In this document: piece by piece, positions 1-64,000 of the stretch | Numbering within the stretch: the first letter of the stretch is position 1 | Layout of the letters: each line of letters starts with the position of its first letter | Source: Nitrospirota bacterium | Lineage (GTDB): Bacteria > Nitrospirota > Thermodesulfovibrionia > Thermodesulfovibrionales > UBA6898 | Direction: 5' to 3' | Assembly: GCA_021825365.1 (NCBI GenBank) | Contig: JAKAHR010000009.1 | Location: forward strand, 1-64,000 | Length of the DNA stretch: 64,000 nucleotides | Program-made: the position numbers and the translations under genes | The notes under the pieces: model-generated | Database searches by the model: none | Seen by the model: the letters and a program-made list of their open reading frames with translations, nothing else | Told to the model about the DNA's origin: nothing

Positions 1-95
1 GTCATTGGCTGTTGGCCGATGTCTATAGCGGAAAGAAGTTCGTCGACGGCGTGGAGAAACAGGAATCAAAGGTGTTGGAAAGGATAGCCGCCTGA
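1..95 (+). pseudogene. 3' end of an upstream reading frame, probably the N-terminal side of a broken metallophosphoesterase
   Basis: An open frame enters from the left edge (codons start at base 3) and stops at TGA 93-95, which overlaps the ATG of the next frame as TGATG. The visible 30 residues include His-Trp-Leu-Leu near the start. If the cut codon before the His is Gly, this would fit the Gly-His of a calcineurin-like phosphoesterase. The next frame carries only the C-terminal part of such an enzyme, so these may be two pieces of one gene split by a frameshift near base 92. The alternative is two coupled genes. The assignment is inference because most of this frame lies outside the window. 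Confidence 0.35.
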
Positions 96-598
96 TGGCT
101 TTTTACACACTTATTGACAAGACCCCGTCCGTGTTTGAGGCGGTGCTGGAAGAGGCGGGTCTGCCGGATGACTCTGTGATCGTGATGGCGGAGAAGGAAG
201 GCGCAGCCGGGGGAAGGGACACGATCAGCGCAGCCGAGGTTAAACACCTGTATGCAAATCTGTATGACCAGTGGCAGTCCCACTACGGCAAGGGAATGGC
301 GTTCAAGGCGGTTATGGCTGAGATAGGCTATCTGGGCGACCTGGCAGATTATCTCAGCAAGAAGGGCGATACCAGGATCATCATCTTCGGCCACTCCCAC
401 GACAGTGAACTCGACAAGGATTCCTGGTTCGTAAAAGACAGGATATATGCCAAGTGCGGCGCATGGTGCGATGAGGAAAAGCCACGCTCCTATATCGAGA
501 CGGAGAAAGACGAAAAGAGGAGACTCTATCATGTCCGCCTGATGCACTGGAAGGAAGGAAAGGGCGAGAGGATCAAGGAAGAGTCTGTGGAGCTGTAG
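95..598 (+). CDS. Metallophosphoesterase-like protein, C-terminal part (truncated or frameshifted)
   Basis: The product is 167 residues. It contains a GHSH motif at about residues 109-112, followed by a strand-turn-strand region ending in YHVRLMHW, as in the C-terminal half of calcineurin-like metallophosphoesterases, where this GHxH supplies metal ligands. The N-terminal metal-binding motifs of the family (DxH, GDxxD, GNHD) are absent. The chain is much shorter than the usual 230-280 residues, so this is either a truncated copy or the second half of a gene whose first part ends at base 95. The stop is 11 bases before the next gene, which suggests co-transcription with the amidohydrolase. The substrate cannot be told from the sequence. 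Confidence 0.55.
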   Translation: MAFYTLIDKTPSVFEAVLEEAGLPDDSVIVMAEKEGAAGGRDTISAAEVKHLYANLYDQWQSHYGKGMAFKAVMAEIGYLGDLADYLSKKGDTRIIIFGHSHDSELDKDSWFVKDRIYAKCGAWCDEEKPRSYIETEKDEKRRLYHVRLMHWKEGKGERIKEESVEL

Positions 599-609
599 AA
601 GGAGGGTGC

Positions 610-1674
610 ATGAAGATCGACATCCACTGCCATGTAATAGGTAATGGTAAAGACATCGGGAATGTGGATAACGATGTCTACCTCAACGCAGAGGACAACC
701 AGCATTGGTTCACGCGAATGTTCGCGAGCCTTCTGGAGGAGGAGCTCGAAAGGCTCGGTGCGGACCTCAATAATGACGGCGCCATCTCGACTGGTGAATA
801 CCTCGATCTTCTCTTCAGGATGCTGAGGCTCTCCGAGGAGACTGACGGCATAGTCCTGCTCTGCCTCGACGGCCTGTTTCATCCAAAGACGGGCAAGCTT
901 GATGAGAAGAGGACGGATCTGTGGGTATCCAACAGGTTTATGGCCGGCCGGATAAGGGAGATGAATGAACGGCTTTCAGCCGGAGGCAGCCGGAAGAGAT
1001 TCTTTCTCGGCGCCTCCATCAGCCCCAACAGGAAGGATTGGAGAGAGGAGCTGGATTTTGCAGACTCGGCAGGGGCAGTGCTGGTGAAGCTGATCCCCTC
1101 TACCCAGCATATCAATCTCACGGAGAGGAAGCATAAGGATTTCTACAAGGCATTGGCGGACAGGAAACTGCCCCTTCTTTGTCATGTGGGTCCTGAGTAC
1201 TCCTTTCCGGAAGGCATCAGGAACATGAAGCTTGATAATTATAAGGGCTTGGCGGCACCCCTGGAATCCGGTGTAACCGTCATCGCCGCCCACTGCGCCT
1301 CGCCCGTCTTTCCAGTGATCGACAAGAATGTGATGAAGGACTTCTTTACGTTCATGGATAAGGCAAACGCCGGCGCCACGGTGAAGCTCTGGGCCGACAC
1401 ATCCGCCATGTCACTTTCGACGAGGCTCCCCATAATTCCGGAGGTGCTGGATACCTTTCCTGCTGAATGGCTTGTGCATGGCACGGATTTCCCGATTCCG
1501 ATTGATGGCTGGGCACATATGCCTTTCGTCACCAGGGACGTGACGCCCGGGGAATACCTCAGCATAGTAAAGACAAAGAATCCCTTCGACAGGGATGTGA
1601 GGATCAAACGCGCCCATGGCTTTGACGAGGCGATCTTGGAGAATGCGGAGAAGGTGCTGAGACTGCGGAGTTGA
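610..1674 (+). CDS. Amidohydrolase-family metal-dependent hydrolase with an inserted EF-hand-like loop
   Basis: This is a 354-residue TIM-barrel hydrolase of the amidohydrolase-2 superfamily. The N-terminal IDIHCH gives the HxH metal ligands (His6, His8). Later come a HVG segment, an AHC segment and a C-terminal HGTDFP that carries the catalytic Asp. A good ribosome site (GGAGGG) lies 5 bases before the ATG. Residues 52-63 match a canonical EF-hand calcium loop: Asp52, Asn54, Asp56, Gly57, Ser60 and Glu63 are at the ligand positions. That is unusual for this superfamily. The substrate is unknown; relatives are decarboxylases or hydrolases acting on small carboxylic or cyclic compounds. The family is clear, the specific reaction is not. 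Confidence 0.75.
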   Translation: MKIDIHCHVIGNGKDIGNVDNDVYLNAEDNQHWFTRMFASLLEEELERLGADLNNDGAISTGEYLDLLFRMLRLSEETDGIVLLCLDGLFHPKTGKLDEKRTDLWVSNRFMAGRIREMNERLSAGGSRKRFFLGASISPNRKDWREELDFADSAGAVLVKLIPSTQHINLTERKHKDFYKALADRKLPLLCHVGPEYSFPEGIRNMKLDNYKGLAAPLESGVTVIAAHCASPVFPVIDKNVMKDFFTFMDKANAGATVKLWADTSAMSLSTRLPIIPEVLDTFPAEWLVHGTDFPIPIDGWAHMPFVTRDVTPGEYLSIVKTKNPFDRDVRIKRAHGFDEAILENAEKVLRLRS

Positions 1675-1784
1675 ATTCCCTTTACAGTTGTTTGGAGACC
1701 TCGTGCCAGCCTTCCCATTAAGCTGCGGTGAATTCCCTGAACTACCACGGTCCGCATTCTGCCAACAGCGCATCCCTTCTCATG

Positions 1785-1793
1785 TGCTATACT
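1785..1793 (+). promoter_or_regulatory. Extended -10 promoter for the DHA2 transporter
   Basis: TGC followed by TATACT (1788-1793) matches an extended -10 element. No convincing -35 box is seen 17 bases upstream, as is common for extended -10 promoters. Transcription would start near 1800, inside the palindrome at 1796-1813. Confidence 0.5.
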
Positions 1794-1795
1794 TA

Positions 1796-1813
1796 TGTAA
1801 GTGACTGCTTACA
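1796..1813 (+). promoter_or_regulatory. Operator-like palindrome overlapping the predicted transcription start
   Basis: TGTAAG and CTTACA are perfect 6-base inverted arms separated by TGACTG. The palindrome begins 2 bases after the -10 box, so a bound repressor would block initiation. The size suits a TetR- or MarR-type repressor, but no such gene is adjacent, so the regulator is unknown. Confidence 0.4.
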
Positions 1814-1865
1814 ATTATAGACATGGCGGCAGGGTCGTCTTATCCGCCGTAGGGGCTGCCTTCTG

Positions 1866-3398
1866 ATGAACAAGTGGATCATCGCCCTGACGGTGATGCT
1901 GCCGACGCTCATCGAGATCATCGATACGTCGGTGGTGAACGTCTCCCTCGACAACATCCGGGGGAGCCTGTCGGCCGGCATCGACGAATCCACCTGGACG
2001 ATCACCTCCTATCTCGTCTCAAACGCGATCATCATCCCCATGACCGGATGGCTCAGCAGGGTCTTCGGCCGGAAACGCTACCTGATCTTCTCTATCATGC
2101 TTTTCACCCTGAGTTCCTTTCTCTGCGGCATCTCGTGGAACCTCCAGAGCCTGATCGTCTTCAGGATCCTGCAAGGCATCGGGGGAGGGGCGATGCAGCC
2201 GATATCCCAGTCGATACTCCTTGAGACCTTCCCCCGCAAACAGCACGGCATGGCGATGGCGATCTTCGGGGTCGGCATCATGTTCGGCCCGATTATCGGC
2301 CCCCTGCTGGGTGGATGGATAACGGACAACTGGTCCTGGCACTGGATCTTCTTCATCAATCTGCCGATCGGCCTTATATCGATTATCATGGCCTTCGTTT
2401 TTATCGTCGACCCCCCCTACATGCAGCGTCAGAAGATGAAGATAGATTACTGGGGCCTTGCGCTCCTGGCGGTGGGGCTCGGGTGCCTCCAGATCGTGCT
2501 CGACAAGGGACAGACCGAGGACTGGTTCAACTCCCACTTCATCACCGTCCTCACCCTCGTCTCCGCCGTCTCGCTGATGCTCTTCGTCATGGTAGAGCTG
2601 TATTTTGCGGAGCATCCGATTCTCCTGTTCAAGACCTTCCGAAATATCTCCTTTACCACGGGGAATATCGTAATGTTCTTTGCCTTTTTCAACCTCTTCG
2701 GCAGCATCGTGCTGCTGCCGGTCTATCTCCAGACATTGATGGGGTATACCGCGACCCTTGCGGGGATGGTGCTGGGACCCGGCGGCATAGCGACGCTCTT
2801 TGCGATGCCGATGGCCGGACGTCTCGTGACGAGGGTGAACCCCAAGGGGCTGCTCGCCTTCGGGATCATCATCTCGGCGTATTCGACGCACCTGATGTCG
2901 CATTTCAGCCTGCAGGCTGATTTCTGGGCAGTCATCTGGCCGCGGATCGTGCTCGGCATCGGCATGGGTTTCCTCTTCATCCCGCTCACCACCCTCACCA
3001 TGTCGAGCGTCAGGAGGGAGGACATGGGGAACGCGACCGCCATCTATAACCTGCTTCGTAACCTGGGCGGGAGTTTTGGGGTGGCCTTCGTGACTACGAT
3101 GATAGCCCGCAGGTCGCAGTTTCACCAGAGCCATCTGTCCGAGCATCTGTCTGTCTTTGACCGGGGATATCAGATGGCAGCCCAGCAGACCGCTGCGGCC
3201 CTGCAGTACAGGGGGGTGCCTTCGTCGGTGGCTGCGCACGCGGCGGACGGGACGATTTACGGCCAGCTGATCAGGCAGGCCTCGATGATATCCTTTAACG
3301 ACGCCTTCCACCTTTTGAGCGTCTTCATGATCGCGATCCTCGTCCTCGTCTTCCTGATGAAACGGGGGAAGGGCGAGGCGCCCTCAGGGATGCACTGA
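1866..3398 (+). CDS. DHA2-family (EmrB/QacA-like) MFS drug:proton antiporter
   Basis: This 510-residue inner-membrane protein has about 14 hydrophobic segments, the length and topology of DHA2 exporters. The loop after helix 2 carries the MFS motif A region (GWLSRVFGRKR). Helix 5 carries an antiporter motif C-like stretch (GIMFGPIIGPLLGGW), which marks exporters. Helix 1 has a conserved Asp (EIIDTSVVNV). It should expel drugs or lipophilic compounds in exchange for protons. No adjacent EmrA-type fusion protein or TolC is present, so it either works alone or its partners lie elsewhere. Its promoter has an overlapping palindrome, suggesting repression that is relieved by a ligand. Confidence 0.85.
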   Translation: MNKWIIALTVMLPTLIEIIDTSVVNVSLDNIRGSLSAGIDESTWTITSYLVSNAIIIPMTGWLSRVFGRKRYLIFSIMLFTLSSFLCGISWNLQSLIVFRILQGIGGGAMQPISQSILLETFPRKQHGMAMAIFGVGIMFGPIIGPLLGGWITDNWSWHWIFFINLPIGLISIIMAFVFIVDPPYMQRQKMKIDYWGLALLAVGLGCLQIVLDKGQTEDWFNSHFITVLTLVSAVSLMLFVMVELYFAEHPILLFKTFRNISFTTGNIVMFFAFFNLFGSIVLLPVYLQTLMGYTATLAGMVLGPGGIATLFAMPMAGRLVTRVNPKGLLAFGIIISAYSTHLMSHFSLQADFWAVIWPRIVLGIGMGFLFIPLTTLTMSSVRREDMGNATAIYNLLRNLGGSFGVAFVTTMIARRSQFHQSHLSEHLSVFDRGYQMAAQQTAAALQYRGVPSSVAAHAADGTIYGQLIRQASMISFNDAFHLLSVFMIAILVLVFLMKRGKGEAPSGMH

Positions 3399-3411
3399 CG
3401 TCGGTGAGGCG

Positions 3412-4329
3412 CTAGCAGGCGAGCATCTCCTTCACGGTGATCGCCACGGACTCCTGGAGCGCCGAGAGATCATATCCACCCTCGAGAGAGAAGACGGCAG
3501 GGCAGTCGCAGGACGTGAGGATGCTCCTGACGATCCCCCTGATGCCTTCGCCGGTCACCCGTATGTCCGCATGCGGATCGCGGACATGGATGTCATATCC
3601 GGCAGAAACGAGGAGGATATCAGGGGAAAACCGGCTGATGATGCCCGGAAGGATGTCCTGGTAGAGGTAGAGATAGTCCTTGTTGCCGGAACCGCGGATG
3701 ATCTGGACGTTGTAGGTAAACCCTTTCCCCGCGCCGACCCCCTGTTCAGTCTCCTTGCCGCTTTCCGGATAGAAGGGGTATTGGTGAGAACTGAAGAAAA
3801 AGACTGATTCGCTCGCCTCGAAGAGGTGCTGCGTGCCGTTGCCGTGGTGCGCGTCGAAGTCGACGATAAAGACCCGACTGAAGCCCCTTCTCAGCGCATG
3901 CGCTGCGCCGATCGCGACATTGTTGAAGATGCAGAATCCCATCGCCTCCTCAGCCTCGGCGTGATGACCCGGCGGCCGCACTGCGCAGAAGGCCCTGTCG
4001 ATATCCCCTGCCTTGCAGCGGTCGACCGCCTCGATGACCGCGCCTGAGGCGTACCGGACAGCATCGAAGGTGCCGGATGAGATATAGGTGTCCGGATCGA
4101 GACAATCACCCGAAAAATTGAATATTTTTTCTATATAATCGCGCGTGTGGACGAGTTCGAGGTCGTCGAAGCCGGCCTTTTTCGGGCTGATGTGGATGAG
4201 CCGTTCCCACAGGCCGGACTTCATGAGGGCCTCGTTGATACTCAGGAGGCGTTCCTTCCGTTCAGGATGCCAGACCGGCGGCTCATGGCCGAGGAAGGCC
4301 TCATGATAGAGGAAGCCGACTTTAGACAT
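3412..4329 (-). CDS. Histone-deacetylase-family (AcuC/HDAC-like) zinc deacetylase
   Basis: The product is 305 residues and matches the class II-like bacterial HDAC family. Visible motifs are RPPGHHAE with the catalytic His pair near 122-123, DFDAHHGNGTQ with zinc ligands Asp159 and His161, SAGYD with the third zinc ligand, and the C-terminal LEGGYD. Relatives deacetylate acetyl-lysine proteins, acetylpolyamines or other acylated amines; the substrate here is unknown. The gene has a TATAAT box only 6 bases before its ATG and no Shine-Dalgarno, so its mRNA is probably leaderless. It lies downstream of maf but apparently has its own promoter. Confidence 0.85.
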   Translation of the reverse strand: MSKVGFLYHEAFLGHEPPVWHPERKERLLSINEALMKSGLWERLIHISPKKAGFDDLELVHTRDYIEKIFNFSGDCLDPDTYISSGTFDAVRYASGAVIEAVDRCKAGDIDRAFCAVRPPGHHAEAEEAMGFCIFNNVAIGAAHALRRGFSRVFIVDFDAHHGNGTQHLFEASESVFFFSSHQYPFYPESGKETEQGVGAGKGFTYNVQIIRGSGNKDYLYLYQDILPGIISRFSPDILLVSAGYDIHVRDPHADIRVTGEGIRGIVRSILTSCDCPAVFSLEGGYDLSALQESVAITVKEMLAC

Positions 4330-4335
4330 GCCTAT

Positions 4336-4341
4336 ATTATA
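4336..4341 (-). promoter_or_regulatory. -10 box of a probable leaderless promoter (HDAC-like gene)
   Basis: A perfect TATAAT on the minus strand ends 6 bases before the ATG at 4329. Initiation 7 bases after the box would fall on the A of the start codon. No clear -35 box is seen. Confidence 0.5.
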
Positions 4342-4365
4342 GCGCGGGATGAAGACAGCGGATCA

Positions 4366-4941
4366 TCAAAAGATGTGGATACCGAACCCCTTGAGGCACC
4401 TGGTCACCTCGGCTACCGGCAGGCCGACGACATTGGCGTAATCGCCCTCGATCCTCCGTACGATGACCGATCCCCTGCCCTGGATCGCATAGGCGCCCGC
4501 CTTGCCGAGCGGCTCGCCTGTCTTCACATAGGCGGCGATCTCCGGCCTGGTGAGCCTCCTGAACCAGACCTTCGTCTCGACCGCCCGGGAGACGGTCTTC
4601 CGGGTAGCGGTATCCATGATGGTAAAGCCGGTTATGACGGAGTGTGATCTGCCGCTGAGCATGCCGAGCATCCGCTTCGCATCCTGTTCATCACGGGGTT
4701 TGCCGAGCAGGTGGCCCCTGAAGGCGATGAAGGTGTCGGCCGCGATGATGAGGGCATCTTTGTGCCTGTCTGCGACCGCCCGGGCCTTTTGAAGGGACAG
4801 CCTTCTCGCCAGGACCCGCGGGGGCAGGGTGCTGTCCATGTCCTCATGCACGTCGGCGGCATCGATGGAATAGGAGAGGCCGGTCAGGGAGAGGAGCTCC
4901 TTTCTCCGGGGTGAGGCTGATGCCAGGACGATCTTCCTCAT
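4366..4941 (-). CDS. maf: Maf-family nucleoside triphosphate pyrophosphatase
   Basis: The 191-residue product starts with the Maf signature (ASASPRRKELL) and later has AADTFI and a GKAGAYAIQGRG segment. Maf proteins hydrolyse dTTP, UTP or modified nucleotides to the monophosphate and pyrophosphate, cleaning the nucleotide pool, and some influence septum formation. The ATG follows immediately after the stop codon of the upstream flavoprotein gene (4942), so the two are translationally coupled. Length is normal for the family. Whether it prefers dTTP/UTP or m7GTP is uncertain. Confidence 0.9.
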   Translation of the reverse strand: MRKIVLASASPRRKELLSLTGLSYSIDAADVHEDMDSTLPPRVLARRLSLQKARAVADRHKDALIIAADTFIAFRGHLLGKPRDEQDAKRMLGMLSGRSHSVITGFTIMDTATRKTVSRAVETKVWFRRLTRPEIAAYVKTGEPLGKAGAYAIQGRGSVIVRRIEGDYANVVGLPVAEVTRCLKGFGIHIF

Positions 4942-6117
4942 CTACACGTATTGGCCTGCCGTATATCCCGATGCCCATGCCCAGTGCAGGTTATACCCGC
5001 CGAGTTGACCGGTGACGTCCATCACCTCGCCGGCAAAAAAGAGGCCCTGAACCTTCTTCGATTCCATCGTCTTTGAAGAGAGTTCCGCTGTGTCGATGCC
5101 GCCGCGGGTGACCTCGGCCCTGGTGTATCCCTCCGTATCGGCCGGTCTGATTATCCATCTTTGGAGTTTCTCCGCGATCGCCTTTAATTCCCTGTGGCTG
5201 TACAGGGCAAGCGGCTTCGAGGGTGCAAACCGGCTGCACCAGAGGAAAGAGAACCTCCTGGGGAAGAACCGGCAGAGGAAGTTCTGCAACTCCATCCTGC
5301 TGCCGTGGTGGTCGATAAAGAGCGCGTATGCGTCGTGTCCTGGAAGCAGGTTGATCGCCAGCTCTTCGCCCTGGTTCCAGTACGAGGATATCTGGAGCGC
5401 CGCCGGGCCGCTCAAACCATGGTGCGTAAAGAGCACCGGTCCCTGGAACCTCACCTTACCGCAGGATAACTCCGCTGGTATCGAAACGCCGCTGAGGGGA
5501 GAAAGCATCTCAGCCTCGGCACGCCTGAAGGAAAGGGGCACGAGGGCAGGTTTCAGCGGAGTGATCGACAGGCCGAACTGCCGGGCGATCCTGAAGCCTA
5601 GATCAGATGCGCCGAGCGCCGGATAGGAGAGACCGCCTGTTGCGACGAGGAGGGAGGCGGAAGAATAGGCAGCCGAATCCGTTCTCACCATGAACCTTCC
5701 CCTCTTTTCTATGGTTGTTATACGGCTCTTCAATCGCAGCTCAGCCCCCGCCTCCCCGCATTCCGCGGTGAGCATGCGGATGACCTGGTCTGATGACCCA
5801 TTGCAAAAGAGCTGGCCCGATTCCTTTTCATGGTATCGTATGCCGTGGCGCTCGATCCGGGATATGAAATCAGCAGGGGAAAAACGGGCGAGAGCCGACT
5901 TGCAGAAGTGAGGGTTTTTCGAGATATAGTGATCCGGCCGTACGCCGAGGTTGGTGAAGTTGCACCTGCCGCCTCCCGACACGCGCACCTTGCGGCCTAC
6001 CTGGTCGTTGTGATCGAGGATCAGGACAGCGCGTCCCCTCCTGCCCGCCTCGATCCCGGCCATCAGTCCCGCTGCGCCTGCTCCGATGATGATAACGTCT
6101 TTTTCTGTCGGTTTCAT
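4942..6117 (-). CDS. BaiN/YhiN-type NAD(P)/FAD-dependent oxidoreductase
   Basis: The protein is 391 residues. An N-terminal FAD-binding Rossmann motif (IIIGAGAAGLMAG) is followed by the family hallmark VSGGGRCNFTN near residues 47-57. The C-terminal FAGEVMDVTGQLGGYN is the second FAD contact typical of HI0933-like flavoproteins. These soluble flavoenzymes are widespread but mostly uncharacterised; one relative (BaiN) reduces bile-acid intermediates in gut clostridia, which is unlikely to be the role here. It is directly coupled to maf downstream. About 160 bases separate it from argC upstream, with no gene in that gap. Confidence 0.85.
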   Translation of the reverse strand: MKPTEKDVIIIGAGAAGLMAGIEAGRRGRAVLILDHNDQVGRKVRVSGGGRCNFTNLGVRPDHYISKNPHFCKSALARFSPADFISRIERHGIRYHEKESGQLFCNGSSDQVIRMLTAECGEAGAELRLKSRITTIEKRGRFMVRTDSAAYSSASLLVATGGLSYPALGASDLGFRIARQFGLSITPLKPALVPLSFRRAEAEMLSPLSGVSIPAELSCGKVRFQGPVLFTHHGLSGPAALQISSYWNQGEELAINLLPGHDAYALFIDHHGSRMELQNFLCRFFPRRFSFLWCSRFAPSKPLALYSHRELKAIAEKLQRWIIRPADTEGYTRAEVTRGGIDTAELSSKTMESKKVQGLFFAGEVMDVTGQLGGYNLHWAWASGYTAGQYV

Positions 6118-6276
6118 GACAAGTTGTGTTGTACCCTGCTGCCGCCGTACTTCTCACTCGGATGCGGCAGTCCGACTCTACGTGAAGGACCGCGCAGGAC
6201 AGGCCCTTTTTCTGCACACCCGACCTCTTCAGTCTGCACCGCGAAGGTGTGCAAAACACTCCGGCCGACGGGATCT

Positions 6277-7317
6277 TTACGGGAAGAGGGAGATGGAGCG
6301 GAGCCCCTCGGTCTCCTCAAATCCCATCATGATATTCATGTTGTGGACAGCCTGGCCCGAGGCCCCCTTGACGAGGTTGTCTATCGCCGAGACGATGATG
6401 AGGGTATTCGTCCTGGTATTGAGCTTCAGCCCTATCTCGCAGAAATTTGAGCCGCGCACATTCTTGATGTTCGGATACACGCCCGGCGGCAGGAGCCTGA
6501 TAAAGGGTTCTTTCCTGTATGCTGCATGATATGCGGCGAAGACCTTGTCCTGTGAGATCGTCTTTGACAGCTTCGCGTAGATGGTCGTGAGGATGCCCCT
6601 GTCAGCAGGCAGCAGATGGGGCGTGAAATCGACCGTCACCTTCTCCCCGGCGAGGCAGGATATCTCCTGCTCGATCTCGGGCGTATGGCGGTGGGTCCCG
6701 ATCCCGTAAGCCTTGAACCCCTCGTTCACCTCGCAGTAGGCGACGGCAACGTCCGCCTTCCTTCCTGCCCCGGTCGTGCCTGATTTGGAGTCAATAATGA
6801 TTGACCTGGCGTCGACGAGCCTGTTCCTGACCGCCGGAAGGAGTCCGAGAATCGCGCTTGTCGGATAACAGCCGGGGTTGGCTATGATGCGCGCCTTCCT
6901 GATCCGAGAGCGGTAGATCTCCGGCAACCCGTAGACAGCCTTCTGCAGGGTAGCAGCGAACTGATGCGGGGTGCCGTACCACGATTCGTAGACGCTGACA
7001 TCGGATATGCGATAGTCTGCCGAGAGGTCGATGACATGCTTCTTCCTGCTGAAGAAGTAGTGCACCGCCTCCTGGGACGCGCCGTGGGGAAGGGCGAGGA
7101 AGAAGAGATCAGCCTTGGAGAGAAGGCGCTCCTTTTCCATCGGCTCAAAGGTCATGCCGCCGTATGAGTGAAGATGCGGGAAGAGGTCGCACAACCGCCT
7201 GCCTGCCGATTTCTCGGACGTGACCGCGGTCACCTCCACCCTAGGGTGGCCGGACAATATGCGGAGCAGTTCAATGCCCGTATATCCGCTGCCCCCGCAA
7301 ATCGCTGCCTTCAGCAT
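6277..7317 (-). CDS. argC: N-acetyl-gamma-glutamyl-phosphate reductase
   Basis: ArgC reduces N-acetyl-glutamyl phosphate to the semialdehyde with NADPH, the third step of arginine synthesis. The N-terminal nucleotide-binding motif is GGSGYTGIELL. The catalytic Cys lies in ANPGCYPT, and the later GTHRHTPEIEQ holds the conserved His. The start chosen is the ATG at 7317 (346 residues), preceded by GGAGAAGGA; an upstream TTG would add only 8 residues. Although it follows rplM-rpsI, a strong terminator (7353-7385) separates them, so argC must use read-through or a promoter I could not identify. Confidence 0.93.
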   Translation of the reverse strand: MLKAAICGGSGYTGIELLRILSGHPRVEVTAVTSEKSAGRRLCDLFPHLHSYGGMTFEPMEKERLLSKADLFFLALPHGASQEAVHYFFSRKKHVIDLSADYRISDVSVYESWYGTPHQFAATLQKAVYGLPEIYRSRIRKARIIANPGCYPTSAILGLLPAVRNRLVDARSIIIDSKSGTTGAGRKADVAVAYCEVNEGFKAYGIGTHRHTPEIEQEISCLAGEKVTVDFTPHLLPADRGILTTIYAKLSKTISQDKVFAAYHAAYRKEPFIRLLPPGVYPNIKNVRGSNFCEIGLKLNTRTNTLIIVSAIDNLVKGASGQAVHNMNIMMGFEETEGLRSISLFP

Positions 7318-7352
7318 GACTCTATCCTTCTCCCTTATCAATGAAACTCCGG

Positions 7353-7385
7353 AAAAATGAAGGGCTCGTTCATGGAACGAGCCCT
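7353..7385 (-). terminator. Intrinsic terminator after rpsI
   Basis: On the minus strand a perfect 11-bp stem (AGGGCTCGTTC with GAACGAGCCCT, positions 7385-7375 and 7371-7361) has a 3-base loop. TCA and then five T residues follow (7357-7353). It ends the rplM-rpsI transcript just before argC. Confidence 0.85.
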
Positions 7386-7422
7386 CAGCATATACCTGTA
7401 AGGGCTGACGCCCCGGATTCTG

Positions 7423-7815
7423 TTACCGCTTCGAGAACTGGAAGCGCTTCCTCGCGCCGGCGAGACCGTATTTCTGTCTCTCTTTTTCCCTCGGGTCCCT
7501 GGTGAGAAAACCCTCTTTCTTGAGCTTGCCCCTGAGGTCAGCGTCCATCTTCGTCAGAGCCCGGGAGATGCCGTGTCTGACAGCCCCGGCCTGGCCGGAA
7601 AGACCGCCGCCGGTCACCTTGATCGAGATATCATGCTTCCCGGTGGCCCCGACGAGCTCGAGCGGCTGCCGTATGATCATGCGGAGCACCTCGCGCGGAA
7701 AATACGTATCAACCGGCTTGCTGTTTACCGTGATCTTGCCTGAGCCGGGCACGACTTTAATCTGGGCGACCGAGGTCTTCCTTCTTCCTGTTGCTGTGTA
7801 TTTGATTTCAGCCAT
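7423..7815 (-). CDS. rpsI: 30S ribosomal protein S9
   Basis: The 130-residue product has the conserved S9 core ([13 protein letters not shown] at the N-terminus, [19 protein letters not shown] in the middle). It ends in the characteristic basic tail with terminal Ser-Lys-Arg, which reaches the ribosomal P site. It follows rplM by 26 bases in the usual L13-S9 operon and is followed by an intrinsic terminator. Confidence 0.98.
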
Positions 7816-7841
7816 CTGAACTCCTTTATCTCTTTAATATA

Positions 7842-8267
7842 TTATTGCAGTGTTTCGGGCGTCTGGGCCTGGTGGGGATGCTCCGCCCCCTTGTAGACCT
7901 TCAGCTTCTTGATCATCGCCTTGCCGAGCTTGTTCTTCGGCATCATGCCCCAGACGGCGCTCTCGATGATTCTTTCAGGCGCCTTCTTCATGAGTTCCAG
8001 GGCGGTCTCGGCCTTGATGCCGCCGATGTAGCCGGAGTGGTGGTAGTAGACCTTGTCCGTCAGCTTGTTGCCGGTGAGGCGTACCTTTTCAGCGTTTATG
8101 ACTATCACGAAATCCCCGGTGTCCACATGGGGGGTGAATACGGGCTTGTTCTTGCCCCTGAGGTACGTCGCGACCTTTGTCGCCAAACGTCCGAGCACCG
8201 CATCCTTGGCATCGACGACATACCACTTGCGGCTGATTTCGTCCTTCTTCGCAAACTGTGTCTTCAT
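7842..8267 (-). CDS. rplM: 50S ribosomal protein L13
   Basis: The 141-residue product matches L13 over its full length (for example [20 protein letters not shown], then a [12 protein letters not shown] segment). L13 is an early-assembly protein of the large subunit. It is the first gene of the rplM-rpsI operon, and a promoter with a perfect TTGACA is visible about 40-70 bases upstream. The leader is only about 35 bases. Confidence 0.98.
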
Positions 8268-8309
8268 GACTGCCCTTTACCCTTTCTTCTTAAAAAATGG
8301 AGATTAGAT

Positions 8310-8339
8310 AAAATACCCCAATCTGGCGAAATTTGTCAA
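8310..8339 (-). promoter_or_regulatory. Sigma-70-type promoter of rplM-rpsI
   Basis: On the minus strand TTGACA (8339-8334) is followed after 18 bases by TATTTT (8315-8310). It lies 43 bases upstream of the L13 start. No other candidate is better. Confidence 0.6.
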
Positions 8340-8430
8340 TATTTCCGACGGGATTTCGACCGGCACTCCACGTAAAGAAAGACCGGTTATGTAACTTTAC
8401 CTCAAGAAAGAGCGTATTTCGAGTTGCAGT

Positions 8431-10509
8431 TCAGGAAATCTTTGAAAAATCCGCCAGCTGCGCAGCTACTGCCCAGATGTCCCTCAGCAGGGCGAGCCTG
8501 TTGTTTTTGATCTCCTCCTGCTTGTCCATGACGAGCACCTTATCGAAGAAGGAGTTGATCGGCCCGGTGAGGCCGGCGACTGCCACCGTCGCCTCTGCGA
8601 ATCTCTTCTCCCGCAGGAGGGATGAAACAGAACCACCCGCCCGGGCAAGGGCGAACGACAGTACCTTTTCCTCCTCCAGAAAGAGAAGACCCTGCTGCAA
8701 CGCGGGGACGGGCGTCTTGGGGATGATGTTGTTCACCCGCTTTATGGCAAGGAGAAAATCAGGGAAGACCGCTTCCTGGCGGAAGTGCCGCAGCGCGTCG
8801 AGGCGTTGGGTGATCTCCTTTATGGGCGTTACTGACATCAGGGGGAGGACCGCGCCGACCAGGTCCTGCTCATAGCCCATGGTGGACAGTATATATTCCA
8901 TCCTCTGTCCCATGAAGGAGATGATCGCGGCCATGGCCTTTTCCCCGCTGTCCTTAAGGGGGAGATTAAGCAGGGCGCCTTCGAATATGTCCCGCAGGCT
9001 GATGACGTATCCCCTCTCCAGCATAATCGAAACGATGCCCATCGCCTGCCTTCTGAGGGCAAAGGGGTCTTCTGAGCCCGACGGGACAAGGCCGATCGAA
9101 AAGAAGGACGCGACATTATCGATCTTGTCGGCGAGACTGAGGAGCGCGCCTGTCTCTGATGCGGGCATCCTGCTGCCGTAGGACTTTGGGAGGTACTGCT
9201 CTTCGAGCGCCTCGGCGACTTCCCTGTCTTCGTTATCGAGGAGCGCGTAGTATTTTCCCATGATCCCCTGCAGTTCAGGGAACTCCCGGACAGCTCCGGT
9301 GATAAGGTCCGTCTTTGACAGAAGCGCCGCGCGTGCGACCCGCTCCTTCAGCACGGGGTTTATCCTTTCAGCCAGGAAGGAAGCGACCGCGATGATCCGT
9401 TCGGTCTTTGTGAAGATAGATCCCAGTTTATCCTGGAAGGTGACCTTCTTGAGCTCCTCCACGCGGTCGGCAAGCGTCTTCTTCCTGTCCTCGGAGAAGT
9501 AAAACCGTGCATCGTCGAAGCGGGCCCGGATGACTCGCTCCGCACCGACCCTGACGGTCTCGGCGTTATCCGACCGGGTGTTGCTGATCACGACGAATCT
9601 GTTTATCAGGTTGCCGCCGTCGTCGAGGATCGCGAAATACTTCTGATGGTCCTTCATCACCGTCACGAGCAGTTCCTTGGGCAGGCTGAGATAGTCGCTG
9701 TGGAAGCTGCAGATGACGGGCACCGGGTATTCCACGAGGTAGTTGACCATACCGATGAGCTCATCATCCATAAGCGGCTGGCCGCCTGATTCGGCTGCAA
9801 GGCTGGTGATGCCGTCGCGGATGATCTTTTCCCGCTTGTCCTGATCGAGTACGACGAAATTGTTTTCGAGAAGGCTCATATACGAGCCTACGTCCTTCAC
9901 CTGGAAAGAGGCGGGCGAGAGAAAACGGTGGCCCCGCGTGATGTTGCCGCTCTTGACGCCGTCGATATCAAAGGAGACCGGCTCGGTCCCGAGGATCGCG
10001 GTGAACCAGTGGATGGGCCGGACAAAGGTGATGCTGCCGTTGCCCCAGCGCATCGCCTTGGGGAAGCGCAGCGACAGGATGATCTTCCTGAGCGCCTCCG
10101 GCATGACCGCACGCGTCTCGGCCCCCTTCTCCTCGATGAGAGCAACGACATATTCTCCCTTTCCCTTCATCTTTGTCTTGAGGTCGGAGACCCGTATGCC
10201 GAGAGATGAGGCAAAACCCTCGGCCGCCCGGGTCGGTCTTCCGGTCTCATCGTAAGCAGCCTTCTTCGATGGGCCGAATATCTCCTTCACCACATCGTTT
10301 TGCAGGGGCGAGACCGCGTCGACCAGAAGGGCCATCCTGCGGGGCGTCGCGTACGTCCTGAGATCGCCACAGGAGATCCGGTATTCGGCGAATACCTCGG
10401 AGGCCGCCTTCTTCAGGTCGGCGAGTGCAGGGGGGATAAACCGCGCAGGTATCTCCTCCGTGCCGATCTCAAGAAGAAGCGGAAGACCGGTGCCAATGTC
10501 CTGTGTCAT
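8431..10509 (-). CDS. glyS: Glycyl-tRNA synthetase beta subunit
   Basis: The 692-residue product begins with the GlyS signature ([19 protein letters not shown]). It has the length of the beta chain of the bacterial alpha2-beta2 glycyl-tRNA synthetase, which binds tRNA-Gly. The C-terminal part is the anticodon-binding DALR-type domain. Its ATG overlaps the glyQ stop by 4 bases (ATGA), so the two chains are made in a coupled ratio. Together they charge tRNA-Gly. Confidence 0.97.
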
Positions 10510-11393
10510 GGGCGGCTGCCGTTTCTTTCTGCGAGCAGGGGGAACCCCATCTCTTCGCGCTGCCGATAGAATGCCTCTGCGCAGAGTTTCGCGAGGTTGC
10601 GCACCCGGGCGATATAGTGCGTCCGCTCGGTCACCGAGATGGCGCCGCGGGCATCAAGGAGGTTGAAGAGGTGAGAGCACTTCAGGCAGAACTCGTAGGA
10701 CGGAATCACGAGGCCCAACCTGTTCATCCTGATCGACTCCTTCTCGCAATCATCGAAATGGCGGGCGAGGAGTTCGGCGTTTGAGTTGTCGAAATTGTAG
10801 CGCGATCCCTCGACCTCGCTCATGTGGTGAACATCCCCGTACAACAGGTCCTTGTTCCATTTGAGGTGGTAGACGTTGTCAACGCCCTGCAGGTACATGG
10901 CGATGCGCTCGAGTCCGTAGGTGATCTCGAGAGAGACGGGCTTGAGGTCGATGCCGCCCACCTGCTGGAAATAGGTGAACTGGGTCACTTCCATGCCGTC
11001 GAGCCAGACCTCCCAGCCGAGCCCCCAGGCGCCCAGGGTCGGCGATTCCCAGTCGTCCTCGACAAACCGTATATCATGCTTCGTCGGGTCGATCCCGAGT
11101 GAAGAAAGGCTGTCGAGGTAGAGCTCCTGGCTGTCCGGAGGGGACGGTTTGATGATCACCTGGTACTGGTAGTAGTGCTGGAGCCTGTTGGGGTTTTCGC
11201 CGTAGCGGCCGTCGGTCGGCCTGCGGGAGGGTTCCACATAGGCGGTCTTCCACGGTTCAGGACCGATCACCCGGAAGAAGGTTGCAGGGTGAAAGGTGCC
11301 TGCGCCCACCTCTATATCATAGGGCTGAAGCAGCACGCAGCCCTTCTTTGACCAATAGTTCTGAAGCGAAAGTATCAAGTCCTGAAAGTACAT
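10506..11393 (-). CDS. glyQ: Glycyl-tRNA synthetase alpha subunit
   Basis: The 295-residue class II catalytic alpha chain starts with the family sequence [14 protein letters not shown]. It contains the hallmark segments [17 protein letters not shown] and [19 protein letters not shown]. It forms glycyl-adenylate and, with GlyS, charges tRNA-Gly. It is the first gene of the glyQS pair, with a TTGACA promoter upstream at 11418-11447. This two-subunit enzyme is the usual bacterial type. Confidence 0.98.
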
Positions 11394-11417
11394 CTGACCT
11401 CCACGGTATGAGTGAAA

Positions 11418-11447
11418 ATCTTAAATAAACCGCGGGTGTTTTGTCAA
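11418..11447 (-). promoter_or_regulatory. Sigma-70-type promoter of glyQS
   Basis: On the minus strand a perfect TTGACA (11447-11442) is followed after 18 bases by TAAGAT (11423-11418). The start codon lies 24 bases further on. Confidence 0.6.
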
Positions 11448-11499
11448 ATGACGCCACCTTGACCGGGAGGGCGGCGAAATCGTTCTGCAACGGCTTCTG

Positions 11500-11508
11500 T
11501 GTTATAAT
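11500..11508 (+). promoter_or_regulatory. Extended -10 promoter of the vorB-like gene
   Basis: TGTTATAAT is a perfect extended -10 element (TATAAT at 11503-11508). It lies about 40 bases before the coding start and is divergent from the glyQ promoter. Confidence 0.55.
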
Positions 11509-11549
11509 CAAACCTGTTTGCGCAGGATGCAACTTATCTCGCGGAGGCG

Positions 11550-12623
11550 GTGGACACCCCCTTGAAAAAGAAGATACTGATGAAGGGCAACGAGGCGGTC
11601 GCAGAGGCTGCGATACAGGCAGGCTGCCGCTTTTTTGCCGGCTACCCGATCACCCCCCAGAACGAGATCCCGGAATACCTCTCCCGAAGGATGCCGGAGA
11701 TGAACGGCATATTCATCCAGGCTGAAAGCGAGCTGGCTGCGGTCAATATGGTATACGGCGCATCCGCGGCGGGGATGCGGGCGATGACCTCTTCGAGCAG
11801 CCCGGGTATCAGCCTCATGCAGGAGGCGATCTCCTTCCTGGCGGCGGCTGAACTGCCTGCCCTTATCGTGAACATACAGAGGGGCGGTCCCGGCCTCGGC
11901 AATATCACGGCGAGCCAGGGAGATTATTTCCAGGCGATCAAGGGCGGCGGGCATGGGGACTATCGTTGCATCGTTTACGCGCCGTTTACGGTACAGGAGA
12001 TGTGGGACCTGACGATGCGCGCCTTCGACAAGTCCGACCAGTACAGGACCCCTGCCATCCTGCTGGGCGACGGGGTCGTCGGCCAGATGATGGAGCCCTT
12101 CTGTCCGACCCCCTACCGGCGGCCCCGCCTGCCCGAAAAAAAGTGGGTGGTCGACGGATGCAAGGGAAGGGAGCCGAGGATCATCCGGTCTCTCTACATG
12201 GGCCAGGGGGAGCTGGAGGAGCACAACCTGCGGCTCATGAAGAAGTACGACATCATCAGAAAGAAGGAGGTGATGTTCGAGACCTATGATACGGATGACG
12301 CAAGACTCGTGATCGTCGCCTTCGGCGTCGCTGCGCGCGTCGCCTTTTCATCAGTGAGGGAACTGCGGAAGAGGGGCATGAAGGTCGGGCTCTTCAGGCC
12401 GGTGACGCTTTTCCCGTTTCCTGAACTCGAGTTGCGGAGCCTTGCCGGCAGGGGCCGGAGGTTCATCGTCGTAGAGATGAATGCCGGACAGATGGTGGAG
12501 GACGTGCGGCTTGCGGTCAATGGCGGCTCCGAGGTGCTCTTTTACGGGCGGCCTGGCGGGGTGGTGCTCACCCCTGATGAGCTGACGAAGAAGATAAGAT
12601 CCGTTTACACCAGGAAAAGGTGA
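11550..12623 (+). CDS. vorB: 2-oxoacid:ferredoxin oxidoreductase alpha subunit (VorB-like), without partner subunits nearby
   Basis: The 357-residue product matches the pyrimidine-domain alpha chain of branched-chain or 2-oxoglutarate:ferredoxin oxidoreductases. It has MKGNEAVAEAA at the N-terminus, then FFAGYPITPQNEIPEYL, a TSSSSPGISLMQEA segment and a C-terminal EMNAGQMVEDVRLAV. The complex decarboxylates 2-oxoacids to acyl-CoA and reduces ferredoxin, or runs in reverse. GGAGG sits only 2 bases before the GTG at 11550, so the TTG at 11562 (giving MKKKILMKG, the usual family start) is a good alternative. The TPP-binding beta subunit and the gamma and ferredoxin subunits normally follow directly; here a convergent macrodomain gene follows instead. 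Confidence 0.85.
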   Translation: MDTPLKKKILMKGNEAVAEAAIQAGCRFFAGYPITPQNEIPEYLSRRMPEMNGIFIQAESELAAVNMVYGASAAGMRAMTSSSSPGISLMQEAISFLAAAELPALIVNIQRGGPGLGNITASQGDYFQAIKGGGHGDYRCIVYAPFTVQEMWDLTMRAFDKSDQYRTPAILLGDGVVGQMMEPFCPTPYRRPRLPEKKWVVDGCKGREPRIIRSLYMGQGELEEHNLRLMKKYDIIRKKEVMFETYDTDDARLVIVAFGVAARVAFSSVRELRKRGMKVGLFRPVTLFPFPELELRSLAGRGRRFIVVEMNAGQMVEDVRLAVNGGSEVLFYGRPGGVVLTPDELTKKIRSVYTRKR

Positions 12624-12629
12624 GCCCTC

Positions 12630-13175
12630 TCATTCTTTCTTCAGCGCGTCAAACTCCTTCCTGAAATATCCCATCGTAAGGTCGTCATATATACAGAACT
12701 CTATCAGCTTCAGACTGCTCTCCCCGATCTTCAGGAAGGCGGCCGATTCCTGTACGAGTATCCGCGCACACCGGTCCTTGGGAAAGCCGAATATGCCCGA
12801 GCTGATGGCAGGGAGAGAGATGCTTGCCAGCCCTTTTTGAGAGGCGAGCAGGAGGCTGTTGAGCACCGCATTTTTGAGCTTGTTGTCCTCGTCCCCTTCT
12901 CCCATCCTCGGCCCCACCGCGTGGATGACAAATCGTGAGGGCAGTTTCCCTGCGCCGGTAATAACGGCGGTCCCTACGGGTGTGAAGCCTATCCGGTCGC
13001 TTTCGTCCTGGATGATCTGTCCGCCCTTCCGTACGATCGCGCCGGCAACCCCTCCGCCATGTTGCAGATGTGAGTTCGCCGCATTGACTATCGCATCAAC
13101 ATCGCGGCCGGTGATGTCTCCCTGGAGCAGGCGGAGGAACTTCTCCCCGATCTTATGCTCGGCGATAACCTTCAT
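12630..13175 (-). CDS. Macrodomain protein (ADP-ribose-binding / O-acetyl-ADP-ribose hydrolase type)
   Basis: The 181-residue product is a single MacroD-type macrodomain. It shows GDIT, NAANSHLQHGGGVAGAI (the adenosine and distal-ribose loops) and PAISSGIFGFP (the phosphate loop). Relatives remove ADP-ribose from proteins or hydrolyse O-acetyl-ADP-ribose made by sirtuins. The gene is convergent with the vorB-like gene, with 6 bases between stops, and has a good Shine-Dalgarno (GGAGG) before its ATG. No ADP-ribosyltransferase or sirtuin gene is next to it. Confidence 0.88.
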   Translation of the reverse strand: MKVIAEHKIGEKFLRLLQGDITGRDVDAIVNAANSHLQHGGGVAGAIVRKGGQIIQDESDRIGFTPVGTAVITGAGKLPSRFVIHAVGPRMGEGDEDNKLKNAVLNSLLLASQKGLASISLPAISSGIFGFPKDRCARILVQESAAFLKIGESSLKLIEFCIYDDLTMGYFRKEFDALKKE

Positions 13176-13279
13176 GGGAACCTCCTGTTTCTCTGGTCTT
13201 CATCCCCTGTACGTACCCATTATACCCCTCATGCACAGAAGAAGCACCTCCGGTCATACTGCTGCCGGCCGTGTTACAA

Positions 13280-13285
13280 TATAAT
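13280..13285 (+). promoter_or_regulatory. -10 box upstream of hflX
   Basis: TATAAT lies in an AT-rich pocket 41 bases before the proposed ATA start of hflX. No good -35 box is seen at 16-18 bases. Confidence 0.45.
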
Positions 13286-13325
13286 TATATGAAATGCGCA
13301 TACTCTGTCCCGGCCGAGGTCCGCG

Positions 13326-14987
13326 ATACCCGCACTTCACGGTAAACTCTCCGGCCTTAAGGGTAGTCAGGTACACGCCCTCGAAAGGATCTACCGGAGG
13401 AGAGTCCACGGCGAAATCATCAGTCAGGAACTCGGCAAATACCTGGTTCAGGTATCCGCTGAACTGAACCGGCAGGTGGGCGTCCTGATCTCCCGGAAGG
13501 GTGCTGTCACGCACGTCATCGTCGGGGACGCGAAGGGCATTTTCCTTCCTTCTCTCGAAGACTATCCCCTGGGAAGAAGACCGCTTCGGGGTCTCCGGTT
13601 CATCCATACGCATCTCGGCGATGAACCCCTCAACCAGGACGACATGACAGACCTGATGCTGCTGAGGTTCGACCTGATCGCAGCGATCGGCGTGAGGAAT
13701 GACGAGCCGGGCAGGATCCACGTCGCCCATATCGTCCCCCGGGCTGTCAGGAAACCCTACGAGACGCTTCCTGCCGAGGAATTCTTCAGATTCGAGTTTG
13801 ATTTCGGGTCGTTCATCAGGTCTCTTGATGAGGAACTGGAACGGGCGAGGGGCTTCGAGGTCTCGGAGGCGGACTCCCGGAGGGACAGGGTCACCCAGAA
13901 GGAGAGGGCTATCCTGGTGAGCGTCTCTCTCAGGCCGAAGTATGACCAGGAAGATTCCATTGAGGAATTGGCAGAGCTGGCGCACTCCAGCGACGTTATC
14001 GTGCTCGACAAGGTTATCCAGCGGCCGAAGGAGATCAACCCCCGGTATCTGATGGGTGAGGGAAAGGTGAAGGAGGTCATCATCACCGCCATGAACAAGG
14101 GGGCGACGCTCCTGATCTTCGACCAGGACCTCAACCCTTCGCAGATCAAGTCGATCAATGAGCTGACGGAACTGAAGGTGATCGACAGGTCACAGCTGAT
14201 CCTGGACATCTTCGCCCGAAGGGCGCACAGCAGGGACGGCAAGGTCCAGGTGGAACTGGCGCAGCTGAAATACCGTCTTCCGCGGCTGACCGGGAAAGGG
14301 ACCGCGATGTCCCGCCTCATGGGCGGCATCGGCGGAAGGGGGCCGGGTGAAATGAAGCTCGAGATCGACCGCAGGCGCGTGAGGGAACGGATCGGGCTCC
14401 TCGAAAAGGAACTGAAGGTCTTAAGTGAGGCGAGGCGTCAGCGGAAGGCCCGGCGGGTGGAGCGGAAGATACCGATCGTGTCCATTATCGGATACACCAA
14501 TGCGGGTAAATCGACGCTCCTCAACGCGCTTACCAACAGCGAGACCTTTGTCGAGGACAAGCTCTTTGCCACGCTCGATACCGCGAGCCGGAGGCTGCGC
14601 TTCCCGCGGGAGCGTGAGGTGGTGATAACGGACACCGTCGGATTCATCAGGGACCTCCCCAAGGACCTGATGGCAGCCTTCAGGGCGACCCTTGAGGAGC
14701 TGGAGGATGCGGACCTTCTCCTCCATGTCGTGGACGTGTCGAATCCGCGGTTTGAGCAGCAGATCGCATCCGTTGAAGACATTCTCTCCGAACTCCATCT
14801 CAGCGGCAAGAGACGGATACTCGTCTTCAACAAGATCGACCGCCTCCTGCCGGAAGAGGCCGAAAATCTGAGTCTCCGGCATGATGCCATCGCCCTGTCC
14901 GCGCGTGACCGGCAGACCTTTGCTCCTCTGCTCCGTGAGGTGGAATCCTCCATCTTTGATGAAAAAATGACGGGGACAGGGGTATAA
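13326..14987 (+). CDS. hflX: GTPase HflX, apparently with a non-standard ATA start codon
   Basis: HflX is a ribosome-binding GTPase that splits stalled or hibernating 70S ribosomes. The first standard start in frame is the GTG at 13476 (503 residues). However, the frame continues upstream for 50 codons that encode the conserved HflX N-terminus (HGKLSGLKGSQ, then ALERIYRRRV and LNRQVGVLI). No ATG, GTG or TTG occurs there before a TGA at 13290. GAGG (13316-13319) sits 6 bases before an ATA at 13326, the most likely start if the sequence is right, giving 553 residues. The G domain has GYTNAGKS (P-loop), DTVGF and NKID motifs. Confidence 0.85.
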   Translation: MPALHGKLSGLKGSQVHALERIYRRRVHGEIISQELGKYLVQVSAELNRQVGVLISRKGAVTHVIVGDAKGIFLPSLEDYPLGRRPLRGLRFIHTHLGDEPLNQDDMTDLMLLRFDLIAAIGVRNDEPGRIHVAHIVPRAVRKPYETLPAEEFFRFEFDFGSFIRSLDEELERARGFEVSEADSRRDRVTQKERAILVSVSLRPKYDQEDSIEELAELAHSSDVIVLDKVIQRPKEINPRYLMGEGKVKEVIITAMNKGATLLIFDQDLNPSQIKSINELTELKVIDRSQLILDIFARRAHSRDGKVQVELAQLKYRLPRLTGKGTAMSRLMGGIGGRGPGEMKLEIDRRRVRERIGLLEKELKVLSEARRQRKARRVERKIPIVSIIGYTNAGKSTLLNALTNSETFVEDKLFATLDTASRRLRFPREREVVITDTVGFIRDLPKDLMAAFRATLEELEDADLLLHVVDVSNPRFEQQIASVEDILSELHLSGKRRILVFNKIDRLLPEEAENLSLRHDAIALSARDRQTFAPLLREVESSIFDEKMTGTGV

Positions 14988-14988
14988 T
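14983..14988 (+). promoter_or_regulatory. -10 box overlapping the hflX stop codon
   Basis: TATAAT overlaps the hflX TAA and lies 26 bases before the radical SAM gene. That gene could therefore be transcribed on its own. The only -35-like sequence (TTGATG) is 21 bases away, so support is moderate. Confidence 0.4.
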
Positions 14989-15014
14989 ACCTAAGACCCG
15001 AGGGAGAGATATAC

Positions 15015-16091
15015 ATGGAATTCACACCGAAATGGATAGCATGGGAGATCACACGCCGCTGCAACCTGCGTTGCGTGCATTGCCGTTCGTCCTCTGAGAT
15101 GGAGGCAAAGGGACATCCGGATTTCCCGACTGAAGAGGCATACCGGCTTATCGATGATATCGTCAGTTATGCGCAGCCGGTCGTCGTCCTCTCCGGCGGC
15201 GAGCCCCTCGTCCGGAAGGATGTATTCGATATCGCCTCGTACGGCACGTCGAAGGGGCTGCGAATGTGCCTTGCCACCAACGGCACCCTGGTAAACCAGG
15301 AGACCTGCGACAGGATCAAGGCGTCCGGCATCAGGATCGTCTCGCTGAGCCTCGATGGAGCTGCTGAGTCGGTGCACGACGATTTCAGGAGTCAGAAGGG
15401 CGCCTTTGCCGGCACGATCAATGCGGCCCGGCTCTTCAAGCAGAACGGCATCGAGTTCATCATCAACTCCTCTTTTACAAAACGCAACCAGGAGGAGATA
15501 CCCAGGGTCTACCGTCTTGCAAAAGAGCTCGGCGCCACGGCGTGGTATATGTTTATGATCGTCCCGACCGGCAGGGGAGAGGATATCATGAGCGAGCTGA
15601 TCTCGAAGGAAGAGTACGAGGAGATACTCGACTGGCACTACGAGATGGAGAAGAATGAAGATGCGATGCTCGTCCGGCCGACCTGCGCCCCCCACTATTA
15701 CCGTGTGGTTCTCCAGCAGGCGAAGGAGAAGGGCGACAAGTACAAGCGGAGGACGCTGAAATTTTCGACAGGCGGCTCGAAGGGGTGTCTTGCCGGTCAG
15801 CTCATCTGTCTCATCGATGTTGACGGCAATGTCCTTCCCTGCAGCTATTTCCCGAAGCCCGCGGGCAATGTCCGGCAGCAGTCGTTTAAGGACATATGGG
15901 AAAATTCAGAACTCTTCAGGGAGCTGCGCGACTTCAGTAAATACAAGGGCAAGTGCGGTTCCTGCGAATATATTAATGTCTGCGGAGGATGCAGGGCGCG
16001 GTCGTATTCGGTCTATGGGGACTATCTGGAGGAAGAGCCCTTCTGCAGTTATATCCCCCGCAAGCTCAGTCTCACCGGCAAGAATAAATAG
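15015..16091 (+). CDS. Radical SAM/SPASM protein of the AhbC/AhbD/NirJ type, probably haem synthesis
   Basis: The 358-residue product has the radical SAM cluster motif CNLRCVHC (CX3CX2C) near residues 16-23 and a GGEP S-adenosylmethionine motif. A C-terminal SPASM region carries many Cys residues, including [15 protein letters not shown], for extra Fe-S clusters. The overall pattern, including TCAPHYYR, resembles AhbD (haem b synthase of the sirohaem route) and its relatives AhbC and NirJ. hemE follows after 45 bases, which supports a role in haem formation. The exact member is uncertain because sirohaem decarboxylase genes (ahbAB) are not in the window. A GGGAGA ribosome site precedes the ATG. 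Confidence 0.75.
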
Positions 16092-16136
16092 CCCGCGCAG
16101 CGGCTGCGGGCTTAGACGATTTCGAGGGAGGAATCC

Positions 16137-17165
16137 ATGAACGATACATTTCTGAAGGCATGTCGCGGAGAAAAGGTCGACCATACGCCGGTCTGGATCA
16201 TGCGGCAGGCGGGCCGGTACCTGAAGGAATACCAGGAGGTCCGTGCAAAGATCGATTTTCTCACGCTCTGCAAGACGCCCGAACTGGCCGCGAAGGTCAC
16301 CCTGCAGCCGGTGGACATCCTGGGCGTTGATGCAGCCATCCTGTTTTCCGATATCCTCATCCCCGTTGAGGCGATGGGCATGCACCTGGAATTTTCGGAC
16401 AAGAAGGGGCCTGTCCTGGGCGAGCCCGTCCGGACCAAGGCAGGCGTCGATCGGCTGATCATACCCGACACCGAGGACAGCATGCCCTTTGTCCTCGAAG
16501 CGATTCGCATTCTGCGCAAAAAGCTGGAGCAGAAGGTGCCGCTCATCGGTTTTTCGGGGGCCCCGTATACCCTTGCGACCTATATCATCGAGGGCGGCAG
16601 CTCGAAGAACTTCATGAACACCAAGCGAATGATGTACCAGAACCCCGGACTCTTCCAGGGCCTGATGGAAAAGATCACGGCAACGGTCATCGATTACCTG
16701 TCAGCCCAGATCAAGGCAGGGGCGCAGGCTGTTCAGATCTTCGATTCCTGGGGAGGAAATCTTTCACCCTATGATTACGAAAATATCATCTTTCCGCACG
16801 TCAAGAAGGCGATCAAGGCCTTGAAGAAGTTCGACGTGCCGGTCATCTTCTTTGTCAACGACTGCGCCGGGCTGCTCGACATCATCAAGAAGGCGGGCGC
16901 CGATGTGGTGGGTATAGACTGGCGGGTCGACATGTATAAGGCGGTGAAGACCCTCGGCAAGAAGGTTGCGGTGCAGGGGAACCTTGACCCCTGCGCCCTG
17001 TTCGGCCCGAAGGAGCAAATCGAAGAAAGGGTGCAGGATATACTCAACAGGGCCGATACCGCCAAGGGGCACATCTTCAACCTGGGACATGGCATCCTTC
17101 CCGAGACGCCGGTCGAAAGCGCTATCGCCCTGGTCGAGGCTGTCCACCGGCTGAGCAGGGCATAG
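16137..17165 (+). CDS. hemE: Uroporphyrinogen decarboxylase
   Basis: HemE converts uroporphyrinogen III to coproporphyrinogen III. The 342-residue product has the diagnostic MRQAGRYLKEY near residues 22-32, a catalytic-Asp segment (AAILFSDILIP), SGAPYTLATYIIEG and the C-terminal FNLGHGILPETP. A strong ribosome site (GGGAGGA) precedes the ATG. It follows the radical SAM gene, probably as one transcript. Its presence shows the classical porphyrin branch is at least partly retained beside an AhbD-like enzyme. Confidence 0.96.
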   Translation: MNDTFLKACRGEKVDHTPVWIMRQAGRYLKEYQEVRAKIDFLTLCKTPELAAKVTLQPVDILGVDAAILFSDILIPVEAMGMHLEFSDKKGPVLGEPVRTKAGVDRLIIPDTEDSMPFVLEAIRILRKKLEQKVPLIGFSGAPYTLATYIIEGGSSKNFMNTKRMMYQNPGLFQGLMEKITATVIDYLSAQIKAGAQAVQIFDSWGGNLSPYDYENIIFPHVKKAIKALKKFDVPVIFFVNDCAGLLDIIKKAGADVVGIDWRVDMYKAVKTLGKKVAVQGNLDPCALFGPKEQIEERVQDILNRADTAKGHIFNLGHGILPETPVESAIALVEAVHRLSRA

Positions 17166-17171
17166 GACGTA

Positions 17172-17187
17172 CGGCGTGAAAACGCCG
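17172..17187 (+). other. Small perfect hairpin after hemE
   Basis: CGGCGT and ACGCCG form a 6-bp stem capped by a GAAA tetraloop 6 bases after the hemE stop. It lacks a T-tract, so it is not an intrinsic terminator. It may stabilise the 3' end. Confidence 0.4.
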
Positions 17188-17224
17188 AAAGCGTGACAGC
17201 CTGATATGGATCTGACCGGCTCAC

Positions 17225-17509
17225 ATGCAGGCCGACCCTTCTGATACCGATGAAATCCTCGGCATCGTCCGATGCGCCAGGTGCGGCCATCGGCTGCACG
17301 GCGAGATCGAATGCCCCTTCTGTTCCCTGTTCCCTGACGAGGGGAGGCATGCGGGCCTGCAGAAGTGGGTTTACCTCACCGCGTGTTTCCTGACTTCTCC
17401 GCTCAGTATCTATTTCATCGCCCGGAGCAGGCGGCTCAACACCTTCGAAAAAGTCCTGGCGATATCCGGTTGTCTCATGTGGTTCGGGATCTATTATCTC
17501 GTAGGGTAG
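17225..17509 (+). CDS. Small zinc-ribbon membrane protein, hypothetical
   Basis: The 94-residue product has an N-terminal zinc ribbon (CARC then CPFC near residues 17-33) and two hydrophobic helices (about residues 48-66 and 76-93). It may be a small membrane-anchored metal-binding protein. I do not recognise a named family. Its last 35 bases overlap the 3' end of the convergent motB-like gene. No strong ribosome site precedes the ATG. Confidence 0.6.
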   Translation: MQADPSDTDEILGIVRCARCGHRLHGEIECPFCSLFPDEGRHAGLQKWVYLTACFLTSPLSIYFIARSRRLNTFEKVLAISGCLMWFGIYYLVG

Positions 17510-18221
17510 AGGCCGTCTCCTTCTCCCGCATCCGTATCTCGACCCGACGGTTTTGGGCCCTGTTCTCCGCGGAATCATTCGGCGCCTTTGGCTTCAGCTC
17601 CGCATTCCCCTTGACCGACAGGCGCGAAGGGTCTATCTGATGCCGATTGATGAAATACTTCAGCACACTTGTCGCCCGGGCGACGGAGAGTTCCCAGTTC
17701 GACGGATAGAGGCGGGTCCTGATCGGGATGTTGTCCGTATGTCCCTCTATATCGATGAAGAATGACGGGTAGCGTTGAATAATCCGGGCTATATTGTCGA
17801 GCACCGGCTCTGAGCCGTCCAGTATCTCGGCCTCTCCGGTCCTGAAGGTGACCCGCTCCTTCATCGTGACGATGACCTCCCTGTCGAGAGCGGTGACCGA
17901 GATGTCGTCGTCCAGATGCAGTCTGCTTATCTCCGCGCTCATTTCATCCCGGATCACCTCCTCTACAGGGGAGGCCGGGGCCTTGACGGCAGAAGGGGAG
18001 GGAGCCGGAGTTTCCGCCGATGTCCTGGTCTTCACCGAGTCCGCCTTCTTCGTCATCGCAAAGAACATCACAAAGACGACAAGCAGCAGCGAAAGGACGT
18101 CGCTCAGGGTGATCAGCCAGTTACTGTCGCTGTCAATGGATGACCTTGATTTCTCAACCAACAGGTTTCCGGGAAACAGCTTGTGTCCCGCAGTATTGCG
18201 GGGTCTTTCCCTTGTCGTCAT
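17475..18221 (-). CDS. motB: MotB-like flagellar stator protein with OmpA peptidoglycan-binding domain
   Basis: The 248-residue product has one N-terminal transmembrane helix (NWLITLSDVLSLLLVVFVMFF), with the Asp expected of the proton-conducting MotB residue. A Pro/Ala-rich linker follows, then an OmpA-type domain with the IEGHTDN motif and a C-terminal region with NRRVEIRM that anchor to peptidoglycan. With the MotA-like gene just upstream it should form a stator driving flagellar or other rotation. It is 33 bases downstream of motA. No other flagellar gene is in the window, so a gliding or alternative stator role is possible. Confidence 0.82.
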   Translation of the reverse strand: MTTRERPRNTAGHKLFPGNLLVEKSRSSIDSDSNWLITLSDVLSLLLVVFVMFFAMTKKADSVKTRTSAETPAPSPSAVKAPASPVEEVIRDEMSAEISRLHLDDDISVTALDREVIVTMKERVTFRTGEAEILDGSEPVLDNIARIIQRYPSFFIDIEGHTDNIPIRTRLYPSNWELSVARATSVLKYFINRHQIDPSRLSVKGNAELKPKAPNDSAENRAQNRRVEIRMREKETASTLRDNRSRTT

Positions 18222-18254
18222 GTGGGGTCCGCTCCTTCCGGATGGGCCTGTCTG

Positions 18255-19055
18255 TTACAGCCGCGGCTCGCCCTTTGCCGCAACAAGGCGGCTGCCGATG
18301 TCCGGCAGGGCGGTTTCATACGGGTCGCAATACCCGTTGAGTCTTTCCTCGATCCTGAGGGGATGTTCCCCGTTGTTGATCGCCTCGATACCTTCTATCG
18401 CCAGATGCATGAGCGCCTCGGACTCGATCGCATGCTCCTTCAGCTTGGCGCAGAGGGGCAGCATGAACAGACTCGAGATGATCACCCCATAGAAAGTCGA
18501 GATCATCGCCACCGCCATGATTGGGGCGATCGTTTCGACCGACTGCGCCTCCCGGAACATACGGATGAGGCTGATGACTGTTCCGGCAAGTCCGAAAGAG
18601 GGGGTGAGCCGGGCTATCGTCTTGAGCACGTTCTGGCTGAAATTCGAATTCATGACCCTGATCGACAGCTCCCTCTCCATGACGTTGCGGATAATCTCAT
18701 TGCCCTGGTGGTTTATCAGGAGACTGACGCCCACCCTCAGAAAATCATCCTTCATCAGGTGCATCTTCTTTTCGATGCCCCTGATGTCCGTCTTTCTGTA
18801 TGCGCGAGCGATGTCGAGGACGTCCCTTGTCAATGCCGGCCTGTCTCGCGTGGGACCAAAGGCCTCCGCAATGTCCCGCAACGTGCTCTTTATCCTCTTG
18901 AAGGGGAAACCGATCAGGACCGCAGCAATAGTTCCGCCGCAGACGATAATGAGCGCCTCGGGATTCAGGAGCATCGCCGCGCCCATGCCCTTGAACACGG
19001 TGGCGCCAAACAGCGTGAGAGCGACTACACATATGACAACCAGGATTGCGTTCAT
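18255..19055 (-). CDS. motA: MotA-like stator / proton channel protein
   Basis: The 266-residue product has four hydrophobic segments and the MotA pattern: ALIIVCGGTIAAVLIGFP, the cytoplasmic loop, PSFGLAGTVISLIRMF, then a fourth helix with a GVIISSLFMLP segment. The start chosen is the ATG at 19055, which has AGGAGG 5 bases before it; a longer frame upstream lacks support. It pairs with the OmpA-domain MotB-like protein to use proton or sodium flow for torque. Confidence 0.85.
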   Translation of the reverse strand: MNAILVVICVVALTLFGATVFKGMGAAMLLNPEALIIVCGGTIAAVLIGFPFKRIKSTLRDIAEAFGPTRDRPALTRDVLDIARAYRKTDIRGIEKKMHLMKDDFLRVGVSLLINHQGNEIIRNVMERELSIRVMNSNFSQNVLKTIARLTPSFGLAGTVISLIRMFREAQSVETIAPIMAVAMISTFYGVIISSLFMLPLCAKLKEHAIESEALMHLAIEGIEAINNGEHPLRIEERLNGYCDPYETALPDIGSRLVAAKGEPRL

Positions 19056-19275
19056 GGTAACCTCCTGTCTTGATTCTGGTGGGGTCCTGTATGAAGGGTT
19101 ATAGAGCAATCGGCATGCCGCTGACGTGATCGGGACGGCGGCAGGTGAGCAGGCTGCAAAGACGTTGAAATTAAGTAATTTATCGATACGGGGACAGGCC
19201 CAACGAGCAGAGGCCCGGCGGGCACAATTTGCCGGAGGGGCAATTTTTTCCCGCTTGTGGGCCGCGTAGAGAGAG
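19056..19275. other. Non-coding gap between the histidine kinase and motA
   Basis: No gene is seen in these 220 bases. A small plus-strand hairpin (TTGCC, loop GGAGG, GGCAA at 19229-19243) is followed by six T residues and would be a weak plus-strand terminator, but no plus-strand gene precedes it. No convincing motA promoter was found. Confidence 0.5.
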
Positions 19276-20613
19276 TTACTTTCTCAGAATGAAATAGAAA
19301 TTGTTGCCGTACGGCATCGCCTCATAGCCGACGACTCCGCCGTGGATCTCGACCGCGTTCTTTATGAATGCCAGGCCGTGGCCGGTGCCGGGTCTGCCTG
19401 CTGCGTTCGCTGCGCGGTACTCCTCCTCGAAGAGCCGGCGACGTTCCGGCTCAGGGATATTCGGCCCTGAGCTGAAGACATTATACTTGACGCCGTCCTG
19501 TCCGAGGCCGAAAAAGTCCTTGATGATCTGGTGGCCGTAGGCGACATATTTCTTCTCCTCGCCGAATAGCTCGACCTGCCGGGTGTACTTGACCGCATTT
19601 GAAAAAAGGTTTGCATAGACCTGGGCCATCAGTCCTACGTCGACGACGTTGATCACCTCCTCGTCCGGTATGCCGCTCATCCGGTCGTCGATCGTGATGC
19701 CTTCCTTCCTGAGTTGTTCGAGAAATCTCTCCAGCTGGGGCTGCACCACGTCTCTCTTCATATTGCATTCCTTCGTCCTGAGCGTGAGTCGGCCCTGGTC
19801 GAAGTGGCTCTTCCGGAAGAGGGTCTCGATAAAGAGGCTCATGTTTTTGTAATGCTTCTCGATGTTCTCGAGTTCAGCGGTGAGGCCTTCATTCACCTCG
19901 GAGAGTTCCCTGAGTAACCTGTCGACGCCCTCGGGGGAACACGAGCGGGTCGCCGCGCATTCGGTGAGGTATCTTTCGATTTCGACGTTCTTATTCACCT
20001 TTGCCCTGAGCCTCTTGAGGAACAGCTTGTAGACCATGTTGGGGACGATGATATTATGTTCGATATCAGCGACGAGGGAGCGGATGAAGCGCAGGTGCTC
20101 GATATTCTTTTCATCGAGAAAGCGGTTGTGGAGGTTGAACCCTATCCTGTTGGCGAATTTTTCGAAGAAAAGCTCGCGCGAGCTGCTCCGGTCAGCCACC
20201 GGGTAGACCTCGAGGAGGCCGAGCACGTCTTCTTCGAGATGAAACGGTATCTGGTCGATGAGGCTCTTCTTGCCGCGGATGGTCAGGACGAGGCTCTGCG
20301 TGTAGTAGGGCTGACGTGAGGGGCGGACGTCGTCAGGCGGAGCGGTGTGCAGATCAGGCCCTGACTTTGAGGTCTTTGCGACAAGGCCGAGGCTGTTGAG
20401 GCGCGGATCGAAGAGGTACAGCCTCGCCTCGAGGCCGAAATATGACTGCGGGATCGCAACGCAGAGGTTATAGAAGTCTTCCATGTCATCGAATTCCTGG
20501 GACAGGTCGAAGAAGGTCTTGAGGGCGTCGTTCTCCTCTGCCGTGAAATCGTACCGGTGATAGTCGTCTTTCTTGGCCTCGATGCGCGAAAGGATGTCTT
20601 TGAGCAGAGCCAT
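19276..20613 (-). CDS. Orphan soluble sensor histidine kinase, divergent
   Basis: The product is 445 residues from the ATG at 20613. There are no transmembrane helices. The first 200 residues look like a GAF/PAS-type sensor. A helical region has a candidate phosphoacceptor His in ADIEHNIIVPN, then a long coiled-coil stretch. The C-terminal HATPase domain has an N-box (ANLFSNAVKYT) and a G2 box (GTGHGLAFIKNAVEIHGG). The G1 box reads SSGPNIP instead of the usual DxGxG, so nucleotide binding may be altered. No response regulator is adjacent, so its partner is unknown. A TACAAT box lies at 20651-20656 upstream. Confidence 0.75.
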   Translation of the reverse strand: MALLKDILSRIEAKKDDYHRYDFTAEENDALKTFFDLSQEFDDMEDFYNLCVAIPQSYFGLEARLYLFDPRLNSLGLVAKTSKSGPDLHTAPPDDVRPSRQPYYTQSLVLTIRGKKSLIDQIPFHLEEDVLGLLEVYPVADRSSSRELFFEKFANRIGFNLHNRFLDEKNIEHLRFIRSLVADIEHNIIVPNMVYKLFLKRLRAKVNKNVEIERYLTECAATRSCSPEGVDRLLRELSEVNEGLTAELENIEKHYKNMSLFIETLFRKSHFDQGRLTLRTKECNMKRDVVQPQLERFLEQLRKEGITIDDRMSGIPDEEVINVVDVGLMAQVYANLFSNAVKYTRQVELFGEEKKYVAYGHQIIKDFFGLGQDGVKYNVFSSGPNIPEPERRRLFEEEYRAANAAGRPGTGHGLAFIKNAVEIHGGVVGYEAMPYGNNFYFILRK

Positions 20614-20706
20614 GCGAGAGGTCGCTCCCCCACGATGATAGAGTGCCCTTATTGTATCACACCCTGTTGCCGGCGATCGTAGTATCATGAAGGACACGGG
20701 TTATCG

Positions 20707-21594
20707 ATGAAACGCGGCGCCAAACTATCTAATGTACTGAAAGACGCGGAGCGCTTGAGACTATCCTTTGAAAGATACGGCCTCAGTGGCGGGACTATCC
20801 GTTTTTTCAGGAAGGTCATTTATGACCACTATCGTCGGGAGGGGCGCGATCTGCCCTGGCGGAAAACGCGCAGTCCCTACCGCATCCTCGTCTCCGAGGT
20901 CATGCTTCAGCAGACGCGCGTCGACCGGGTGCTGCGGAAATACCCGCAGTTCATTGAGGCGTTTCCGGATCTTCGCTCCCTCGCTGTCGCGCCTCTGAAA
21001 GAGGTGCTCGGGGCGTGGCAGGGCCTGGGGTATAACAGGAGGGCGATGGGACTGAAGGCGATCGCCCTTGAGGCGGCAAAGAGCGGCAAGGGGAGAATGC
21101 CGGTTGACAGTGACGCTTTAAGGGACCTTCCCGGAATCGGCGCCTACACCGCCTCGGCGTTACGCTGCTTTGCGCACGGCAGGGCCGAGCCGATGATAGA
21201 GACGAATATCCGCAGCGTCTTCATTCATTTCTTCTTTCACGGCAAGACCGGTGTGAGTGACAGGGAGATCATGCCTCTTGTCAGCCGGACGCTCGACAAG
21301 AAGGACCCGAGGAAGTGGAACTATGCGCTTATGGATTACGGCGTGATGCTGAAGAAGGAGACATCCAATCCTGGCAAGCGGTCTCTCCATTACCAGCGGC
21401 AGTCGCCCTTTGAGGGCTCTGGCAGACAACTTCGGGGGAAGATACTGAAGATCCTGCTGGCAGGCTCGCGGCTGAGGCAGGATGATCTGGTCGGGCAGAC
21501 GGGGGCTGATGCGCCGAGGGTGGAGGCTGCCCTGGAAGGACTGGTGAGAGACGGCCTCCTGATAAAAAAGGAGGGCGTCTTCAATATACCATAA
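20707..21594 (+). CDS. MutY-like A/G-specific DNA glycosylase lacking the Fe-S cluster
   Basis: The 295-residue product has the HhH-GPD fold: LPWRKTRSPYRILVSEVMLQQTRVDRV (with the MutY catalytic Glu region), the helix-hairpin-helix LPGIGAYTASAL, and IETNIRSV where MutY has its catalytic Asp. The four-Cys Fe-S motif that follows in MutY is absent (MDYGVMLKKETSNPGKR instead). There is also no C-terminal NUDIX-like 8-oxoG domain. Instead the last 60 residues look like a winged helix. It probably excises a mispaired or damaged base, but specificity is uncertain. Confidence 0.8.
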   Translation: MKRGAKLSNVLKDAERLRLSFERYGLSGGTIRFFRKVIYDHYRREGRDLPWRKTRSPYRILVSEVMLQQTRVDRVLRKYPQFIEAFPDLRSLAVAPLKEVLGAWQGLGYNRRAMGLKAIALEAAKSGKGRMPVDSDALRDLPGIGAYTASALRCFAHGRAEPMIETNIRSVFIHFFFHGKTGVSDREIMPLVSRTLDKKDPRKWNYALMDYGVMLKKETSNPGKRSLHYQRQSPFEGSGRQLRGKILKILLAGSRLRQDDLVGQTGADAPRVEAALEGLVRDGLLIKKEGVFNIP

Positions 21595-21666
21595 AGTCTT
21601 TAAAGTCATGCACTTGCAGTACGTCCGGCCAGTTCTTTTTATATCGGATCACGGCACACAATTTGT

Positions 21667-21695
21667 TTGACATTTAGTTTGAATTGTGGCATCCT
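21667..21695 (+). promoter_or_regulatory. Promoter of the cold-shock gene
   Basis: A perfect TTGACA (21667-21672) is followed after 17 bases by CATCCT (21690-21695), a weak -10. Transcription would start near 21702, giving a leader of about 107 bases that contains the hairpin at 21726-21756. Confidence 0.45.
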
Positions 21696-21725
21696 TACTG
21701 AAAGTGTCAGAAGTTTTCAGCCTGT

Positions 21726-21760
21726 AAGGCCACAAAGACTTTTAGCTTTGGGCCTTTTTT
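21726..21760 (+). ncRNA. Terminator-like hairpin in the csp leader (attenuator or end of a short RNA)
   Basis: AAGGCC-A-CAAAG (21726-21737) pairs with CTTTG-GGCCTT (21746-21756) as an 11-bp stem with one bulged base and an 8-base loop. A run of T residues follows (to 21760). It has the full form of an intrinsic terminator. It sits upstream of the cold-shock gene and downstream of its promoter, so it could end a roughly 60-base RNA or act as a temperature-dependent attenuator. Confidence 0.55.
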
Positions 21761-21808
21761 GTTGTCAGTGACCCTGAGACTTTAATCCATGAAGAGGAGG
21801 TAACCGAG

Positions 21809-22009
21809 ATGGCTAACGGAACGGTTAAGTGGTTTAACGAGTCAAAGGGTTTTGGCTTCATCACCACCGAAGACAACAGCGATGTATTTGTGCACTACTC
21901 GTCCATCCAGGGCAACGGGTTTAAGTCCCTTGCCGAGGGTGACTCAGTCAGCTTCGAGATCGAAAAGGGCCCGAAGGGTCCGAAGGCGATAAACGTCGTC
22001 AAGCTGTAA
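21809..22009 (+). CDS. Cold-shock domain protein (CspA family)
   Basis: The 66-residue product is a single cold-shock OB-fold with both nucleic-acid motifs, KGFGFI (RNP1) and VFVHYS (RNP2). Such proteins bind single-stranded RNA and DNA and melt mRNA structure. The start has a strong AGGAGG site. It has a long leader with a terminator-like hairpin and is followed by a strong intrinsic terminator, so it is monocistronic. Confidence 0.95.
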
Positions 22010-22023
22010 TGATCAGCAGCAGG

Positions 22024-22052
22024 TCCCCCCGGAAGCGGGGGGATTTTTTTTT
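22024..22052 (+). terminator. Intrinsic terminator of the cold-shock gene
   Basis: TCCCCCCG pairs with CGGGGGGA around a GAAG tetraloop (8-bp stem, 22024-22043), directly followed by nine T residues. Confidence 0.9.
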
Positions 22053-22093
22053 GAGACGGAATGACGTAAGATATTCAAAAGAAAGGAGACACC

Positions 22094-22309
22094 GTGGCCA
22101 GACGCGCAGGCGCCTTTAAGAGCGAGAAGAGAAAGAAGGAGCTGACACGCCTCAAGAAGCGTGAGGAGAAGCTGAAAAAGAAGCTGCACAAGAAGGATTC
22201 GCCGCAGGAGGATATGGAACTGCAGGAGCCGGGGGCCGAGACAGAGGGAGCGGTTGAGGAGACGACCGGGGAGCCGACAGAAGAACCGGCTGAGGAAAAG
22301 GCGGTCTGA
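22094..22309 (+). CDS. Small charged hypothetical protein
   Basis: The 71-residue product has a GTG start with an AAAGGAGA ribosome site. Its first half is very basic (KSEKRKKELTRLKKREEK, probably helical) and its second half is acidic and rich in Glu, Thr and Pro. It resembles small unnamed proteins seen next to cold-shock genes. No function can be assigned; nucleic-acid binding through the basic half is only a guess. It lies after the csp terminator, so it should have its own promoter. Confidence 0.6.
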   Translation: MARRAGAFKSEKRKKELTRLKKREEKLKKKLHKKDSPQEDMELQEPGAETEGAVEETTGEPTEEPAEEKAV

Positions 22310-22487
22310 TTTCGGACCTTGCTGTTGTTAGTTTCTTCCCTGCCCTTTTTCCCGCGCTGTTTTCCGTGAATCCGCCCCGCTTTCAGGCATGTCGAGATTT
22401 CCCCGCGGTGTCACCTGGCGAATCATGAATTAAGACCGCTCCGCACGCCCCCGGCTACGACAGCACATCGGTCTTTCAGGAGGCTAC

Positions 22488-23873
22488 ATGAACAGGCTCA
22501 AGATAAGAGAAATTCTGTCAAGACCCTCACAGGGCATGCCGGTTGACGTGTGCGGCTGGGTCAGGTCGAGGCGCGAGTCCAAGGGCATCGCCTTCATTGC
22601 CCTGAGTGACGGCTCCTGCCAGGATACGCTGCAACTTGTAATCCCCGAAGGGTCGGCCGCCTTCCCGCGTCTCCGGGGCTGCAATACGGGGGCTGCCGTG
22701 AGGGCGAGCGGATATCTCCGGGAATCCCCCGGCAAGGGGCAGAGCTTCGAGATGGAGGTTTCTGCCATGGAGGTCTTCGGAGATGCAGACCCTGTCACCT
22801 ATCCGCTTCAAAAAAAGGGGCATACCCTCGAATTCCTCAGGGAGATAGGACACCTGAGGCCGAGGACGAATACCTATGGCGCGGTATTCAGGATCAGAAA
22901 CCTCCTCGCCCGCGCTGTCCATGAATTCTTCCAGGGGAGGGGCTTTGTCTGGGTCCATACGCCGATCATTACCGCGAGCGATTGCGAAGGGGCGGGAGAT
23001 CTGTTCAGTGTCACGACGCTTGACCATGAAAACCCTCCCCGCCACGAGGGGCGCATCGACTTTTCGAAGGATTTTTTCGGGGCACGTTCGTATCTTACGG
23101 TGAGCGGACAGCTCGAGGCCGAGTTTCTGAGCATGGCTCTCGGAGACGTCTATACCTTCGGCCCCACCTTCAGGGCCGAGAACTCTAATACCTCGCGGCA
23201 TCTCGCGGAGTTCTGGATGATAGAGCCGGAGATGGCCTTCGCAGACCTTCAGGATGACATGGCCCTTGCGGAGGACTTTTTCCGCTTCCTCTGCCGTACC
23301 GTTGCGGAGCAGGGGGAACACGAACTCGCCTTTCTCGAAAAGCAGTATAAGACGATCTCCATCGCCGGCATCAGGGGCCTCGGCGATAAGCCCTTCGTCC
23401 GGATTACCTATACAGACGCAGTCCGGGAACTCGGGAAGGCTGCGGGGAAGTTCGAATTTCCCGTCGAATGGGGACTTGATCTGCAGTCAGAGCATGAGCG
23501 GTATCTGACCGACACGGTCTTCTGCGGCCCTGTCATCGTCACTGACTACCCCAGGGACATCAAGGCGTTTTACATGCGCCTGAACGAAGACGGCAGGACG
23601 GTCGCTGCCATGGACGTGCTGGTTCCGCGCATAGGCGAGATCATGGGGGGGAGCCAGAGGGAGGAGCGGCTTGAAGTGCTTGAGTCCAGGATGAGGGCGG
23701 CAGCCATATCGGGCGGGAGTCTGGAATGGTATGTCGATCTGAGGCGTTTCGGCTCGGCTCCCCATGCCGGCTTCGGGCTGGGGTTTGAAAGACTCGTACA
23801 GTATATAACCGGCATGCCGAATATCAGGGACGTTATCCCCTGTCCGCGGGCACCCCTGAGCATACGGTTCTGA
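22488..23873 (+). CDS. asnS: Asparaginyl-tRNA synthetase
   Basis: The 461-residue product is a class IIb synthetase. An N-terminal OB-fold anticodon-binding domain (about residues 1-105, VDVCGWVRSRRESKGIAFI) is followed by the catalytic core with motif 2 (PTFRAENSNTSRHLAEFWM) and motif 3 (GFGLGFERLVQY). Asn-type features and length separate it from AspRS and LysRS. It charges tRNA-Asn directly, so at least this organism does not depend only on the amidotransferase route. AGGAGG precedes the ATG. Confidence 0.95.
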   Translation: MNRLKIREILSRPSQGMPVDVCGWVRSRRESKGIAFIALSDGSCQDTLQLVIPEGSAAFPRLRGCNTGAAVRASGYLRESPGKGQSFEMEVSAMEVFGDADPVTYPLQKKGHTLEFLREIGHLRPRTNTYGAVFRIRNLLARAVHEFFQGRGFVWVHTPIITASDCEGAGDLFSVTTLDHENPPRHEGRIDFSKDFFGARSYLTVSGQLEAEFLSMALGDVYTFGPTFRAENSNTSRHLAEFWMIEPEMAFADLQDDMALAEDFFRFLCRTVAEQGEHELAFLEKQYKTISIAGIRGLGDKPFVRITYTDAVRELGKAAGKFEFPVEWGLDLQSEHERYLTDTVFCGPVIVTDYPRDIKAFYMRLNEDGRTVAAMDVLVPRIGEIMGGSQREERLEVLESRMRAAAISGGSLEWYVDLRRFGSAPHAGFGLGFERLVQYITGMPNIRDVIPCPRAPLSIRF

Positions 23874-23924
23874 GGACCCGATGATCTCTTTCACCACGGC
23901 AGAAAGATCAGCGAAAGTTTCCCT

Positions 23925-23954
23925 TTGAATCTCCCGTCTATTTTAGGGTACAAT
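23925..23954 (+). promoter_or_regulatory. Promoter of the small membrane protein gene
   Basis: TTGAAT (23925-23930), 18 bases, then TACAAT (23949-23954). The leader then has a perfect 6-bp hairpin (CTCCGG, loop ATTT, CCGGAG, 23975-23990) ending 10 bases before the Shine-Dalgarno, which could modulate translation. Confidence 0.55.
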
Positions 23955-24014
23955 CTTGCCTGTCGGTTCTCATTCTCCGGATTTCCGGAGTATCCTTGCT
24001 AGGAGGTGATCAGC

Positions 24015-24227
24015 ATGACAGCAAAGAACGAAATCAGCTGGGCATCGGTATGTATAGGTGTGGTGTTCTGCATACTGGCCGGGCTGGGCGCCGGGATGAG
24101 CGTCCAGACGGTTCTTCACGCCCGCCCGGGATGGGTAATACCTTTTTATGCCGTGGTCGTCGGGATATTCACCGGCATTTCCGCGATTGTTCTCTCAACC
24201 ATCCTGACAGCGGTAAGGGAGAAATAG
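24015..24227 (+). CDS. Small two-helix membrane protein, hypothetical
   Basis: The 70-residue product has two hydrophobic helices (about residues 10-29 and 40-65) joined by a short loop. AGGAGG lies 8 bases before the ATG at 24015, which decides the start over an in-frame GTG at 24006. It has its own promoter and converges on the CULT-domain gene. I do not recognise a family. Confidence 0.65.
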   Translation: MTAKNEISWASVCIGVVFCILAGLGAGMSVQTVLHARPGWVIPFYAVVVGIFTGISAIVLSTILTAVREK

Positions 24228-24277
24228 ACGGCAACAGGAGGCGATGCCGCGGGAAGCAGGTGATCCCCGGCGAGGAG

Positions 24278-24706
24278 TCAGTGAGTCCGGGCCCTCTCCA
24301 GAAGGTTGTCCCTGACCAGGCCGAAGAAAGAACCGCCTGCTGACTGATAAAACCAGCCGAGATGAAACAGGCACTTGGCGCAGATCGCAAAGGACCAGGC
24401 AAAGCCGGGGAACCAGGTGAACTCCTGAGACGATTTTCCCACGGGCAAGCAGCCGCCTGCCCGGGAGAAGCACCGGATAATGAAGGTAATGCCCGCGGGA
24501 TTGATACAGGTATGCTGATGCTGCCCCTGCACAGCGATGGTGTCGGCAATAGCTGTTACCGGGTGGCCGCAGTTTCTGCAGAGGATGTGATCATCTTCTG
24601 AAAGTTCAAGAAGATCGTCTTCGCTGGCCCTGGCAGCCGGATGTGATTTATCCCTCTGACCTTTTGCCTCACGTGGCGGGGGAAAGCCGGTGTTTTGCAC
24701 AGGCAT
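24278..24706 (-). CDS. Cereblon-type CULT-domain protein (bacterial thalidomide-pocket protein)
   Basis: The 142-residue product is a stand-alone CULT domain, the ligand-binding domain of eukaryotic cereblon. Zinc ligands are the pairs Cys43-Cys46 and Cys109-Cys112. The three pocket tryptophans are present in TWFPGFAW (Trp98, Trp104) and HLGW (Trp118), with a following FFGLVRDNLL that matches cereblon FWGLTR. Known bacterial members bind thalidomide and cyclic-imide or uridine-like ligands; the natural role is unsettled. It lies 13 bases downstream of ppnP, a nucleoside phosphorylase gene, and is probably in one transcript with it. A TATAAT overlaps its ATG, so an internal GTG start (24700) is possible. 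Confidence 0.85.
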   Translation of the reverse strand: MPVQNTGFPPPREAKGQRDKSHPAARASEDDLLELSEDDHILCRNCGHPVTAIADTIAVQGQHQHTCINPAGITFIIRCFSRAGGCLPVGKSSQEFTWFPGFAWSFAICAKCLFHLGWFYQSAGGSFFGLVRDNLLERARTH

Positions 24707-24719
24707 TATAAGACGCTGA

Positions 24720-25034
24720 TCACTTGATAAATGAACAGCAATAGTCGGTCAGGCTGCGAACCTTCAGCCCGAACGTGGAGTTTGCCGCCACCTCGAAGGA
24801 CTGGCCGCCCCTGAAGGCCTTCCATGTGTTCTCCCCGGGGAGCAGGACATCCAGTTCTCCGGATATGATCTCCATTACTTCCTTGTCTGCTGTCGTGAAC
24901 TCGAATTCGCCCGGAAGCATGATCCCGAGGGTCTTCCTAGAGCCGTCCTCGAAGACAACGGTCCGGCTTGTTACCTTGCCGTCAAAGTAGATATTGGCTT
25001 TCTTCCGTACCGTCACTCCCCTGAATTCGTCCAT
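24720..25034 (-). CDS. ppnP: Pyrimidine/purine nucleoside phosphorylase
   Basis: The 104-residue product is a small cupin of the YaiE/PpnP (DUF1255) family, which cleaves nucleosides with phosphate to free base and ribose-1-phosphate. The family pattern is visible in [14 protein letters not shown], then [10 protein letters not shown] and the closing [11 protein letters not shown]. The ATG at 25034 is chosen because GAGGTG lies 6 bases upstream. It is followed at once by the CULT-domain gene, suggesting a nucleoside- or base-related context for that protein. Confidence 0.9.
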
Positions 25035-25097
25035 GCGGGTCACCTCAAAAAATGGTTTTGATGCTACTCTATCAGACTCTGCTGCCCGCTTTCAAGC

Positions 25098-25106
25098 TGG
25101 TATAAT
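25098..25106 (+). promoter_or_regulatory. Extended -10 promoter upstream of the alkD remnant and msrA
   Basis: TGGTATAAT is a perfect extended -10 (TATAAT 25101-25106). It precedes an ATG at 25125 that has GAGAGG as its ribosome site, so the remnant can still be transcribed, and probably msrA with it. Confidence 0.5.
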
Positions 25107-25124
25107 GGCTGCTGAGAGGTTGCG

Positions 25125-25322
25125 ATGGTTACGTCCCCGCTGCATGTCATTAAAGAGGATTTGCAGGCGGCTGCTGATGCTGCAAAGGCATCGGTGTTGG
25201 CGAGGTTCTTCAAGACAGGCAGGGGCGAGTACGGCGAGGGGGACGTGTTTCTCGGCATCATGGTGCCGGAACAGAGACGCATAGCCAGGAAATATGCTGA
25301 TATCCCCCTCCCTTCATACTTT
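25125..25322 (+). pseudogene. N-terminal remnant of a DNA alkylation repair (AlkD-like) gene
   Basis: About 62 residues match the start of AlkD-type HEAT-repeat glycosylases ([20 protein letters not shown], then [11 protein letters not shown]). These proteins are normally 220-240 residues; the rest is missing here. Promoter, ribosome site and ATG survive, and the frame runs on without a stop into the msrA frame. A read-through fusion is therefore possible, but a deletion that removed most of alkD is the simpler reading. Confidence 0.65.
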
Positions 25323-25349
25323 CTTCATTCCAAACTGTTACAAAATAGC

Positions 25350-26180
25350 ATGAAGTATATTCCGGCAAGAGGGAAAATGATGGCTGCTGTCCTGGTGGCT
25401 GCTGTCCTTCTGGCGGGGGTTGGTTCTGCCGGCTATTTCCGCTCTGAAGGCGAAAAGAGAGGTGTTCACAAGGTGTTGCTGAAGACAAATGAAATGAATC
25501 ATGCGCCTGTTCCTCCCCTGGATGTCACGGCTCCGGCAAGGACGGATACGGCGACCTTTGGCCTTGGTTGATTCTGGGGGCCTGACTCCCGGTTCGGGAG
25601 TCTGTCCGGTGTGGTCCGGACGAGAGTGGGATATGCCGGAGGGACGAAGAAGGACCCGACGTACCGCAGCCTGGGGGATCATACAGAAACCCTGCAGATC
25701 GATTACGACCCTTCCGTGATATCCTTTGAAGGGCTGCTTGACATCTTCTGGAAGAGCCATGACCCGACGTCCCGGCCATGGTCAAGACAGTACCGGTCGA
25801 TCATCTTGTATCACAATGAGGAGCAGAAGAGGCTTGCCATGGAATCCAGGGACAGACAGGCAGTTCTGCAGAAGAAACCGATAACAACCGAGATCCTCCC
25901 GTTCTCCGCCTTTTACCTGGCTGAAGATTACCACCAGAAGTATCGTCTTCAGCAGGAAGAGGAGATCATGAGGGAGTTTGAGTCGATGTACCCCATATGT
26001 AAAGGCGTCACGGACTCAACCGCCGCTGCCCGGGTAAATGGGTTTCTGGGCGGGTATGGGTCGCCTGATGACCTGAAAAAGGAGATTGGCCTCCTCGGAC
26101 TCTCTGAACAGGGAAAGAAGAGGCTGATACAGATCCTGTCATCGGGCCGGCCGGCCTTCCGCGCCTGTCCGCTGAAGTAG
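25350..26180 (+). CDS. msrA: Peptide-methionine (S)-S-oxide reductase with selenocysteine (TGA) at the catalytic position
   Basis: MsrA reduces methionine-S-sulfoxide in proteins using a catalytic Cys in GCFWG. Here the codon at that exact place is TGA (25569-25571). The frame continues without shift: [18 protein letters not shown], then [21 protein letters not shown] and FWKSHDPT, and late family motifs EDYHQKYRL and [10 protein letters not shown]. This fits a selenoprotein reading G-Sec-FWG, 276 residues from ATG 25350 (or from 25377/25380, which have AAGAGGG before them). The N-terminus has a hydrophobic helix, suggesting export or membrane anchoring. A Cys near the C-terminus (FRACPLK) could resolve the selenenyl intermediate. 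A hairpin follows the TGA. The selenocysteine insertion machinery (selA, selB, selC) is not in the window. Confidence 0.85.
25569..25621 (+). promoter_or_regulatory. Candidate bacterial SECIS element at the in-frame TGA of msrA
   Basis: Twelve bases after the TGA, GACTCCC (25584-25590) pairs with GGGAGTC (25596-25602) around the loop GGTTC, or as 8 bp with loop GTT. The loop starts 19 bases after the TGA and contains G-G-U, as in known bacterial SECIS loops. A second hairpin (GTCCGG with CCGGAC, 25604-25621) follows. The hairpin lies inside the coding sequence, as bacterial SelB-binding elements do. Confidence 0.6.
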
Positions 26181-26232
26181 CGGTTCCTCGGGGCTGAAAT
26201 CCGTTCTGCCTGCGGCGCAACGGTTGGGAAGT

Positions 26233-26556
26233 CTACGGTTTTGTCTCTCTTGACTTCAGCACATAGACAAAAAGGTCCTTGCACATCTGGAGCCGTTTGA
26301 GATACACCTTCTTCTGCGATTCGTCAAGCTTCTCGATCTGCGGCTTCAGCCTGTCGCATCTCTCCGAGAGGCTCTTGAGTTCTTCAGCCGGCAGCGTCAT
26401 CGCGTCCTGCGTCTTGCCGCATATCTCGTCAAACTCCTTGCGCCATTCATCCTGCGCGGAGAGCGCCGACGGAATGTAGACATACATGCCGAGGAAGAAA
26501 AGCAGCACGGAAAGGACAGTCGTCACCAGCAACGCGCGTCGCTTCATCATAATCAT
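26233..26556 (-). CDS. Small membrane-anchored helical protein, hypothetical, coupled to a cytochrome gene
   Basis: The 107-residue product has one N-terminal hydrophobic helix (about residues 8-30), then a charged helical domain with three Cys residues that form no haem motif. The ATG at 26556 overlaps the stop of the upstream multihaem cytochrome gene (ATGA), so translation is coupled. The domain probably lies in the periplasm. It may help assemble or anchor the cytochromes, but I do not recognise a family. Confidence 0.6.
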   Translation of the reverse strand: MIMMKRRALLVTTVLSVLLFFLGMYVYIPSALSAQDEWRKEFDEICGKTQDAMTLPAEELKSLSERCDRLKPQIEKLDESQKKVYLKRLQMCKDLFVYVLKSRETKP

Positions 26557-27332
26557 AATTTGTTCCCCATTCCCGGATGGCACCGTTCGCAGTCGTTGAT
26601 CGGAAAGGCCACATTCATATGACAGACGCCGCAGAATTGGCCCTGCACAATATAATCCATTGAGAAGTGCTTGGTTGTCTTCATCTTGATATTGAAGATA
26701 TCAGGGTGGCAGTTGTTGCAGTCGAGCCACCGCGTATGCGCCCTGTGCGGAAAAACGGCGGGAGGGATGTTCAGCATCTCCGCCTCGAGGAGCAGTTTCT
26801 TGCTGAAATTGATGTCTCCCGAAGGCTTGACGGTCAGGAAATTGCGGGGCTTGATCAACTTCTTTTCTATCGCAACCGACCAGTCCCTCTTATTGCCGAA
26901 TTGGGTCCTCGGCAGGTGACCCAGCCTGTTGAAATTCTCCTTGCCATAACTCTTGTCGCCGTTATGGCACTTCTGGCAATTTCCCTCGTCATGGCCGAAG
27001 ACGACGGACCCGTCATGGCAGCCCGCAGCTCCGCAGTAGCGGCCGGACTTGTTCGCCTCTTCCGTTATTTCGGTTGTATTCACCTTCATATTGAATTCCA
27101 GTTCGAAATGGCAAACCCTGCAGGTATGCCTGCGGCGATGGAGCCAGTGCGAAAAGGTGGCTGCCTTTACACCGTTCTTTTCAGAGGTCCTGTTAATAAG
27201 GATATTGCCGTATTCCTCCGGGGGGACGGGGGGAGGATAAAACCATCCCTCCGCCCCCTCCAGGAGGAAGAAGACGAACAGAAGCGCCGGCAGTGCAGCC
27301 TTCCGTATCACTGGACCGGTTTTGTGTGGCAT
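26553..27332 (-). CDS. Multihaem c-type cytochrome (five CXXCH and one CX4CH)
   Basis: The product is about 259 residues with an N-terminal export signal. Haem motifs in order are CRVCH, CGAAGCH, CQKCH, CNNCH, CGVCH and CERCH. The second has four residues between the Cys, as in some cytochromes c3. The arrangement is like cytochrome c7/c3 (class III) proteins, with extra His for bis-His ligation. It should carry electrons in the periplasm. It is a paralogue of the next gene upstream, sharing the order of motifs and the HWIHR/HWLHR and FPLLDCQRCH/FPINDCERCH segments, so it arose by tandem duplication. The start at 27332 overlaps the upstream stop. Confidence 0.85.
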   Translation of the reverse strand: MPHKTGPVIRKAALPALLFVFFLLEGAEGWFYPPPVPPEEYGNILINRTSEKNGVKAATFSHWLHRRRHTCRVCHFELEFNMKVNTTEITEEANKSGRYCGAAGCHDGSVVFGHDEGNCQKCHNGDKSYGKENFNRLGHLPRTQFGNKRDWSVAIEKKLIKPRNFLTVKPSGDINFSKKLLLEAEMLNIPPAVFPHRAHTRWLDCNNCHPDIFNIKMKTTKHFSMDYIVQGQFCGVCHMNVAFPINDCERCHPGMGNKL

Positions 27333-28108
27333 CTCTGACAATCAAGCAGAGGGAAGGCAACGGTGCTGTGGCAGACGCCGCAGTATTTGCCGTCGAATAT
27401 CTCGACCATCGAATACTTGGTCGCTCCCTTTTTGACGCCGACAAAGATCTCGGGATGGCAGAGTTCGCACCCGTTCCATACGGTATGTTTCTTGTGGGAG
27501 AATATGATTTCCGGCATCCCGGCCACCTTCCCGGAAAGTGCAAAATCCTTCTGGGCCGTAAGGGATTGTCTCTTGATCGATACCCCTTCGAGAAAGTCGA
27601 TTATCTTGATCTTTCCGTCTTCTTCGGCCTTCTCCCAGTTGATGCCGTTTCCGAAGCGTTCCTTCGGAAGATCACGGGTGAATTTGATGAAATCATACTC
27701 TTTCCGGACATTCTTGCCATACGAGTGGCAGCGGTCGCACTGTTTCGCGCTATCGGCGACGGCGAGCGTGGAACAGGATGTGAAGACCTTTTCCCCGTCA
27801 AAGGAGCGGGTGCCGTTGTGGCATGATCCGCAATAGTAACCGCTCATGTTGTCAGCTGCCTTGATCCCTGTTCCGCCGGCCTTCATCGCAAAAGCGAGAT
27901 CAACATGGCATAGACGGCAGCTGAACTTGGCCCGGTGAATCCAGTGGTCGAATACAACGGGTGCGAGACCTTTCTTTTCCGAAAAATTGTTCATGACGAC
28001 CCGGCCGTAATCAGCGGGAAGGGGCCTCTTCTTCTTGATGCCGGTCTGGGCCATCGTGACACCCGCTCCGACCATGACGAGCAGCACTACTACAAGGATC
28101 TTCCGCAT
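27308..28108 (-). CDS. Multihaem c-type cytochrome (six CXXCH)
   Basis: The product is 266 residues from the ATG at 28108, with a signal peptide (MRKILVVVLLVMVGAGVTMAQ). Six haem motifs are present: CRLCH, CGSCH, CDRCH, CELCH, CGVCH and CQRCH. The fold is likely of the cytochrome c7/c3 kind. It leads a three-gene operon with a second multihaem cytochrome and a small membrane-anchored protein, and has a good promoter upstream. The operon suggests periplasmic or outer-surface electron transfer in respiration with metals, sulfur compounds or nitrogen oxides. The partner cannot be told. Confidence 0.87.
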   Translation of the reverse strand: MRKILVVVLLVMVGAGVTMAQTGIKKKRPLPADYGRVVMNNFSEKKGLAPVVFDHWIHRAKFSCRLCHVDLAFAMKAGGTGIKAADNMSGYYCGSCHNGTRSFDGEKVFTSCSTLAVADSAKQCDRCHSYGKNVRKEYDFIKFTRDLPKERFGNGINWEKAEEDGKIKIIDFLEGVSIKRQSLTAQKDFALSGKVAGMPEIIFSHKKHTVWNGCELCHPEIFVGVKKGATKYSMVEIFDGKYCGVCHSTVAFPLLDCQRCHTKPVQ

Positions 28109-28169
28109 TGTGTTCCCTCCTGTTTCGTGGTGCAGACGATGAATGTAAAATAACCCTATTTCCACGAGA

Positions 28170-28198
28170 AGTGTAGTGCTTTGTACATGAAAGGTCAA
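28170..28198 (-). promoter_or_regulatory. Promoter of the multihaem cytochrome operon
   Basis: On the minus strand TTGACC (28198-28193), 17 bases, then TACACT (28175-28170). It lies 61 bases before the cytochrome ATG, which has an AGGAGGG ribosome site. Confidence 0.6.
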
Positions 28199-28324
28199 TA
28201 AAAAAGGCATGAAAACGTCCGTTTCAATACAAGAAGGAGGCCGATAGTGGGCGGCTGCTTAAACATGTGATAAGATTATTCTGTAGACGGGTGGATGGTA
28301 TCCCTTACAGGAAAGGCGTCTGAA

Positions 28325-28624
28325 ATGACCAGGAAGAACTTTTTTATGTTGGTGATGTTATCAGCTTTTTTGTTATTTGTGACGGCGTCGTCAGCGGCAT
28401 TTGCTGACGACAAGACCCCCATATGGACGAAGCTCTGTGCGTCCTGTCACGACGGGAAGACCGCTCCTGATGCAGGAGAATTGCGAGGCCGGTACAGGAC
28501 GGTGGACGATTTCACCGCCGCAGTGAAGGCAAAGGGTGCGCCGTGCATGAATATCGTGAAGAACGACGAAAAGATAATCAGGAAGATCGCCGCTGAGATC
28601 GGCATACGGAACGGCACGAAGTAA
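28325..28624 (+). CDS. Small monohaem c-type cytochrome
   Basis: The 99-residue product has a signal peptide (hydrophobic stretch ending SSAAFA near residue 28) and one haem motif, CASCH, near residue 40. A later Met (CMNIVK) could be the distal ligand, as in class I cytochromes. The ATG at 28325 is chosen over 28295 because it starts a proper signal peptide and has AGGAAAGG upstream. It is divergent from the multihaem operon, and may pass electrons to or from it. Confidence 0.8.
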   Translation: MTRKNFFMLVMLSAFLLFVTASSAAFADDKTPIWTKLCASCHDGKTAPDAGELRGRYRTVDDFTAAVKAKGAPCMNIVKNDEKIIRKIAAEIGIRNGTK

Positions 28625-28928
28625 TGTTCTGAGCATCAGGGCGTAAGCGTACAGTCCCGTGCCGAAGCATACGGGCACGGACAGGCTGAGGGCTGCCCCG
28701 CGAAAGAAGGCTTTCCCATCTGAGTTTCATCTCCGGTAGATCATTCGTGTTGCATTTCTGCTGATTCATGCCGGTGCGACCTGCTATAATTGTTCCATCC
28801 GGAATAGTATTTCAGGACGATGTTACCGAACGCCAGAGCAGGAGGGAGAGGTTGCGGGGATTGAGGGAATCACGTATTTGTTTGGAATATGGAGTCCGCA
28901 ATAAAGGGCTTGCGGGGCGGATTCCGTC
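28625..28928 (+). promoter_or_regulatory. Intergenic region with extended -10 promoter of the RND pump genes
   Basis: These 304 bases hold no gene I can support. A perfect extended -10, TGCTATAAT (TATAAT 28785-28790), would start transcription about 130 bases before the membrane fusion protein gene. A hairpin (CCGTGCC at 28657-28663 with GGCACGG at 28674-28680) lies downstream of the monohaem cytochrome gene but lacks a T-tract. Confidence 0.5.
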
Positions 28929-30059
28929 ATGAAGAAACGCCTGTTCCTTGCCCTGATCGGGCTGCTGGTCCTTATCGCGATACTCGGCTCGGTCAAGGCC
29001 TTGCAGATCCGCGCGATGATCCAGCAGGGAAAGAAGTTTGTGCCCCCTCCCGAGACAGTCACCTCTGCGGTTGTCCGGGTAGATTCATGGGAAACCGCCC
29101 TGGCTGCTGTCGGCACTCTGAATGCGGTGCAGGGAGTCACGCTCGCCGCCGAACTGCCTGGCAAGGTGGTCGCCATTTCTTTCGAGCCCGGTAGCGCGGT
29201 GAAGAAGGGCGATATCCTGGTGCGCCAGGACATCTCCTCTGAAGAGGCCCAGCTTCCGGGTGCCGCGGCTCAGGCGAAACTCGCACGGACGAATCTCGAC
29301 AGGGCCGACCAGTTGCTCGATAAGGGGATCATCGCAAAGGCTGATCGCGATAATGCGGTGGCAGCTCTCGCCCAGTCCGAGGCCCAGGCGGACAACATCA
29401 GAACCGCCATTGCCAAAAAGACGATCCGCGCACCCTTTGCCGGACACCTCGGCATCCGCCAGGTGAACCTCGGCCAGCACCTCCGTGAAGGCGATCCCAT
29501 CGTCACCATTCAGTCGCTTGACCCGATCTATGTCGACTTTACCCTGCCCGAGCAGCAACTGGCCCCTCTGAGGTCCGGCCTGCCGGTGAGGGTGACGGGA
29601 GATGCCCTGCCCGGCGAGACCATAGATGGCCGTATCACTGCCATCAACCCCCTCGTCGATGCAGAGACCCGCAACATCAGGGTGCAGGCGACGGTGGTCA
29701 ACCGGACCGGGAGGCTTCGGCCCGGCATGTTCGTAAACGTGGCGGTCGCCCTGCAGGCACGCAAGAAAGTCCTTGCCATCCCTGCGACGGCGGTCCTTTA
29801 TGCGCCGTATAGCGATTCAGTCTTTATCATTGAGGAGAAAAAGGACGGCAAGGAAGGGAAGGGCGGGGTTGTCTTGCGCCAGCAGTTCGTGCGGTTGGGC
29901 GAAAAGCGGGGTGACTTCGTCGAGGTCTCCAGCGGGCTGAAGGAGGGCGAGACGATCGTCAGCACCGGCGTCTTCAAGCTGCGCAACGGCCAGGCGGTGG
30001 TGATAGACAACAAGCTCGCCCCTCTTTTTGAACAGGCGCCCAGGCCTGCGAATAACTAG
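28929..30059 (+). CDS. RND efflux membrane fusion protein (periplasmic adaptor)
   Basis: The 376-residue product has an N-terminal membrane anchor, a lipoyl/hairpin region (about residues 70-185, with long helices) and beta-barrel domains, as in MexE/MexH/AcrA-type adaptors. Characteristic segments are APFAGHLGIRQVNLGQHL and RNIRVQATV. It links the inner-membrane pump encoded next to an outer-membrane channel. No TolC-type gene is in the window, so the channel must be encoded elsewhere. Confidence 0.9.
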   Translation: MKKRLFLALIGLLVLIAILGSVKALQIRAMIQQGKKFVPPPETVTSAVVRVDSWETALAAVGTLNAVQGVTLAAELPGKVVAISFEPGSAVKKGDILVRQDISSEEAQLPGAAAQAKLARTNLDRADQLLDKGIIAKADRDNAVAALAQSEAQADNIRTAIAKKTIRAPFAGHLGIRQVNLGQHLREGDPIVTIQSLDPIYVDFTLPEQQLAPLRSGLPVRVTGDALPGETIDGRITAINPLVDAETRNIRVQATVVNRTGRLRPGMFVNVAVALQARKKVLAIPATAVLYAPYSDSVFIIEEKKDGKEGKGGVVLRQQFVRLGEKRGDFVEVSSGLKEGETIVSTGVFKLRNGQAVVIDNKLAPLFEQAPRPANN

Positions 30060-30072
30060 CCCGGAATCATTC

Positions 30073-33000
30073 ATGAAGATCACCGACCTCTTCATCCGTC
30101 GCCCGGTTCTGGCCCTCGTGGTCAACCTTATCATCGTGATCGCCGGCCTTCAGGCTATCCGGACGCTGAACGTCCGGCAGTATCCCCGAAGCGAGAATGC
30201 GGCTGTCACTGTCACCACGATCTATGTCGGCGCCGGTTCTGAACTGGTCCGGGGGTTTGTCACCTCTCCGCTGGAGCGGGCTATTGCGGCAGCAGACGGC
30301 ATCGAGTACATGGAGTCGCAGAGCGCCCTCGGACTATCGACCATAAAGGTGCGACTCAAGTTGAATTACGATGCGACCAAGGCCCTGGCCGAAATAAGCT
30401 CCAAGGTCGACCAGGTCCGCCGGGACCTTCCTCCCGAGGCGGAGGTGCCGGTGATCAATATCGAATCAGCCGACAGCCAGTTCGCCTCCGCCTATCTGAG
30501 CTTCACCTCTGACATCATGAAGCAAAACGAGATCACCGATTACCTGGTGCGCATCGTGCAGCCACGCCTCTCCGCCATCGCCGGGGTCCAGCGGGCTGAC
30601 ATACTCGGGGGACGCACGTTTGCGATGCGTATCTGGCTTAAGCCGGAACGTATGGCCGCACTTAATGTCAGCCCGGGTCAGGTACGACAGGCCCTTGCTG
30701 CCAATAACTTCCTTTCCGCCCTCGGCCGTACCAAGGGGTCGTTGATACAGGTCGACCTGACCGCCGACACAAACCTCCACACGGTCGATGAATTCAGGCG
30801 TCTGGCCGTCCGCGAACAAAACGGGGCGATCGTGCGGCTGGGTGACATCGCTGACGTGGTACTGGGCGCGGAGGACTACGATGCTGAGGTGCACTTCTCA
30901 GGACAGACCGCCGTCTTCATGGGCATCTGGCCTTTGCCCAACGCCAACTCGATAGATGTCATCAAGCGGGTGCGGACCGAGATGGATGCGATCCAGCGCG
31001 ACCTGCCGACCGGCCTTAAGGCGCGCGTCGCCTACGATGCAACGAATTACATCAACAACGCCATCAGGGAGGTGCTGAAGACCCTGGGCGACACCCTGAT
31101 GATCGTCATCGTCGTCATCTTTCTTTTCCTCGGGTCCTTCCGCTCTGTCTTTATTCCGGTGGTTGCCATTCCCGTGTCCCTGATCGGCGGCGTCTTCCTC
31201 ATGCAGTCCTTCGGCTTCACGGTCAACCTGCTCACGCTCCTGGCCGTGGTGCTCTCCGTCGGTCTTGTTGTAGACGATGCTATCGTCGTGGTCGAGAATG
31301 TGGAACGCCATCTGGGAGAAGGAAGGACGCCTCTGGAGGCCGCCCTCTTGGGAGCCCGCGAGCTGGTCGGCCCTATCATCGCCATGACGATCACCCTGGC
31401 GGCTGTCTATCTGCCTATCGGTCTGCAGGGCGGCCTGACCGGATCTCTTTTCCGGGAGTTCGCCTTCACCCTCGCCGGCGCGGTGACGATATCCGGTATC
31501 GTTGCGCTGACCCTTTCGCCGGTCATGTCCGCAAGACTTCTGAGGCCCGGCGGGGGGGAGCACGGCCTGGCGGGCCGCATCAGCCGCGACTTTGCCCGCC
31601 TCCGAAATGCCTACGGCCGCTGTCTCGACGCTACCCTGAACGCCCGCCCGGCGGTCTACACGGTGTGGGTCGTTGTGTCCCTCCTGACCGTGCCCATGTT
31701 TACCATGTCTGCGAAGGAACTTGCGCCTACAGAAGACCAGGGTGTCATCTTCGGTATCCTTGATGCTTCGGCCAACTCCACCCTCGACCAGAATAGCCGG
31801 TATGCGGCTGCGGTCAACAAGGCCTTCATGAGCGTTCCTGAGACCGAATTCACCTTTCAGGTCACCTTTCCCAATTCCGGCTTTATCGGCCTGGTGGTCA
31901 AACCCTGGGACGAGCGCAACCGAAACATCTTCCGGATCATGCCGGAGGTACAGCAGAAGCTGCAGGGGATAACCGGCATCCAGATCTTCCCGGTGACACC
32001 CCCGGCCCTCCCTGGTGGGGGACAGTTCCCGGTAGAGTTCATCATCGCCTCGACGGCCGAGACCGGGCAGATACTGGAATTCGGCCGTCAACTGCAGATG
32101 AAGGCGATACAGAGCGGCATGTTCGCCTTTCCTCCGCAGATCGACGTCAAGATCGACCAGCCCCAGTCGGAGTTTGTCATCGACCGCGATAAGGTCGCTT
32201 CCCTGGGGATCAGCCTGCAGCAGGTGGGCGGCGATTTGGGGGGCATGGTGGGCGGCAATTTCGTCAATCGCTTCGACATCGCCGGGCGCAGCTACAAGGT
32301 AATCCCCCAGGTCGAGCGCGTCGGCCGCCTAAACCCGGAGGATCTCGAGAAGGTCTATATTACCGGTCCCGGCGGAAAGATGATCCCGCTGAGCACCATC
32401 GCCACACTTCGCGAATCGGTCGTGCCCCGTTCGCTCAACCGCTTTCAGCAGCTAAACGCAGTAAAGATCAGCGGCGTGGCGATACGCCCCCTGGACGAGG
32501 CGCTGCGGTATCTGGAGGACGAGGCAGCGAAGATCCTCCCCAGGGGATACGTTCTCGACTACACCGGAGAGTCGCGCCAGCTGCGGACAGAGGGCAACAA
32601 GTTCCTGCCCGCCTTCGGGCTTGCGGTTATCCTGATCTTCCTGGTTCTGGCCGCCCAGTTCAACAGCTTCCGCGACCCCTTCGTCATCCTGGCCGGCTCG
32701 GTGCCGCTTGCCATGTTCGGGGCCTTGATCTTCACCTTCCTGAAGATGCCTGACCCCAATGTCCCCTTCTGGACCCGAGGCTGGACTACCACCCTTAACA
32801 TCTATTCCCAGGTCGGACTGGTCACCCTCGTCGGCCTGGTGTCGAAGAACGGGATCCTCATTGTGGAGTTCGCCAACAGGCTGCAGCTGCAGGGCCACCC
32901 TAAACGTGAGGCGGTGCGCGGGGCGGCGATGACGCGTCTCCGGCCGATACTGATGACGACCGCGGCCACCATCGCCGGCCACTTCCCGCTGACCCTTGTC

Positions 33001-33177
33001 ACCGGCGCGGGCGCAGCCGCCCGTAATTCCATCGGCCTGGTGCTGGTCGGCGGCCTGTTTGTCGGCACGCTGTTCACCCTCTTTGTTGTTCCCTCTATCT
33101 ATATGCTCATCGCCCGCGATCATACGAAAGACCGTGCCCGCGAGGCTGCGGTGACGGCCGGGACGCCCGCCTCATGA
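30073..33177 (+). CDS. RND-family multidrug efflux pump permease (HAE1 type)
   Basis: The 1034-residue product has the RND layout: a first transmembrane helix (TDLFIRRPVLALVVNLIIV), a large periplasmic loop, a helix cluster, a second large loop and a second cluster. The proton-relay Asp pair of helix 4 is in VGLVVDDAIVVVENVERH. It exports drugs or lipophilic compounds by proton antiport, together with the adaptor just upstream. The ATG at 30073 is used, 13 bases after the adaptor stop; upstream codons in frame overlap the adaptor gene. Substrates are not predictable. Confidence 0.93.
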   Translation: MKITDLFIRRPVLALVVNLIIVIAGLQAIRTLNVRQYPRSENAAVTVTTIYVGAGSELVRGFVTSPLERAIAAADGIEYMESQSALGLSTIKVRLKLNYDATKALAEISSKVDQVRRDLPPEAEVPVINIESADSQFASAYLSFTSDIMKQNEITDYLVRIVQPRLSAIAGVQRADILGGRTFAMRIWLKPERMAALNVSPGQVRQALAANNFLSALGRTKGSLIQVDLTADTNLHTVDEFRRLAVREQNGAIVRLGDIADVVLGAEDYDAEVHFSGQTAVFMGIWPLPNANSIDVIKRVRTEMDAIQRDLPTGLKARVAYDATNYINNAIREVLKTLGDTLMIVIVVIFLFLGSFRSVFIPVVAIPVSLIGGVFLMQSFGFTVNLLTLLAVVLSVGLVVDDAIVVVENVERHLGEGRTPLEAALLGARELVGPIIAMTITLAAVYLPIGLQGGLTGSLFREFAFTLAGAVTISGIVALTLSPVMSARLLRPGGGEHGLAGRISRDFARLRNAYGRCLDATLNARPAVYTVWVVVSLLTVPMFTMSAKELAPTEDQGVIFGILDASANSTLDQNSRYAAAVNKAFMSVPETEFTFQVTFPNSGFIGLVVKPWDERNRNIFRIMPEVQQKLQGITGIQIFPVTPPALPGGGQFPVEFIIASTAETGQILEFGRQLQMKAIQSGMFAFPPQIDVKIDQPQSEFVIDRDKVASLGISLQQVGGDLGGMVGGNFVNRFDIAGRSYKVIPQVERVGRLNPEDLEKVYITGPGGKMIPLSTIATLRESVVPRSLNRFQQLNAVKISGVAIRPLDEALRYLEDEAAKILPRGYVLDYTGESRQLRTEGNKFLPAFGLAVILIFLVLAAQFNSFRDPFVILAGSVPLAMFGALIFTFLKMPDPNVPFWTRGWTTTLNIYSQVGLVTLVGLVSKNGILIVEFANRLQLQGHPKREAVRGAAMTRLRPILMTTAATIAGHFPLTLVTGAGAAARNSIGLVLVGGLFVGTLFTLFVVPSIYMLIARDHTKDRAREAAVTAGTPAS

Positions 33178-33304
33178 CGGCAGTATTTTTCACTCCCCTG
33201 CGAGGCTGTCTTCCCGATGGCACTGAGCCGTGTTACCGCGTATCCTAATGAAACGGGGCTAGGCAACTTCCGATTGGCGTGATACGATAGCCTCAGGAGG
33301 AAAG

Positions 33305-34192
33305 GTGAAGATACTCCTTGCAACGGATGGCTCTTCTTTTTCCGAAGACGCGGCTCGATTCCTGACGCGGTTCGATTTTTCGCCGCACGACGAGATCATC
33401 GTCATGCATGTGGTTACGAGCGTGCCGTATGACGATGACTATCAGGCCCAGATCAAACACTTTATCAGGCGGGTTTCGCCGGAGATCAGAAGAACGGCGA
33501 CTGATATCCTCGGTCATGTCAGGGCGAAGATCGTGTCGAGGGAAGAGGAGGGCGCCCCTGACGAGACGATCATGCGTGTTGCATCAGAGGACGGAGTGGA
33601 CCTTGTCGTCATGGGAGCGCGCGGGATCCGGGGACTAAAATCCCTCTTTATCGGCAGTATCACCCGGTCCGTGGCGGCAGTTTCTCCCCTGCCTCTCCTG
33701 GTGACAAAGCCCTGTCAGGCCTCTGCAGGAGCCATGAGGGTTTTGTTTGCGACCGACGGATCGCCGACGGCGGAGGATACCGGCCACGTTCTCTCCATGA
33801 TCCCCTTCCCGAAAGATACTGAACTTGTCATAATGAATGTGGCTCCCTCCGGCTTTGCCGATATCCCTGAGAAGTACGCGATCGAAGTTCAGGAGATGAT
33901 GCAGGAGCACGGTGCGACGATAAAGGGGCGGGGCCTTGAGAAGGCAGCCAGCATTCTTGAAGCAGCCGAGGCTCCCCTGAGGGGCAAGTTCGGCAGGATC
34001 GGAAGGGTGGTGAAGTCCGGTGATCCGGCTGTCGAGATCCTCGGGGCCGCTGAAAGCGGGCATGTCGATCTGGTGGCCGTCGGCTCCCGGGGTATCAGGG
34101 GGATAAAGGGCATGCTGGGGTCCGTCTCACGGAGGGTACTGGGTCTGTCGCCGTGTCCCGTGCTGATCGGAAAGAAGTTCCCGGCCTCCTGA
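33305..34192 (+). CDS. Tandem universal stress protein (two UspA domains)
   Basis: The 295-residue product contains two UspA domains (about residues 1-140 and 146-293). Both keep the ATP-binding signature: MGARGIRGLKSLFIGSITRSV and VGSRGIRGIKGMLGSVSRRV, with ATDGS near the start of each. Such proteins bind ATP or AMP and help survive stress. The GTG start has CAGGAGGA upstream. It ends one base from the stop of the convergent K+ channel gene. Confidence 0.92.
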   Translation: MKILLATDGSSFSEDAARFLTRFDFSPHDEIIVMHVVTSVPYDDDYQAQIKHFIRRVSPEIRRTATDILGHVRAKIVSREEEGAPDETIMRVASEDGVDLVVMGARGIRGLKSLFIGSITRSVAAVSPLPLLVTKPCQASAGAMRVLFATDGSPTAEDTGHVLSMIPFPKDTELVIMNVAPSGFADIPEKYAIEVQEMMQEHGATIKGRGLEKAASILEAAEAPLRGKFGRIGRVVKSGDPAVEILGAAESGHVDLVAVGSRGIRGIKGMLGSVSRRVLGLSPCPVLIGKKFPAS

Positions 34193-34193
34193 G

Positions 34194-35210
34194 TCAGACC
34201 TTCTTCGTCTTCCTCGCCATCTCTTCGAGGATCTGAAGCTTTGATGCCTCGCCAAGGGCGATAAGGGTATCGCCGTTCTTGATGATGGAACGGAACGTCG
34301 GGTTGAATCTCATCTTCCCCTCAGCATGCTTGATCGCGACGATGATCACGCCCAGCTCCCTGCCGATCCCGCATTCATCGAGCGTTTGTCCCACGAGCTC
34401 GGAGTCCTCATGGATGATGACCTCCTCCATCTGAAGGTCGATGTTGCCGCTCTTGGTCGCAAACTCGATGAAGTCCACCACCGCCGGCTTGAGCACGGTA
34501 TGCGCTATCCTCAGTCCGCCTATATGGTAGGGCGATACCACGCGATCGGCTCCCGCCCTGAGGAGTTTCTGTTCAGAACCCTCTTCTCCTGCCCTTGCCA
34601 CGATCTGCAGCCCCGGATTAAGGCCACGGGCGCTCAGGACGACGTACAGGTTTTCAGCATCGGTCGGAAGCACGGAGATGAGGCCCCTTGCCCGTTCGAT
34701 CCCCGTCTCCTTCAGTATTTCGTCCTTCGTGGCATCGCCCTTGAAAATGAAGATATCGTCGGTCCCCTGCAGAAGCTCGGGGTTCTTCTCGATGATCACG
34801 AACTTCAGGTGCTTCTGCTTCAGTTCCCTGCAGATGATCCTCCCCATCCTTCCGTAGCCGCAGACGATGTAGTGGTCCTTCAGCTCCCTGATCTTCTTTT
34901 CCAATCTCTTCCTCCCGAATATATCCCGTAGTTCTCCCTCGAGAATGACCTTTGCTCCGGTGCTGAGCGCGTAAAAGACCGTGCCCACGCCTCCGATGAT
35001 CAAGACGATAGTGAACAGCCTTCCGTTTAAAGAGAGGGGATGGACCTCCGTGAAGCCGACGGTGGTGAGGGTGATGATCGTCATATAGAAGGAATCGACA
35101 AACCCCCAGCCCTCAACAAGCATGTATCCGACTGTTCCGAAGGCGACGATCAGCATGATAAGCCCGACGGTGAGCAGGCCTTTTCTCGTCAACTCTTCCA
35201 GTGGCTGCAC
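34194..35210 (-). CDS. Potassium channel with RCK (TrkA-N/TrkA-C) domains
   Basis: The 338-residue product has two transmembrane helices flanking a pore loop with the selectivity-filter-like TLTTVGF (about residues 48-54). An RCK Rossmann domain follows (IVCGYGRMGRIICRELK), then a TrkA-C domain (from about residue 255). This is the MthK-like two-helix channel layout, gated by nucleotides or Ca2+. The GTG start at 35210 has GGAGG upstream, and a TATAAT box lies about 50 bases before it. The filter reads TVGF instead of TVGYG, so ion selectivity may differ slightly. Confidence 0.9.
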   Translation of the reverse strand: MQPLEELTRKGLLTVGLIMLIVAFGTVGYMLVEGWGFVDSFYMTIITLTTVGFTEVHPLSLNGRLFTIVLIIGGVGTVFYALSTGAKVILEGELRDIFGRKRLEKKIRELKDHYIVCGYGRMGRIICRELKQKHLKFVIIEKNPELLQGTDDIFIFKGDATKDEILKETGIERARGLISVLPTDAENLYVVLSARGLNPGLQIVARAGEEGSEQKLLRAGADRVVSPYHIGGLRIAHTVLKPAVVDFIEFATKSGNIDLQMEEVIIHEDSELVGQTLDECGIGRELGVIIVAIKHAEGKMRFNPTFRSIIKNGDTLIALGEASKLQILEEMARKTKKV

Positions 35211-35260
35211 GTAATCACACCTCCTGTCGAACGCGGCCCTCTGCTGCCGGACGCCCCCTT

Positions 35261-35266
35261 ATTATA
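35261..35266 (-). promoter_or_regulatory. -10 box of the K+ channel gene
   Basis: TATAAT on the minus strand lies 50 bases before the GTG start. The -35 region (TAAGAT 17 bases upstream) is poor. Confidence 0.4.
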
Positions 35267-35345
35267 CAGGAGGCAAACTCCGAATCTTAGCGCTACCCAT
35301 GGCGGTGAGCGGCTTCCCGCAGCCGGATGCCCGGCGGGACGCGGC

Positions 35346-35990
35346 TCAGGCGGATCGCCGTTTCAGGTGGCGGAGATACTCGATGACGCCCGGCAGTATG
35401 GATATGACGATGATCGCCATGATAACGAGCGTAAAATTTTTTCTTACCGCCGGAATCGTGCCGAAGTAGAAGCCCCCGAGGACGAAGACCGCTATCCAGA
35501 TGATGCCTCCCGTAACATTGTAGACAAGGAAGCGCGGATACGTCATGCTGCCGATTCCGGCGACAAAGGGTGCGAAGGTCCTGATGATGGGAACAAAGCG
35601 TGCGAGGATGATCGTCTTGCCGCCGTATTTTTCATAGAAGCGGTGGGTCCGGTCAAGATATTCCCGGTTGAGAAACCTGACATGTTCCTTGTGGAAGATC
35701 CGGGGACCCAGAAAATGTCCGGCCCCGTAATTCACCGTGTCGCCGAGAATAGCTGCGAAGCCGAGGAGCGCACAGAGCAGTTCAACCTGGAGAGATCCGA
35801 GGGCAGCGAAGGTGCCTGCCGCGAACAGCAGGGAGTCGCCCGGCAGGATCGGTGTCACCACCAGCCCGGTCTCGCAGAAGATGATAAGAAAGAGGATCAG
35901 GTACGTCCAGACCCCGTAACTCCGTATGATCAGGTCGAGATGCCTGTCAAGGTGCATGAAGATATCGAAAAAGGTCCTGATCAGTTCCAC
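35346..35990 (-). CDS. DedA-family membrane protein
   Basis: The 214-residue product has the DedA (SNARE-associated/VTT) pattern: an acidic-then-polar membrane segment ([22 protein letters not shown]), a [13 protein letters not shown] loop and [19 protein letters not shown]-like sequence around residues 129-147. DedA proteins recycle or flip polyprenyl phosphates or phospholipids and need the membrane potential. It follows corA by 19 bases and is probably co-transcribed with it. Confidence 0.9.
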
Positions 35991-36009
35991 GGGGTCTCCT
36001 TGGCGTTTT

Positions 36010-37077
36010 CTAAAGCCACTTCTTCTTCCTGAAATAGATGAGCATCGAGATGCCGATAGTCAGGGCGGCGAGCCACACCAGGGGATAGCCGAATTGCCAT
36101 TCGAGCTCCGGCATGTGTTTGAAGTTCATGCCGTAGATCCCCGCAAGGAAGGTGAGGGGCATGAAGATGGTGGCGATGATCGTCAAGACCTTCATGATCT
36201 CGTTCATCCGGTTGCTCATGCTCGACAGGTAGATGTCGAGCATGCCGGAGACCATGTCACGGAAGGTCTCGGTCGTGTCGATGACCTGGATGCTGTGGTC
36301 GTAAACATCCCGCAGATAGGGCCTGGTCTGCTGCCTTATCATCGCAGACTCGGACCGCTCGAGCCCGTTGATGACCTCCCTGAGAGGCCAGACCGCCTTG
36401 CGCAGGAAGATCATCTCCCGCTTGAGACGGTGTATCTCACCGAGCGTTTGACGGGACGGACTGGTTACGAGGTTTTCCTCCAGGAGCTCGATATCCTCCC
36501 CCATCTGTTCAAGGACGGTGAAGTAGTTGTCGACGACCGCATCGATGAGAGAATAGGCGAGGAAGTCCGCGCCTGCCTTTCGAAAGCGGCTCTTGTCGTT
36601 CCTGATGCGGTCCCGTACCGGACCAAATACGTCTCCCTCGATGCCCTCCTGAAACGAGATCACGAAGTTATCACCGACGATGAGGCTGATCTGCTCGCTC
36701 AGCACGCCGCTTTGCCGGTCGCCGGGCCGGAGCATCCGCAGTACGATATAGAGGTATTCTGCATAATCTTCGAGCTTCGGCCGCTGGTCCGTATTGAGGA
36801 TGTCTTCGAGCACGAGGGGATGAAACCCGTAACAGTCCCCGATCTTCTGGAGGATGCTGACGTCATGGAGCCCCTCTACATTGATCCACGTAACGGATGG
36901 CCTCTCCCGGAATATAATGCACTCGTCCACCCCGGCGGCATCACGCTGGGTCACGGTCTGTTCATCATAGTCGATGATGGTAATGCGAGGCGAGTCCGCC
37001 TTCCGCTCTCCGATATGGATGAGGCTGCCAGGCGGGAGACCGGCCTTGCGGGACCGCTTCTTGGTAAGTTTCGGCAT
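36010..37077 (-). CDS. corA: CorA-type magnesium/cobalt transporter
   Basis: The 355-residue product has a large cytoplasmic N-terminal domain and two C-terminal helices with the signature YGMNF between them, the selectivity loop of the pentameric CorA channel. The [17 protein letters not shown] segment is typical. It takes up Mg2+ (or Co2+/Ni2+). It leads the corA-dedA pair. TACAAT ends 5 bases before the ATG and there is no Shine-Dalgarno, so a leaderless mRNA is likely. Confidence 0.93.
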
Positions 37078-37082
37078 GCGGT

Positions 37083-37088
37083 ATTGTA
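37083..37088 (-). promoter_or_regulatory. -10 box of a probable leaderless promoter (corA)
   Basis: TACAAT on the minus strand, then 5 bases, then the corA ATG. Initiation would fall on the start codon. The -35 region is weak. Confidence 0.45.
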
Positions 37089-37251
37089 CCTGAAGAAAGG
37101 CATTTTTGTGGGATGGTCACCGGCCGCGGGAGTTTCAGGATTCGCGATATTTTTGTATTGGGCCCGAGCGCGCGGTATTCTCCTTCATTGCGGGGAGCAG
37201 GTGCAGCGGCTGTGGTGCGTCGGTAGGTCTGTTCACCGAAATGGGCTGTCT

Positions 37252-37280
37252 TTGAATTCTTCAACGGTTTCAAGTAAAAT
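37252..37280 (+). promoter_or_regulatory. Promoter of the thrC operon
   Basis: TTGAAT (37252-37257), 17 bases, TAAAAT (37275-37280). Transcription would start near 37287, giving a leader of about 28 bases with GGGGAGG before the GTG. The rest of the 237-base gap to corA shows no recognised riboswitch or gene. Confidence 0.6.
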
Positions 37281-37314
37281 AGTGATATTTTTCAATTCAG
37301 GGGAGGTGGTGCGC

Positions 37315-38553
37315 GTGGGTTACATAAAAGGCCTCAGATGCCGTGAGTGCGGGCGGGAATACACCGTAGAACCCATTTATGTCTGTGAATTCTGTTTCGG
37401 GCCCCTGGAAGTGGCATACGACTACAAGAGCATAGCCAGGGCGATGAACAGGAAGAAGATCGAGAAGCGGGAGAGAAGCCTCTGGCGGTATCGCGAGCTT
37501 CTGCCCATCGACGGTGAGCCCCAGGTCGGGCTGGATTCAGGATTTACCCCCCTGGTGAAGGCGGACAATCTGGCTCGCATACTCGGTGTTGATGAGCTGT
37601 ATATTAAAGATGACACCGTGGTGCATCCGACGCTGTCCTTTAAGGACCGGGTGGTTTCGATCGCCCTTACCAAGGCGCGGGAATTCGGCTTCGACACGGT
37701 CGCCTGCGCATCGACGGGGAACCTGGCGCATTCCGTCTCTGCCCACGGCGCCAAGGCCGGTTTCGAGCGGTTTATCTTTATCCCCGCCAGCCTCGAGGCG
37801 AGCAAGATCATCGCATCGCTGGTGTATGAGCCGAACCTGGTCGCTGTTGACGGCAATTATGACGATGTCAACAGGCTCTGCAGCGAGATCGCCAACAAGT
37901 ACCGCTGGGCATTCGTGAATATCAATATCAGGCCTTTTTACGCGGAGGGATCGAAGACCATCGGGTTCGAGATCGTCGAGCAACTGGGTTGGAAGGTGCC
38001 GGACAACGTTGTTGTCCCCTGTGCCAGCGGCTCCCTGCTGACCAAGGTTTGGAAGAGCTTCAAGGAATTCAGGGAGATCGGTATTATCAGGGAGCTTGAG
38101 ACAAAGGTCTTTGCCGCCCAGGCTACGGGCTGTTCGCCGATAGCGACCGCGGTGAAGCAGGGGACTGATGTCATACGGCCGGTCAAGCCCAATACGATAG
38201 CCAAGTCTCTTGCGATCGGGAACCCGGCGGACGGATTCTATGCATCACAGGTGGTGAAGGAGACGGGTGGCTACGCAGAGGACGTCTCTGATCAGGAGAT
38301 CATAGACGCGATAAAGCTGCTCGCCCGCACGGAAGGCATCTTTGCGGAGACGGCGGGCGGGGTGACGCTGGCTGCCACGAAGAAACTGATCGAAAGCGGG
38401 AAGATCAGCAGGGAGGGCGTCACCGTCATCTGCATCACGGGAAACGGGCTCAAGACCCAAGAGGCCCTCCACGGACATGCGGTGCCTTCCCATCATATCA
38501 AGCCGAGTCTTGCGGCCTTTGAGGAAGTCCTGCAGAAGATACATAAAGGATAA
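37315..38553 (+). CDS. thrC: Threonine synthase
   Basis: ThrC converts O-phosphohomoserine to threonine with PLP. The 412-residue product starts with a zinc ribbon (CREC at residues 8-11, CEFC near 25-28) and has the PLP-lysine motif LSFKDRVV near residue 105. Also present are STGNLAHS and the phosphate-binding and C-terminal GNG segments. The GTG at 37315 is chosen because GGAGG is 8 bases upstream; the open frame extends far upstream but only as antisense of corA. It heads an operon for the aspartate family. Confidence 0.93.
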   Translation: MGYIKGLRCRECGREYTVEPIYVCEFCFGPLEVAYDYKSIARAMNRKKIEKRERSLWRYRELLPIDGEPQVGLDSGFTPLVKADNLARILGVDELYIKDDTVVHPTLSFKDRVVSIALTKAREFGFDTVACASTGNLAHSVSAHGAKAGFERFIFIPASLEASKIIASLVYEPNLVAVDGNYDDVNRLCSEIANKYRWAFVNINIRPFYAEGSKTIGFEIVEQLGWKVPDNVVVPCASGSLLTKVWKSFKEFREIGIIRELETKVFAAQATGCSPIATAVKQGTDVIRPVKPNTIAKSLAIGNPADGFYASQVVKETGGYAEDVSDQEIIDAIKLLARTEGIFAETAGGVTLAATKKLIESGKISREGVTVICITGNGLKTQEALHGHAVPSHHIKPSLAAFEEVLQKIHKG

Positions 38554-38573
38554 TCTGGTAAGGAGGAGGATAC

Positions 38574-39086
38574 ATGTCGGTAAAGGTCAGGATTCCAACA
38601 CCGTTGCAGCGTCTTACGCAGGGCAAGGAAGAGGTTGAGGGGACTCCGGGCAAGATAATCGATCTCATCATCGACCTGGACAGGAAATACGCGGGAATAG
38701 GCGAGCGCATTTCGGAGAACGGCAAGGTGCGGAGATTCGTCAACATCTATGTAAATGACGAGGACATCCGCTTTCTCGATGCCGAGAATACCGTGGTCAA
38801 GGACGGAGATGAGGTATCGATCGTGCCCGCGATTGCGGGCGGCGCAGCATCGAGGAGACGGGTCAAGCTGACGTTTCCCCAGCATCTTATCAAAGAACCG
38901 GTCATCTTCACGATGGCCAAGCAGTTCAACGTCATGCCGAACATCAGGAGGGCCCGGGTTACCGAGACCGTCGGAGAGATGATCCTTGAATTGGAAGGGG
39001 GAGCCGACGACCTGGACAAGGGGATCCATTGGCTCAGGGAAAAGGGCATCGAGGTGGAACTGGTTGAAGGCGACGTCATCGAATAG
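38574..39086 (+). CDS. MoaD/ThiS-type sulfur carrier fused to a NIL domain
   Basis: The 170-residue product has an N-terminal ubiquitin-like sulfur-carrier domain (about residues 1-90) ending in AIAGG. A short linker and a NIL domain (about residues 97-168, RRRVKLTFPQHLIKEPVI onward) follow; NIL is the ferredoxin-like fold found at the end of MetN. The Gly-Gly that would carry the thiocarboxylate is internal, so a protease would have to cut after it, as HcyD does for HcyS in Wolinella. Related carriers supply sulfur for homocysteine. Its place between thrC and the homoserine-kinase-like gene fits use of homoserine-derived substrates for methionine. The role is inferred. Confidence 0.8.
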   Translation: MSVKVRIPTPLQRLTQGKEEVEGTPGKIIDLIIDLDRKYAGIGERISENGKVRRFVNIYVNDEDIRFLDAENTVVKDGDEVSIVPAIAGGAASRRRVKLTFPQHLIKEPVIFTMAKQFNVMPNIRRARVTETVGEMILELEGGADDLDKGIHWLREKGIEVELVEGDVIE

Positions 39087-39093
39087 CTGATCA

Positions 39094-40308
39094 ATGAAAT
39101 ACGTAGTGATCGTTGGCGACGGCATGGCCGACTGGCCTGTCAAGGAACTGGGCGGCAAGACCCCTCTTCAGAGGGCCGCGACCCCTCATATGGACAGGCT
39201 CGCCTCGGAGGGGGTGGTGGGGAAGGTCCGGACAGTGCCGGAGGGGATGCATCCGGGTTCCGATGTCGCCAACCTGAGCATCCTTGGTTATGATCCCCGG
39301 AAATATTACAGTGGCAGGGCGCCTCTGGAGGCGGCGAGCATCGGCGTTGATCTGGAAGAAGGAGACGTCGCATACCGTTGCAACCTCGTCACCCTCAGGT
39401 ACAACAGGGAAATGACGCAGGCGATCATGGAGGATTACAGCAGCGGCCATATCTCCACCGAGGAGGCGAAGGTCCTGATCGGTGAGATGGACCGCGTCTT
39501 CGGCTCTGACGTCGTACGGTTTTATCCCGGTGTCAGTTACCGGCATCTTATGGTCTGGAAGAACGGAAGCGCCGATGCCGAGTGTGTCCCCCCGCATGAC
39601 ATAACAGGCAAGGAGATCGCCGATTATCTTCCCGTGGGGAAGGGGGAAGATATCCTCAGGAAGATCATGCTGGATTCGGTTGACATGCTCGATAACCATC
39701 CGGTGAACAGGCAGAGGGTGAAGGACGGGAAAAGACCGGCGAACAGCGTGTGGCTGTGGGGGCAGGGCAGAAAACCCCGTTTGCCCCTGTTCCGCGAAAA
39801 ATACGGCATCGAGGGGGCACTGATCTCCGCTGTCGATCTGACGAGGGGGCTGGGCATGTGCGCCGGATTCAGGATCCTCAGGGTTCCGGGGATGACCGGA
39901 TATCTCGATACGAACTACCGGGGCAAGGCGGATGCGACGATCGAGGCCCTGCGCGAAGTCGACTTCGTGTATCTGCATGTGGAAGCGCCTGATGAGGCGG
40001 GCCATTCAGGAAATGTGTATGACAAGATACGGGCGATCGAGGACTTTGATTCCCTGGTGGTCGCCCGGGTTGTTGAGGGCATGAAGTCGTTTCCCGAATA
40101 CCGGATCCTTGTTCTGCCGGATCATCCGACACCGGTATCTATCAAGACCCATTCGGATGACCCGGTGCCCTTTGCGCTGTTCGACAACAGCAGGCCCCGG
40201 AAGAATGAGGGGGCCTTGTTCAACGAAGACCTGCTCGTCCGTAATGACCTGATGGTCTTTGAGGAAGGCTACCGGCTGATGGATTACCTGATCACCGGAA
40301 AATCATAG
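39094..40308 (+). CDS. 2,3-bisphosphoglycerate-independent phosphoglycerate mutase-like protein, proposed homoserine kinase
   Basis: The 404-residue product belongs to the archaeal-type (ApgM) alkaline-phosphatase superfamily: [12 protein letters not shown] at the start with the metal Asp, [15 protein letters not shown] with the phosphoacceptor Ser, and [11 protein letters not shown] and LPDHPTP with later metal ligands. A subgroup that sits beside threonine synthase and aspartate kinase is proposed to be an alternative homoserine kinase. The same context here (thrC upstream, lysC downstream) and the absence of a thrB gene support that. Glycolytic phosphoglycerate mutase activity cannot be excluded from sequence alone. 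Confidence 0.82.
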
Positions 40309-40322
40309 ACCTGGAGGAGGAT

Positions 40323-41543
40323 GTGGCACTCATCGTTCAGAAATACGGCGGCACATCGGTCGGCAGCGTCGACCGGATAAAGGCGGTTGCAGCCAGGGTG
40401 GCCAGGACTGCCGCGGAAGGAAACCGGGTGATCGTCGTCGTGTCCGCCATGTCCGGAGAAACGGACAAGCTCATCGGTCTTGCCCATCAGGTCTCCTCAA
40501 ACCCCAATGAGCGGGAGATGGACATGCTCCTGTCGTCAGGCGAGAGGGTGACGAGCGCGCTGACTGCCATGGCGATAGAGGCCCTGGGCCTGAAGGCGCG
40601 TGCCCTGACCGGCAGACAGGCCGGGATCTATACGGATACGGTCCATACCAAGGCGCGCATCGAGCGGATAGCCGGGGACCGGATAAAGAAGGCGGTGGAC
40701 GACGGCTATGTCGTGGTTATCGCCGGCTTCCAGGGCGTGACCGAGGGAGAGTCGGAGGTGACTACGCTGGGCCGGGGAGGTTCGGACCTTTCGGCTGTTG
40801 CCGTTGCGGCGGCGGTGAAGGCGGACCTCTGCGAGATCTATACGGATGTTGACGGCGTATACACCACGGACCCCAATATCGTGCCTGATGCGAGAAAGCT
40901 CAGGAAGATATCGCATGAGGAGATGCTGGAACTGGCGAGTCTCGGCGCCAAGGTGCTGCAGACCAGATCGGTAGAATTTGCGATGAAATACAATGTGCCC
41001 GTGGTGGTCAGGTCAAGTTTCAATGATAATCCGGGGACACTCGTTGTGGAGGAGGATAAGGACATGGAAAACGTCGTTGTGTCAGGAATAGCCTATGACA
41101 AGAATCAGGCGAAGATCACCATGATCAATGTTCCTGACAGGCCGGGCATAGCAGCCAGGATATTCGAGGCGATAGCCGGAGCGAATATCGTGGTGGACAT
41201 GATCGTTCAGAACATCAGCAGTGACGGCAGGCTTGCGGACATCTCCTTTACGGTTCCGAAAACCGACAGCCGCAAGGCGCTGGAGGTGACGGATGCGCTC
41301 GCCAAAGGGATGGGGGCGCAGAAGGTTGATGTGCGGGAAGACATCAGCAAGGTTTCCGTCGTCGGCGTAGGCATGCGGACCCATTCAGGCGTTGCCGCAA
41401 AGATGTTCCAGACGCTCGCCGGCCACGGGATCAACATCATGATGATCAGTACATCAGAGATAAAGGTCTCCTGCGTCATTGACCTGAAGTTTACGGAGCT
41501 CGCGGTACGGGTGCTCCACGATGCCTTCGGTCTTGCGGGCTGA
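40323..41543 (+). CDS. lysC: Aspartate kinase
   Basis: Aspartate kinase phosphorylates aspartate, the first step to lysine, threonine and methionine. The 406-residue product has the KYGGTSVGS motif at residues 6-14, a [12 protein letters not shown] segment and two C-terminal ACT domains (from about residue 265), which bind lysine or threonine for feedback control. It is monofunctional. A GTG start follows GGAGG. It sits between the proposed homoserine kinase and cimA. Confidence 0.95.
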
Positions 41544-41558
41544 GAGGGCCGGTTCTGC

Positions 41559-43130
41559 ATGCGGAAGATAGAGATATACGACACCACCCTCAGGGACGGG
41601 GCCCAGGCGGAGGATATCTCCTTTTCCGTGGAGGACAAGATCAGGATCACGGAGAGGCTCGATGATCTCGGCGTCCACTATATTGAAGGCGGATGGCCGG
41701 GAGCGAACCCGCGGGATGTGGATTTCTTCAGAAAGGCGGAAAAGCTGCGGCTGAAGAATTCCGTGGTGGTCGCTTTCGGGAGCACGCATCGGCCGAAACG
41801 CAAACCGTCGAATGACGAGACCCTGAAGGCGCTGATCGAGGCGAAGACCCCGGCGATCACCATTTTCGGCAAGACCTGGGACTTCCATGTGAAAGAGGCG
41901 CTCAGGATATCCCTTGAAGAGAACCTCGACATTATCCACGATTCGGTGGCGTATCTCAAGAAGCATGCCGACAGGGTCTTCTTCGATGCGGAGCATTTCT
42001 TCGACGGATATATCCACAACCCGAAGTACGCCGTGAAGTGCCTCGCTGCCGCCCAGGAGGCAGGTGCCGAATGCCTGGTGCTCTGCGACACAAACGGCGG
42101 GACACTGCCGACGGCTACGGGCGAGATCGTCAGGAAGATCGTAAAGGAGTTTACCGCGCCCGTGGGGATTCATGTGCACAATGACTCCGAGTGCGCGGTC
42201 GCCAATTCGCTTATCAGCATCGATATGGGCGCATCGCATGTGCAGGGGACGATCAACGGTCTCGGGGAACGGTGCGGTAATGCCAACCTTATCTCGATTA
42301 TCCCTGCCATCCAGCTCAAGATAGGCCTTTCGAGTATCCCTGCGGGGAACCTGAAAAATCTGCGCGATCTTTCCCGGTTCGTCAACGAGATTGCGAACCT
42401 GAGGCACTTCAAGCGTCAGCCGTATACCGGGGACAGCGCCTTTGCTCATAAGGCGGGGATGCATGTCAACGCGATCCTGAAGAGGCCGGAGACCTATGAG
42501 CACATCAGGCCTGATCTGGTCGGCAATACGCAGAGGGTCCTCATCTCGGACCAGGCGGGCAGGTCCAATATCCTTCGGAAGGCAGAGGAGTTCGGCATCA
42601 GGCTTACCAGCGACTCCGTGCAGATACAGAATATCGTGGCAGAACTCAAAGAGCTCGAAAGCCAGGGCTTCCAGTTCGAAGGTGCTGAGGCGTCTTTTGA
42701 GCTGCTCATGAAGAAGGCGCTCGGCCTGCACAAGCGGTTCTTTGATCTCGTCGGCTTCAGGGTAATCATCGAGAAGCGAAAAGAGGGTGAATACCCCCTG
42801 AGCGAGGCGACGATCATGGTGAAGGTGGGCGGCCACGTTGAACATACCGCTTCAACAGGGAATGGTCCGGTGAACGCCCTTGACCATGCCCTGCGGAAGG
42901 CGCTGGATAAGTTCTATCCGGGCCTAAAAGACGTGAAACTCCATGATTATAAGGTGCGGGTTCTTACGGCCGGCAAGGGCACTTCCGCTAAGGTGCGGGT
43001 GCTTATCGAATCAGGAGATAAGGAGAACAGGTGGGGCACGGTGGGCGTATCCGAGAATATTATCGAGGCATCCTATCAGGCGCTCGTCGATAGCATCGAG
43101 TACAAGCTCCTCAAGGAAGAGGGCGGGTAA
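41559..43130 (+). CDS. cimA: (R)-citramalate synthase
   Basis: CimA condenses pyruvate with acetyl-CoA to give citramalate, the start of the threonine-independent route to isoleucine. The 523-residue product has an HMGL-like TIM barrel starting TTLRDGAQAEDISFSVEDKIRI, with metal ligands in GIHVHNDSECAVAN, and a C-terminal LeuA-type regulatory dimer domain. TIGR00977-type features and length favour citramalate over 2-isopropylmalate synthase. It is the last gene of the operon, so 2-oxobutyrate need not come from threonine. Confidence 0.92.
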   Translation: MRKIEIYDTTLRDGAQAEDISFSVEDKIRITERLDDLGVHYIEGGWPGANPRDVDFFRKAEKLRLKNSVVVAFGSTHRPKRKPSNDETLKALIEAKTPAITIFGKTWDFHVKEALRISLEENLDIIHDSVAYLKKHADRVFFDAEHFFDGYIHNPKYAVKCLAAAQEAGAECLVLCDTNGGTLPTATGEIVRKIVKEFTAPVGIHVHNDSECAVANSLISIDMGASHVQGTINGLGERCGNANLISIIPAIQLKIGLSSIPAGNLKNLRDLSRFVNEIANLRHFKRQPYTGDSAFAHKAGMHVNAILKRPETYEHIRPDLVGNTQRVLISDQAGRSNILRKAEEFGIRLTSDSVQIQNIVAELKELESQGFQFEGAEASFELLMKKALGLHKRFFDLVGFRVIIEKRKEGEYPLSEATIMVKVGGHVEHTASTGNGPVNALDHALRKALDKFYPGLKDVKLHDYKVRVLTAGKGTSAKVRVLIESGDKENRWGTVGVSENIIEASYQALVDSIEYKLLKEEGG

Positions 43131-43208
43131 CAGATCGGCGGACGACGGAGGGGCGGAAATGCCCGCGGAGAGGAGTATTCCTCGTGATACTTTCATAAGG
43201 GGGATGAT

Positions 43209-43562
43209 ATGCTGAGAAATGTAGTGTTGATTTGCAGCATCCTGTTTAGTGCCCTCGTGGTTGCGGCTTGGGCTGAGGATAAATTCGGAGTTGCGGTCTA
43301 CCCGGGTGCGAAGTTTGACGCCGCCACGACAAAGGCTGTCAAGGAGGCCTTGTCCACGGAGATCGCCTGTTACCGCACCGGCGACGGCGTCGCCAGGGTG
43401 GCAGAGTTTTACAAGAAACAGCCTGGGCTGAAGTTCATGGCGGCTGACAAGGAAAGCGCGGCCTTCCAGAAGGGCAGCGGCATGGTCACGATACAAAACC
43501 CCTGGATGGATATGAAGACAGGCAAGCTCAACAGGGATACGCTCATTTCCATCGGCAAGTAG
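43209..43562 (+). CDS. Small exported protein, hypothetical
   Basis: The 117-residue product has a signal peptide (hydrophobic residues 5-21, cleavage after AWA). A mature domain contains YPGAKFD, a single Cys (EIACYRTGDG) and VAEFYKKQPGLK. It appears to be a small periplasmic domain of a conserved but unnamed family. AAGGGGG precedes the ATG. It lies 17 bases before the OsmC gene and may be in one transcript with it. Confidence 0.65.
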   Translation: MLRNVVLICSILFSALVVAAWAEDKFGVAVYPGAKFDAATTKAVKEALSTEIACYRTGDGVARVAEFYKKQPGLKFMAADKESAAFQKGSGMVTIQNPWMDMKTGKLNRDTLISIGK

Positions 43563-43579
43563 ACGGGAGGCTGAAGAGG

Positions 43580-43999
43580 ATGAAGGCGAAGATAACCTAT
43601 ACCGACGGTCTGCAGTTCGTGGGAGAGGGCGAGTCGGGACATGCGATCGTCATGGATGGAGAGGAGAAGTTCGGGGGCAGAGATACGGGCCTTCGGCCCA
43701 CGGAACTTTTGCTCATCGGAGTCGGCGGATGCTCTGGAATGGATGTCGTCTCGATACTCAGGAAGAAGAAAGAGAAGGTCACGGGCGTTGAGATCAACGT
43801 CAGCGGGAAGAAGGCGGAGGAGTATCCGCAGCGGTTTACGGAGATCGAGATCGAGTATATCGTCAGGGGCAGGAGCCTCAGCGAAGAGGCGGTAAAGCGG
43901 GCTATTGGTCTCTCCATGGATAAGTACTGTTCAGTTAAAGCAACACTTGAGGGGTCTGCTGCAATTACCTATAAATACAAGATAATAGAAGACGTATGA
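43580..43999 (+). CDS. OsmC/Ohr-family peroxiredoxin-like protein
   Basis: The 139-residue product is an OsmC-type protein with the two reactive Cys in conserved places: VGGCSGMDV (near residue 51) and MDKYCSVKATL (near 117). These proteins reduce organic hydroperoxides with thiols. A GGAGG site is not close but GAAGAGG precedes the ATG. Whether it is OsmC, Ohr or a YhfA-like member is not certain; the GxRPTELLL pattern favours the general OsmC group. Confidence 0.88.
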   Translation: MKAKITYTDGLQFVGEGESGHAIVMDGEEKFGGRDTGLRPTELLLIGVGGCSGMDVVSILRKKKEKVTGVEINVSGKKAEEYPQRFTEIEIEYIVRGRSLSEEAVKRAIGLSMDKYCSVKATLEGSAAITYKYKIIEDV

Positions 44000-44048
44000 T
44001 CTGGGCTGATGCAGGTTCTCAGGATATTTCCGGACACGTGGAAACCTG

Positions 44049-44516
44049 TTGAGGCCTGCCGCCTATACACCGGTTCTCCTTAAACATATCGCCACTCTTT
44101 GGTTTGTCGGATACCTCCCCTATGCCCCGGGTACCTGGGGGACCCTCGCAGGCCTGTTTTTTGTGTTTATTGCCCATCTCCAGCCGCTCACCCACATTGC
44201 AGCGATTATCATTGTTCTTGTCGTCGGCGCTGTTTCAGCGACTGCAGCGGAAAAAGTCATTGGTCACCAGGACAGCGGCCACATCGTGATCGATGAATTC
44301 GCCGGTTTTCTTGTCTCTGTTTTCCTTGTCCCCCAGACGCCTGTTTACCTGGTGACCGCCTTTATTTTGTTCAGGATTTTCGATATACTAAAACCATTTC
44401 CGATAGCAAAATTAGAATCAGCTTTAAGTGGCGGGATTGGTGTCGTGGCGGATGACGTGATGGCTGGAATATATGCGAATCTGTTGCTTCACCTGTTGAT
44501 GGTACTTTATGGATAG
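44049..44516 (+). CDS. pgpA: Phosphatidylglycerophosphatase A
   Basis: PgpA dephosphorylates phosphatidylglycerol phosphate in the inner membrane. The 155-residue product has the family's N-terminal YLPYAPGTWGTLAG, the central GHQDSGHIVIDEFAGF with acidic ligands, and a later RIFDILKPFP. Four to five hydrophobic segments are present. The start is a TTG (44049); no ATG or GTG fits better. It heads a run of overlapping genes down to recA. Confidence 0.92.
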   Translation: MRPAAYTPVLLKHIATLWFVGYLPYAPGTWGTLAGLFFVFIAHLQPLTHIAAIIIVLVVGAVSATAAEKVIGHQDSGHIVIDEFAGFLVSVFLVPQTPVYLVTAFILFRIFDILKPFPIAKLESALSGGIGVVADDVMAGIYANLLLHLLMVLYG

Positions 44517-44997
44517 GGATTTCTCGACTGTAGTACGTGACATTGGCAAACTGATGCAAAAGGATCGTCTCATGCTCAGCGTTGCCGAATCATGCACCGG
44601 AGGGTGTATAGCCAGTGCACTGACGCGCCTTCCCGGGGCATCAAAGTTTTTTTCCGTTTCGGTTGTCAGCTATTCTGAGAATGCGAAGAGGTCTATGCTC
44701 AAGATCAGCCCCGTGATCCTGAAGAGACATGGGGTAATCAGCGAGGAGACCGCTGTGGCGATGGCAAAGGCGGTTGGAAGGCTCAGCGGGACTCCTGTTT
44801 CCCTTGCGGTCACGGGCAACGCCGGCCCCGAGGCCCTGGAAGGCAAGGAGGTCGGCCTGGTGTATATCGCGGCGAGGGCCGGAGATGTCATTGAGTCAAA
44901 GGGCTTCCTGTTTGAAGGAGGAAGGCAGACGGTACGGATGGCTGCGGCCCTTGAGGCGCTCAGGTTCCTGAGGCGGGTTCTGCGGGTATGGCTCTGA
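44509..44997 (+). CDS. pncC: CinA C-terminal-type nicotinamide-nucleotide amidohydrolase
   Basis: The 162-residue product matches the stand-alone CinA-C/PncC domain: AESCTGGCIASAL with the catalytic Ser, GVISEETAVAMA and VTGNAGPEA. PncC deamidates nicotinamide mononucleotide for NAD recycling. In many bacteria cinA lies next to recA, as here. Its ATG overlaps the pgpA end by 8 bases. Confidence 0.9.
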   Translation: MDRDFSTVVRDIGKLMQKDRLMLSVAESCTGGCIASALTRLPGASKFFSVSVVSYSENAKRSMLKISPVILKRHGVISEETAVAMAKAVGRLSGTPVSLAVTGNAGPEALEGKEVGLVYIAARAGDVIESKGFLFEGGRQTVRMAAALEALRFLRRVLRVWL

Positions 44998-45566
44998 GGT
45001 GCTTCATAGCCGCGGAAATCCCTGATGCAGTCAAAAAGAAGATCGGTGAGACGATACAGGCACTGCGCGGGACAAATGCTGATGTGCGGTGGGTCCCTGA
45101 GGCGAATCTCCACATAACCCTGAAGTTCCTGGGCAGCACAGAGGAGTCGATGGTGGAGACGATATCGGATTCACTGAAGAAAAAGATAGCACCTGGGGCT
45201 TCCTTTTATATTAAAATAGCTGATATCGGATTCTTCCCGGCAGGTCACAGGCCGAGGGTCATCTGGATAGGCATCAAGGATGGCGTTTTCATGGGAGAAT
45301 TGCAGAAGGCGGTTGACGGCGCGATGTCCGTACTCGGTTTTCCGCCGGAGGACAGGCCGTTTTCACCGCATCTCACCATCGGGAGGGTGCGTTCCGGGAA
45401 GGGCACGCTGATGCTGCTGAAGAAGATAGAAGAGTTGCAGGGTACTGATTTCGGGGATATTGAAATAAGGGGGATAACACTGATGAAGAGCGAATTGAGG
45501 CCGTCGGGTGCTGAGTACAGCAGTCTTGCTGAGATAGGATTGAAAGGGAGGAACGATGTCGAGTAA
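44988..45566 (+). CDS. thpR: RNA 2',3'-cyclic phosphodiesterase (ThpR/LigT)
   Basis: The 192-residue product is a 2H phosphoesterase with both catalytic HxTx motifs, HITL (near residue 41) and HLTI (near 127). Such enzymes open 2',3'-cyclic phosphates on RNA. It overlaps pncC by 10 bases and recA by 11 bases, so translation is likely coupled along the cluster. Confidence 0.9.
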
Positions 45567-46569
45567 GGAACCGAACAAGGACAAGATAAAGGCCCTGGAG
45601 ATGGCCATTACGCAGATCGAAAAGAGCTTCGGCAAGGGCTCCATTATGAAGCTCGGCGAAGACGGGGTTGTGGAGGGCATCCAGGCGATCCCGACCGGTT
45701 CCCTGTCCCTTGATGTGGCGACCGGCATAGGCGGCCTGCCCCGGGGGAGGGTGGTCGAGATATACGGACCGGAATCCTCGGGAAAGACGACCCTTGCCCT
45801 GAGTGCGGTGGCACAGGCCCAGGCATCCGGCGGCACGGCGGCCTTCATCGATGCGGAACATGCGTTGGATACGTCATATGCGAAGAAGTTGGGAGTGAAG
45901 ATAGAGGACCTCCTCGTCTCTCAGCCGGACACCGGCGAACAGGCCCTGGAGGTGGCGGAATACCTCGTCAGGAGCGGGGCGCTGGACGTGATCGTCATTG
46001 ACTCTGTGGCGGCGCTGGTGCCGAAGGCGGAGATTGAGGGCGACATGGGAGACTCGCTCCCGGGCCTCCAGGCGAGACTGATGAGTCAGGCGCTCAGGAA
46101 GCTTACCGCCTCCATCTCGAAGTCGAACACCACGGTGATCTTTATCAACCAGATCAGGATGAAGATCGGTGTCATGTTCGGCAGCCCGGAAACTACCACC
46201 GGCGGCAATGCGCTGAAATTCTACGCATCCATGAGGCTCGACATCAGGCGGATAGAAAACCTCAAGGAAAACCAGGAGGTGATAGGAGGCAGGGTCAGGG
46301 TGAAGGTCGTCAAGAACAAGATGGCCCCGCCTTTCAGGCAGGCTGAATTCGATATCTTTTTCAACCAGGGGGTTTCACGGGAAGGGGAACTGGTGGACCT
46401 CGGTGTTGATAAGGGAATTGTCGAGAAGTCGGGCGCCTGGTACAGTTATAGCGGCAACAGGATCGGCCAGGGAAGGGAACACGCCAAGGAGTATCTGAAG
46501 AACAACGCTGAAGTGGCGAAGGAGGTAGAGGAGAAGATCATGGAAGCATACAACCTCAACAAGCGGTAA
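45556..46569 (+). CDS. recA: Recombinase RecA
   Basis: The 337-residue product is full-length RecA: Walker [10 protein letters not shown] near residue 75, the ssDNA-binding loops ([20 protein letters not shown] region and the [13 protein letters not shown] loop) and a C-terminal domain ending with an acidic-basic tail. It performs homologous pairing and triggers LexA cleavage. The ATG overlaps thpR and has GGGAGGA upstream. I saw no clear LexA box nearby. Confidence 0.98.
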
Positions 46570-46586
46570 CCGATATGGAGTCAGCC

Positions 46587-47729
46587 ATGGATATCAATGA
46601 ACTCTTGAAGACCGCCCATTCGATGGGCGCCTCGGACGTACATATTAAGGTGGGGTCCCAGCCGATTCTTCGTATCAACGGCGAGCTGGAGCCGATCCCC
46701 GGGGGGAACAGGCTGACGCACGAAGACACCCTCAAGATAGCCTTCTCGGTGATGAACACGAGCCAGAGGGAATATTTCAAGAAGAAGAACGACATCGACC
46801 TTGCCTACAGCGTGCCGGGGCTCGGGCGGTTCCGGTGCAATGTCTTTATCCAGAGGGGCACCATCGGTCTTGTATTCCGCGTCATCCCCATGAGGATCCC
46901 CACGATTGAGGAACTCTTCCTGCCGGACATCATCAAGAAGATCGCGCTCGAGCCGAGGGGACTCATCCTCGTGACCGGCACCACCGGAAGCGGCAAGTCC
47001 ACCACTCTCGCGGCGATGATCGACACCATCAATGCGAGTCAGACGTCCCATATCATGACGATCGAGGACCCCATCGAGTATCTGCACCGGGACAAGAGGG
47101 CGATTGTGAACCAGAGGGAGATCGGCAGCGACACGGAGTCCTTCAGCAAGGCCCTTCGCGCCGCCCTTCGGCAGGACCCTGACGTCATTCTTGTCGGTGA
47201 GATGCGCGATTTCGAGACGATCCAGACCGCTCTTACCGCGGCGGAGACGGGCCACCTGGTCCTCAGCACCCTCCATACGATCGATGCATCCGAGACCGTA
47301 AACCGCATCATATCGGTCTTTCCGCCCTATCAGCACAAGCAGGTGCGCATCCAGCTCGCTTCTGTCTTAAGGAGCATCATATCCATGCGTCTTGTCCCCC
47401 GCTCCGACGGCAAGGGGCGTGTCCCTGCTGTGGAAATACTCATCGCGACGGCTACGATCAAGGACTGCATCCTGGATTCCGACAAGACCAAACTCCTCCC
47501 GGACGTCATAGCACAGGGAACGATCCACTATGGGATGCAGACCTTCGACCAGTCGCTCTTCCAGCTCTACAAGGCAGGGTATATCAGTTACGAGGAGGCC
47601 CTCAGGAGGGCGACCAATCCTGATGACTTTGCCCTGAAGGTCAAGGGCATACATTCCACAAGTGACATGACCTACGATGACAGAAAAGGGGAGCAGGACG
47701 AGATGAAGATTGACCGGTTCAGTACATGA
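46587..47729 (+). CDS. pilT: PilT twitching-motility ATPase
   Basis: The 380-residue product is a type IV pilus retraction ATPase: an N-terminal PAS-like domain, Walker A GTTGSGKST near residue 129, an Asp box (TIEDPIEYLH), a Walker B region (DPDVILVGEMRD) and a His box (LSTLHTIDA). The C-terminal YGMQTFDQSLFQL and ALRRATNPDDF are typical of PilT rather than PilB. The ATG at 46587 is chosen because GGAG is 6 bases upstream. It lies between recA and recX. Confidence 0.92.
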   Translation: MDINELLKTAHSMGASDVHIKVGSQPILRINGELEPIPGGNRLTHEDTLKIAFSVMNTSQREYFKKKNDIDLAYSVPGLGRFRCNVFIQRGTIGLVFRVIPMRIPTIEELFLPDIIKKIALEPRGLILVTGTTGSGKSTTLAAMIDTINASQTSHIMTIEDPIEYLHRDKRAIVNQREIGSDTESFSKALRAALRQDPDVILVGEMRDFETIQTALTAAETGHLVLSTLHTIDASETVNRIISVFPPYQHKQVRIQLASVLRSIISMRLVPRSDGKGRVPAVEILIATATIKDCILDSDKTKLLPDVIAQGTIHYGMQTFDQSLFQLYKAGYISYEEALRRATNPDDFALKVKGIHSTSDMTYDDRKGEQDEMKIDRFST

Positions 47730-48180
47730 TGCACTGCAGTATTCCTTTAAGCTGCTCTCCTGCCGGGCGAGGAGTGAAAAGGAGATGCGGGAGCGGCTGT
47801 CCCGGAAGGGCTTTGGGGAAGCTGCTGCAGAAGCCGCTGTAGATCGCCTGAAGCGGTCCGGTCTTCTTGACGACGCCTCGCTCGCCGGACAGCTGAGGAG
47901 GCAGGCGATTGAACAGAAGCTCCTCGGGATGCGCGGCGCGCGTCTCTTCCTGCGGAGAAGGGGCATCGCCGAGGAGATCATCGACGGAACGCTCGCCTAC
48001 GATGAAGAGCAGGAAGCCGAAACTGCCAGAAGGCTGCTTCAAAAAAGGCTGCGCATCACGGGAGCACCGGAGACCCCGGCGGACAAATACAGGCTCTATC
48101 AGTTCCTTGCCCGACGGGGTTATATTTCTGAAATAATACGTCGGGTCTTAAGAGAGTATGACATCGGTGAGGAGGAATAA
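47710..48180 (+). CDS. recX: Regulatory protein RecX
   Basis: RecX binds RecA filaments and limits or tunes their activity. The 156-residue product has the three-repeat helical RecX pattern (LLSCRARSEKEMRERLSRKGF, GLLDDASLAGQL, then IIRRVL near the end). It starts with TTG and overlaps the pilT end by 20 bases. It follows recA with pilT in between, an uncommon order, but clearly in the same transcript. Confidence 0.87.
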   Translation: MTGSVHDALQYSFKLLSCRARSEKEMRERLSRKGFGEAAAEAAVDRLKRSGLLDDASLAGQLRRQAIEQKLLGMRGARLFLRRRGIAEEIIDGTLAYDEEQEAETARRLLQKRLRITGAPETPADKYRLYQFLARRGYISEIIRRVLREYDIGEEE

Positions 48181-48264
48181 AGGTGGCCAGAGAAATTGCT
48201 TTCAACGGAGTGGCCGGCTGTACGTCACTGCGTAGCACGATGCCCGGGGGGACTCTGTACTGAC

Positions 48265-50901
48265 ATGAGAGGCTCTGAGATCAGGAATATCTTTCTGGAG
48301 TTCTTCAGGGAAAAGGGGCATCAGGTTGTACGGAGTTCTTCGCTCATTCCGGGTGATGACCCGACCCTCCTGTTCACCAACGCGGGCATGGTGCAGTTCA
48401 AGTCGGTATTCCTCGGCCAGGAAATCCGCCCTTATAGTCGCGCTGTGACTAGCCAGAAGTGCATGCGGGCGGGGGGCAAGCACAATGACCTCGAAAACGT
48501 CGGCCATACGGCGCGGCACCACACCTTTTTCGAGATGCTCGGAAACTTCTCCTTCGGCGACTATTTCAAGAGAGATGCCATCCTTTTTGCCTGGGAGCTG
48601 CTCACGGAAAGGTACCGCCTGCCCAAGGAACGTCTCTGGGCGACGGTCTATGAAGATGATGACGAGGCAGCGGCCCTCTGGAAGGAGCTTACGGACATCC
48701 CTGCGGAGCGTATCGTCCGGCTGGGCGCCAAGGACAACTTCTGGCAGATGGGCGATACCGGTCCCTGCGGTCCCTGTTCGGAGATTATCATCGACCAGGG
48801 GCCTGAGATCGGCTGCGGCAGACCGGATTGCACGGTCGGCTGCGATTGCGACCGGTACCTGGAGATCTGGAATCTGGTCTTCATGCAGTTTGAACGGACC
48901 GCCTCAGGGGAACTGACGCCTCTTCCCAGGCCGAGCATCGATACCGGCATGGGCCTCGAAAGGCTGGCGGCCGTGCTCCAGGGAAAGCACAACAATTTTG
49001 ACAGCGACATTTTCGGACCGATCATCGCGGCGATCTGCTCCGCCTCGGGCAAGTCGTACGGAGAGGGCAGGCTGACTGATACGGCGATCAGGGTCATAGC
49101 CGACCATATGCGCGCCATCACTTTTCTTCTCGCAGAGGGGCTCACCCCGTCGAATGAGGGGCGGGGGTATGTGCTGAGAAGGATCATCAGGAGGGCTGCG
49201 CGTTACGCAAAATCCCTCGACGTGGCTGAACCCCTGTTGTACAAGTTGTGCGGCTCCATCGCGGAGGCGATGTCCGACGTCTATCCGGAAATTGGAGAAG
49301 AATTGCCCCGGGTGCAGCAGATTTTGAAGCTCGAGGAGGAGCGTTTCAACAGGACGCTCGAACAGGGACTCTCCATCCTGCAGGGCGTTATCAGGGGTAT
49401 CAAGGGCGCCGACGCCACGGTGATCAGCGGAGAGGAACTCTTCAAGCTTTACGATACGTACGGCTTTCCGCTGGATATAGCCCGCGACGTAGCGGATGAA
49501 AGCGGACTGACGATCGACGAGGCAGGCTTTCATCGGGAGATGGAGGCGCAGAGGGTCAAGGCGCGTGCATCCTGGTCGGTGGAAGAAGCCGGGGCCGCAA
49601 AGATATACGGAGACCTCATCCACCGCCACCCGAAGACCATCTTCACCGGATATGAAGAGATGGCGTCTGAGGCGACGGTTCTGGCGATACTGGTCGACGG
49701 GGAGGCTGGAGACTCGATAGAGGAAGGCTGCAAGGGCGAGGTTCTCCTCGACCGCACGCCTTTCTATGCGGAGTCGGGCGGCCAGGTGGGAGATACCGGC
49801 GAGTTCCATGCCGAGGGACTCAGGGCTGTGGTAACGGAGACGAAGCGGCCGGTCGAAGGTATGCATGTCCACCGGGTACTCATAAAGAAGGGAACGCTGA
49901 GGGTCGGGGACAGGATCCGCTGTGTGGTGGACAGGGAGAAACGGCTGGCCACCATGAGAAATCATACCGCCACCCACCTGATTCATTCTGCTTTGAGGAA
50001 CGTCCTTGGCGAGCATGTGAAGCAGGCCGGTTCCCTGGTAACGCCCGAGAGGATGCGATTCGATTTCACCCATTTCTACGGGCTCGATGGAGCGACCATC
50101 AGGGCGGTCGAGGATGAGGTGAACGGCAGTGTCATGAGGAATATCCGGGTAGACACAACCGAGATGGAGACGAGTCGGGCACTGGAATCAGGTGTAATCG
50201 CGCTCTTCGGAGAGAAATACGGCGATAAGGTCAGGGTCGTCTCCGTTGCCGGCGTCAGCTCTGAACTCTGCGGCGGCACGCATGTGGCGGCGACCGGTGA
50301 TATCGGGGTATTCAAGATCTTCTCTGAAGGCAGCGTCGCCTCGGGCATTCGCAGGATAGAGGCGGTGACGGGCTTCGGGGCGCTCAGCCATTACAGGGAA
50401 GAGGAGGAGGAACTGGAGCGGGTCATCGAGCTCCTGAAGACCTCCGAGAGACCGGCAGAGCGGCTGAAGAGACTCCTTGCCGAGATGAAGGAAATGGAGA
50501 GGACCGTCGAGCAGCTCAAGGGCAGGTCAGCGGCTGAAAGTTCCGCCCGGATACTCGATCACGTGCGGGATATCAAGGGAGTGAAGGTGGTGGCCTGCAG
50601 GATAGACGGGTTGGACACCCGCGACCTCAGGGTCCTGGCCGACAACGTGCGCGACTCTCTGGGGGCCGGAATCGTCATGCTGGCCTCGGTGAAGGACGAA
50701 CAGGCTGCCATCGTCGCGATGGTTACGGCGGGCCTCATCAGGCAGTTCAGCGCGGGGAGCCTTTTGAAGGAGGTTGCTTCCCTGGCAGGCGGCAGGGGGG
50801 GCGGAAAGCCGGACCTCGCGCAGGGCGGCACCAGGGAGATCGACAGGCTGGACAAAGCACTCGAATCATTATACGATATAGTCAGGAAACAGGTCGGATA
50901 A
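48265..50901 (+). CDS. alaS: Alanyl-tRNA synthetase
   Basis: The 878-residue product has the class II catalytic core (SSSLIPGDDPTLLFTNAGMV, motif 3 region DTGMGLERLA), an editing domain with zinc ligands HTATHLIH and CGGTHV, and a C-Ala domain at the end. It charges tRNA-Ala and clears Ser and Gly mischarges. The ATG at 48265 (MRGSEIRN) matches the family start; a longer open frame from 48196 is not supported. recX-alaS adjacency is common. Confidence 0.97.
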   Translation: MRGSEIRNIFLEFFREKGHQVVRSSSLIPGDDPTLLFTNAGMVQFKSVFLGQEIRPYSRAVTSQKCMRAGGKHNDLENVGHTARHHTFFEMLGNFSFGDYFKRDAILFAWELLTERYRLPKERLWATVYEDDDEAAALWKELTDIPAERIVRLGAKDNFWQMGDTGPCGPCSEIIIDQGPEIGCGRPDCTVGCDCDRYLEIWNLVFMQFERTASGELTPLPRPSIDTGMGLERLAAVLQGKHNNFDSDIFGPIIAAICSASGKSYGEGRLTDTAIRVIADHMRAITFLLAEGLTPSNEGRGYVLRRIIRRAARYAKSLDVAEPLLYKLCGSIAEAMSDVYPEIGEELPRVQQILKLEEERFNRTLEQGLSILQGVIRGIKGADATVISGEELFKLYDTYGFPLDIARDVADESGLTIDEAGFHREMEAQRVKARASWSVEEAGAAKIYGDLIHRHPKTIFTGYEEMASEATVLAILVDGEAGDSIEEGCKGEVLLDRTPFYAESGGQVGDTGEFHAEGLRAVVTETKRPVEGMHVHRVLIKKGTLRVGDRIRCVVDREKRLATMRNHTATHLIHSALRNVLGEHVKQAGSLVTPERMRFDFTHFYGLDGATIRAVEDEVNGSVMRNIRVDTTEMETSRALESGVIALFGEKYGDKVRVVSVAGVSSELCGGTHVAATGDIGVFKIFSEGSVASGIRRIEAVTGFGALSHYREEEEELERVIELLKTSERPAERLKRLLAEMKEMERTVEQLKGRSAAESSARILDHVRDIKGVKVVACRIDGLDTRDLRVLADNVRDSLGAGIVMLASVKDEQAAIVAMVTAGLIRQFSAGSLLKEVASLAGGRGGGKPDLAQGGTREIDRLDKALESLYDIVRKQVG

Positions 50902-50917
50902 AACAGGAGGAGGGAAT

Positions 50918-51235
50918 ATGGCTCTTTTTGACATCATAAGAAATGCGATGCTTGCCGGCTTCGGGGTGCAGGAAAAGGTGAAGGAATTTGTCGATGACAT
51001 GGTCAGGAAGGGCGAGCTGAGTGAGTCACAGGGCGCCAAACTGGTGAAAGAATGGTCCGACAAGGTTGAGAAAAATACCCAGGACGTCGGGAAGACGGTG
51101 AACGAGGTGGTCACCCGGACCCTCGAGAAGATGAATCTTGCAACGCGGGACGACATCACAAAACTAAACGAAAAGATCGATACGCTCGCCGGACGTGTCG
51201 GCAAGGTAGAAGGCTCAAAAGGGGAGGGGCAGTAA
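50918..51235 (+). CDS. Phasin-like coiled-coil protein
   Basis: The 105-residue product is mostly helical with a phasin-like start (NAMLAGFGVQEKVKEFVDDMVRKGELSES) and a C-terminal coiled coil. It resembles PHA-granule regulator-type phasins that often precede an AarF/UbiB-kinase gene, which is exactly the neighbour here (12 bases downstream). AGGAGG precedes the ATG. Actual binding to PHA granules is not shown, and no PHA synthase is in the window. Confidence 0.75.
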   Translation: MALFDIIRNAMLAGFGVQEKVKEFVDDMVRKGELSESQGAKLVKEWSDKVEKNTQDVGKTVNEVVTRTLEKMNLATRDDITKLNEKIDTLAGRVGKVEGSKGEGQ

Positions 51236-51247
51236 AGGGGCTCATAG

Positions 51248-52951
51248 ATGCCCTTTGGTTTCCCGGGTTTCAGGAGGACCTACCGGAACGTTAACCGGGT
51301 AAGGCATATCACGAATGTCCTTATCAAGTACGGTTTCGGCAAGATCATCGACCAGCTGCACCTGAACCGTTTTGTCCCCTTCAGAAAGCGGCTTAAGACC
51401 TTCGGCCAATGGCCGCCTCTGAAGGGCCCCACCTCCGCGGAACGGTTGAGGATGGCGTTTGCCGAACTCGGCCCCACCTTCATTAAACTTGCCCAGCTTT
51501 TGTCGACCCGACCGGACCTTATCACACGGCAGTTCGCCGACGAATTCAAGAAGCTTCAGGACCGGGTGCCGCCTTTCCCTACTGAACAGGCTGTCGCGAT
51601 CATAGAGGAAGAGACCGGGTTGCCGATTGATCAGGTTTTTTCTCATCTCGAGAGGACGCCGGTTGCCGCTGCATCCATCGCCCAGGTCCATCATGGTCGT
51701 CTCCTCGACGGTACCGAGGTTGTGGTAAAGGTGCAGCGTCCGGACATCAGGGAGCAGATTGAGACGGACATCAGCATCCTCTCTTCACTGGCGAATCTCA
51801 TGGAGCGGTATGTCCCGGAAAGCGTCTTCTATAACCCCGTCGGCATAGTCGAGGAATTTCAGCGCACCGTGAAGAAGGAGCTTGACTTCACCGAAGAGGC
51901 GCGAAACTGCATGCGTTTCTGGAAGAACTTCGAAGATGAACCGGATGTGGTCATCCCGAGGGTGTTCGCCAAGTACACTACCGAAAAGATGATCGTCATG
52001 GGCCGGATCGAAGGGGTGCGGATCGACAATATCGAGGAGATTACCCGCCTCGGCCTCGACCGGCCGAGACTGGCAAAAATCGGCGTGGACGCCTACTTCA
52101 AACAGGTCCTCATGGACGGATTCTTCCATGCCGACCCGCATGCGGGAAACATATTCGCCATGACCGACGGAAGGATAGGGTTCATGGACTTCGGGATCGT
52201 GGGCAGGGTCTCTCCTGATGTCCGGGAAACCATGGCAAATACCTTTCTCGCCCTCATCCACAAGGACTTTGACAAGCTGATAGACCAGTATATCGAACTG
52301 GGGCTGATACCGGAACATATAGACATGGATGTCTTCAGGAAAGAGTTCAAGGCCGACCTCGCCGATTTTCTCGAGCCTCTCTACGGCCTGACCCTCAAGG
52401 AGCTGAACTTTGCCGAATACATGGATACCGTCACGAAGCTGGCCGTCAGGTACAAACTGAAGATTCCCTCGGACCTTCTGCTGGTGAACAAGGCGATGCT
52501 GATACTCGAAAACCTCGGCAGGGAACTCGACCCCAACTTCGATTTCATCGCGGCAGCCGAACCCTACGCATCAAAGATCATCAGGGAACGTATCCGTCCC
52601 GCCCGTCTCTATGAACGGACCCGGAAGAACGTGATGGAGATAAGCGATATGATCGCCCTGTTTCCCAAACAGGTCCGGCAGGTTATACGAAAGATCCTCA
52701 GGGATGATATCCATATCAAGATGACGCACGTAAACCTCGACAAATTCATCCGGGATATGGACCGGTCGAGCAACCGCATATCCTTCAGTCTGATCATAAG
52801 CGCCATGCTTCTCAGTTCTGCCATCATGCATGCCACCGGCGTCGGTCCGACCATCTACGGCTTTTCCATCCTGGGGCTGACTGCATTCGGATTTGCCTTC
52901 CTCCTGGGGATATGGTTGATCATATCGATTATCAGGTCCGGCAGGTTGTAG
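51248..52951 (+). CDS. UbiB/ABC1 (AarF)-family atypical kinase
   Basis: The 567-residue product has the UbiB-family layout: an N-terminal helical extension with LGPTFIKLAQLLSTRPDL (the KxGQ region, here KLAQ, with Ala for Gly), the Ala-rich loop AAASIAQVHHG, VVVKVQRP with the catalytic Lys, HADPHAGNIF and MDFGIVGR. Two transmembrane helices close the C-terminus. Such proteins support quinone synthesis and bind ATP. The Gly-to-Ala change in the otherwise near-invariant motif is worth noting. It pairs with the phasin-like gene. Confidence 0.9.
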   Translation: MPFGFPGFRRTYRNVNRVRHITNVLIKYGFGKIIDQLHLNRFVPFRKRLKTFGQWPPLKGPTSAERLRMAFAELGPTFIKLAQLLSTRPDLITRQFADEFKKLQDRVPPFPTEQAVAIIEEETGLPIDQVFSHLERTPVAAASIAQVHHGRLLDGTEVVVKVQRPDIREQIETDISILSSLANLMERYVPESVFYNPVGIVEEFQRTVKKELDFTEEARNCMRFWKNFEDEPDVVIPRVFAKYTTEKMIVMGRIEGVRIDNIEEITRLGLDRPRLAKIGVDAYFKQVLMDGFFHADPHAGNIFAMTDGRIGFMDFGIVGRVSPDVRETMANTFLALIHKDFDKLIDQYIELGLIPEHIDMDVFRKEFKADLADFLEPLYGLTLKELNFAEYMDTVTKLAVRYKLKIPSDLLLVNKAMLILENLGRELDPNFDFIAAAEPYASKIIRERIRPARLYERTRKNVMEISDMIALFPKQVRQVIRKILRDDIHIKMTHVNLDKFIRDMDRSSNRISFSLIISAMLLSSAIMHATGVGPTIYGFSILGLTAFGFAFLLGIWLIISIIRSGRL

Positions 52952-53146
52952 GTTACTTATTGCCCGGCCATACAGAAGGGCGCATTTCTGTCGACGCATC
53001 CGCCGGGGAGAGAAGACTGGTCATGTTGATTGCGGCTGAGGATGGGGTGGATAAAATTTCAGAGGAAAGGCACGAGAGATTCATCATCAATGCCGGAAAT
53101 GTAATCAGAAAGCGAAAAAGGCGATCGGGGGGAGGATGAGGGCGGT

Positions 53147-53887
53147 CTACTGCAATCTCTTGCCGTCCAGAACCAGACCGGTAATAAGCCCCTTGCCGTC
53201 GTTGCGCAGGGACACTTCGACTATGAGGTCGCGCGCATTCCGGGCCGTTTCAATAGCCTTGCCTTTGCCTTCCTCTACAAAATAACTTTCAATACCGTAT
53301 TCAACGCTGAGCTGTCGAAACCTGGTTTCCTTTATCTCTTCGACGGTCGCCCACAATGGATCTCCCGCGAAACACTGGGGCTTGTAGGCGGATGCAGGCA
53401 TTTCCTTCGACTGACTGAGGACATTGCCCCGTTTATCAAGGCAAAAGAGAAGGTGTTCGCCCGTTGTGAATCCTACGAACCACCTTGGACGGAGCCGGAA
53501 TGCGGTGCCCGAGTCATCCCTCGCGGCGACCTCCCACTTCTGGGCCTGCATCTCATGCAGTGCCCTGCCCTGTATATATCTCCCCTGGGCCGGCGGCGCC
53601 GTGCGGGCGGAAACAGCCTTGTAGGTGCCGTCCGCATCCCGGATAAGGCTGACAAAGATCCTGTCATTCATTCTGATGCCTGCCGGAGTGCCGAGAGCGT
53701 CGAGATCAAGATTCGAGATATCATAGCTGAGGCTCACATAATCTCCCCGGAAGATATCCCGGGGATCAAGCGGCACTGTCCGTAAAAGTATCCGCTCGCC
53801 TGTGCTGATCCAGTGCTCGCGATAGCCGATCATGCCGACAAGCAGCAGGACTTGCAGAAGAACTACCACAAGGAATTTAATTCTCAT
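53147..53887 (-). CDS. GDYXXLXY-domain membrane-anchored protein
   Basis: The 246-residue product has an N-terminal membrane helix (MRIKFLVVVLLQVLLLVGMIGY), then DIFRGDYVSLSYDIS, the GDYxxLxY signature. The rest is a beta-rich extracytoplasmic domain. The family is of unknown function and almost always follows a DUF2157 membrane protein, as here, with an 11-base overlap. The ATG at 53887 is chosen as the one just before the membrane helix. Confidence 0.85.
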   Translation of the reverse strand: MRIKFLVVVLLQVLLLVGMIGYREHWISTGERILLRTVPLDPRDIFRGDYVSLSYDISNLDLDALGTPAGIRMNDRIFVSLIRDADGTYKAVSARTAPPAQGRYIQGRALHEMQAQKWEVAARDDSGTAFRLRPRWFVGFTTGEHLLFCLDKRGNVLSQSKEMPASAYKPQCFAGDPLWATVEEIKETRFRQLSVEYGIESYFVEEGKGKAIETARNARDLIVEVSLRNDGKGLITGLVLDGKRLQ

Positions 53888-55115
53888 TGCCCCTTGCCCC
53901 GGGATCAAATGATGCAAGAATCTTCCGTCTCTTCCTCTCAAGGAATACGCCGCCGAGCACGAGTATGACACCGCCGGCGATGAAAAAGACGGAGCGGTCA
54001 AGCAGTTTCCAAAAGAAGTCGAAATAGCGCGCCGTCACGTCCAGGACAAAGAAGATGATGCCGATATTGATATATGCGGCGTTTCTTCTGATATATCCGA
54101 GGGCGATGACGCCGATGATTTCGAGGGCAAAAAGGATATTTGCAGCAAGCACGGGAAGAGTGGTCGACAGTGCCCGATAGGGAGTAAGTGGATCCCTCTT
54201 GTACAGGTAGAGTAGCGCCAGGGCCAGCGACATCAGAACAACGAGGCTGACTATTTCATAGCCCCAGAACCTTTCCTTTTCTCCCAGGAGCGCATACAGC
54301 AGAACGGACAAGAGAAACAGACCTAAGATGCCGCCATAAAACCAGACGAGGCCGATATCTCCCAGCGCAACCCCGAATACGTCAAAGGTGAATACATAGG
54401 TCCCCCCCATCGCCAAAAGCAGGCCGGCAGCAGAGTATGGGCCCGCCAGGGCCCCGATACGGCCAAAACCGCGATGGACCATTCCCATCGCCCAGAGGCT
54501 GATGCCGGTCATAAGAAAGAGCATCACAAAGGGCAAAGGCCTGTTCGCGATCAGTGACACATGAAAACTGGCTTCCATCCCCTGCCAGAGCAGGAGGTCA
54601 AGAAGACAAAGATAAAGCAGGGATCTGAAACGCAGCAGGTAGGCGAGGGGCAGTACTCCCATCCCCCACAGAAGAGGTCCATTCGGATAGTGGACGCTGA
54701 GGTGATATATCTGGGCGATGAGAAATATCCCGGCGCCGAATATGATCGAACCGAGAAGGATGAGCGAGGCTCCGACCTTCGGATAGGTTTGCTTCTCGTA
54801 TCTGAGGTAAAATCCCGCAGCATAGCTCGTCAGCAGGGAGGTAAAGATGATGCCGAGCTTTCCCCAGCGAGGGACCTGCGACCAGTTTGAGGCGACGAAG
54901 AGGATAACGCCCAGCCCGATAAGTATGGAACCGAGAACCGAAATCGTTGTGATCAGCCTGCCGGGACCGGCCCTCTCCTCAGCCTCTGCCAGGAGTTGAT
55001 AACGGGAAAGAATCCTCTCTCTTTGTTCCGGGGTGATGAGGCCTTCATCAAGCCAGTTCTGCAACTCCTGCCTGAGCCTGGCGGCAAAAGAGATTTCCTG
55101 TTCCCTAACCGCCAT
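53877..55115 (-). CDS. DUF2157-domain polytopic membrane protein
   Basis: The 412-residue product has an N-terminal DUF2157 region (ELQNWLDEGLITPEQRERILSRY) and about ten transmembrane helices (DUF4401-like). Function is unknown. It is translated just before the GDYXXLXY protein, so the two probably form one membrane complex. A promoter is visible at 55175-55203. Confidence 0.83.
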   Translation of the reverse strand: MAVREQEISFAARLRQELQNWLDEGLITPEQRERILSRYQLLAEAEERAGPGRLITTISVLGSILIGLGVILFVASNWSQVPRWGKLGIIFTSLLTSYAAGFYLRYEKQTYPKVGASLILLGSIIFGAGIFLIAQIYHLSVHYPNGPLLWGMGVLPLAYLLRFRSLLYLCLLDLLLWQGMEASFHVSLIANRPLPFVMLFLMTGISLWAMGMVHRGFGRIGALAGPYSAAGLLLAMGGTYVFTFDVFGVALGDIGLVWFYGGILGLFLLSVLLYALLGEKERFWGYEIVSLVVLMSLALALLYLYKRDPLTPYRALSTTLPVLAANILFALEIIGVIALGYIRRNAAYINIGIIFFVLDVTARYFDFFWKLLDRSVFFIAGGVILVLGGVFLERKRRKILASFDPGARGNEN

Positions 55116-55174
55116 GATTACGTAACTTCCCTCTTTCTGCTTCCCTTATGGTGGACGAGTCGCATTCCGAGGGT

Positions 55175-55203
55175 AGAATAAATCAAACAGCGCGCCTTTT
55201 CAA
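55175..55203 (-). promoter_or_regulatory. Promoter of the DUF2157 / GDYXXLXY operon
   Basis: On the minus strand TTGAAA (55203-55198), 17 bases, TATTCT (55180-55175), 60 bases before the ATG. Confidence 0.5.
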
Positions 55204-55315
55204 GGGGAAAATGGCCGGATACGCCGAGTCAGCTCACGGCGGAAAGGACGATAAGAGACGGGGACCCATGATGTCATCTTCTGTTCCGGCAAGCTATGAG
55301 AGCCAAAAGACACTC

Positions 55316-55344
55316 TTGCATTATGCACCGGGTCTGGTTATAAT
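55316..55344 (+). promoter_or_regulatory. Promoter of a probable leaderless response-regulator gene
   Basis: TTGCAT (55316-55321), 17 bases, then a perfect TATAAT (55339-55344). The ATG is 11 bases after the -10 box, so the 5' leader would be about 4-5 bases, with no Shine-Dalgarno. Confidence 0.5.
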
Positions 55345-55355
55345 TCGTACCTGGA

Positions 55356-55931
55356 ATGGGGGATACTCGGTACTGTCTCTGTTGCGATGAAGAAGTTCCT
55401 TTCAGTACAGTCGAGCGGAACGAAAGGAAAGAGATGATCTGCGCCTTCTGCGGTTTTACGCTTGATATCGAGAAAGGGGGCAAGCCGGATACGCCCAGGG
55501 GCGTTGCCCTTATCGCAGAGGACTCTCAGTTTACACGCAGAATCATCGAGAAGCTTATCCGCGAGAAGCATTTTTCGGAAAAGGTGATCGCCGTCGAAAA
55601 CGGTCTTGAGCTTGTCTCAACGTATGGCAGGCTCCTTTCTGAAAGGGTGCCGATTGATGTCGCCATTATCGACCTCAACATGCCGGTAATGGACGGCCTC
55701 ACCGCTGCCCGTACCGTACGGGCACTTGAGGAGCAGAAGGGGACACAGCGGGGCCCTGTTGTCTTCTTTTCTGCCGTCAAGGCCGATGAAAATCTCAGGC
55801 AGCAGATGGAGCTGCTCGAACCGGCCAATTATGTCAATAAGGGCGGTGACGCTGACCCCGAAAAACTCATCACGCGCGTGGAGATGCTGCTTTCCTATCT
55901 GATGGAAAAGTATCGTCAGCCCGCAGTATAA
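55356..55931 (+). CDS. Response regulator with an N-terminal zinc ribbon
   Basis: The 191-residue product starts with a zinc ribbon (CLCC at residues 7-10, CAFC at 29-32) and continues with a receiver domain: acidic Glu-Asp pair in LIAEDSQFTRRII, phosphoacceptor Asp in AIIDLNMPVMDG, the Ser of FFSAV and the Lys near the end (YVNKGG). There is no output domain. The upstream ATG is kept, although poorly spaced for ribosome binding, because the first Cys pair is needed for the ribbon; ATG 55434 has a better site but cuts the ribbon. lysS follows. The partner kinase is unknown. Confidence 0.8.
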   Translation: MGDTRYCLCCDEEVPFSTVERNERKEMICAFCGFTLDIEKGGKPDTPRGVALIAEDSQFTRRIIEKLIREKHFSEKVIAVENGLELVSTYGRLLSERVPIDVAIIDLNMPVMDGLTAARTVRALEEQKGTQRGPVVFFSAVKADENLRQQMELLEPANYVNKGGDADPEKLITRVEMLLSYLMEKYRQPAV

Positions 55932-55992
55932 TAGTTCATTCCGTATTTAGTTCCCGAGTTCAGCGCAATCCATCTATCTCATAGGGGTGACT

Positions 55993-57489
55993 GTGGAAGA
56001 GACGAACGAACTAGTCAAGCAGCGGATAAAGAAGGTCGAAGACCTGAAAGAGATGGGCGTGAAGCCCTTCGGCGATCCGTACGAGGCCGCTGACCACGCA
56101 GCCGATCTTGCGGCACGGTATAGAGATACGGCAAAGGACCAGTTGGAGGCTGAGAGGGTCCATTGCTCTCTGGCCGGCAGGATCGTAGCATACCGTGATT
56201 TCGGAAAGGCCGCCTTTGCCCACGTACAGGATGCAACCGGAAAGATACAGATATATCTGAAGAAGGACCTCCTGGGAGATCGCTACAGACTCGTTAAGAA
56301 GCTCGATGTCGGCGACATCGTCGGCCTGAGGGGGGCGCTCTTCAGGACAAAGACCGACGAGTTGACCGTTGAAGTCGAGTCTCTCGAACTGCTTTCAAAA
56401 TCCATTCGTCCCCTGCCGGAAAAATGGCACGGCCTCAAGGATGTGGAAACAAGGTATCGTCAGAGGTACGTCGACCTCATCGTGAACCCCGAGGTCAGGG
56501 AGAACTTCGCAAAAAGAAGCGTGATCATCAAGGGCGTAAGGGATTTTCTCGAAGCTCAGGGTTTTATCGAGGTCGAGACCCCCATGATGCACCAGATCCC
56601 GGGAGGCGCGACTGCGCGGCCCTTCAAGACGCATCACAATGCGCTCGGTATAGACCTGTACCTGAGGATCGCGCCGGAGTTATATCTGAAGCGGCTCCTG
56701 GTGGGCGGCTATGAACGGGTATACGAGCTGAATAAGAATTTCCGCAATGAAGGCATCTCCACGAGACATAACCCCGAGTTCTCGATGCTCGAGTTCTATA
56801 TCGCCTATAAGGACTATACCTTCCTCATGTCACTGACCGAGGAGCTCCTCACCAGTGTCGCCCTGAAGGCGACGGGTTCCCTGAAGATACCGTATGGCGA
56901 GGACGTCATCGACCTTGCCCCACCGTGGCCGAGGCTCCCGATGCTTGAGGCCCTGGCAAAGAACGGCGTCCCTGCCGGGATTCTTCAGGATATCGACAAG
57001 GCGACGTCATGGGCACGGGCGCAGGGTATGGATATCCCTACCGGATCGTCTCTGGGCAAGGTCCTGGATGAGATATTCAAGGAGAAGGTGGAACCGGGAC
57101 TTGTCCAGCCGACCTTTATCACCGACCACCCGGTGGAGCTTTCGCCTCTTGCAAAGAGGAAAACCGACAACCCCGGTCTGGTCGAGCGGTTCGAACTTTT
57201 CATATGCGGACGCGAACTCGCCAACGCCTTTTCCGAGTTGAATGATCCGTTTGACCAGAAGGCCAGGTTTCTCGAACAGGTGAAGGCAAAACAGGCGGGC
57301 GATGACGAGGCGCACTGGATGGACGAGGACTTTGTCCGGGCGCTCGAATACGGTATGCCTCCGGCTGCAGGCGAGGGCATCGGCATCGACCGTCTTGTCA
57401 TGTTCCTTACCAACTCGCAGTCGATCAGGGACGTGGTGCTCTTCCCGCAGTTGAAGCCTGAGTATCAGGAAGACCAGAACGATCAATAG
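55993..57489 (+). CDS. lysS: Lysyl-tRNA synthetase (class II)
   Basis: The product is 498 residues from the GTG at 55993 (an in-frame GTG at 55987 is also possible); AGGGG lies 5 bases before it. An N-terminal OB-fold is followed by the class II core: motif 2 (FRNEGISTRHNPEF) and motif 3 (GIGIDRLVMF). It charges tRNA-Lys. The Lol permease gene follows 12 bases later. Confidence 0.96.
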   Translation: MEETNELVKQRIKKVEDLKEMGVKPFGDPYEAADHAADLAARYRDTAKDQLEAERVHCSLAGRIVAYRDFGKAAFAHVQDATGKIQIYLKKDLLGDRYRLVKKLDVGDIVGLRGALFRTKTDELTVEVESLELLSKSIRPLPEKWHGLKDVETRYRQRYVDLIVNPEVRENFAKRSVIIKGVRDFLEAQGFIEVETPMMHQIPGGATARPFKTHHNALGIDLYLRIAPELYLKRLLVGGYERVYELNKNFRNEGISTRHNPEFSMLEFYIAYKDYTFLMSLTEELLTSVALKATGSLKIPYGEDVIDLAPPWPRLPMLEALAKNGVPAGILQDIDKATSWARAQGMDIPTGSSLGKVLDEIFKEKVEPGLVQPTFITDHPVELSPLAKRKTDNPGLVERFELFICGRELANAFSELNDPFDQKARFLEQVKAKQAGDDEAHWMDEDFVRALEYGMPPAAGEGIGIDRLVMFLTNSQSIRDVVLFPQLKPEYQEDQNDQ

Positions 57490-57501
57490 CGACCGGCGGG
57501 C

Positions 57502-58731
57502 ATGGTGAATCTTCCCTATCAGATCTTCATAGCCATCAGGTATCTCAAGTCCAAGAAACGTTACAAAGGCGTTTCGGTCAATACCGCCATTTCCATTGGC
57601 GGCGTTGCGGTGGGCGTCATGGCCCTCCTGGTCGTTTTGTCGGTGATGAGCGGCTTTCAGCAGGACCTGCAGAGGAAGATACTCGGAGCAAACGCCCATA
57701 TCGTTATCCGCAACTTCAGAGGGATGGATGACTACACCAGGGTCGCCGAAAAACTGAATGCCGACAAGGATGTCGCCGCCTTTGCCCCCTTTGTCCTGGG
57801 ACAGGTGATGGTGTCCTACGGCAAGAGGGCACACGGTGTATACGTCCGGGGCATCGATCCTGTTGCAGAGGCGAGGACCACCGAACTTCTGTCCCACATC
57901 AGGGAAGGGGGCCTGGAGCGTCTCTATCCGGATAACGATGTGCCGGGGATCATCATCGGGAAGGAATTGTCCGCCAACCTCGGGGTCTTCATCGGGGACA
58001 AGGTGAATATCGTTTCTCCCATCGGCGAGATCGGGCCGATGGGGATGCTGCCGCGGGTGAAGCAGTTCAGGGTCGTGGCGATCTTCGAGATGGGGATGTT
58101 CGAATACGATACGAATCTCGTATTGACGCACATGAGGCCTGCGCAGGAGTTCTTTGGGATGAAGGATGAAATAACCGGGGTGCAACTCAGGCTCCATGAT
58201 ATCTATAAAGCAACTGAGGTGAAGAAACGCCTCCAGAAGAGCCTGGGGTTTCCCTTCTCGGTGCTCGACTGGATGCAGATGAACAAGAATCTCTTTTCAG
58301 CGCTGAAGCTCGAAAAATTCGCGATGTTCGTCATCCTCGTCCTGATCGTCCTTGTCGCGTCGTTCAATATCATCAGCAATCTGATCATGAATGTTATTGA
58401 AAAAAGCAGGGAGATCGCCATCCTCAAGGCTATCGGCGCAACCAGCGGCGGCATAATGACCGTCTTCATGCTTCAGGGGTTGTTCATAGGACTGGTTGGA
58501 ACCGTCATCGGCATCACGGGAGGGTATTCCCTCGGCTTCATCCTGAACCGCTACGAGATCATCAAGCTGCCGGCTGATGTCTACTACCTGAGCCATCTTC
58601 CGGTAAAGATGGAGTTAATCGATTTTATCACCGTATCCTGCTCAGCGCTTGTCATCAGTTTTCTTGCGACGCTCTATCCGGCATGGCAGGCGGCTAGGCT
58701 TGATCCTGTGGAGCCTCTGAGGTATGAATAA
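57502..58731 (+). CDS. lolC: Lipoprotein-releasing ABC transporter permease (LolC/LolE type)
   Basis: The 409-residue product has the LolC/E layout: a first transmembrane helix with SIGGVAVGVMALLVVLSVMSGFQQDL, a large periplasmic domain (about residues 50-270), then three C-terminal helices (FtsX-like, with REIAILKAIGAT). With LolD it extracts lipoproteins from the inner membrane to LolA. Only one permease is encoded, so a homodimer (LolF-like) is likely. It follows lysS closely. Confidence 0.92.
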   Translation: MVNLPYQIFIAIRYLKSKKRYKGVSVNTAISIGGVAVGVMALLVVLSVMSGFQQDLQRKILGANAHIVIRNFRGMDDYTRVAEKLNADKDVAAFAPFVLGQVMVSYGKRAHGVYVRGIDPVAEARTTELLSHIREGGLERLYPDNDVPGIIIGKELSANLGVFIGDKVNIVSPIGEIGPMGMLPRVKQFRVVAIFEMGMFEYDTNLVLTHMRPAQEFFGMKDEITGVQLRLHDIYKATEVKKRLQKSLGFPFSVLDWMQMNKNLFSALKLEKFAMFVILVLIVLVASFNIISNLIMNVIEKSREIAILKAIGATSGGIMTVFMLQGLFIGLVGTVIGITGGYSLGFILNRYEIIKLPADVYYLSHLPVKMELIDFITVSCSALVISFLATLYPAWQAARLDPVEPLRYE

Positions 58732-58769
58732 ATCCTCATTTTCTACTGCGAAAAAGACGGGACTGCGGT

Positions 58770-59441
58770 ATGGGTAAAATAATAGAGGCCGCCGATATTA
58801 CAAAGTCATTCAGGACCGAAGCGGGGGAGTTGCAGGTGCTTAAGGGCATCTCCCTTTCCATCAACGCCGGGGAGATGGTGGGTATCATCGGAGCATCGGG
58901 GGCCGGCAAGAGCACGCTCCTTCATATTCTGGGTGCGCTCGACCGTCCTACCTCAGGAAACGTTCTCTTTGAAGGCAGGGACCTCGCCGGGGCTGATGAC
59001 AACACCCTGGCCCGCCTCAGAAACACCAGCATCGGCTTTGTGTTTCAGTTCCATCACCTGCTTCCCGAGTTCAATGCCATCGAGAATGTCGTGATGCCCG
59101 GCCTGGTCGCAGGCAGAAGATATCATGAGATCGAGAAGGAGGCCCTGGAGCTTCTCGGAGAACTCGGCCTATCGGCGAGGACTAGACACCGGCCGGGCGA
59201 GCTCTCGGGCGGTGAGCAGCAGCGGGTGGCTGTGGCTCGGGCGCTTATTCAAAACCCTAAGGCAGTGCTCGCAGACGAGCCGACCGGAAACCTTGACACC
59301 ACGACAGGAAACGACCTTTTCGATCTCTTCGTTGACCTCAACAATAAACGCGGGATTTCCTTTGTCGTTGTCACCCACAATAAGACCCTCTCGGACCGCT
59401 GCCATCGTGTCGTCGAGATGGCAGACGGCAGGCTGGTGTAA
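58770..59441 (+). CDS. lolD: Lipoprotein-releasing ABC transporter ATPase LolD
   Basis: The 223-residue ATPase has Walker A GASGAGKST, the signature LSGGEQQRVAVARAL, Walker B AVLADEPTGNLD and the switch His in VVTHN. It powers the LolC/E-type permease encoded just upstream. The sequence and context fit LolD rather than FtsE or MacB. The gene is the last of the lysS-lol set. Confidence 0.94.
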   Translation: MGKIIEAADITKSFRTEAGELQVLKGISLSINAGEMVGIIGASGAGKSTLLHILGALDRPTSGNVLFEGRDLAGADDNTLARLRNTSIGFVFQFHHLLPEFNAIENVVMPGLVAGRRYHEIEKEALELLGELGLSARTRHRPGELSGGEQQRVAVARALIQNPKAVLADEPTGNLDTTTGNDLFDLFVDLNNKRGISFVVVTHNKTLSDRCHRVVEMADGRLV

Positions 59442-59579
59442 TATTATTCTCAGCACCCCCGCCTCGCATCTCAGCCTTTAAGATTGTCCTTGTCTTTCCC
59501 TGTCCTACGGTATTATCATTAATCACTTTTTACGATATGGGGATATGTCAGTGGAGCTGGAGCCGTGTGCAGCAAAGCC

Positions 59580-59774
59580 ATGAAGATACGTGATATCATA
59601 AGCCAGATAGAGGCCGACGGATGGTATCGGGTGGAGACGAAGGGCAGTCACCGGCAGTACAAGCACCCGACGAAGACCGGCCGGGTGACTATTGCCGGTC
59701 ATCCAGGTGACGATGTGGCTCCGGGCACCTTAAACAGTATCTTGAAGCAGGCAAGACTCAAGGAGGTAAAGTAG
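59580..59774 (+). CDS. hicA: HicA-type toxin (mRNA interferase)
   Basis: The product is 64 residues from ATG 59580 (an in-frame GTG at 59565 would add 5). The HicA double-stranded-RNA-binding-like fold is clear: RDIISQIEADGWYRVETKGSHRQYKHP, with the catalytic His in GSHRQ, then VTIAGHPGDDVAPGTL. HicA cleaves mRNA when not bound by HicB. The hicB gene starts at the very next base after its stop. Confidence 0.92.
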   Translation: MKIRDIISQIEADGWYRVETKGSHRQYKHPTKTGRVTIAGHPGDDVAPGTLNSILKQARLKEVK

Positions 59775-59987
59775 ATGCACAGATTTCTTATTGTAATTGA
59801 AAAGGCTAATGGTAACTATTCGGCATATTCACCGGATTTGCCTGGTTGTGTTGCAACAGGCTCAACCCGCGAGGAGACGGAGAAGAACATGCATGAAGCG
59901 ATAGAGATGCATGTACACGGGTTGATGGAAGACAACTTGCCCATACCCGCATCAACTTCCTTTGCAGAGTATATAGCTATTCCTTGA
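59775..59987 (+). CDS. hicB: HicB-type antitoxin
   Basis: The 70-residue product matches the short HicB partner: YSAYSPDLPGCVATGSTREETEKNMHEAIEMH. It lacks the C-terminal DNA-binding domain of longer HicB proteins, so repression of the operon may need another factor. It directly follows hicA. The pair lies at the edge of a stretch of gene fragments (60039-60527). Confidence 0.92.
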   Translation: MHRFLIVIEKANGNYSAYSPDLPGCVATGSTREETEKNMHEAIEMHVHGLMEDNLPIPASTSFAEYIAIP

Positions 59988-60038
59988 TTTCTGCCTTCAG
60001 CTCAAAGCTGCCCGCTGCCCACTGATTGCTCACCGCTG

Positions 60039-60194
60039 ATGGGCTACATAGATGACGCCACAGGGACCGTCTTTGGGCAGTTTTACGATTACGAGGGAAC
60101 TATCCCGGCGATGGACAGCTTCCGTACCTATGCAAGGAGATACCAAAAATCTGGCAAAAATTGTCTCGTGAGAATCAATTCCAAATGGAGTTAG
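60039..60194 (+). pseudogene. Transposase fragment (ISNCY-like DDE domain)
   Basis: A 51-codon frame reads GYIDDATGTVFGQFYDYEGT and then IPAMDSFRTYARRY, a piece of the catalytic domain of ISNCY-type transposases around a catalytic Asp. Both ends of the gene are missing and no inverted repeats were recognised. Confidence 0.6.
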
Positions 60195-60370
60195 GAGCAC
60201 CAAACGAAGCTGTTGCCGAGCAGAAAGGCAGGCAACAGCTTGAGCTTATCTTGCAGCGACGAAACGATATTGTACATCGTGGAAAGTCATACTGCGCGCC
60301 ATCAGAGTCAGAGATACGCGATTGTGCGAGCTTTCTAAATCCTTTATTAGTAGTCTGGCAAACGTTATGA
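60161..60370 (+). pseudogene. Fragment of a HEPN-domain protein (C-terminal part)
   Basis: A 69-codon frame contains LILQRRNDIVHRGKSYC, with the R-x4-H motif of HEPN RNases, and ends in a helical segment (CASFLNPLLVVW). HEPN proteins usually are longer and take part in RNA cleavage in toxin-antitoxin or defence systems. The frame begins inside the transposase fragment, so it is probably a remnant rather than a working gene. Confidence 0.45.
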
Positions 60371-60419
60371 ATAATCAATTGGCAGCCTTATAGTTTTTTG
60401 TTGAAGTATTAGCTTGTCT

Positions 60420-60527
60420 ATGACCAAGAAACAAAAACTCGAACTAGCCTGGATAGGCAAGGAGAACCGACCGAAGCTGGAGCCGAGGATTCTGCTTGAG
60501 GACACGGAGAAGTCCGGGCTGGTTTAG
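60420..60527 (+). pseudogene. N-terminal fragment of a type III-like DNA methyltransferase gene
   Basis: Thirty-five codons from an ATG read MTKKQKLELAWIGKENRP and LEPRILLEDTEKS. This is the conserved start of site-specific adenine methyltransferases of type III-like restriction systems. It then ends in TAG. The catalytic part is absent. Together with the neighbours it marks a decayed defence or mobile island. The rest of the gap to 60582 shows nothing recognisable. Confidence 0.55.
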
Positions 60528-60582
60528 CGATTTGGAACGAATCTCCGGCCAGAGACGAGAATGAAGCTCGGTTATTGCAGCT

Positions 60583-61617
60583 TCAAAGCCGTATCCCCGG
60601 CCACGTTTCGATCGGCTCGACTGACCGGACGACTTGCATGCCTGCATCAGAGAACCTCCGAAAGGCGTCATCGGCCAGGTCCGTGTAGTCCATCACGCCG
60701 GGAACAACGACCGGCGAGGTACAGTCTTCCAGGAGATAGACCTTTTCGACCAGTCTTCTGTCACGGTCGAGAATGTCCTGCAGGAGGTCCGCTATCGTCC
60801 AGGCGACGCAGTGACTCTTCGCCTGGCCGGCGATTACGACCGCATCGAACTCCAGGAGCTTGTCGAAGAACTTCTCACTCTTGTTCCCGAGGATTTCACC
60901 CTTCGGTCCTGTCACTACTTCAGGACCTAAGACGGAGTAGTGCTCCGTAAAGGGCCTGTCGCCTTTTACGTGAAAGTCGGGCTGGCTGTATCGTGCAACA
61001 CAATGAAAAAATATCGCCTCTTCAAGGGAGGCTACCAGTGCATGGCCGATGCCGCCCAGCATCCCGTGATACGGCCAGATGGTGAGGTCGTACTTCCCGC
61101 TTTCCTTCAGCCTTCGCGTATAGTGCAGGAGGAGCGCCTGCCCCTCTTCCTCGCTGATCCGGAAATTAAAGCAGAGGTCCGGATTGAACCTCCAGACACC
61201 GCTGATGATGTCGTTCTCCGAGATCAGGGTAAAGGGCTCCGGATGTTCCCCTGTATTGTTCACGAGAAAAATAGGATGAAAGATCTGCAACGCGTTGTGG
61301 GAGTCCATCGTCGGGCAGATTTGAGTGATCACACGCAGGTTCCTGTAAATGAATTCGCAAAGTCTCCGGCTGTCGTCTACCGCCACGTTGCCGGAGCGGC
61401 CGGCTACGTACAGGTCAAATCCCGGAATGCAGAAGGTGTTCTGTACGTCAACGGCGACCAGACATATCCTGAAGCGGTCGGCACACGCGGGCCGAATCGC
61501 GTGAGCGTCTGCCCACGCCCGGGCCTGACTTTCACGTTCGAGGTAGGGCACTTTCCAGACCTCGGCCACCCTGGAGGGATCAAAGTGCCGGGGAAGAGAG
61601 AGTCCGACAGGGGGCAT
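60583..61617 (-). CDS. Cysteine hydrolase of the isochorismatase/nicotinamidase superfamily
   Basis: The 344-residue product is longer than usual (about 180-220) for the family. It has the catalytic Asp region [10 protein letters not shown] near residues 54-63 and the catalytic Cys in [14 protein letters not shown] near 263-276, with [14 protein letters not shown] between. The extra length is an N-terminal extension and an insertion. It could be a nicotinamidase or an amide/ureide hydrolase; the reaction is unknown. It follows coaD by one base and is the last of a minus-strand operon. Confidence 0.75.
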
Positions 61618-61618
61618 G

Positions 61619-62110
61619 TCAGCCTTTTGCTGCGAACTTAAGCCTCAGTTCGTGCTCAACCGGCACGGGCACAAGGTCTTTCACCGGTCCACCAAACGAG
61701 GCGATCTCCTTGACGATCGTAGCGGTCAGGAACGAGTATTCTTCACTCGGCATCATGAAGACCGTCTCTATCAGGGGATTCATCCTCCTGTTCATGAGTG
61801 CCATCTGGAGTTCATACTCGAAGTCGGACACCGCACGGAGCCCCCTGATTATCGCGACACCCGCCCGGCTTTCAACGTACTGAACGAGGAGACTGTCAAA
61901 TACGTCGATCCGTATCCTGTCATAGCCATCGAGGGACTTCCTGATCATGACGATACGCTCCTCCACGGTGAAGAGCGGCTGCTTCTTGGCACTCGGCGCG
62001 ACAGCGACGATCACTTCGTCGAATATCCGGAGACTCCTGTCGACAAGATTAAGATGTCCGCAGGTGAAAGGGTCAAAAGTGCCGGGATAAATCGCGATCC
62101 TCTTCGTCAT
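61619..62110 (-). CDS. coaD: Phosphopantetheine adenylyltransferase
   Basis: The 163-residue product has the nucleotidyltransferase [13 protein letters not shown] motif near residues 10-22 and a later [12 protein letters not shown] segment (ISSTxVR-like). CoaD makes dephospho-CoA from ATP and 4'-phosphopantetheine. It overlaps rsmD by 4 bases (ATGA), the common rsmD-coaD pairing. Confidence 0.96.
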
Positions 62111-62691
62111 GAGGGCGTTCCTTTTCTGTAAAGGGTCAACATGGTGTCTCCATAACGATAATCTTTCACGTGTCTAAGAGTGCCGGCGGGGGCGCGGTCC
62201 ACAGCCGACCTGGCTGCGTGTTCAATCACCAGACACCCACCCTCCCGGAGAAGGCCGGAGCCGTCTACGAGGGGTGCGAGCTGGGCTGCTTCCTCCGAGG
62301 CATAGGGGGGGTCCGCAAAGATGATGTCAAAGCCGAAGCCGAAACTGCCGGATCTCCTTATGAAGTCGATCACCTTTGAGCGGTGAACTTCTGCCTTGTC
62401 AGAAAGGCCGATTCTCCCGATGCAGTCAACGATAGAGCGGTGGAGCTTCTGATTCAGCTCAACGAAAACCACCTTGCGGGCACCCCGGGAGAGGGCCTCA
62501 AATCCCACAGCCCCGGTCCCTGAATAAAGGTCCAGAAAAAGGGCGTCCTGGATGTCGTTTCTCAGGATGTCGAAGAGCGCCTCCCTCACCTTCGCGGACG
62601 TGGGCCGCACATCGTCAGCGCCCCCCTTTTTTGAAAAGATCCTTTGAAAGGCTACTTTCCGTCCCTTCAGCTGTCCTGCCGATATCCTCAT
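62107..62691 (-). CDS. rsmD: 16S rRNA (guanine966-N2)-methyltransferase RsmD
   Basis: The 194-residue product has the expected start (MRISAGQLKGRKV), RPTSAKVREALFDIL, the SAM-binding DLYSGTGAVGFEALSRGA and the catalytic FADPPY. It methylates G966 of 16S rRNA. It lies between the pseudopilin-like lipoprotein gene and coaD, overlapping both by 4 bases. Confidence 0.95.
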   Translation of the reverse strand: MRISAGQLKGRKVAFQRIFSKKGGADDVRPTSAKVREALFDILRNDIQDALFLDLYSGTGAVGFEALSRGARKVVFVELNQKLHRSIVDCIGRIGLSDKAEVHRSKVIDFIRRSGSFGFGFDIIFADPPYASEEAAQLAPLVDGSGLLREGGCLVIEHAARSAVDRAPAGTLRHVKDYRYGDTMLTLYRKGTPS

Positions 62692-62987
62692 TTCAATCGT
62701 ACCGCGCCGCTGCGGGGGTCATAGTCGTATTTCGAGAGGTCGACCTCTTTTCCGATAAGGCCGACCACATCCTGCAGACTGGCAGGATAGGCATCATTAG
62801 TAGCCTGGTACGCCTGGATAGCCTTCCGCAGGGCGTCGAGATTAGCCTGCACGGCAGCGTCCTGCGCCCGTCCGTGGGCATCGATAAGGCCCGAACCATA
62901 TTCCTCCACGGGGTTCGGCTGTTTCTTGTCGCATGCCGCATTGAAGACAAGGGCTGCCATAAAAAGCGCTACCATCATGCGCATCAT
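62688..62987 (-). CDS. Small lipoprotein-like / pseudopilin-like exported protein
   Basis: The 99-residue product has a hydrophobic N-terminus (VALFMAALVFNAAC) with a Cys at residue 19 that could be lipidated, although the lipobox is imperfect. The mature part (LDALRKAIQAYQATNDAYPASLQDVVG) resembles the C-terminal core of GspG-type pseudopilins. It heads the operon with rsmD, coaD and the cysteine hydrolase. Its promoter is a perfect TTGACA with TAGAAT ending 6 bases before the ATG and no Shine-Dalgarno, a strong case for a leaderless mRNA. Confidence 0.7.
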   Translation of the reverse strand: MMRMMVALFMAALVFNAACDKKQPNPVEEYGSGLIDAHGRAQDAAVQANLDALRKAIQAYQATNDAYPASLQDVVGLIGKEVDLSKYDYDPRSGAVRLK

Positions 62988-62993
62988 CTTTTT

Positions 62994-63022
62994 ATTCTAA
63001 ACGTGCACAGCCATTCTGTCAA
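62994..63022 (-). promoter_or_regulatory. Canonical promoter of a probable leaderless operon (lipoprotein-rsmD-coaD)
   Basis: On the minus strand TTGACA (63022-63017), exactly 17 bases, TAGAAT (62999-62994), then 6 bases to the ATG at 62987. Transcription would start on the start codon. Confidence 0.7.
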
Positions 63023-63086
63023 AGACCGTGGCAGCGAGCCAATCGGGACCCGCCTTCACTTGGAACTCTTTTGGCCCTGGATAGGG

Positions 63087-63092
63087 TAAAAT
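63087..63092 (+). promoter_or_regulatory. -10 box of a probable leaderless promoter (receiver-Lon gene)
   Basis: TAAAAT ends 7 bases before the ATG at 63100. No Shine-Dalgarno is present and the -35 region is weak. Confidence 0.4.
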
Positions 63093-63099
63093 ACAAGCC

Positions 63100-64000
63100 A
63101 TGAAGTTCTTTAAGAAGGCTGAAGAAGGTCCGGATCCCCTGCTGGAGGAGCTTCGGCAGAAGGTCGACTCTGTTCAACTGCCCGTTCATGCACAACAGGC
63201 GGTCGACAGGGAGATCGAGATGCTGGCGCGGATAGGGCCCTCAACCGCTGAATTCACTATCGGACTTACCTACATCGAATATCTGATCTCTCTGCCCTGG
63301 AACCGGCAGACCGACGACATTCTGGATCTGGGCAGGGCGGAGCGCATCCTCGACGAAGATCACTATGGCCTGCACCAGATAAAGGAGCGCATCCTGGAGC
63401 ACCTTGCTGTCAAGAAGCTCAAGATGAACCGGAAGCCCTCGGTTCTGGTGGTGGATGACGAGGAGGTGGCCAGGCGCAACCTTGAACACATTCTGTCCCG
63501 GGAAGAATATACGGTGGTAACCGCCGCAAACGGCGTTGAGGCCCTCCAGAAGATGACGACGACCGACTTCGACGTAATTCTGACGGATTTCAAGATGGAG
63601 AAGGTTGATGGAATGGAGGTACTCGAAAAGGCGACGGTGAGGTCCCCTCACACCCGAGTCGTCATGATCACCGGGTATGCCACCATCGATTCTGCGGTCG
63701 AGGCGATGAAAAAGGGAGCCTTTCACTATATCGCCAAGCCTTTCAAGCTGGACGACGTCAGGTCGACCGTCAGACAGGCGGTGGATTCCCTCAGTTTCCG
63801 CAAGGACACTGGCGGGTCCGTGCTTTGCTTTTCCGGACCTCCGGGAACGGGAAAGACCTCTCTCGGCCGGTCTATTGCACGGGCGCTGGGACGGAGTTTC
63901 TCCCGAATCTCCCTCGGGGGCATCAAAGACGAGGCGGAGATCAGGGGGCATCGGAGGACCTACGCTGGCGCCATGCCGGGAAGGATCATCCAGGAGATCC
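63100..64000 (+). CDS. Lon protease with an inserted response-regulator receiver domain (partial, runs off window)
   Basis: The first 300 residues are visible. Residues 15-108 match the helical region of Lon just before its ATPase (MLARIGPSTAEFTIGLTYIE, then YLISLPWN and ILDEDHYGLHQIKERILEHLAVKKL). Residues about 114-232 form a complete receiver domain: Asp119-Asp120 acid pair, phosphoacceptor Asp163 (LTDFKMEKVDG), Thr191 (MITGYAT) and Lys213 (AKPF). The Lon AAA+ module then resumes (LCFSGPPGTGKTSLGRSIARALG, Walker A 246-253, and DEAEIRGHRRTY). The roughly 200-residue N-terminal substrate-binding LON domain is missing. The protease part lies beyond the window. It suggests ATP-dependent proteolysis switched by phosphorylation. 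The cognate kinase is unknown. Confidence 0.88.
   Translation, partial: MKFFKKAEEGPDPLLEELRQKVDSVQLPVHAQQAVDREIEMLARIGPSTAEFTIGLTYIEYLISLPWNRQTDDILDLGRAERILDEDHYGLHQIKERILEHLAVKKLKMNRKPSVLVVDDEEVARRNLEHILSREEYTVVTAANGVEALQKMTTTDFDVILTDFKMEKVDGMEVLEKATVRSPHTRVVMITGYATIDSAVEAMKKGAFHYIAKPFKLDDVRSTVRQAVDSLSFRKDTGGSVLCFSGPPGTGKTSLGRSIARALGRSFSRISLGGIKDEAEIRGHRRTYAGAMPGRIIQEI

Follow-up and report, generated by a model that had tools for sequence, protein, structure and literature searches.

An intact thalidomide-type pocket in a stand-alone bacterial CULT protein, and a nucleoside phosphorylase neighbour that probably carries no information on the ligand

Genes at the CULT locus

The window analysed in this study, a stretch of 64,000 nucleotides, carries on its minus strand a gene (24278..24706, ATG start) for a stand-alone CULT protein of 142 amino acids. 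The protein comprises a disordered N-terminus (approximately residues 1-38) and a CULT domain (approximately residues 39-140), and nothing else within its length scores above a family cut-off. No Lon-like or DDB1-binding region precedes the CULT domain, as evident by a Pfam search that returned no Lon match and by the total of only 142 residues. Likewise, no secretion signal is evident in this protein, whose N-terminus is polar and predicted to be disordered, and its location is probably cytoplasmic.

Immediately upstream on the same strand lies ppnP (24720..25043), which encodes a pyrimidine/purine nucleoside phosphorylase (PF06865, 135.5 bits vs a cut-off of 25) and probably starts at the ATG at 25034. 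The two genes are separated by 13 bases (24707-24719), precisely the spacing that the first-pass annotation had reported. They may share a transcript, because weak promoter-like (25066..25095) and terminator-like (24231..24250) sites, both on the minus strand, flank the pair upstream of ppnP and downstream of the CULT gene, respectively; these sites are at or near chance level, with one promoter-like site found vs 1.0 expected. Downstream of the CULT gene, asnS is encoded on the opposite strand.

Several other features were noted in this part of the window. The gene upstream of ppnP on the opposite strand, msrA (25350-26180, plus strand), appears to encode a selenoprotein. A TGA codon at 25569-25571, followed by a strong hairpin (GACUCCC..GGGAGUC, -20 kcal/mol), falls within the catalytic motif GLG-TGA-FWG, and reading the TGA as selenocysteine raises the Pfam PMSR score to 146.5 bits, compared with 114.6 otherwise. 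A truncated DNA alkylation repair fragment (PF08713; 25125-25325, plus strand) runs in frame into the msrA start and looks like a gene remnant. Two neighbouring multihaem cytochrome c7-type proteins are encoded at 26553-27341 and 27308-28210 on the minus strand.

Assignment to the CULT family

A phmmer search of solved structures returned MsCI4 (7ps9, 4v2y) as the top match, with E values of 4.7e-24 to 5.4e-24. Human cereblon is matched by sequence alone at approximately 1e-8 in the same kind of search, and the vertebrate cereblons rank after MsCI4 among all solved structures (approximately 1e-10 to 1e-7). The first-pass annotation had proposed checking the protein against the CULT/Yippee-Mis18 profile; the Pfam model (PF03226) gives 17.6 bits, below its cut-off of 26.6, whereas the CULT-specific match is strong. 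A low score with the general model is to be expected, because that model was built on the cousins of CULT and does not count CULT as a member; Yippee and Mis18 proteins have a beta-tent zinc fold related to that of CULT (PMC4287342). Comparisons specific to CULT, rather than the general profile, are decisive for family membership.

Structure prediction leads to the same assignment. The AlphaFold model has pLDDT values above 90 over approximately residues 40-135 and low confidence over residues 1-38. When placed on the MsCI4-thalidomide complex (5amh), a comparison with the Magnetospirillum homologue that had likewise been proposed beforehand, the model superposes with an rmsd of 1.0 Å and a Foldseek TM-score of 0.92 by target. 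VIA-align gives Z scores of 19.4-19.6 with MsCI4 and 16.6-17.6 with human cereblon, and the structural matches include human CRBN-DDB1 with the native cyclic-imide substrate GLUL-cN (9nr3, Z approximately 17). Judged from these sequence matches and the predicted fold, 24278..24706 encodes a genuine stand-alone CULT protein of the MsCI4 kind, and the matches are not due to chance. The original identification as a stand-alone bacterial CULT protein is therefore borne out by the phmmer match and by a model fit of approximately 1 Å.

Stand-alone CULT proteins of bacteria were described in 2015, mainly from delta-proteobacteria, with a few from alpha- and gamma-proteobacteria and one from a spirochete (PMC4287342). 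The protein in the window is another member of this family with a clean pocket, and its architecture brings nothing new.

Conservation of the zinc site and the tryptophan cage

The presence of two zinc-binding cysteine pairs and of Trp98, Trp104 and Trp118, noted when the sequence was first read, was confirmed by alignment with MsCI4. The four zinc cysteines of that protein correspond to C43, C46, C109 and C112 here, and its W79, W85 and W99, a numbering that agrees with PMC8900816, correspond to W98, W104 and W118. We examined conservation in an alignment of 30 sequences (29 CULTs from two phyla plus MsCI4), and computed motif coordinates, all on the minus strand, from the ORF start at 24706. 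The first zinc motif, C43-R-N-C46 (24569..24580), is identical in all 30 sequences, and the second, C109-A-K-C112 (24371..24382), and the third cage tryptophan, W118 (24353..24355), are each present in 30/30. The other two cage tryptophans lie within WFPGFAW (24395..24415), where W98 is present in 29/30 sequences and W104 in 30/30. The hairpin motif N69-P70-A71-G72 (24491..24502) is similarly well preserved (N69 and G72 in 30/30, P70 in 29/30); an NPxG motif at this hairpin orders the first tryptophan (PMC4449219).

Mean column identity across these 30 sequences is only 36%. Nevertheless, 12 columns show no variation and a further 13 are conserved to at least 90%, and the zinc, cage and hairpin residues are among them. 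Such conservation across divergent copies indicates that the pocket is under selection. Taken together, the alignment and the model show a predicted zinc-pinned beta-tent with a tri-tryptophan cage that should be able to hold a cyclic imide.

A single relative departs from this pattern at the first cage position. The CULT gene of G008 (locus L020, 4986-5408, minus strand), a genome of the bacterial family to which the window belongs, no longer encodes the first cage tryptophan: a W to L change gives EYTLF where others have E.TWF, making this protein a natural variant of the pocket.

Distribution of CULT genes

Profile searches identified CULT genes in 22 of the 230 genomes of the window's class and in 8 of 297 genomes sampled from the phylum of L002, a Holophagae locus that was the one CULT locus found in a scan of genome contigs; five further CULT genomes belong to the class of L002. 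The resulting set of 35 genomes (22 + 8 + 5) spans two phyla, with Proteobacteria, Myxococcota and Spirochaetes lying outside it. For the window's phylum as a whole, 10 credible cases were found among 295 genomes; an eleventh match (G172, E 2.6e-4), which is fragmentary and carries two stops, was left out of the count. No CULT gene was found in plasmids or phages, and a search of viral contigs with a single-protein query found none. The deep branches of the CULT tree are without resolution.

A distribution this patchy, together with neighbours that vary by lineage and the loss of a cage tryptophan in G008, might be what is left by a degenerating or neutral relic that was spread by gene transfer and has no fixed role. 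We regard this explanation as very unlikely, since the zinc and cage residues are kept in 29-30 of the 30 divergent copies, which speaks for sustained selection.

The ppnP gene as a pointer to the ligand

The first-pass annotation had proposed that the ppnP neighbour hints at a ligand from nucleoside or base metabolism. Taken further, the ligand would be a nucleoside or base such as uridine or uracil, and a ppnP-CULT operon would make and sense, or buffer, such compounds. The shared strand and the close spacing are consistent with this arrangement, as are the promoter-like and terminator-like sites, although these are near chance level, and the chemistry is not foreign to the family: MsCI4 binds uridine with low micromolar affinity and does not bind thymidine or cytidine, although the authors of that work found no biological context for uridine (PMC4449219).

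The genome survey argues against such a partnership. The annotation had itself set uniqueness of the linkage to one genome as the outcome that counts against its proposal, and among the 35 CULT genomes, ppnP occurs anywhere in only three and adjoins the CULT gene only in the genome of the window. In the other two (G311 and G537), the CULT and ppnP genes are on separate contigs (C9 and C251, and C60 and C24, respectively). Across the window's phylum, ppnP is present in 41 of 295 genomes and coincides with CULT only in the window's genome; this amounts to 1/10 CULT-positive vs 40/285 CULT-negative genomes, a comparison that reveals no association (Fisher p = 1.0). These 40 sampled genomes thus have ppnP with no detected CULT gene. 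In the ppnP relatives from the same family that were examined, no CULT gene is present and other genes come after ppnP.

We therefore rejected ppnP as a functional partner of CULT, there being neither conserved linkage among the 35 CULT genomes of the two phyla surveyed nor an excess of co-occurrence in the window's phylum, and its adjacency probably says nothing about the CULT ligand. The position of the CULT gene behind ppnP is better viewed as a lineage-specific accident, because CULT adjoins unrelated genes in other lineages. By analogy, a uridine-like ligand is still chemically possible because MsCI4 binds uridine, and ppnP adds nothing to this argument; overall, we consider a nucleoside or base ligand with a ppnP-based role to be improbable. 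Of the overall reading offered at the outset, the CULT protein with its intact thalidomide-type pocket stands, whereas the use of ppnP as a pointer to the ligand does not.

Neighbours of CULT genes in other genomes

Clustering of all neighbouring ORFs yielded only lineage-bound pairs, and no general partner gene of CULT emerged in the two phyla surveyed. The CULT gene is found beside ftsY in two genomes of one genus (G032, G054), beside coaE in three genomes of one genus, and, in six genomes that belong to a single family, beside an MltA gene of opposite orientation. In single genomes it lies beside aspS (G185), hflK-hflC (G329, with an 11-base gap), a gene for a PpiC/SurA-type isomerase (G044) or lolA (G647). 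In two genomes of the class Holophagae, a gene for an M20-family peptidase/deacylase overlaps the CULT end by 8 bases (genomes G308 and G606; L002 6302-7297 and L098 4350-5348, both plus strand), which suggests translational coupling. The genes ftsY, coaE and aspS and the M20 gene of G606 were named from translation or clustering, and the other neighbours by Pfam. From this survey, CULT is a gene that behaves as free-standing and settles by different genes in each lineage.

Some of these neighbours (hflC, the peptidyl-prolyl isomerase, Hsp20, pcm, and msrA near the gene in the window) could be gathered under a theme of proteostasis. We make no such claim, because the category was picked after the genes had been seen.

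A candidate partner chosen in advance

C-terminal cyclic imides are read by human cereblon, and arise from damage or from the action of PCMT1 on C-terminal asparagine (PMC11974815; also PMC13001092). Because PCMT1 makes imides that cereblon reads, its bacterial homologue pcm was picked as a candidate partner before the neighbourhoods were inspected. In G054, pcm lies on the same strand as the CULT gene and starts 4 bases past the stop codon of the latter, in the order ftsY-CULT-pcm (locus L019, minus strand; CULT 6304..5894, pcm 5889..5179, PCMT 226 bits). This adjacency occurs in 1 of 35 genomes and is not seen in G032, a congener of G054, and no pcm gene was found in the flanks examined at any other CULT locus. 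The chance of at least one pcm-CULT adjacency among 35 genomes is roughly 1.5-9%, and the pairing in G054 is suggestive as a weak lead to a shared role. Co-occurrence is uninformative in this case, because pcm is near-universal in the class (226/230 genomes). Furthermore, the N-terminus of the G054 Pcm is hydrophobic and signal-like, so this protein may be exported, which would complicate a joint role with CULT.

A broader proposal can be built on this lead, namely that bacterial stand-alone CULTs read C-terminal cyclic imides produced by damage or by protein-isoaspartate methyltransferase, such that Pcm and CULT would form a ubiquitin-free pair for damage recognition. We consider this proposal speculative and unlikely on balance. 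If it is true, bacteria possess a counterpart to the PCMT1-cereblon branch of protein quality control in humans.

Proposed ligand and role

MsCI4 binds glutarimides as well as uridine. The reading we tentatively favour, while stopping short of calling it probable, is that the protein in the window is a binder of cyclic imides of the MsCI4 type, and that its targets are most likely damaged protein C-termini that end in a cyclic imide. In the cell, these would most likely be C-terminal aspartimide or glutarimide ends of the kind produced by protein breakage or cyclisation at Asn or Gln. The CULT protein would then mark, shield or hand over the damaged proteins or peptides, and would do so without ubiquitin machinery. 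No downstream effector, such as a protease or an adaptor, was found linked to CULT.

The pocket might instead serve a different small cyclic imide, lactam or hydantoin-like metabolite, such as dihydrouracil, hydantoins, or free glutarimide or succinimide, with the protein acting as a sensor or sink. MsCI4 crystals hold valerolactam (5ohb), a dihydrouracil compound (9gjq) and glutarimides, whereas no catabolic, transport or regulatory gene is recurrently linked to CULT, and we view a small-metabolite ligand as possible but doubtful.

The interest of the protein in the window is the question of the bacterial CULT ligand. Targeted protein degradation makes more use of the cereblon pocket than of any other handle, and the survey strips away one tempting clue, the ppnP neighbour, while leaving a concrete lead in the CULT-pcm pair.

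Comparison with known CULT proteins

The closest known system is MsCI4 (MGR_0879, ‘cereblon isoform 4’ of Magnetospirillum gryphiswaldense), which is likewise a stand-alone CULT protein and shares the zinc site, the NPxG motif and the cage. Further residues also correspond, with F56, E76, F77 and Y101 of MsCI4 represented by F75, E95, F96 and Y120 in the window protein. The two proteins differ in that identity is approximately 38-43% and Y83 of MsCI4 is replaced by F102. The thalidomide-binding domain of human cereblon has the fold, the zinc site and the three tryptophans in common with the window protein, at an identity of 25-28%. In contrast, human cereblon also has Lon-like and DDB1-binding domains that the window protein lacks, and a cullin-ubiquitin system is not to be expected in a bacterium.

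Follow-up and report, generated by a model that had tools for sequence, protein, structure and literature searches.

Selenoprotein MsrA of a Nitrospirota bacterium and a predicted second translation start among its relatives

An MsrA reading frame on the forward strand of a 64,000-nucleotide stretch of Nitrospirota DNA (the window) carries a TGA where the catalytic cysteine codon would be expected. The locus raises the question of whether this codon is read as selenocysteine (Sec) or ends a gene in decay and, if a selenoprotein is made, on which side of the membrane it would act. The original prediction was of a membrane-anchored or exported seleno-MsrA.

The TGA codon and the SECIS hairpin

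Apart from the in-frame TGA at 25569–25571, the MsrA frame is open as far as the TAG at 26178–26180. With TGA read as a residue, the catalytic domain (PF01625) was matched across it, at product residues 74–212 (25548–25964, + strand; E 1e-42), so the predicted continuation of MsrA homology in one frame on either side of the codon was borne out. The product was also aligned, over its residues 73–270 and with E 5e-53, to the Clostridium (Alkaliphilus) oremlandii selenoprotein MsrA (CoMsrA; PDB 4lwj, the solved Sec-to-Cys form, and 4u66; PMC4333827, PMC4479559). The original prediction had placed the TGA exactly on the Cys of a GCFWG motif, and in this alignment it indeed falls onto the catalytic Cys16 of 4lwj, within the sequence GLG-U-FWG. 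The helical domain of selenoprotein MsrA (PF20939; 26016–26111, + strand) scored E 4e-5 and 23.6 bits, 0.1 bit under the cut-off of 23.7, and this C-terminal domain is also contained in the 4lwj alignment, which runs through residue 270. A standard gene caller would cut the seleno-MsrA into two ORFs.

Homologues were aligned at the TGA position, as had been proposed. Genomes of the same taxonomic family and GTDB contigs yielded 90 TGA loci (86 distinct), and 12 more Nitrospirota loci brought the set to 98 distinct TGA-type orthologues. All 98, from many phyla, have TGA at the Sec position, and the earlier description of seleno-MsrA as occurring in "a few algae and bacteria" understated its spread. 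Within this clade, L065, L111, and L121 are three close relatives that have a Cys codon instead, with degraded hairpins; Cys also occupies the catalytic position in the canonical MsrA paralogues of the genomes surveyed. One of these three relatives comes from a record titled Thermoplasmata archaeon.

A hairpin, GACUCCCG-GUU-CGGGAGUC, is located at 25584–25602 (+ strand) and has a stem of 8 bp (25584–25591 with 25595–25602), a 3-nt loop (25592–25594), a folding energy of −12.7 kcal/mol, and a z score of −3.6. It begins 12 nt past the TGA and its loop lies 20 nt past it, in agreement with the 7–8 bp and 12 bases of the original prediction; the G-G-U loop foreseen there was nearly right, the loop being GUU closed by a G-C pair. 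The element agrees with all published constraints on bacterial SECIS elements (model as summarised in PMC13188914), and we found no difference from that model, the loop here being a short GUU. Folding and comparison with SECIS models, a check that had been suggested for this locus, thus supported the assignment. An Rfam scan of the region gave chance matches only and no SECIS family. Because longer stretches around the hairpin fold less strikingly (z −1.2 to −1.9), the case for it rests on comparative tests, namely covariation, a synonymous-codon null, and a control with Cys homologues.

When the window's own peptide was recoded synonymously, an equally good fold arose in just 0.02% of the recodings. 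Across 86 sequences, a mean of 5.57 of the six inner pairs was kept, compared to 3.73 (SD 0.10) in synonymous recodings, whereas the Cys homologues showed no excess (2.11 versus 2.16). In the orthologue alignment, 79.7% of the cells were paired versus 71.0% after shuffling, and the covariation was 0.256 versus 0.111, a value reached in none of 500 shuffles; RNAalifold agreed. Three pairs were changed on both sides, with 59 such cells compared to 20.7 in shuffled alignments (0 of 500), and the two outermost stem pairs were not conserved among orthologues. Codon choice follows the stem as well: the Gly codon at +9 is GGG in 86 of 86 sequences, the Ser/Ala codon at +6 ends in CC in 84 of 86, and Arg CGG is paired with a silent Phe TTC while Gln CAG is paired with TTT (Fisher p 6e-9, relatedness uncorrected). 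The amino-acid pairs Ser...Ser and Ala...Gln/Leu track the stem too, and the RNA therefore shapes the protein sequence.

Selenocysteine machinery and gene neighborhood

The source genome is a draft of 3.26 Mb in 52 contigs and is about 91% complete. Absence of selB and selC, named in the original prediction as grounds for abandoning it, was looked for, and both genes were found, along with selA and selD. The tRNA-Sec (G000:C35:77946-78039) has the anticodon UCA and scored 66.5 bits, over the Rfam cut-off; selB (373.8 bits), the adjoining selA (587.3 bits), and selD (353.1 bits) all exceeded their NCBIfam cut-offs. The machinery accompanies this MsrA in relatives: among 27 genomes of the same taxonomic family, full-length SelB over cut-off was present in 13 of the 13 whose TGA-MsrA match covers the Sec position in the main alignment. 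In a phylum sample of 396 genomes, SelB was matched strongly (E of 1e-99 or lower) in 21 of 21 genomes with this MsrA, the overall frequency of SelB over cut-off being 172 of 396. G005, the sole other genome of the genus sampled, has SelB and gave no match to this MsrA. SelD is itself a known selenoprotein; the selD gene found here (G000:C16:328-1254) has one in-frame TGA, and another contig (G000:C38:13819-14130) contains a further selD match, which is partial and also includes a TGA.

The gene neighborhood was also inspected. Directly upstream of msrA, in the same frame and with no stop between, the window encodes the N-terminal 60 residues of an AlkD-type DNA alkylation repair enzyme (PF08713; 25125–25340, + strand). 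As this is the sole PF08713 match in the genome, we consider the stretch a truncated remnant, and its position upstream in frame indicates that the locus was rearranged. In another locus, L047, a related AlkD stretch lies upstream on the other strand. Downstream of msrA and on the opposite strand, at 26553–28210 (−), two multihaem cytochrome c7/c3-like proteins are encoded. Elsewhere in the genome, matches to a Cys-type MsrA and to MsrB lie side by side at G000:C49:34741-35697 (− strand), each in a 385-aa open frame, and are probably one MsrA-MsrB fusion.

An AlkD remnant abutting the gene in frame and a Cys MsrA with an adjoining MsrB elsewhere in the genome would suit a pseudogene or a sequencing error, with the TGA acting as a true premature stop in a decaying msrA, but the reading frame is unbroken to either side of the codon, the hairpin and the Sec machinery are present, and the TGA recurs in 98 distinct orthologues. 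On the basis of the conserved TGA and the co-varying hairpin, we rejected this very improbable reading. The original prediction had held decay to be the less likely course; since the TGA is conserved in orthologues, decay is now excluded. Another possibility is a changed genetic code in which TGA stands for an ordinary amino acid. Nothing specific speaks for it, and it was likewise rejected, its probability being negligible given that the TGA takes the place of the catalytic Cys and that the genome has a full Sec pathway as well as a SECIS-like hairpin; moreover, of 59 TGA-bridged stretches in the window, none but msrA was convincing by eye. On the basis of readthrough of the frame and the same TGA in orthologues, we conclude that TGA 25569–25571 is almost certainly the Sec codon of MsrA, an identity well supported by the sequence comparisons. 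SelB and Sec-tRNA would be guided to this UGA by the hairpin at 25584–25602.

Anchored form and candidate internal start

The long form of the protein most likely starts at ATG 25380 or 25377. A Shine-Dalgarno (SD)-like AAGAGGG (25367–25373, + strand) precedes these codons, with duplex energies of −5.2 kcal/mol for ATG 25377 and −6.3 kcal/mol for ATG 25380; ATG 25350 would offer a better charged signal n-region but is without an SD. On the basis of these SD scores, and with TGA read as U, the coding sequence of the long, anchored form was placed at 25380–26180 (+ strand). Its hydrophobic N-terminal segment of 21 residues (25377–25439, + strand; KD17 = 2.3) is a candidate signal anchor or signal peptide. 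The window's segment has no lipobox; some relatives have one, and some have a hydrophobic anchor only.

The pN/pS ratio of the N-terminal segment was 0.2–1.1, below 1 in most pairs, and is uninformative alone, so a frame control was used in its place. Among the 97 orthologues with enough upstream DNA, the upstream hydrophobic segment was found in frame 0 in 67 and in the other two frames in 4 and 2. This near confinement to one frame speaks for a genuine long form in most of the family, and the part of the original prediction concerning a membrane-anchored or exported enzyme was supported for that form. It is conceivable that only a short cytoplasmic form is made and that the upstream hydrophobic frame is untranslated, as a good upstream SD is missing in some relatives (−5 is reached by 56% of those scored), certain orthologues exist in the short form alone (e.g., those of Coriobacteriia, Desulforamulus, and several Chloroflexota), and CoMsrA is a 209-residue protein without such an extension (PMC4333827, PMC4479559). 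We regard this as unlikely in view of the frame-0 bias, the lipobox present in many relatives, and the pN/pS values below 1 in most pairs. For the window's gene, an anchored long form is very likely made; its hydrophobic segment would hold the enzyme outside the cytoplasm.

Most relatives carry, in addition, a second SD and start about 30 codons before the Sec codon, from which a soluble cytoplasmic form might also be produced. In the first set of segment-bearing sequences, an ATG was present 20–45 codons before the Sec codon in 55 of 60, usually at −25 to −38 (52 of 60). Purine-rich sites, AGGAGG among them, lie ahead of these internal ATGs, their core being 5–11 nt upstream; the five sequences that lack such an ATG have a GTG or TTG nearby with a strong SD (about −10 to −12). 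Cultured relatives with a clear second start include Desulfosarcina alkanivorans (L076) and Desulfatitalea alkaliphila (L119). The mean internal SD energy was −7.57 compared to −4.48 (SD 0.30) in synonymous shuffles, none of 500 being as good. Ten held-out genomes, fetched once the idea of a second start had already been formed, gave the same picture (−9.79 versus −6.99; 0 of 500). Among 54 further exported-like ORFs of these loci, an internal ATG with an SD of −7 or better was found in 2, compared to 41 of 70 among the seleno-msrA genes (p 1.5e-11, uncorrected for relatedness). On the tree, where looser thresholds were applied, 68 of 101 rows received the two-start label, including one Cys form. 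By the phylum labels in the record titles, these rows belong to Nitrospirota, Thermodesulfobacteriota, Myxococcota, Chloroflexota, Planctomycetota, Acidobacteriota, Bacillota, and Actinomycetota.

In the window's gene, the candidate for the internal start of a short form is the GTG at 25473–25475 (+ strand), 32 codons before the Sec codon, in a region where the starts of relatives cluster (−28 to −33). It follows a candidate internal SD, GAGGTG, at 25459–25464 (+ strand; −7.1). The internal ATG at 25494 has almost no SD. An SD equal to that of GTG 25473 arose in 48% of synonymous shuffles and is thus not better than chance, for which reason we assert the second start at the family level and treat it as no more than a candidate in the window's gene. 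That this organism makes only the anchored or exported enzyme, with the internal start unused, accords with this value and with the poor SD of ATG 25494; on the other side, the majority of orthologues from this taxonomic family carry an internal ATG with a strong SD, and GTG 25473 with its GAGGTG stands at the conserved position. We consider the anchored-only reading possible, at somewhat below even chances, and use of the second start in the window's gene evenly balanced.

Judged from these comparisons, dual start is strongly supported at the family level and only suggestive for the window's gene. The seleno-MsrA of this clade is likely a dual-location enzyme made from one gene, in which the first start would give a form outside the cytoplasm, either anchored or lipid-modified, and the conserved internal SD and start, directly behind the export segment, a cytoplasmic form; the arrangement recurs in at least eight phyla. 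Because most relatives carry the internal ribosome-binding site and start, the description as membrane-anchored or exported is probably incomplete for the family.

A conserved neighbor was also sought. MsrB was found near seleno-msrA in 13 loci and is absent beside the window's msrA. The neighboring MsrBs are mostly cytoplasmic, and the two-start pattern is clear only in L139 and L141, where the msrB upstream of msrA has an internal ATG, with a strong SD, beyond the part that encodes its hydrophobic N-terminus.

The C-terminal tail and known systems

The window's protein has two further Cys residues besides the Sec position, one of which lies four residues from the C-terminus in the tail RACPLK (codon 26166–26168, + strand). 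A C-terminal Cys-Pro tail is present in 28 of the 98 orthologues, and 51 of the 98 have no other Cys. During catalysis, the selenolate would attack methionine-S-sulfoxide, free methionine, and turn into selenenic acid, which the Cys-Pro tail could resolve. By its position and by analogy to 2-Cys MsrA enzymes, the window's tail Cys is probably the resolving residue, and it would form a selenenylsulfide for a thiol reductant.

CoMsrA is a 1-Cys-type enzyme of 209 residues with Sec16 and without any Cys, and glutaredoxin recycles it whereas thioredoxin does not (PMC4333827, PMC4479559); seleno-MsrA is known also from the GOS marine survey (PMC2398784) and current reviews. The window's protein shares with CoMsrA the catalytic Sec in a GUFWG motif and the catalytic and C-terminal helical domains, and it differs in its hydrophobic N-terminal segment, which the published protein lacks, and its C-terminal CPLK tail. 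Its relatives differ from CoMsrA also in the internal second start. The protein does not share the trait "no resolving Cys", which defines the CoMsrA subtype and not the family. As it is of the two-domain type solved for CoMsrA, its kind is already known.

Differently located forms from one gene have precedents. Mammalian MsrA and MsrB3 are targeted through splicing or the choice of first exon (review: PMC6316033); there too, one gene gives forms that differ at the N-terminus, but mainly through alternative first exons, whereas a predicted internal ribosome-binding site would serve in these bacteria. In Salmonella, alternative starts of, for example, yfhG, ompX, and pagC give shorter forms without the signal or lipoprotein segment (PMC11005335). 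The alternative start would similarly drop the export segment here, but the Salmonella cases come from ribosome profiling of one species, whereas the present case concerns one enzyme family in at least eight phyla and is made by comparison only. In the titles, abstracts, and passages searched, which included few subscription papers, no bacterial seleno-MsrA was described as exported or as having a dual start. The window's protein thus belongs to a known kind of selenoprotein, and the family-wide dual-start arrangement looks new.

The results indicate that CoMsrA-type seleno-MsrA is widespread among uncultured bacteria. They also provide a clear example of an RNA element shaping a protein, in which the choices of Ser or Ala and of Ser, Gln, or Leu, together with silent codons, obey the pairs of the stem. 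If the dual-start arrangement is real, annotation would miss one of the two forms, gene callers that choose a single start would hide the arrangement, and one gene would supply methionine repair to either side of the membrane.
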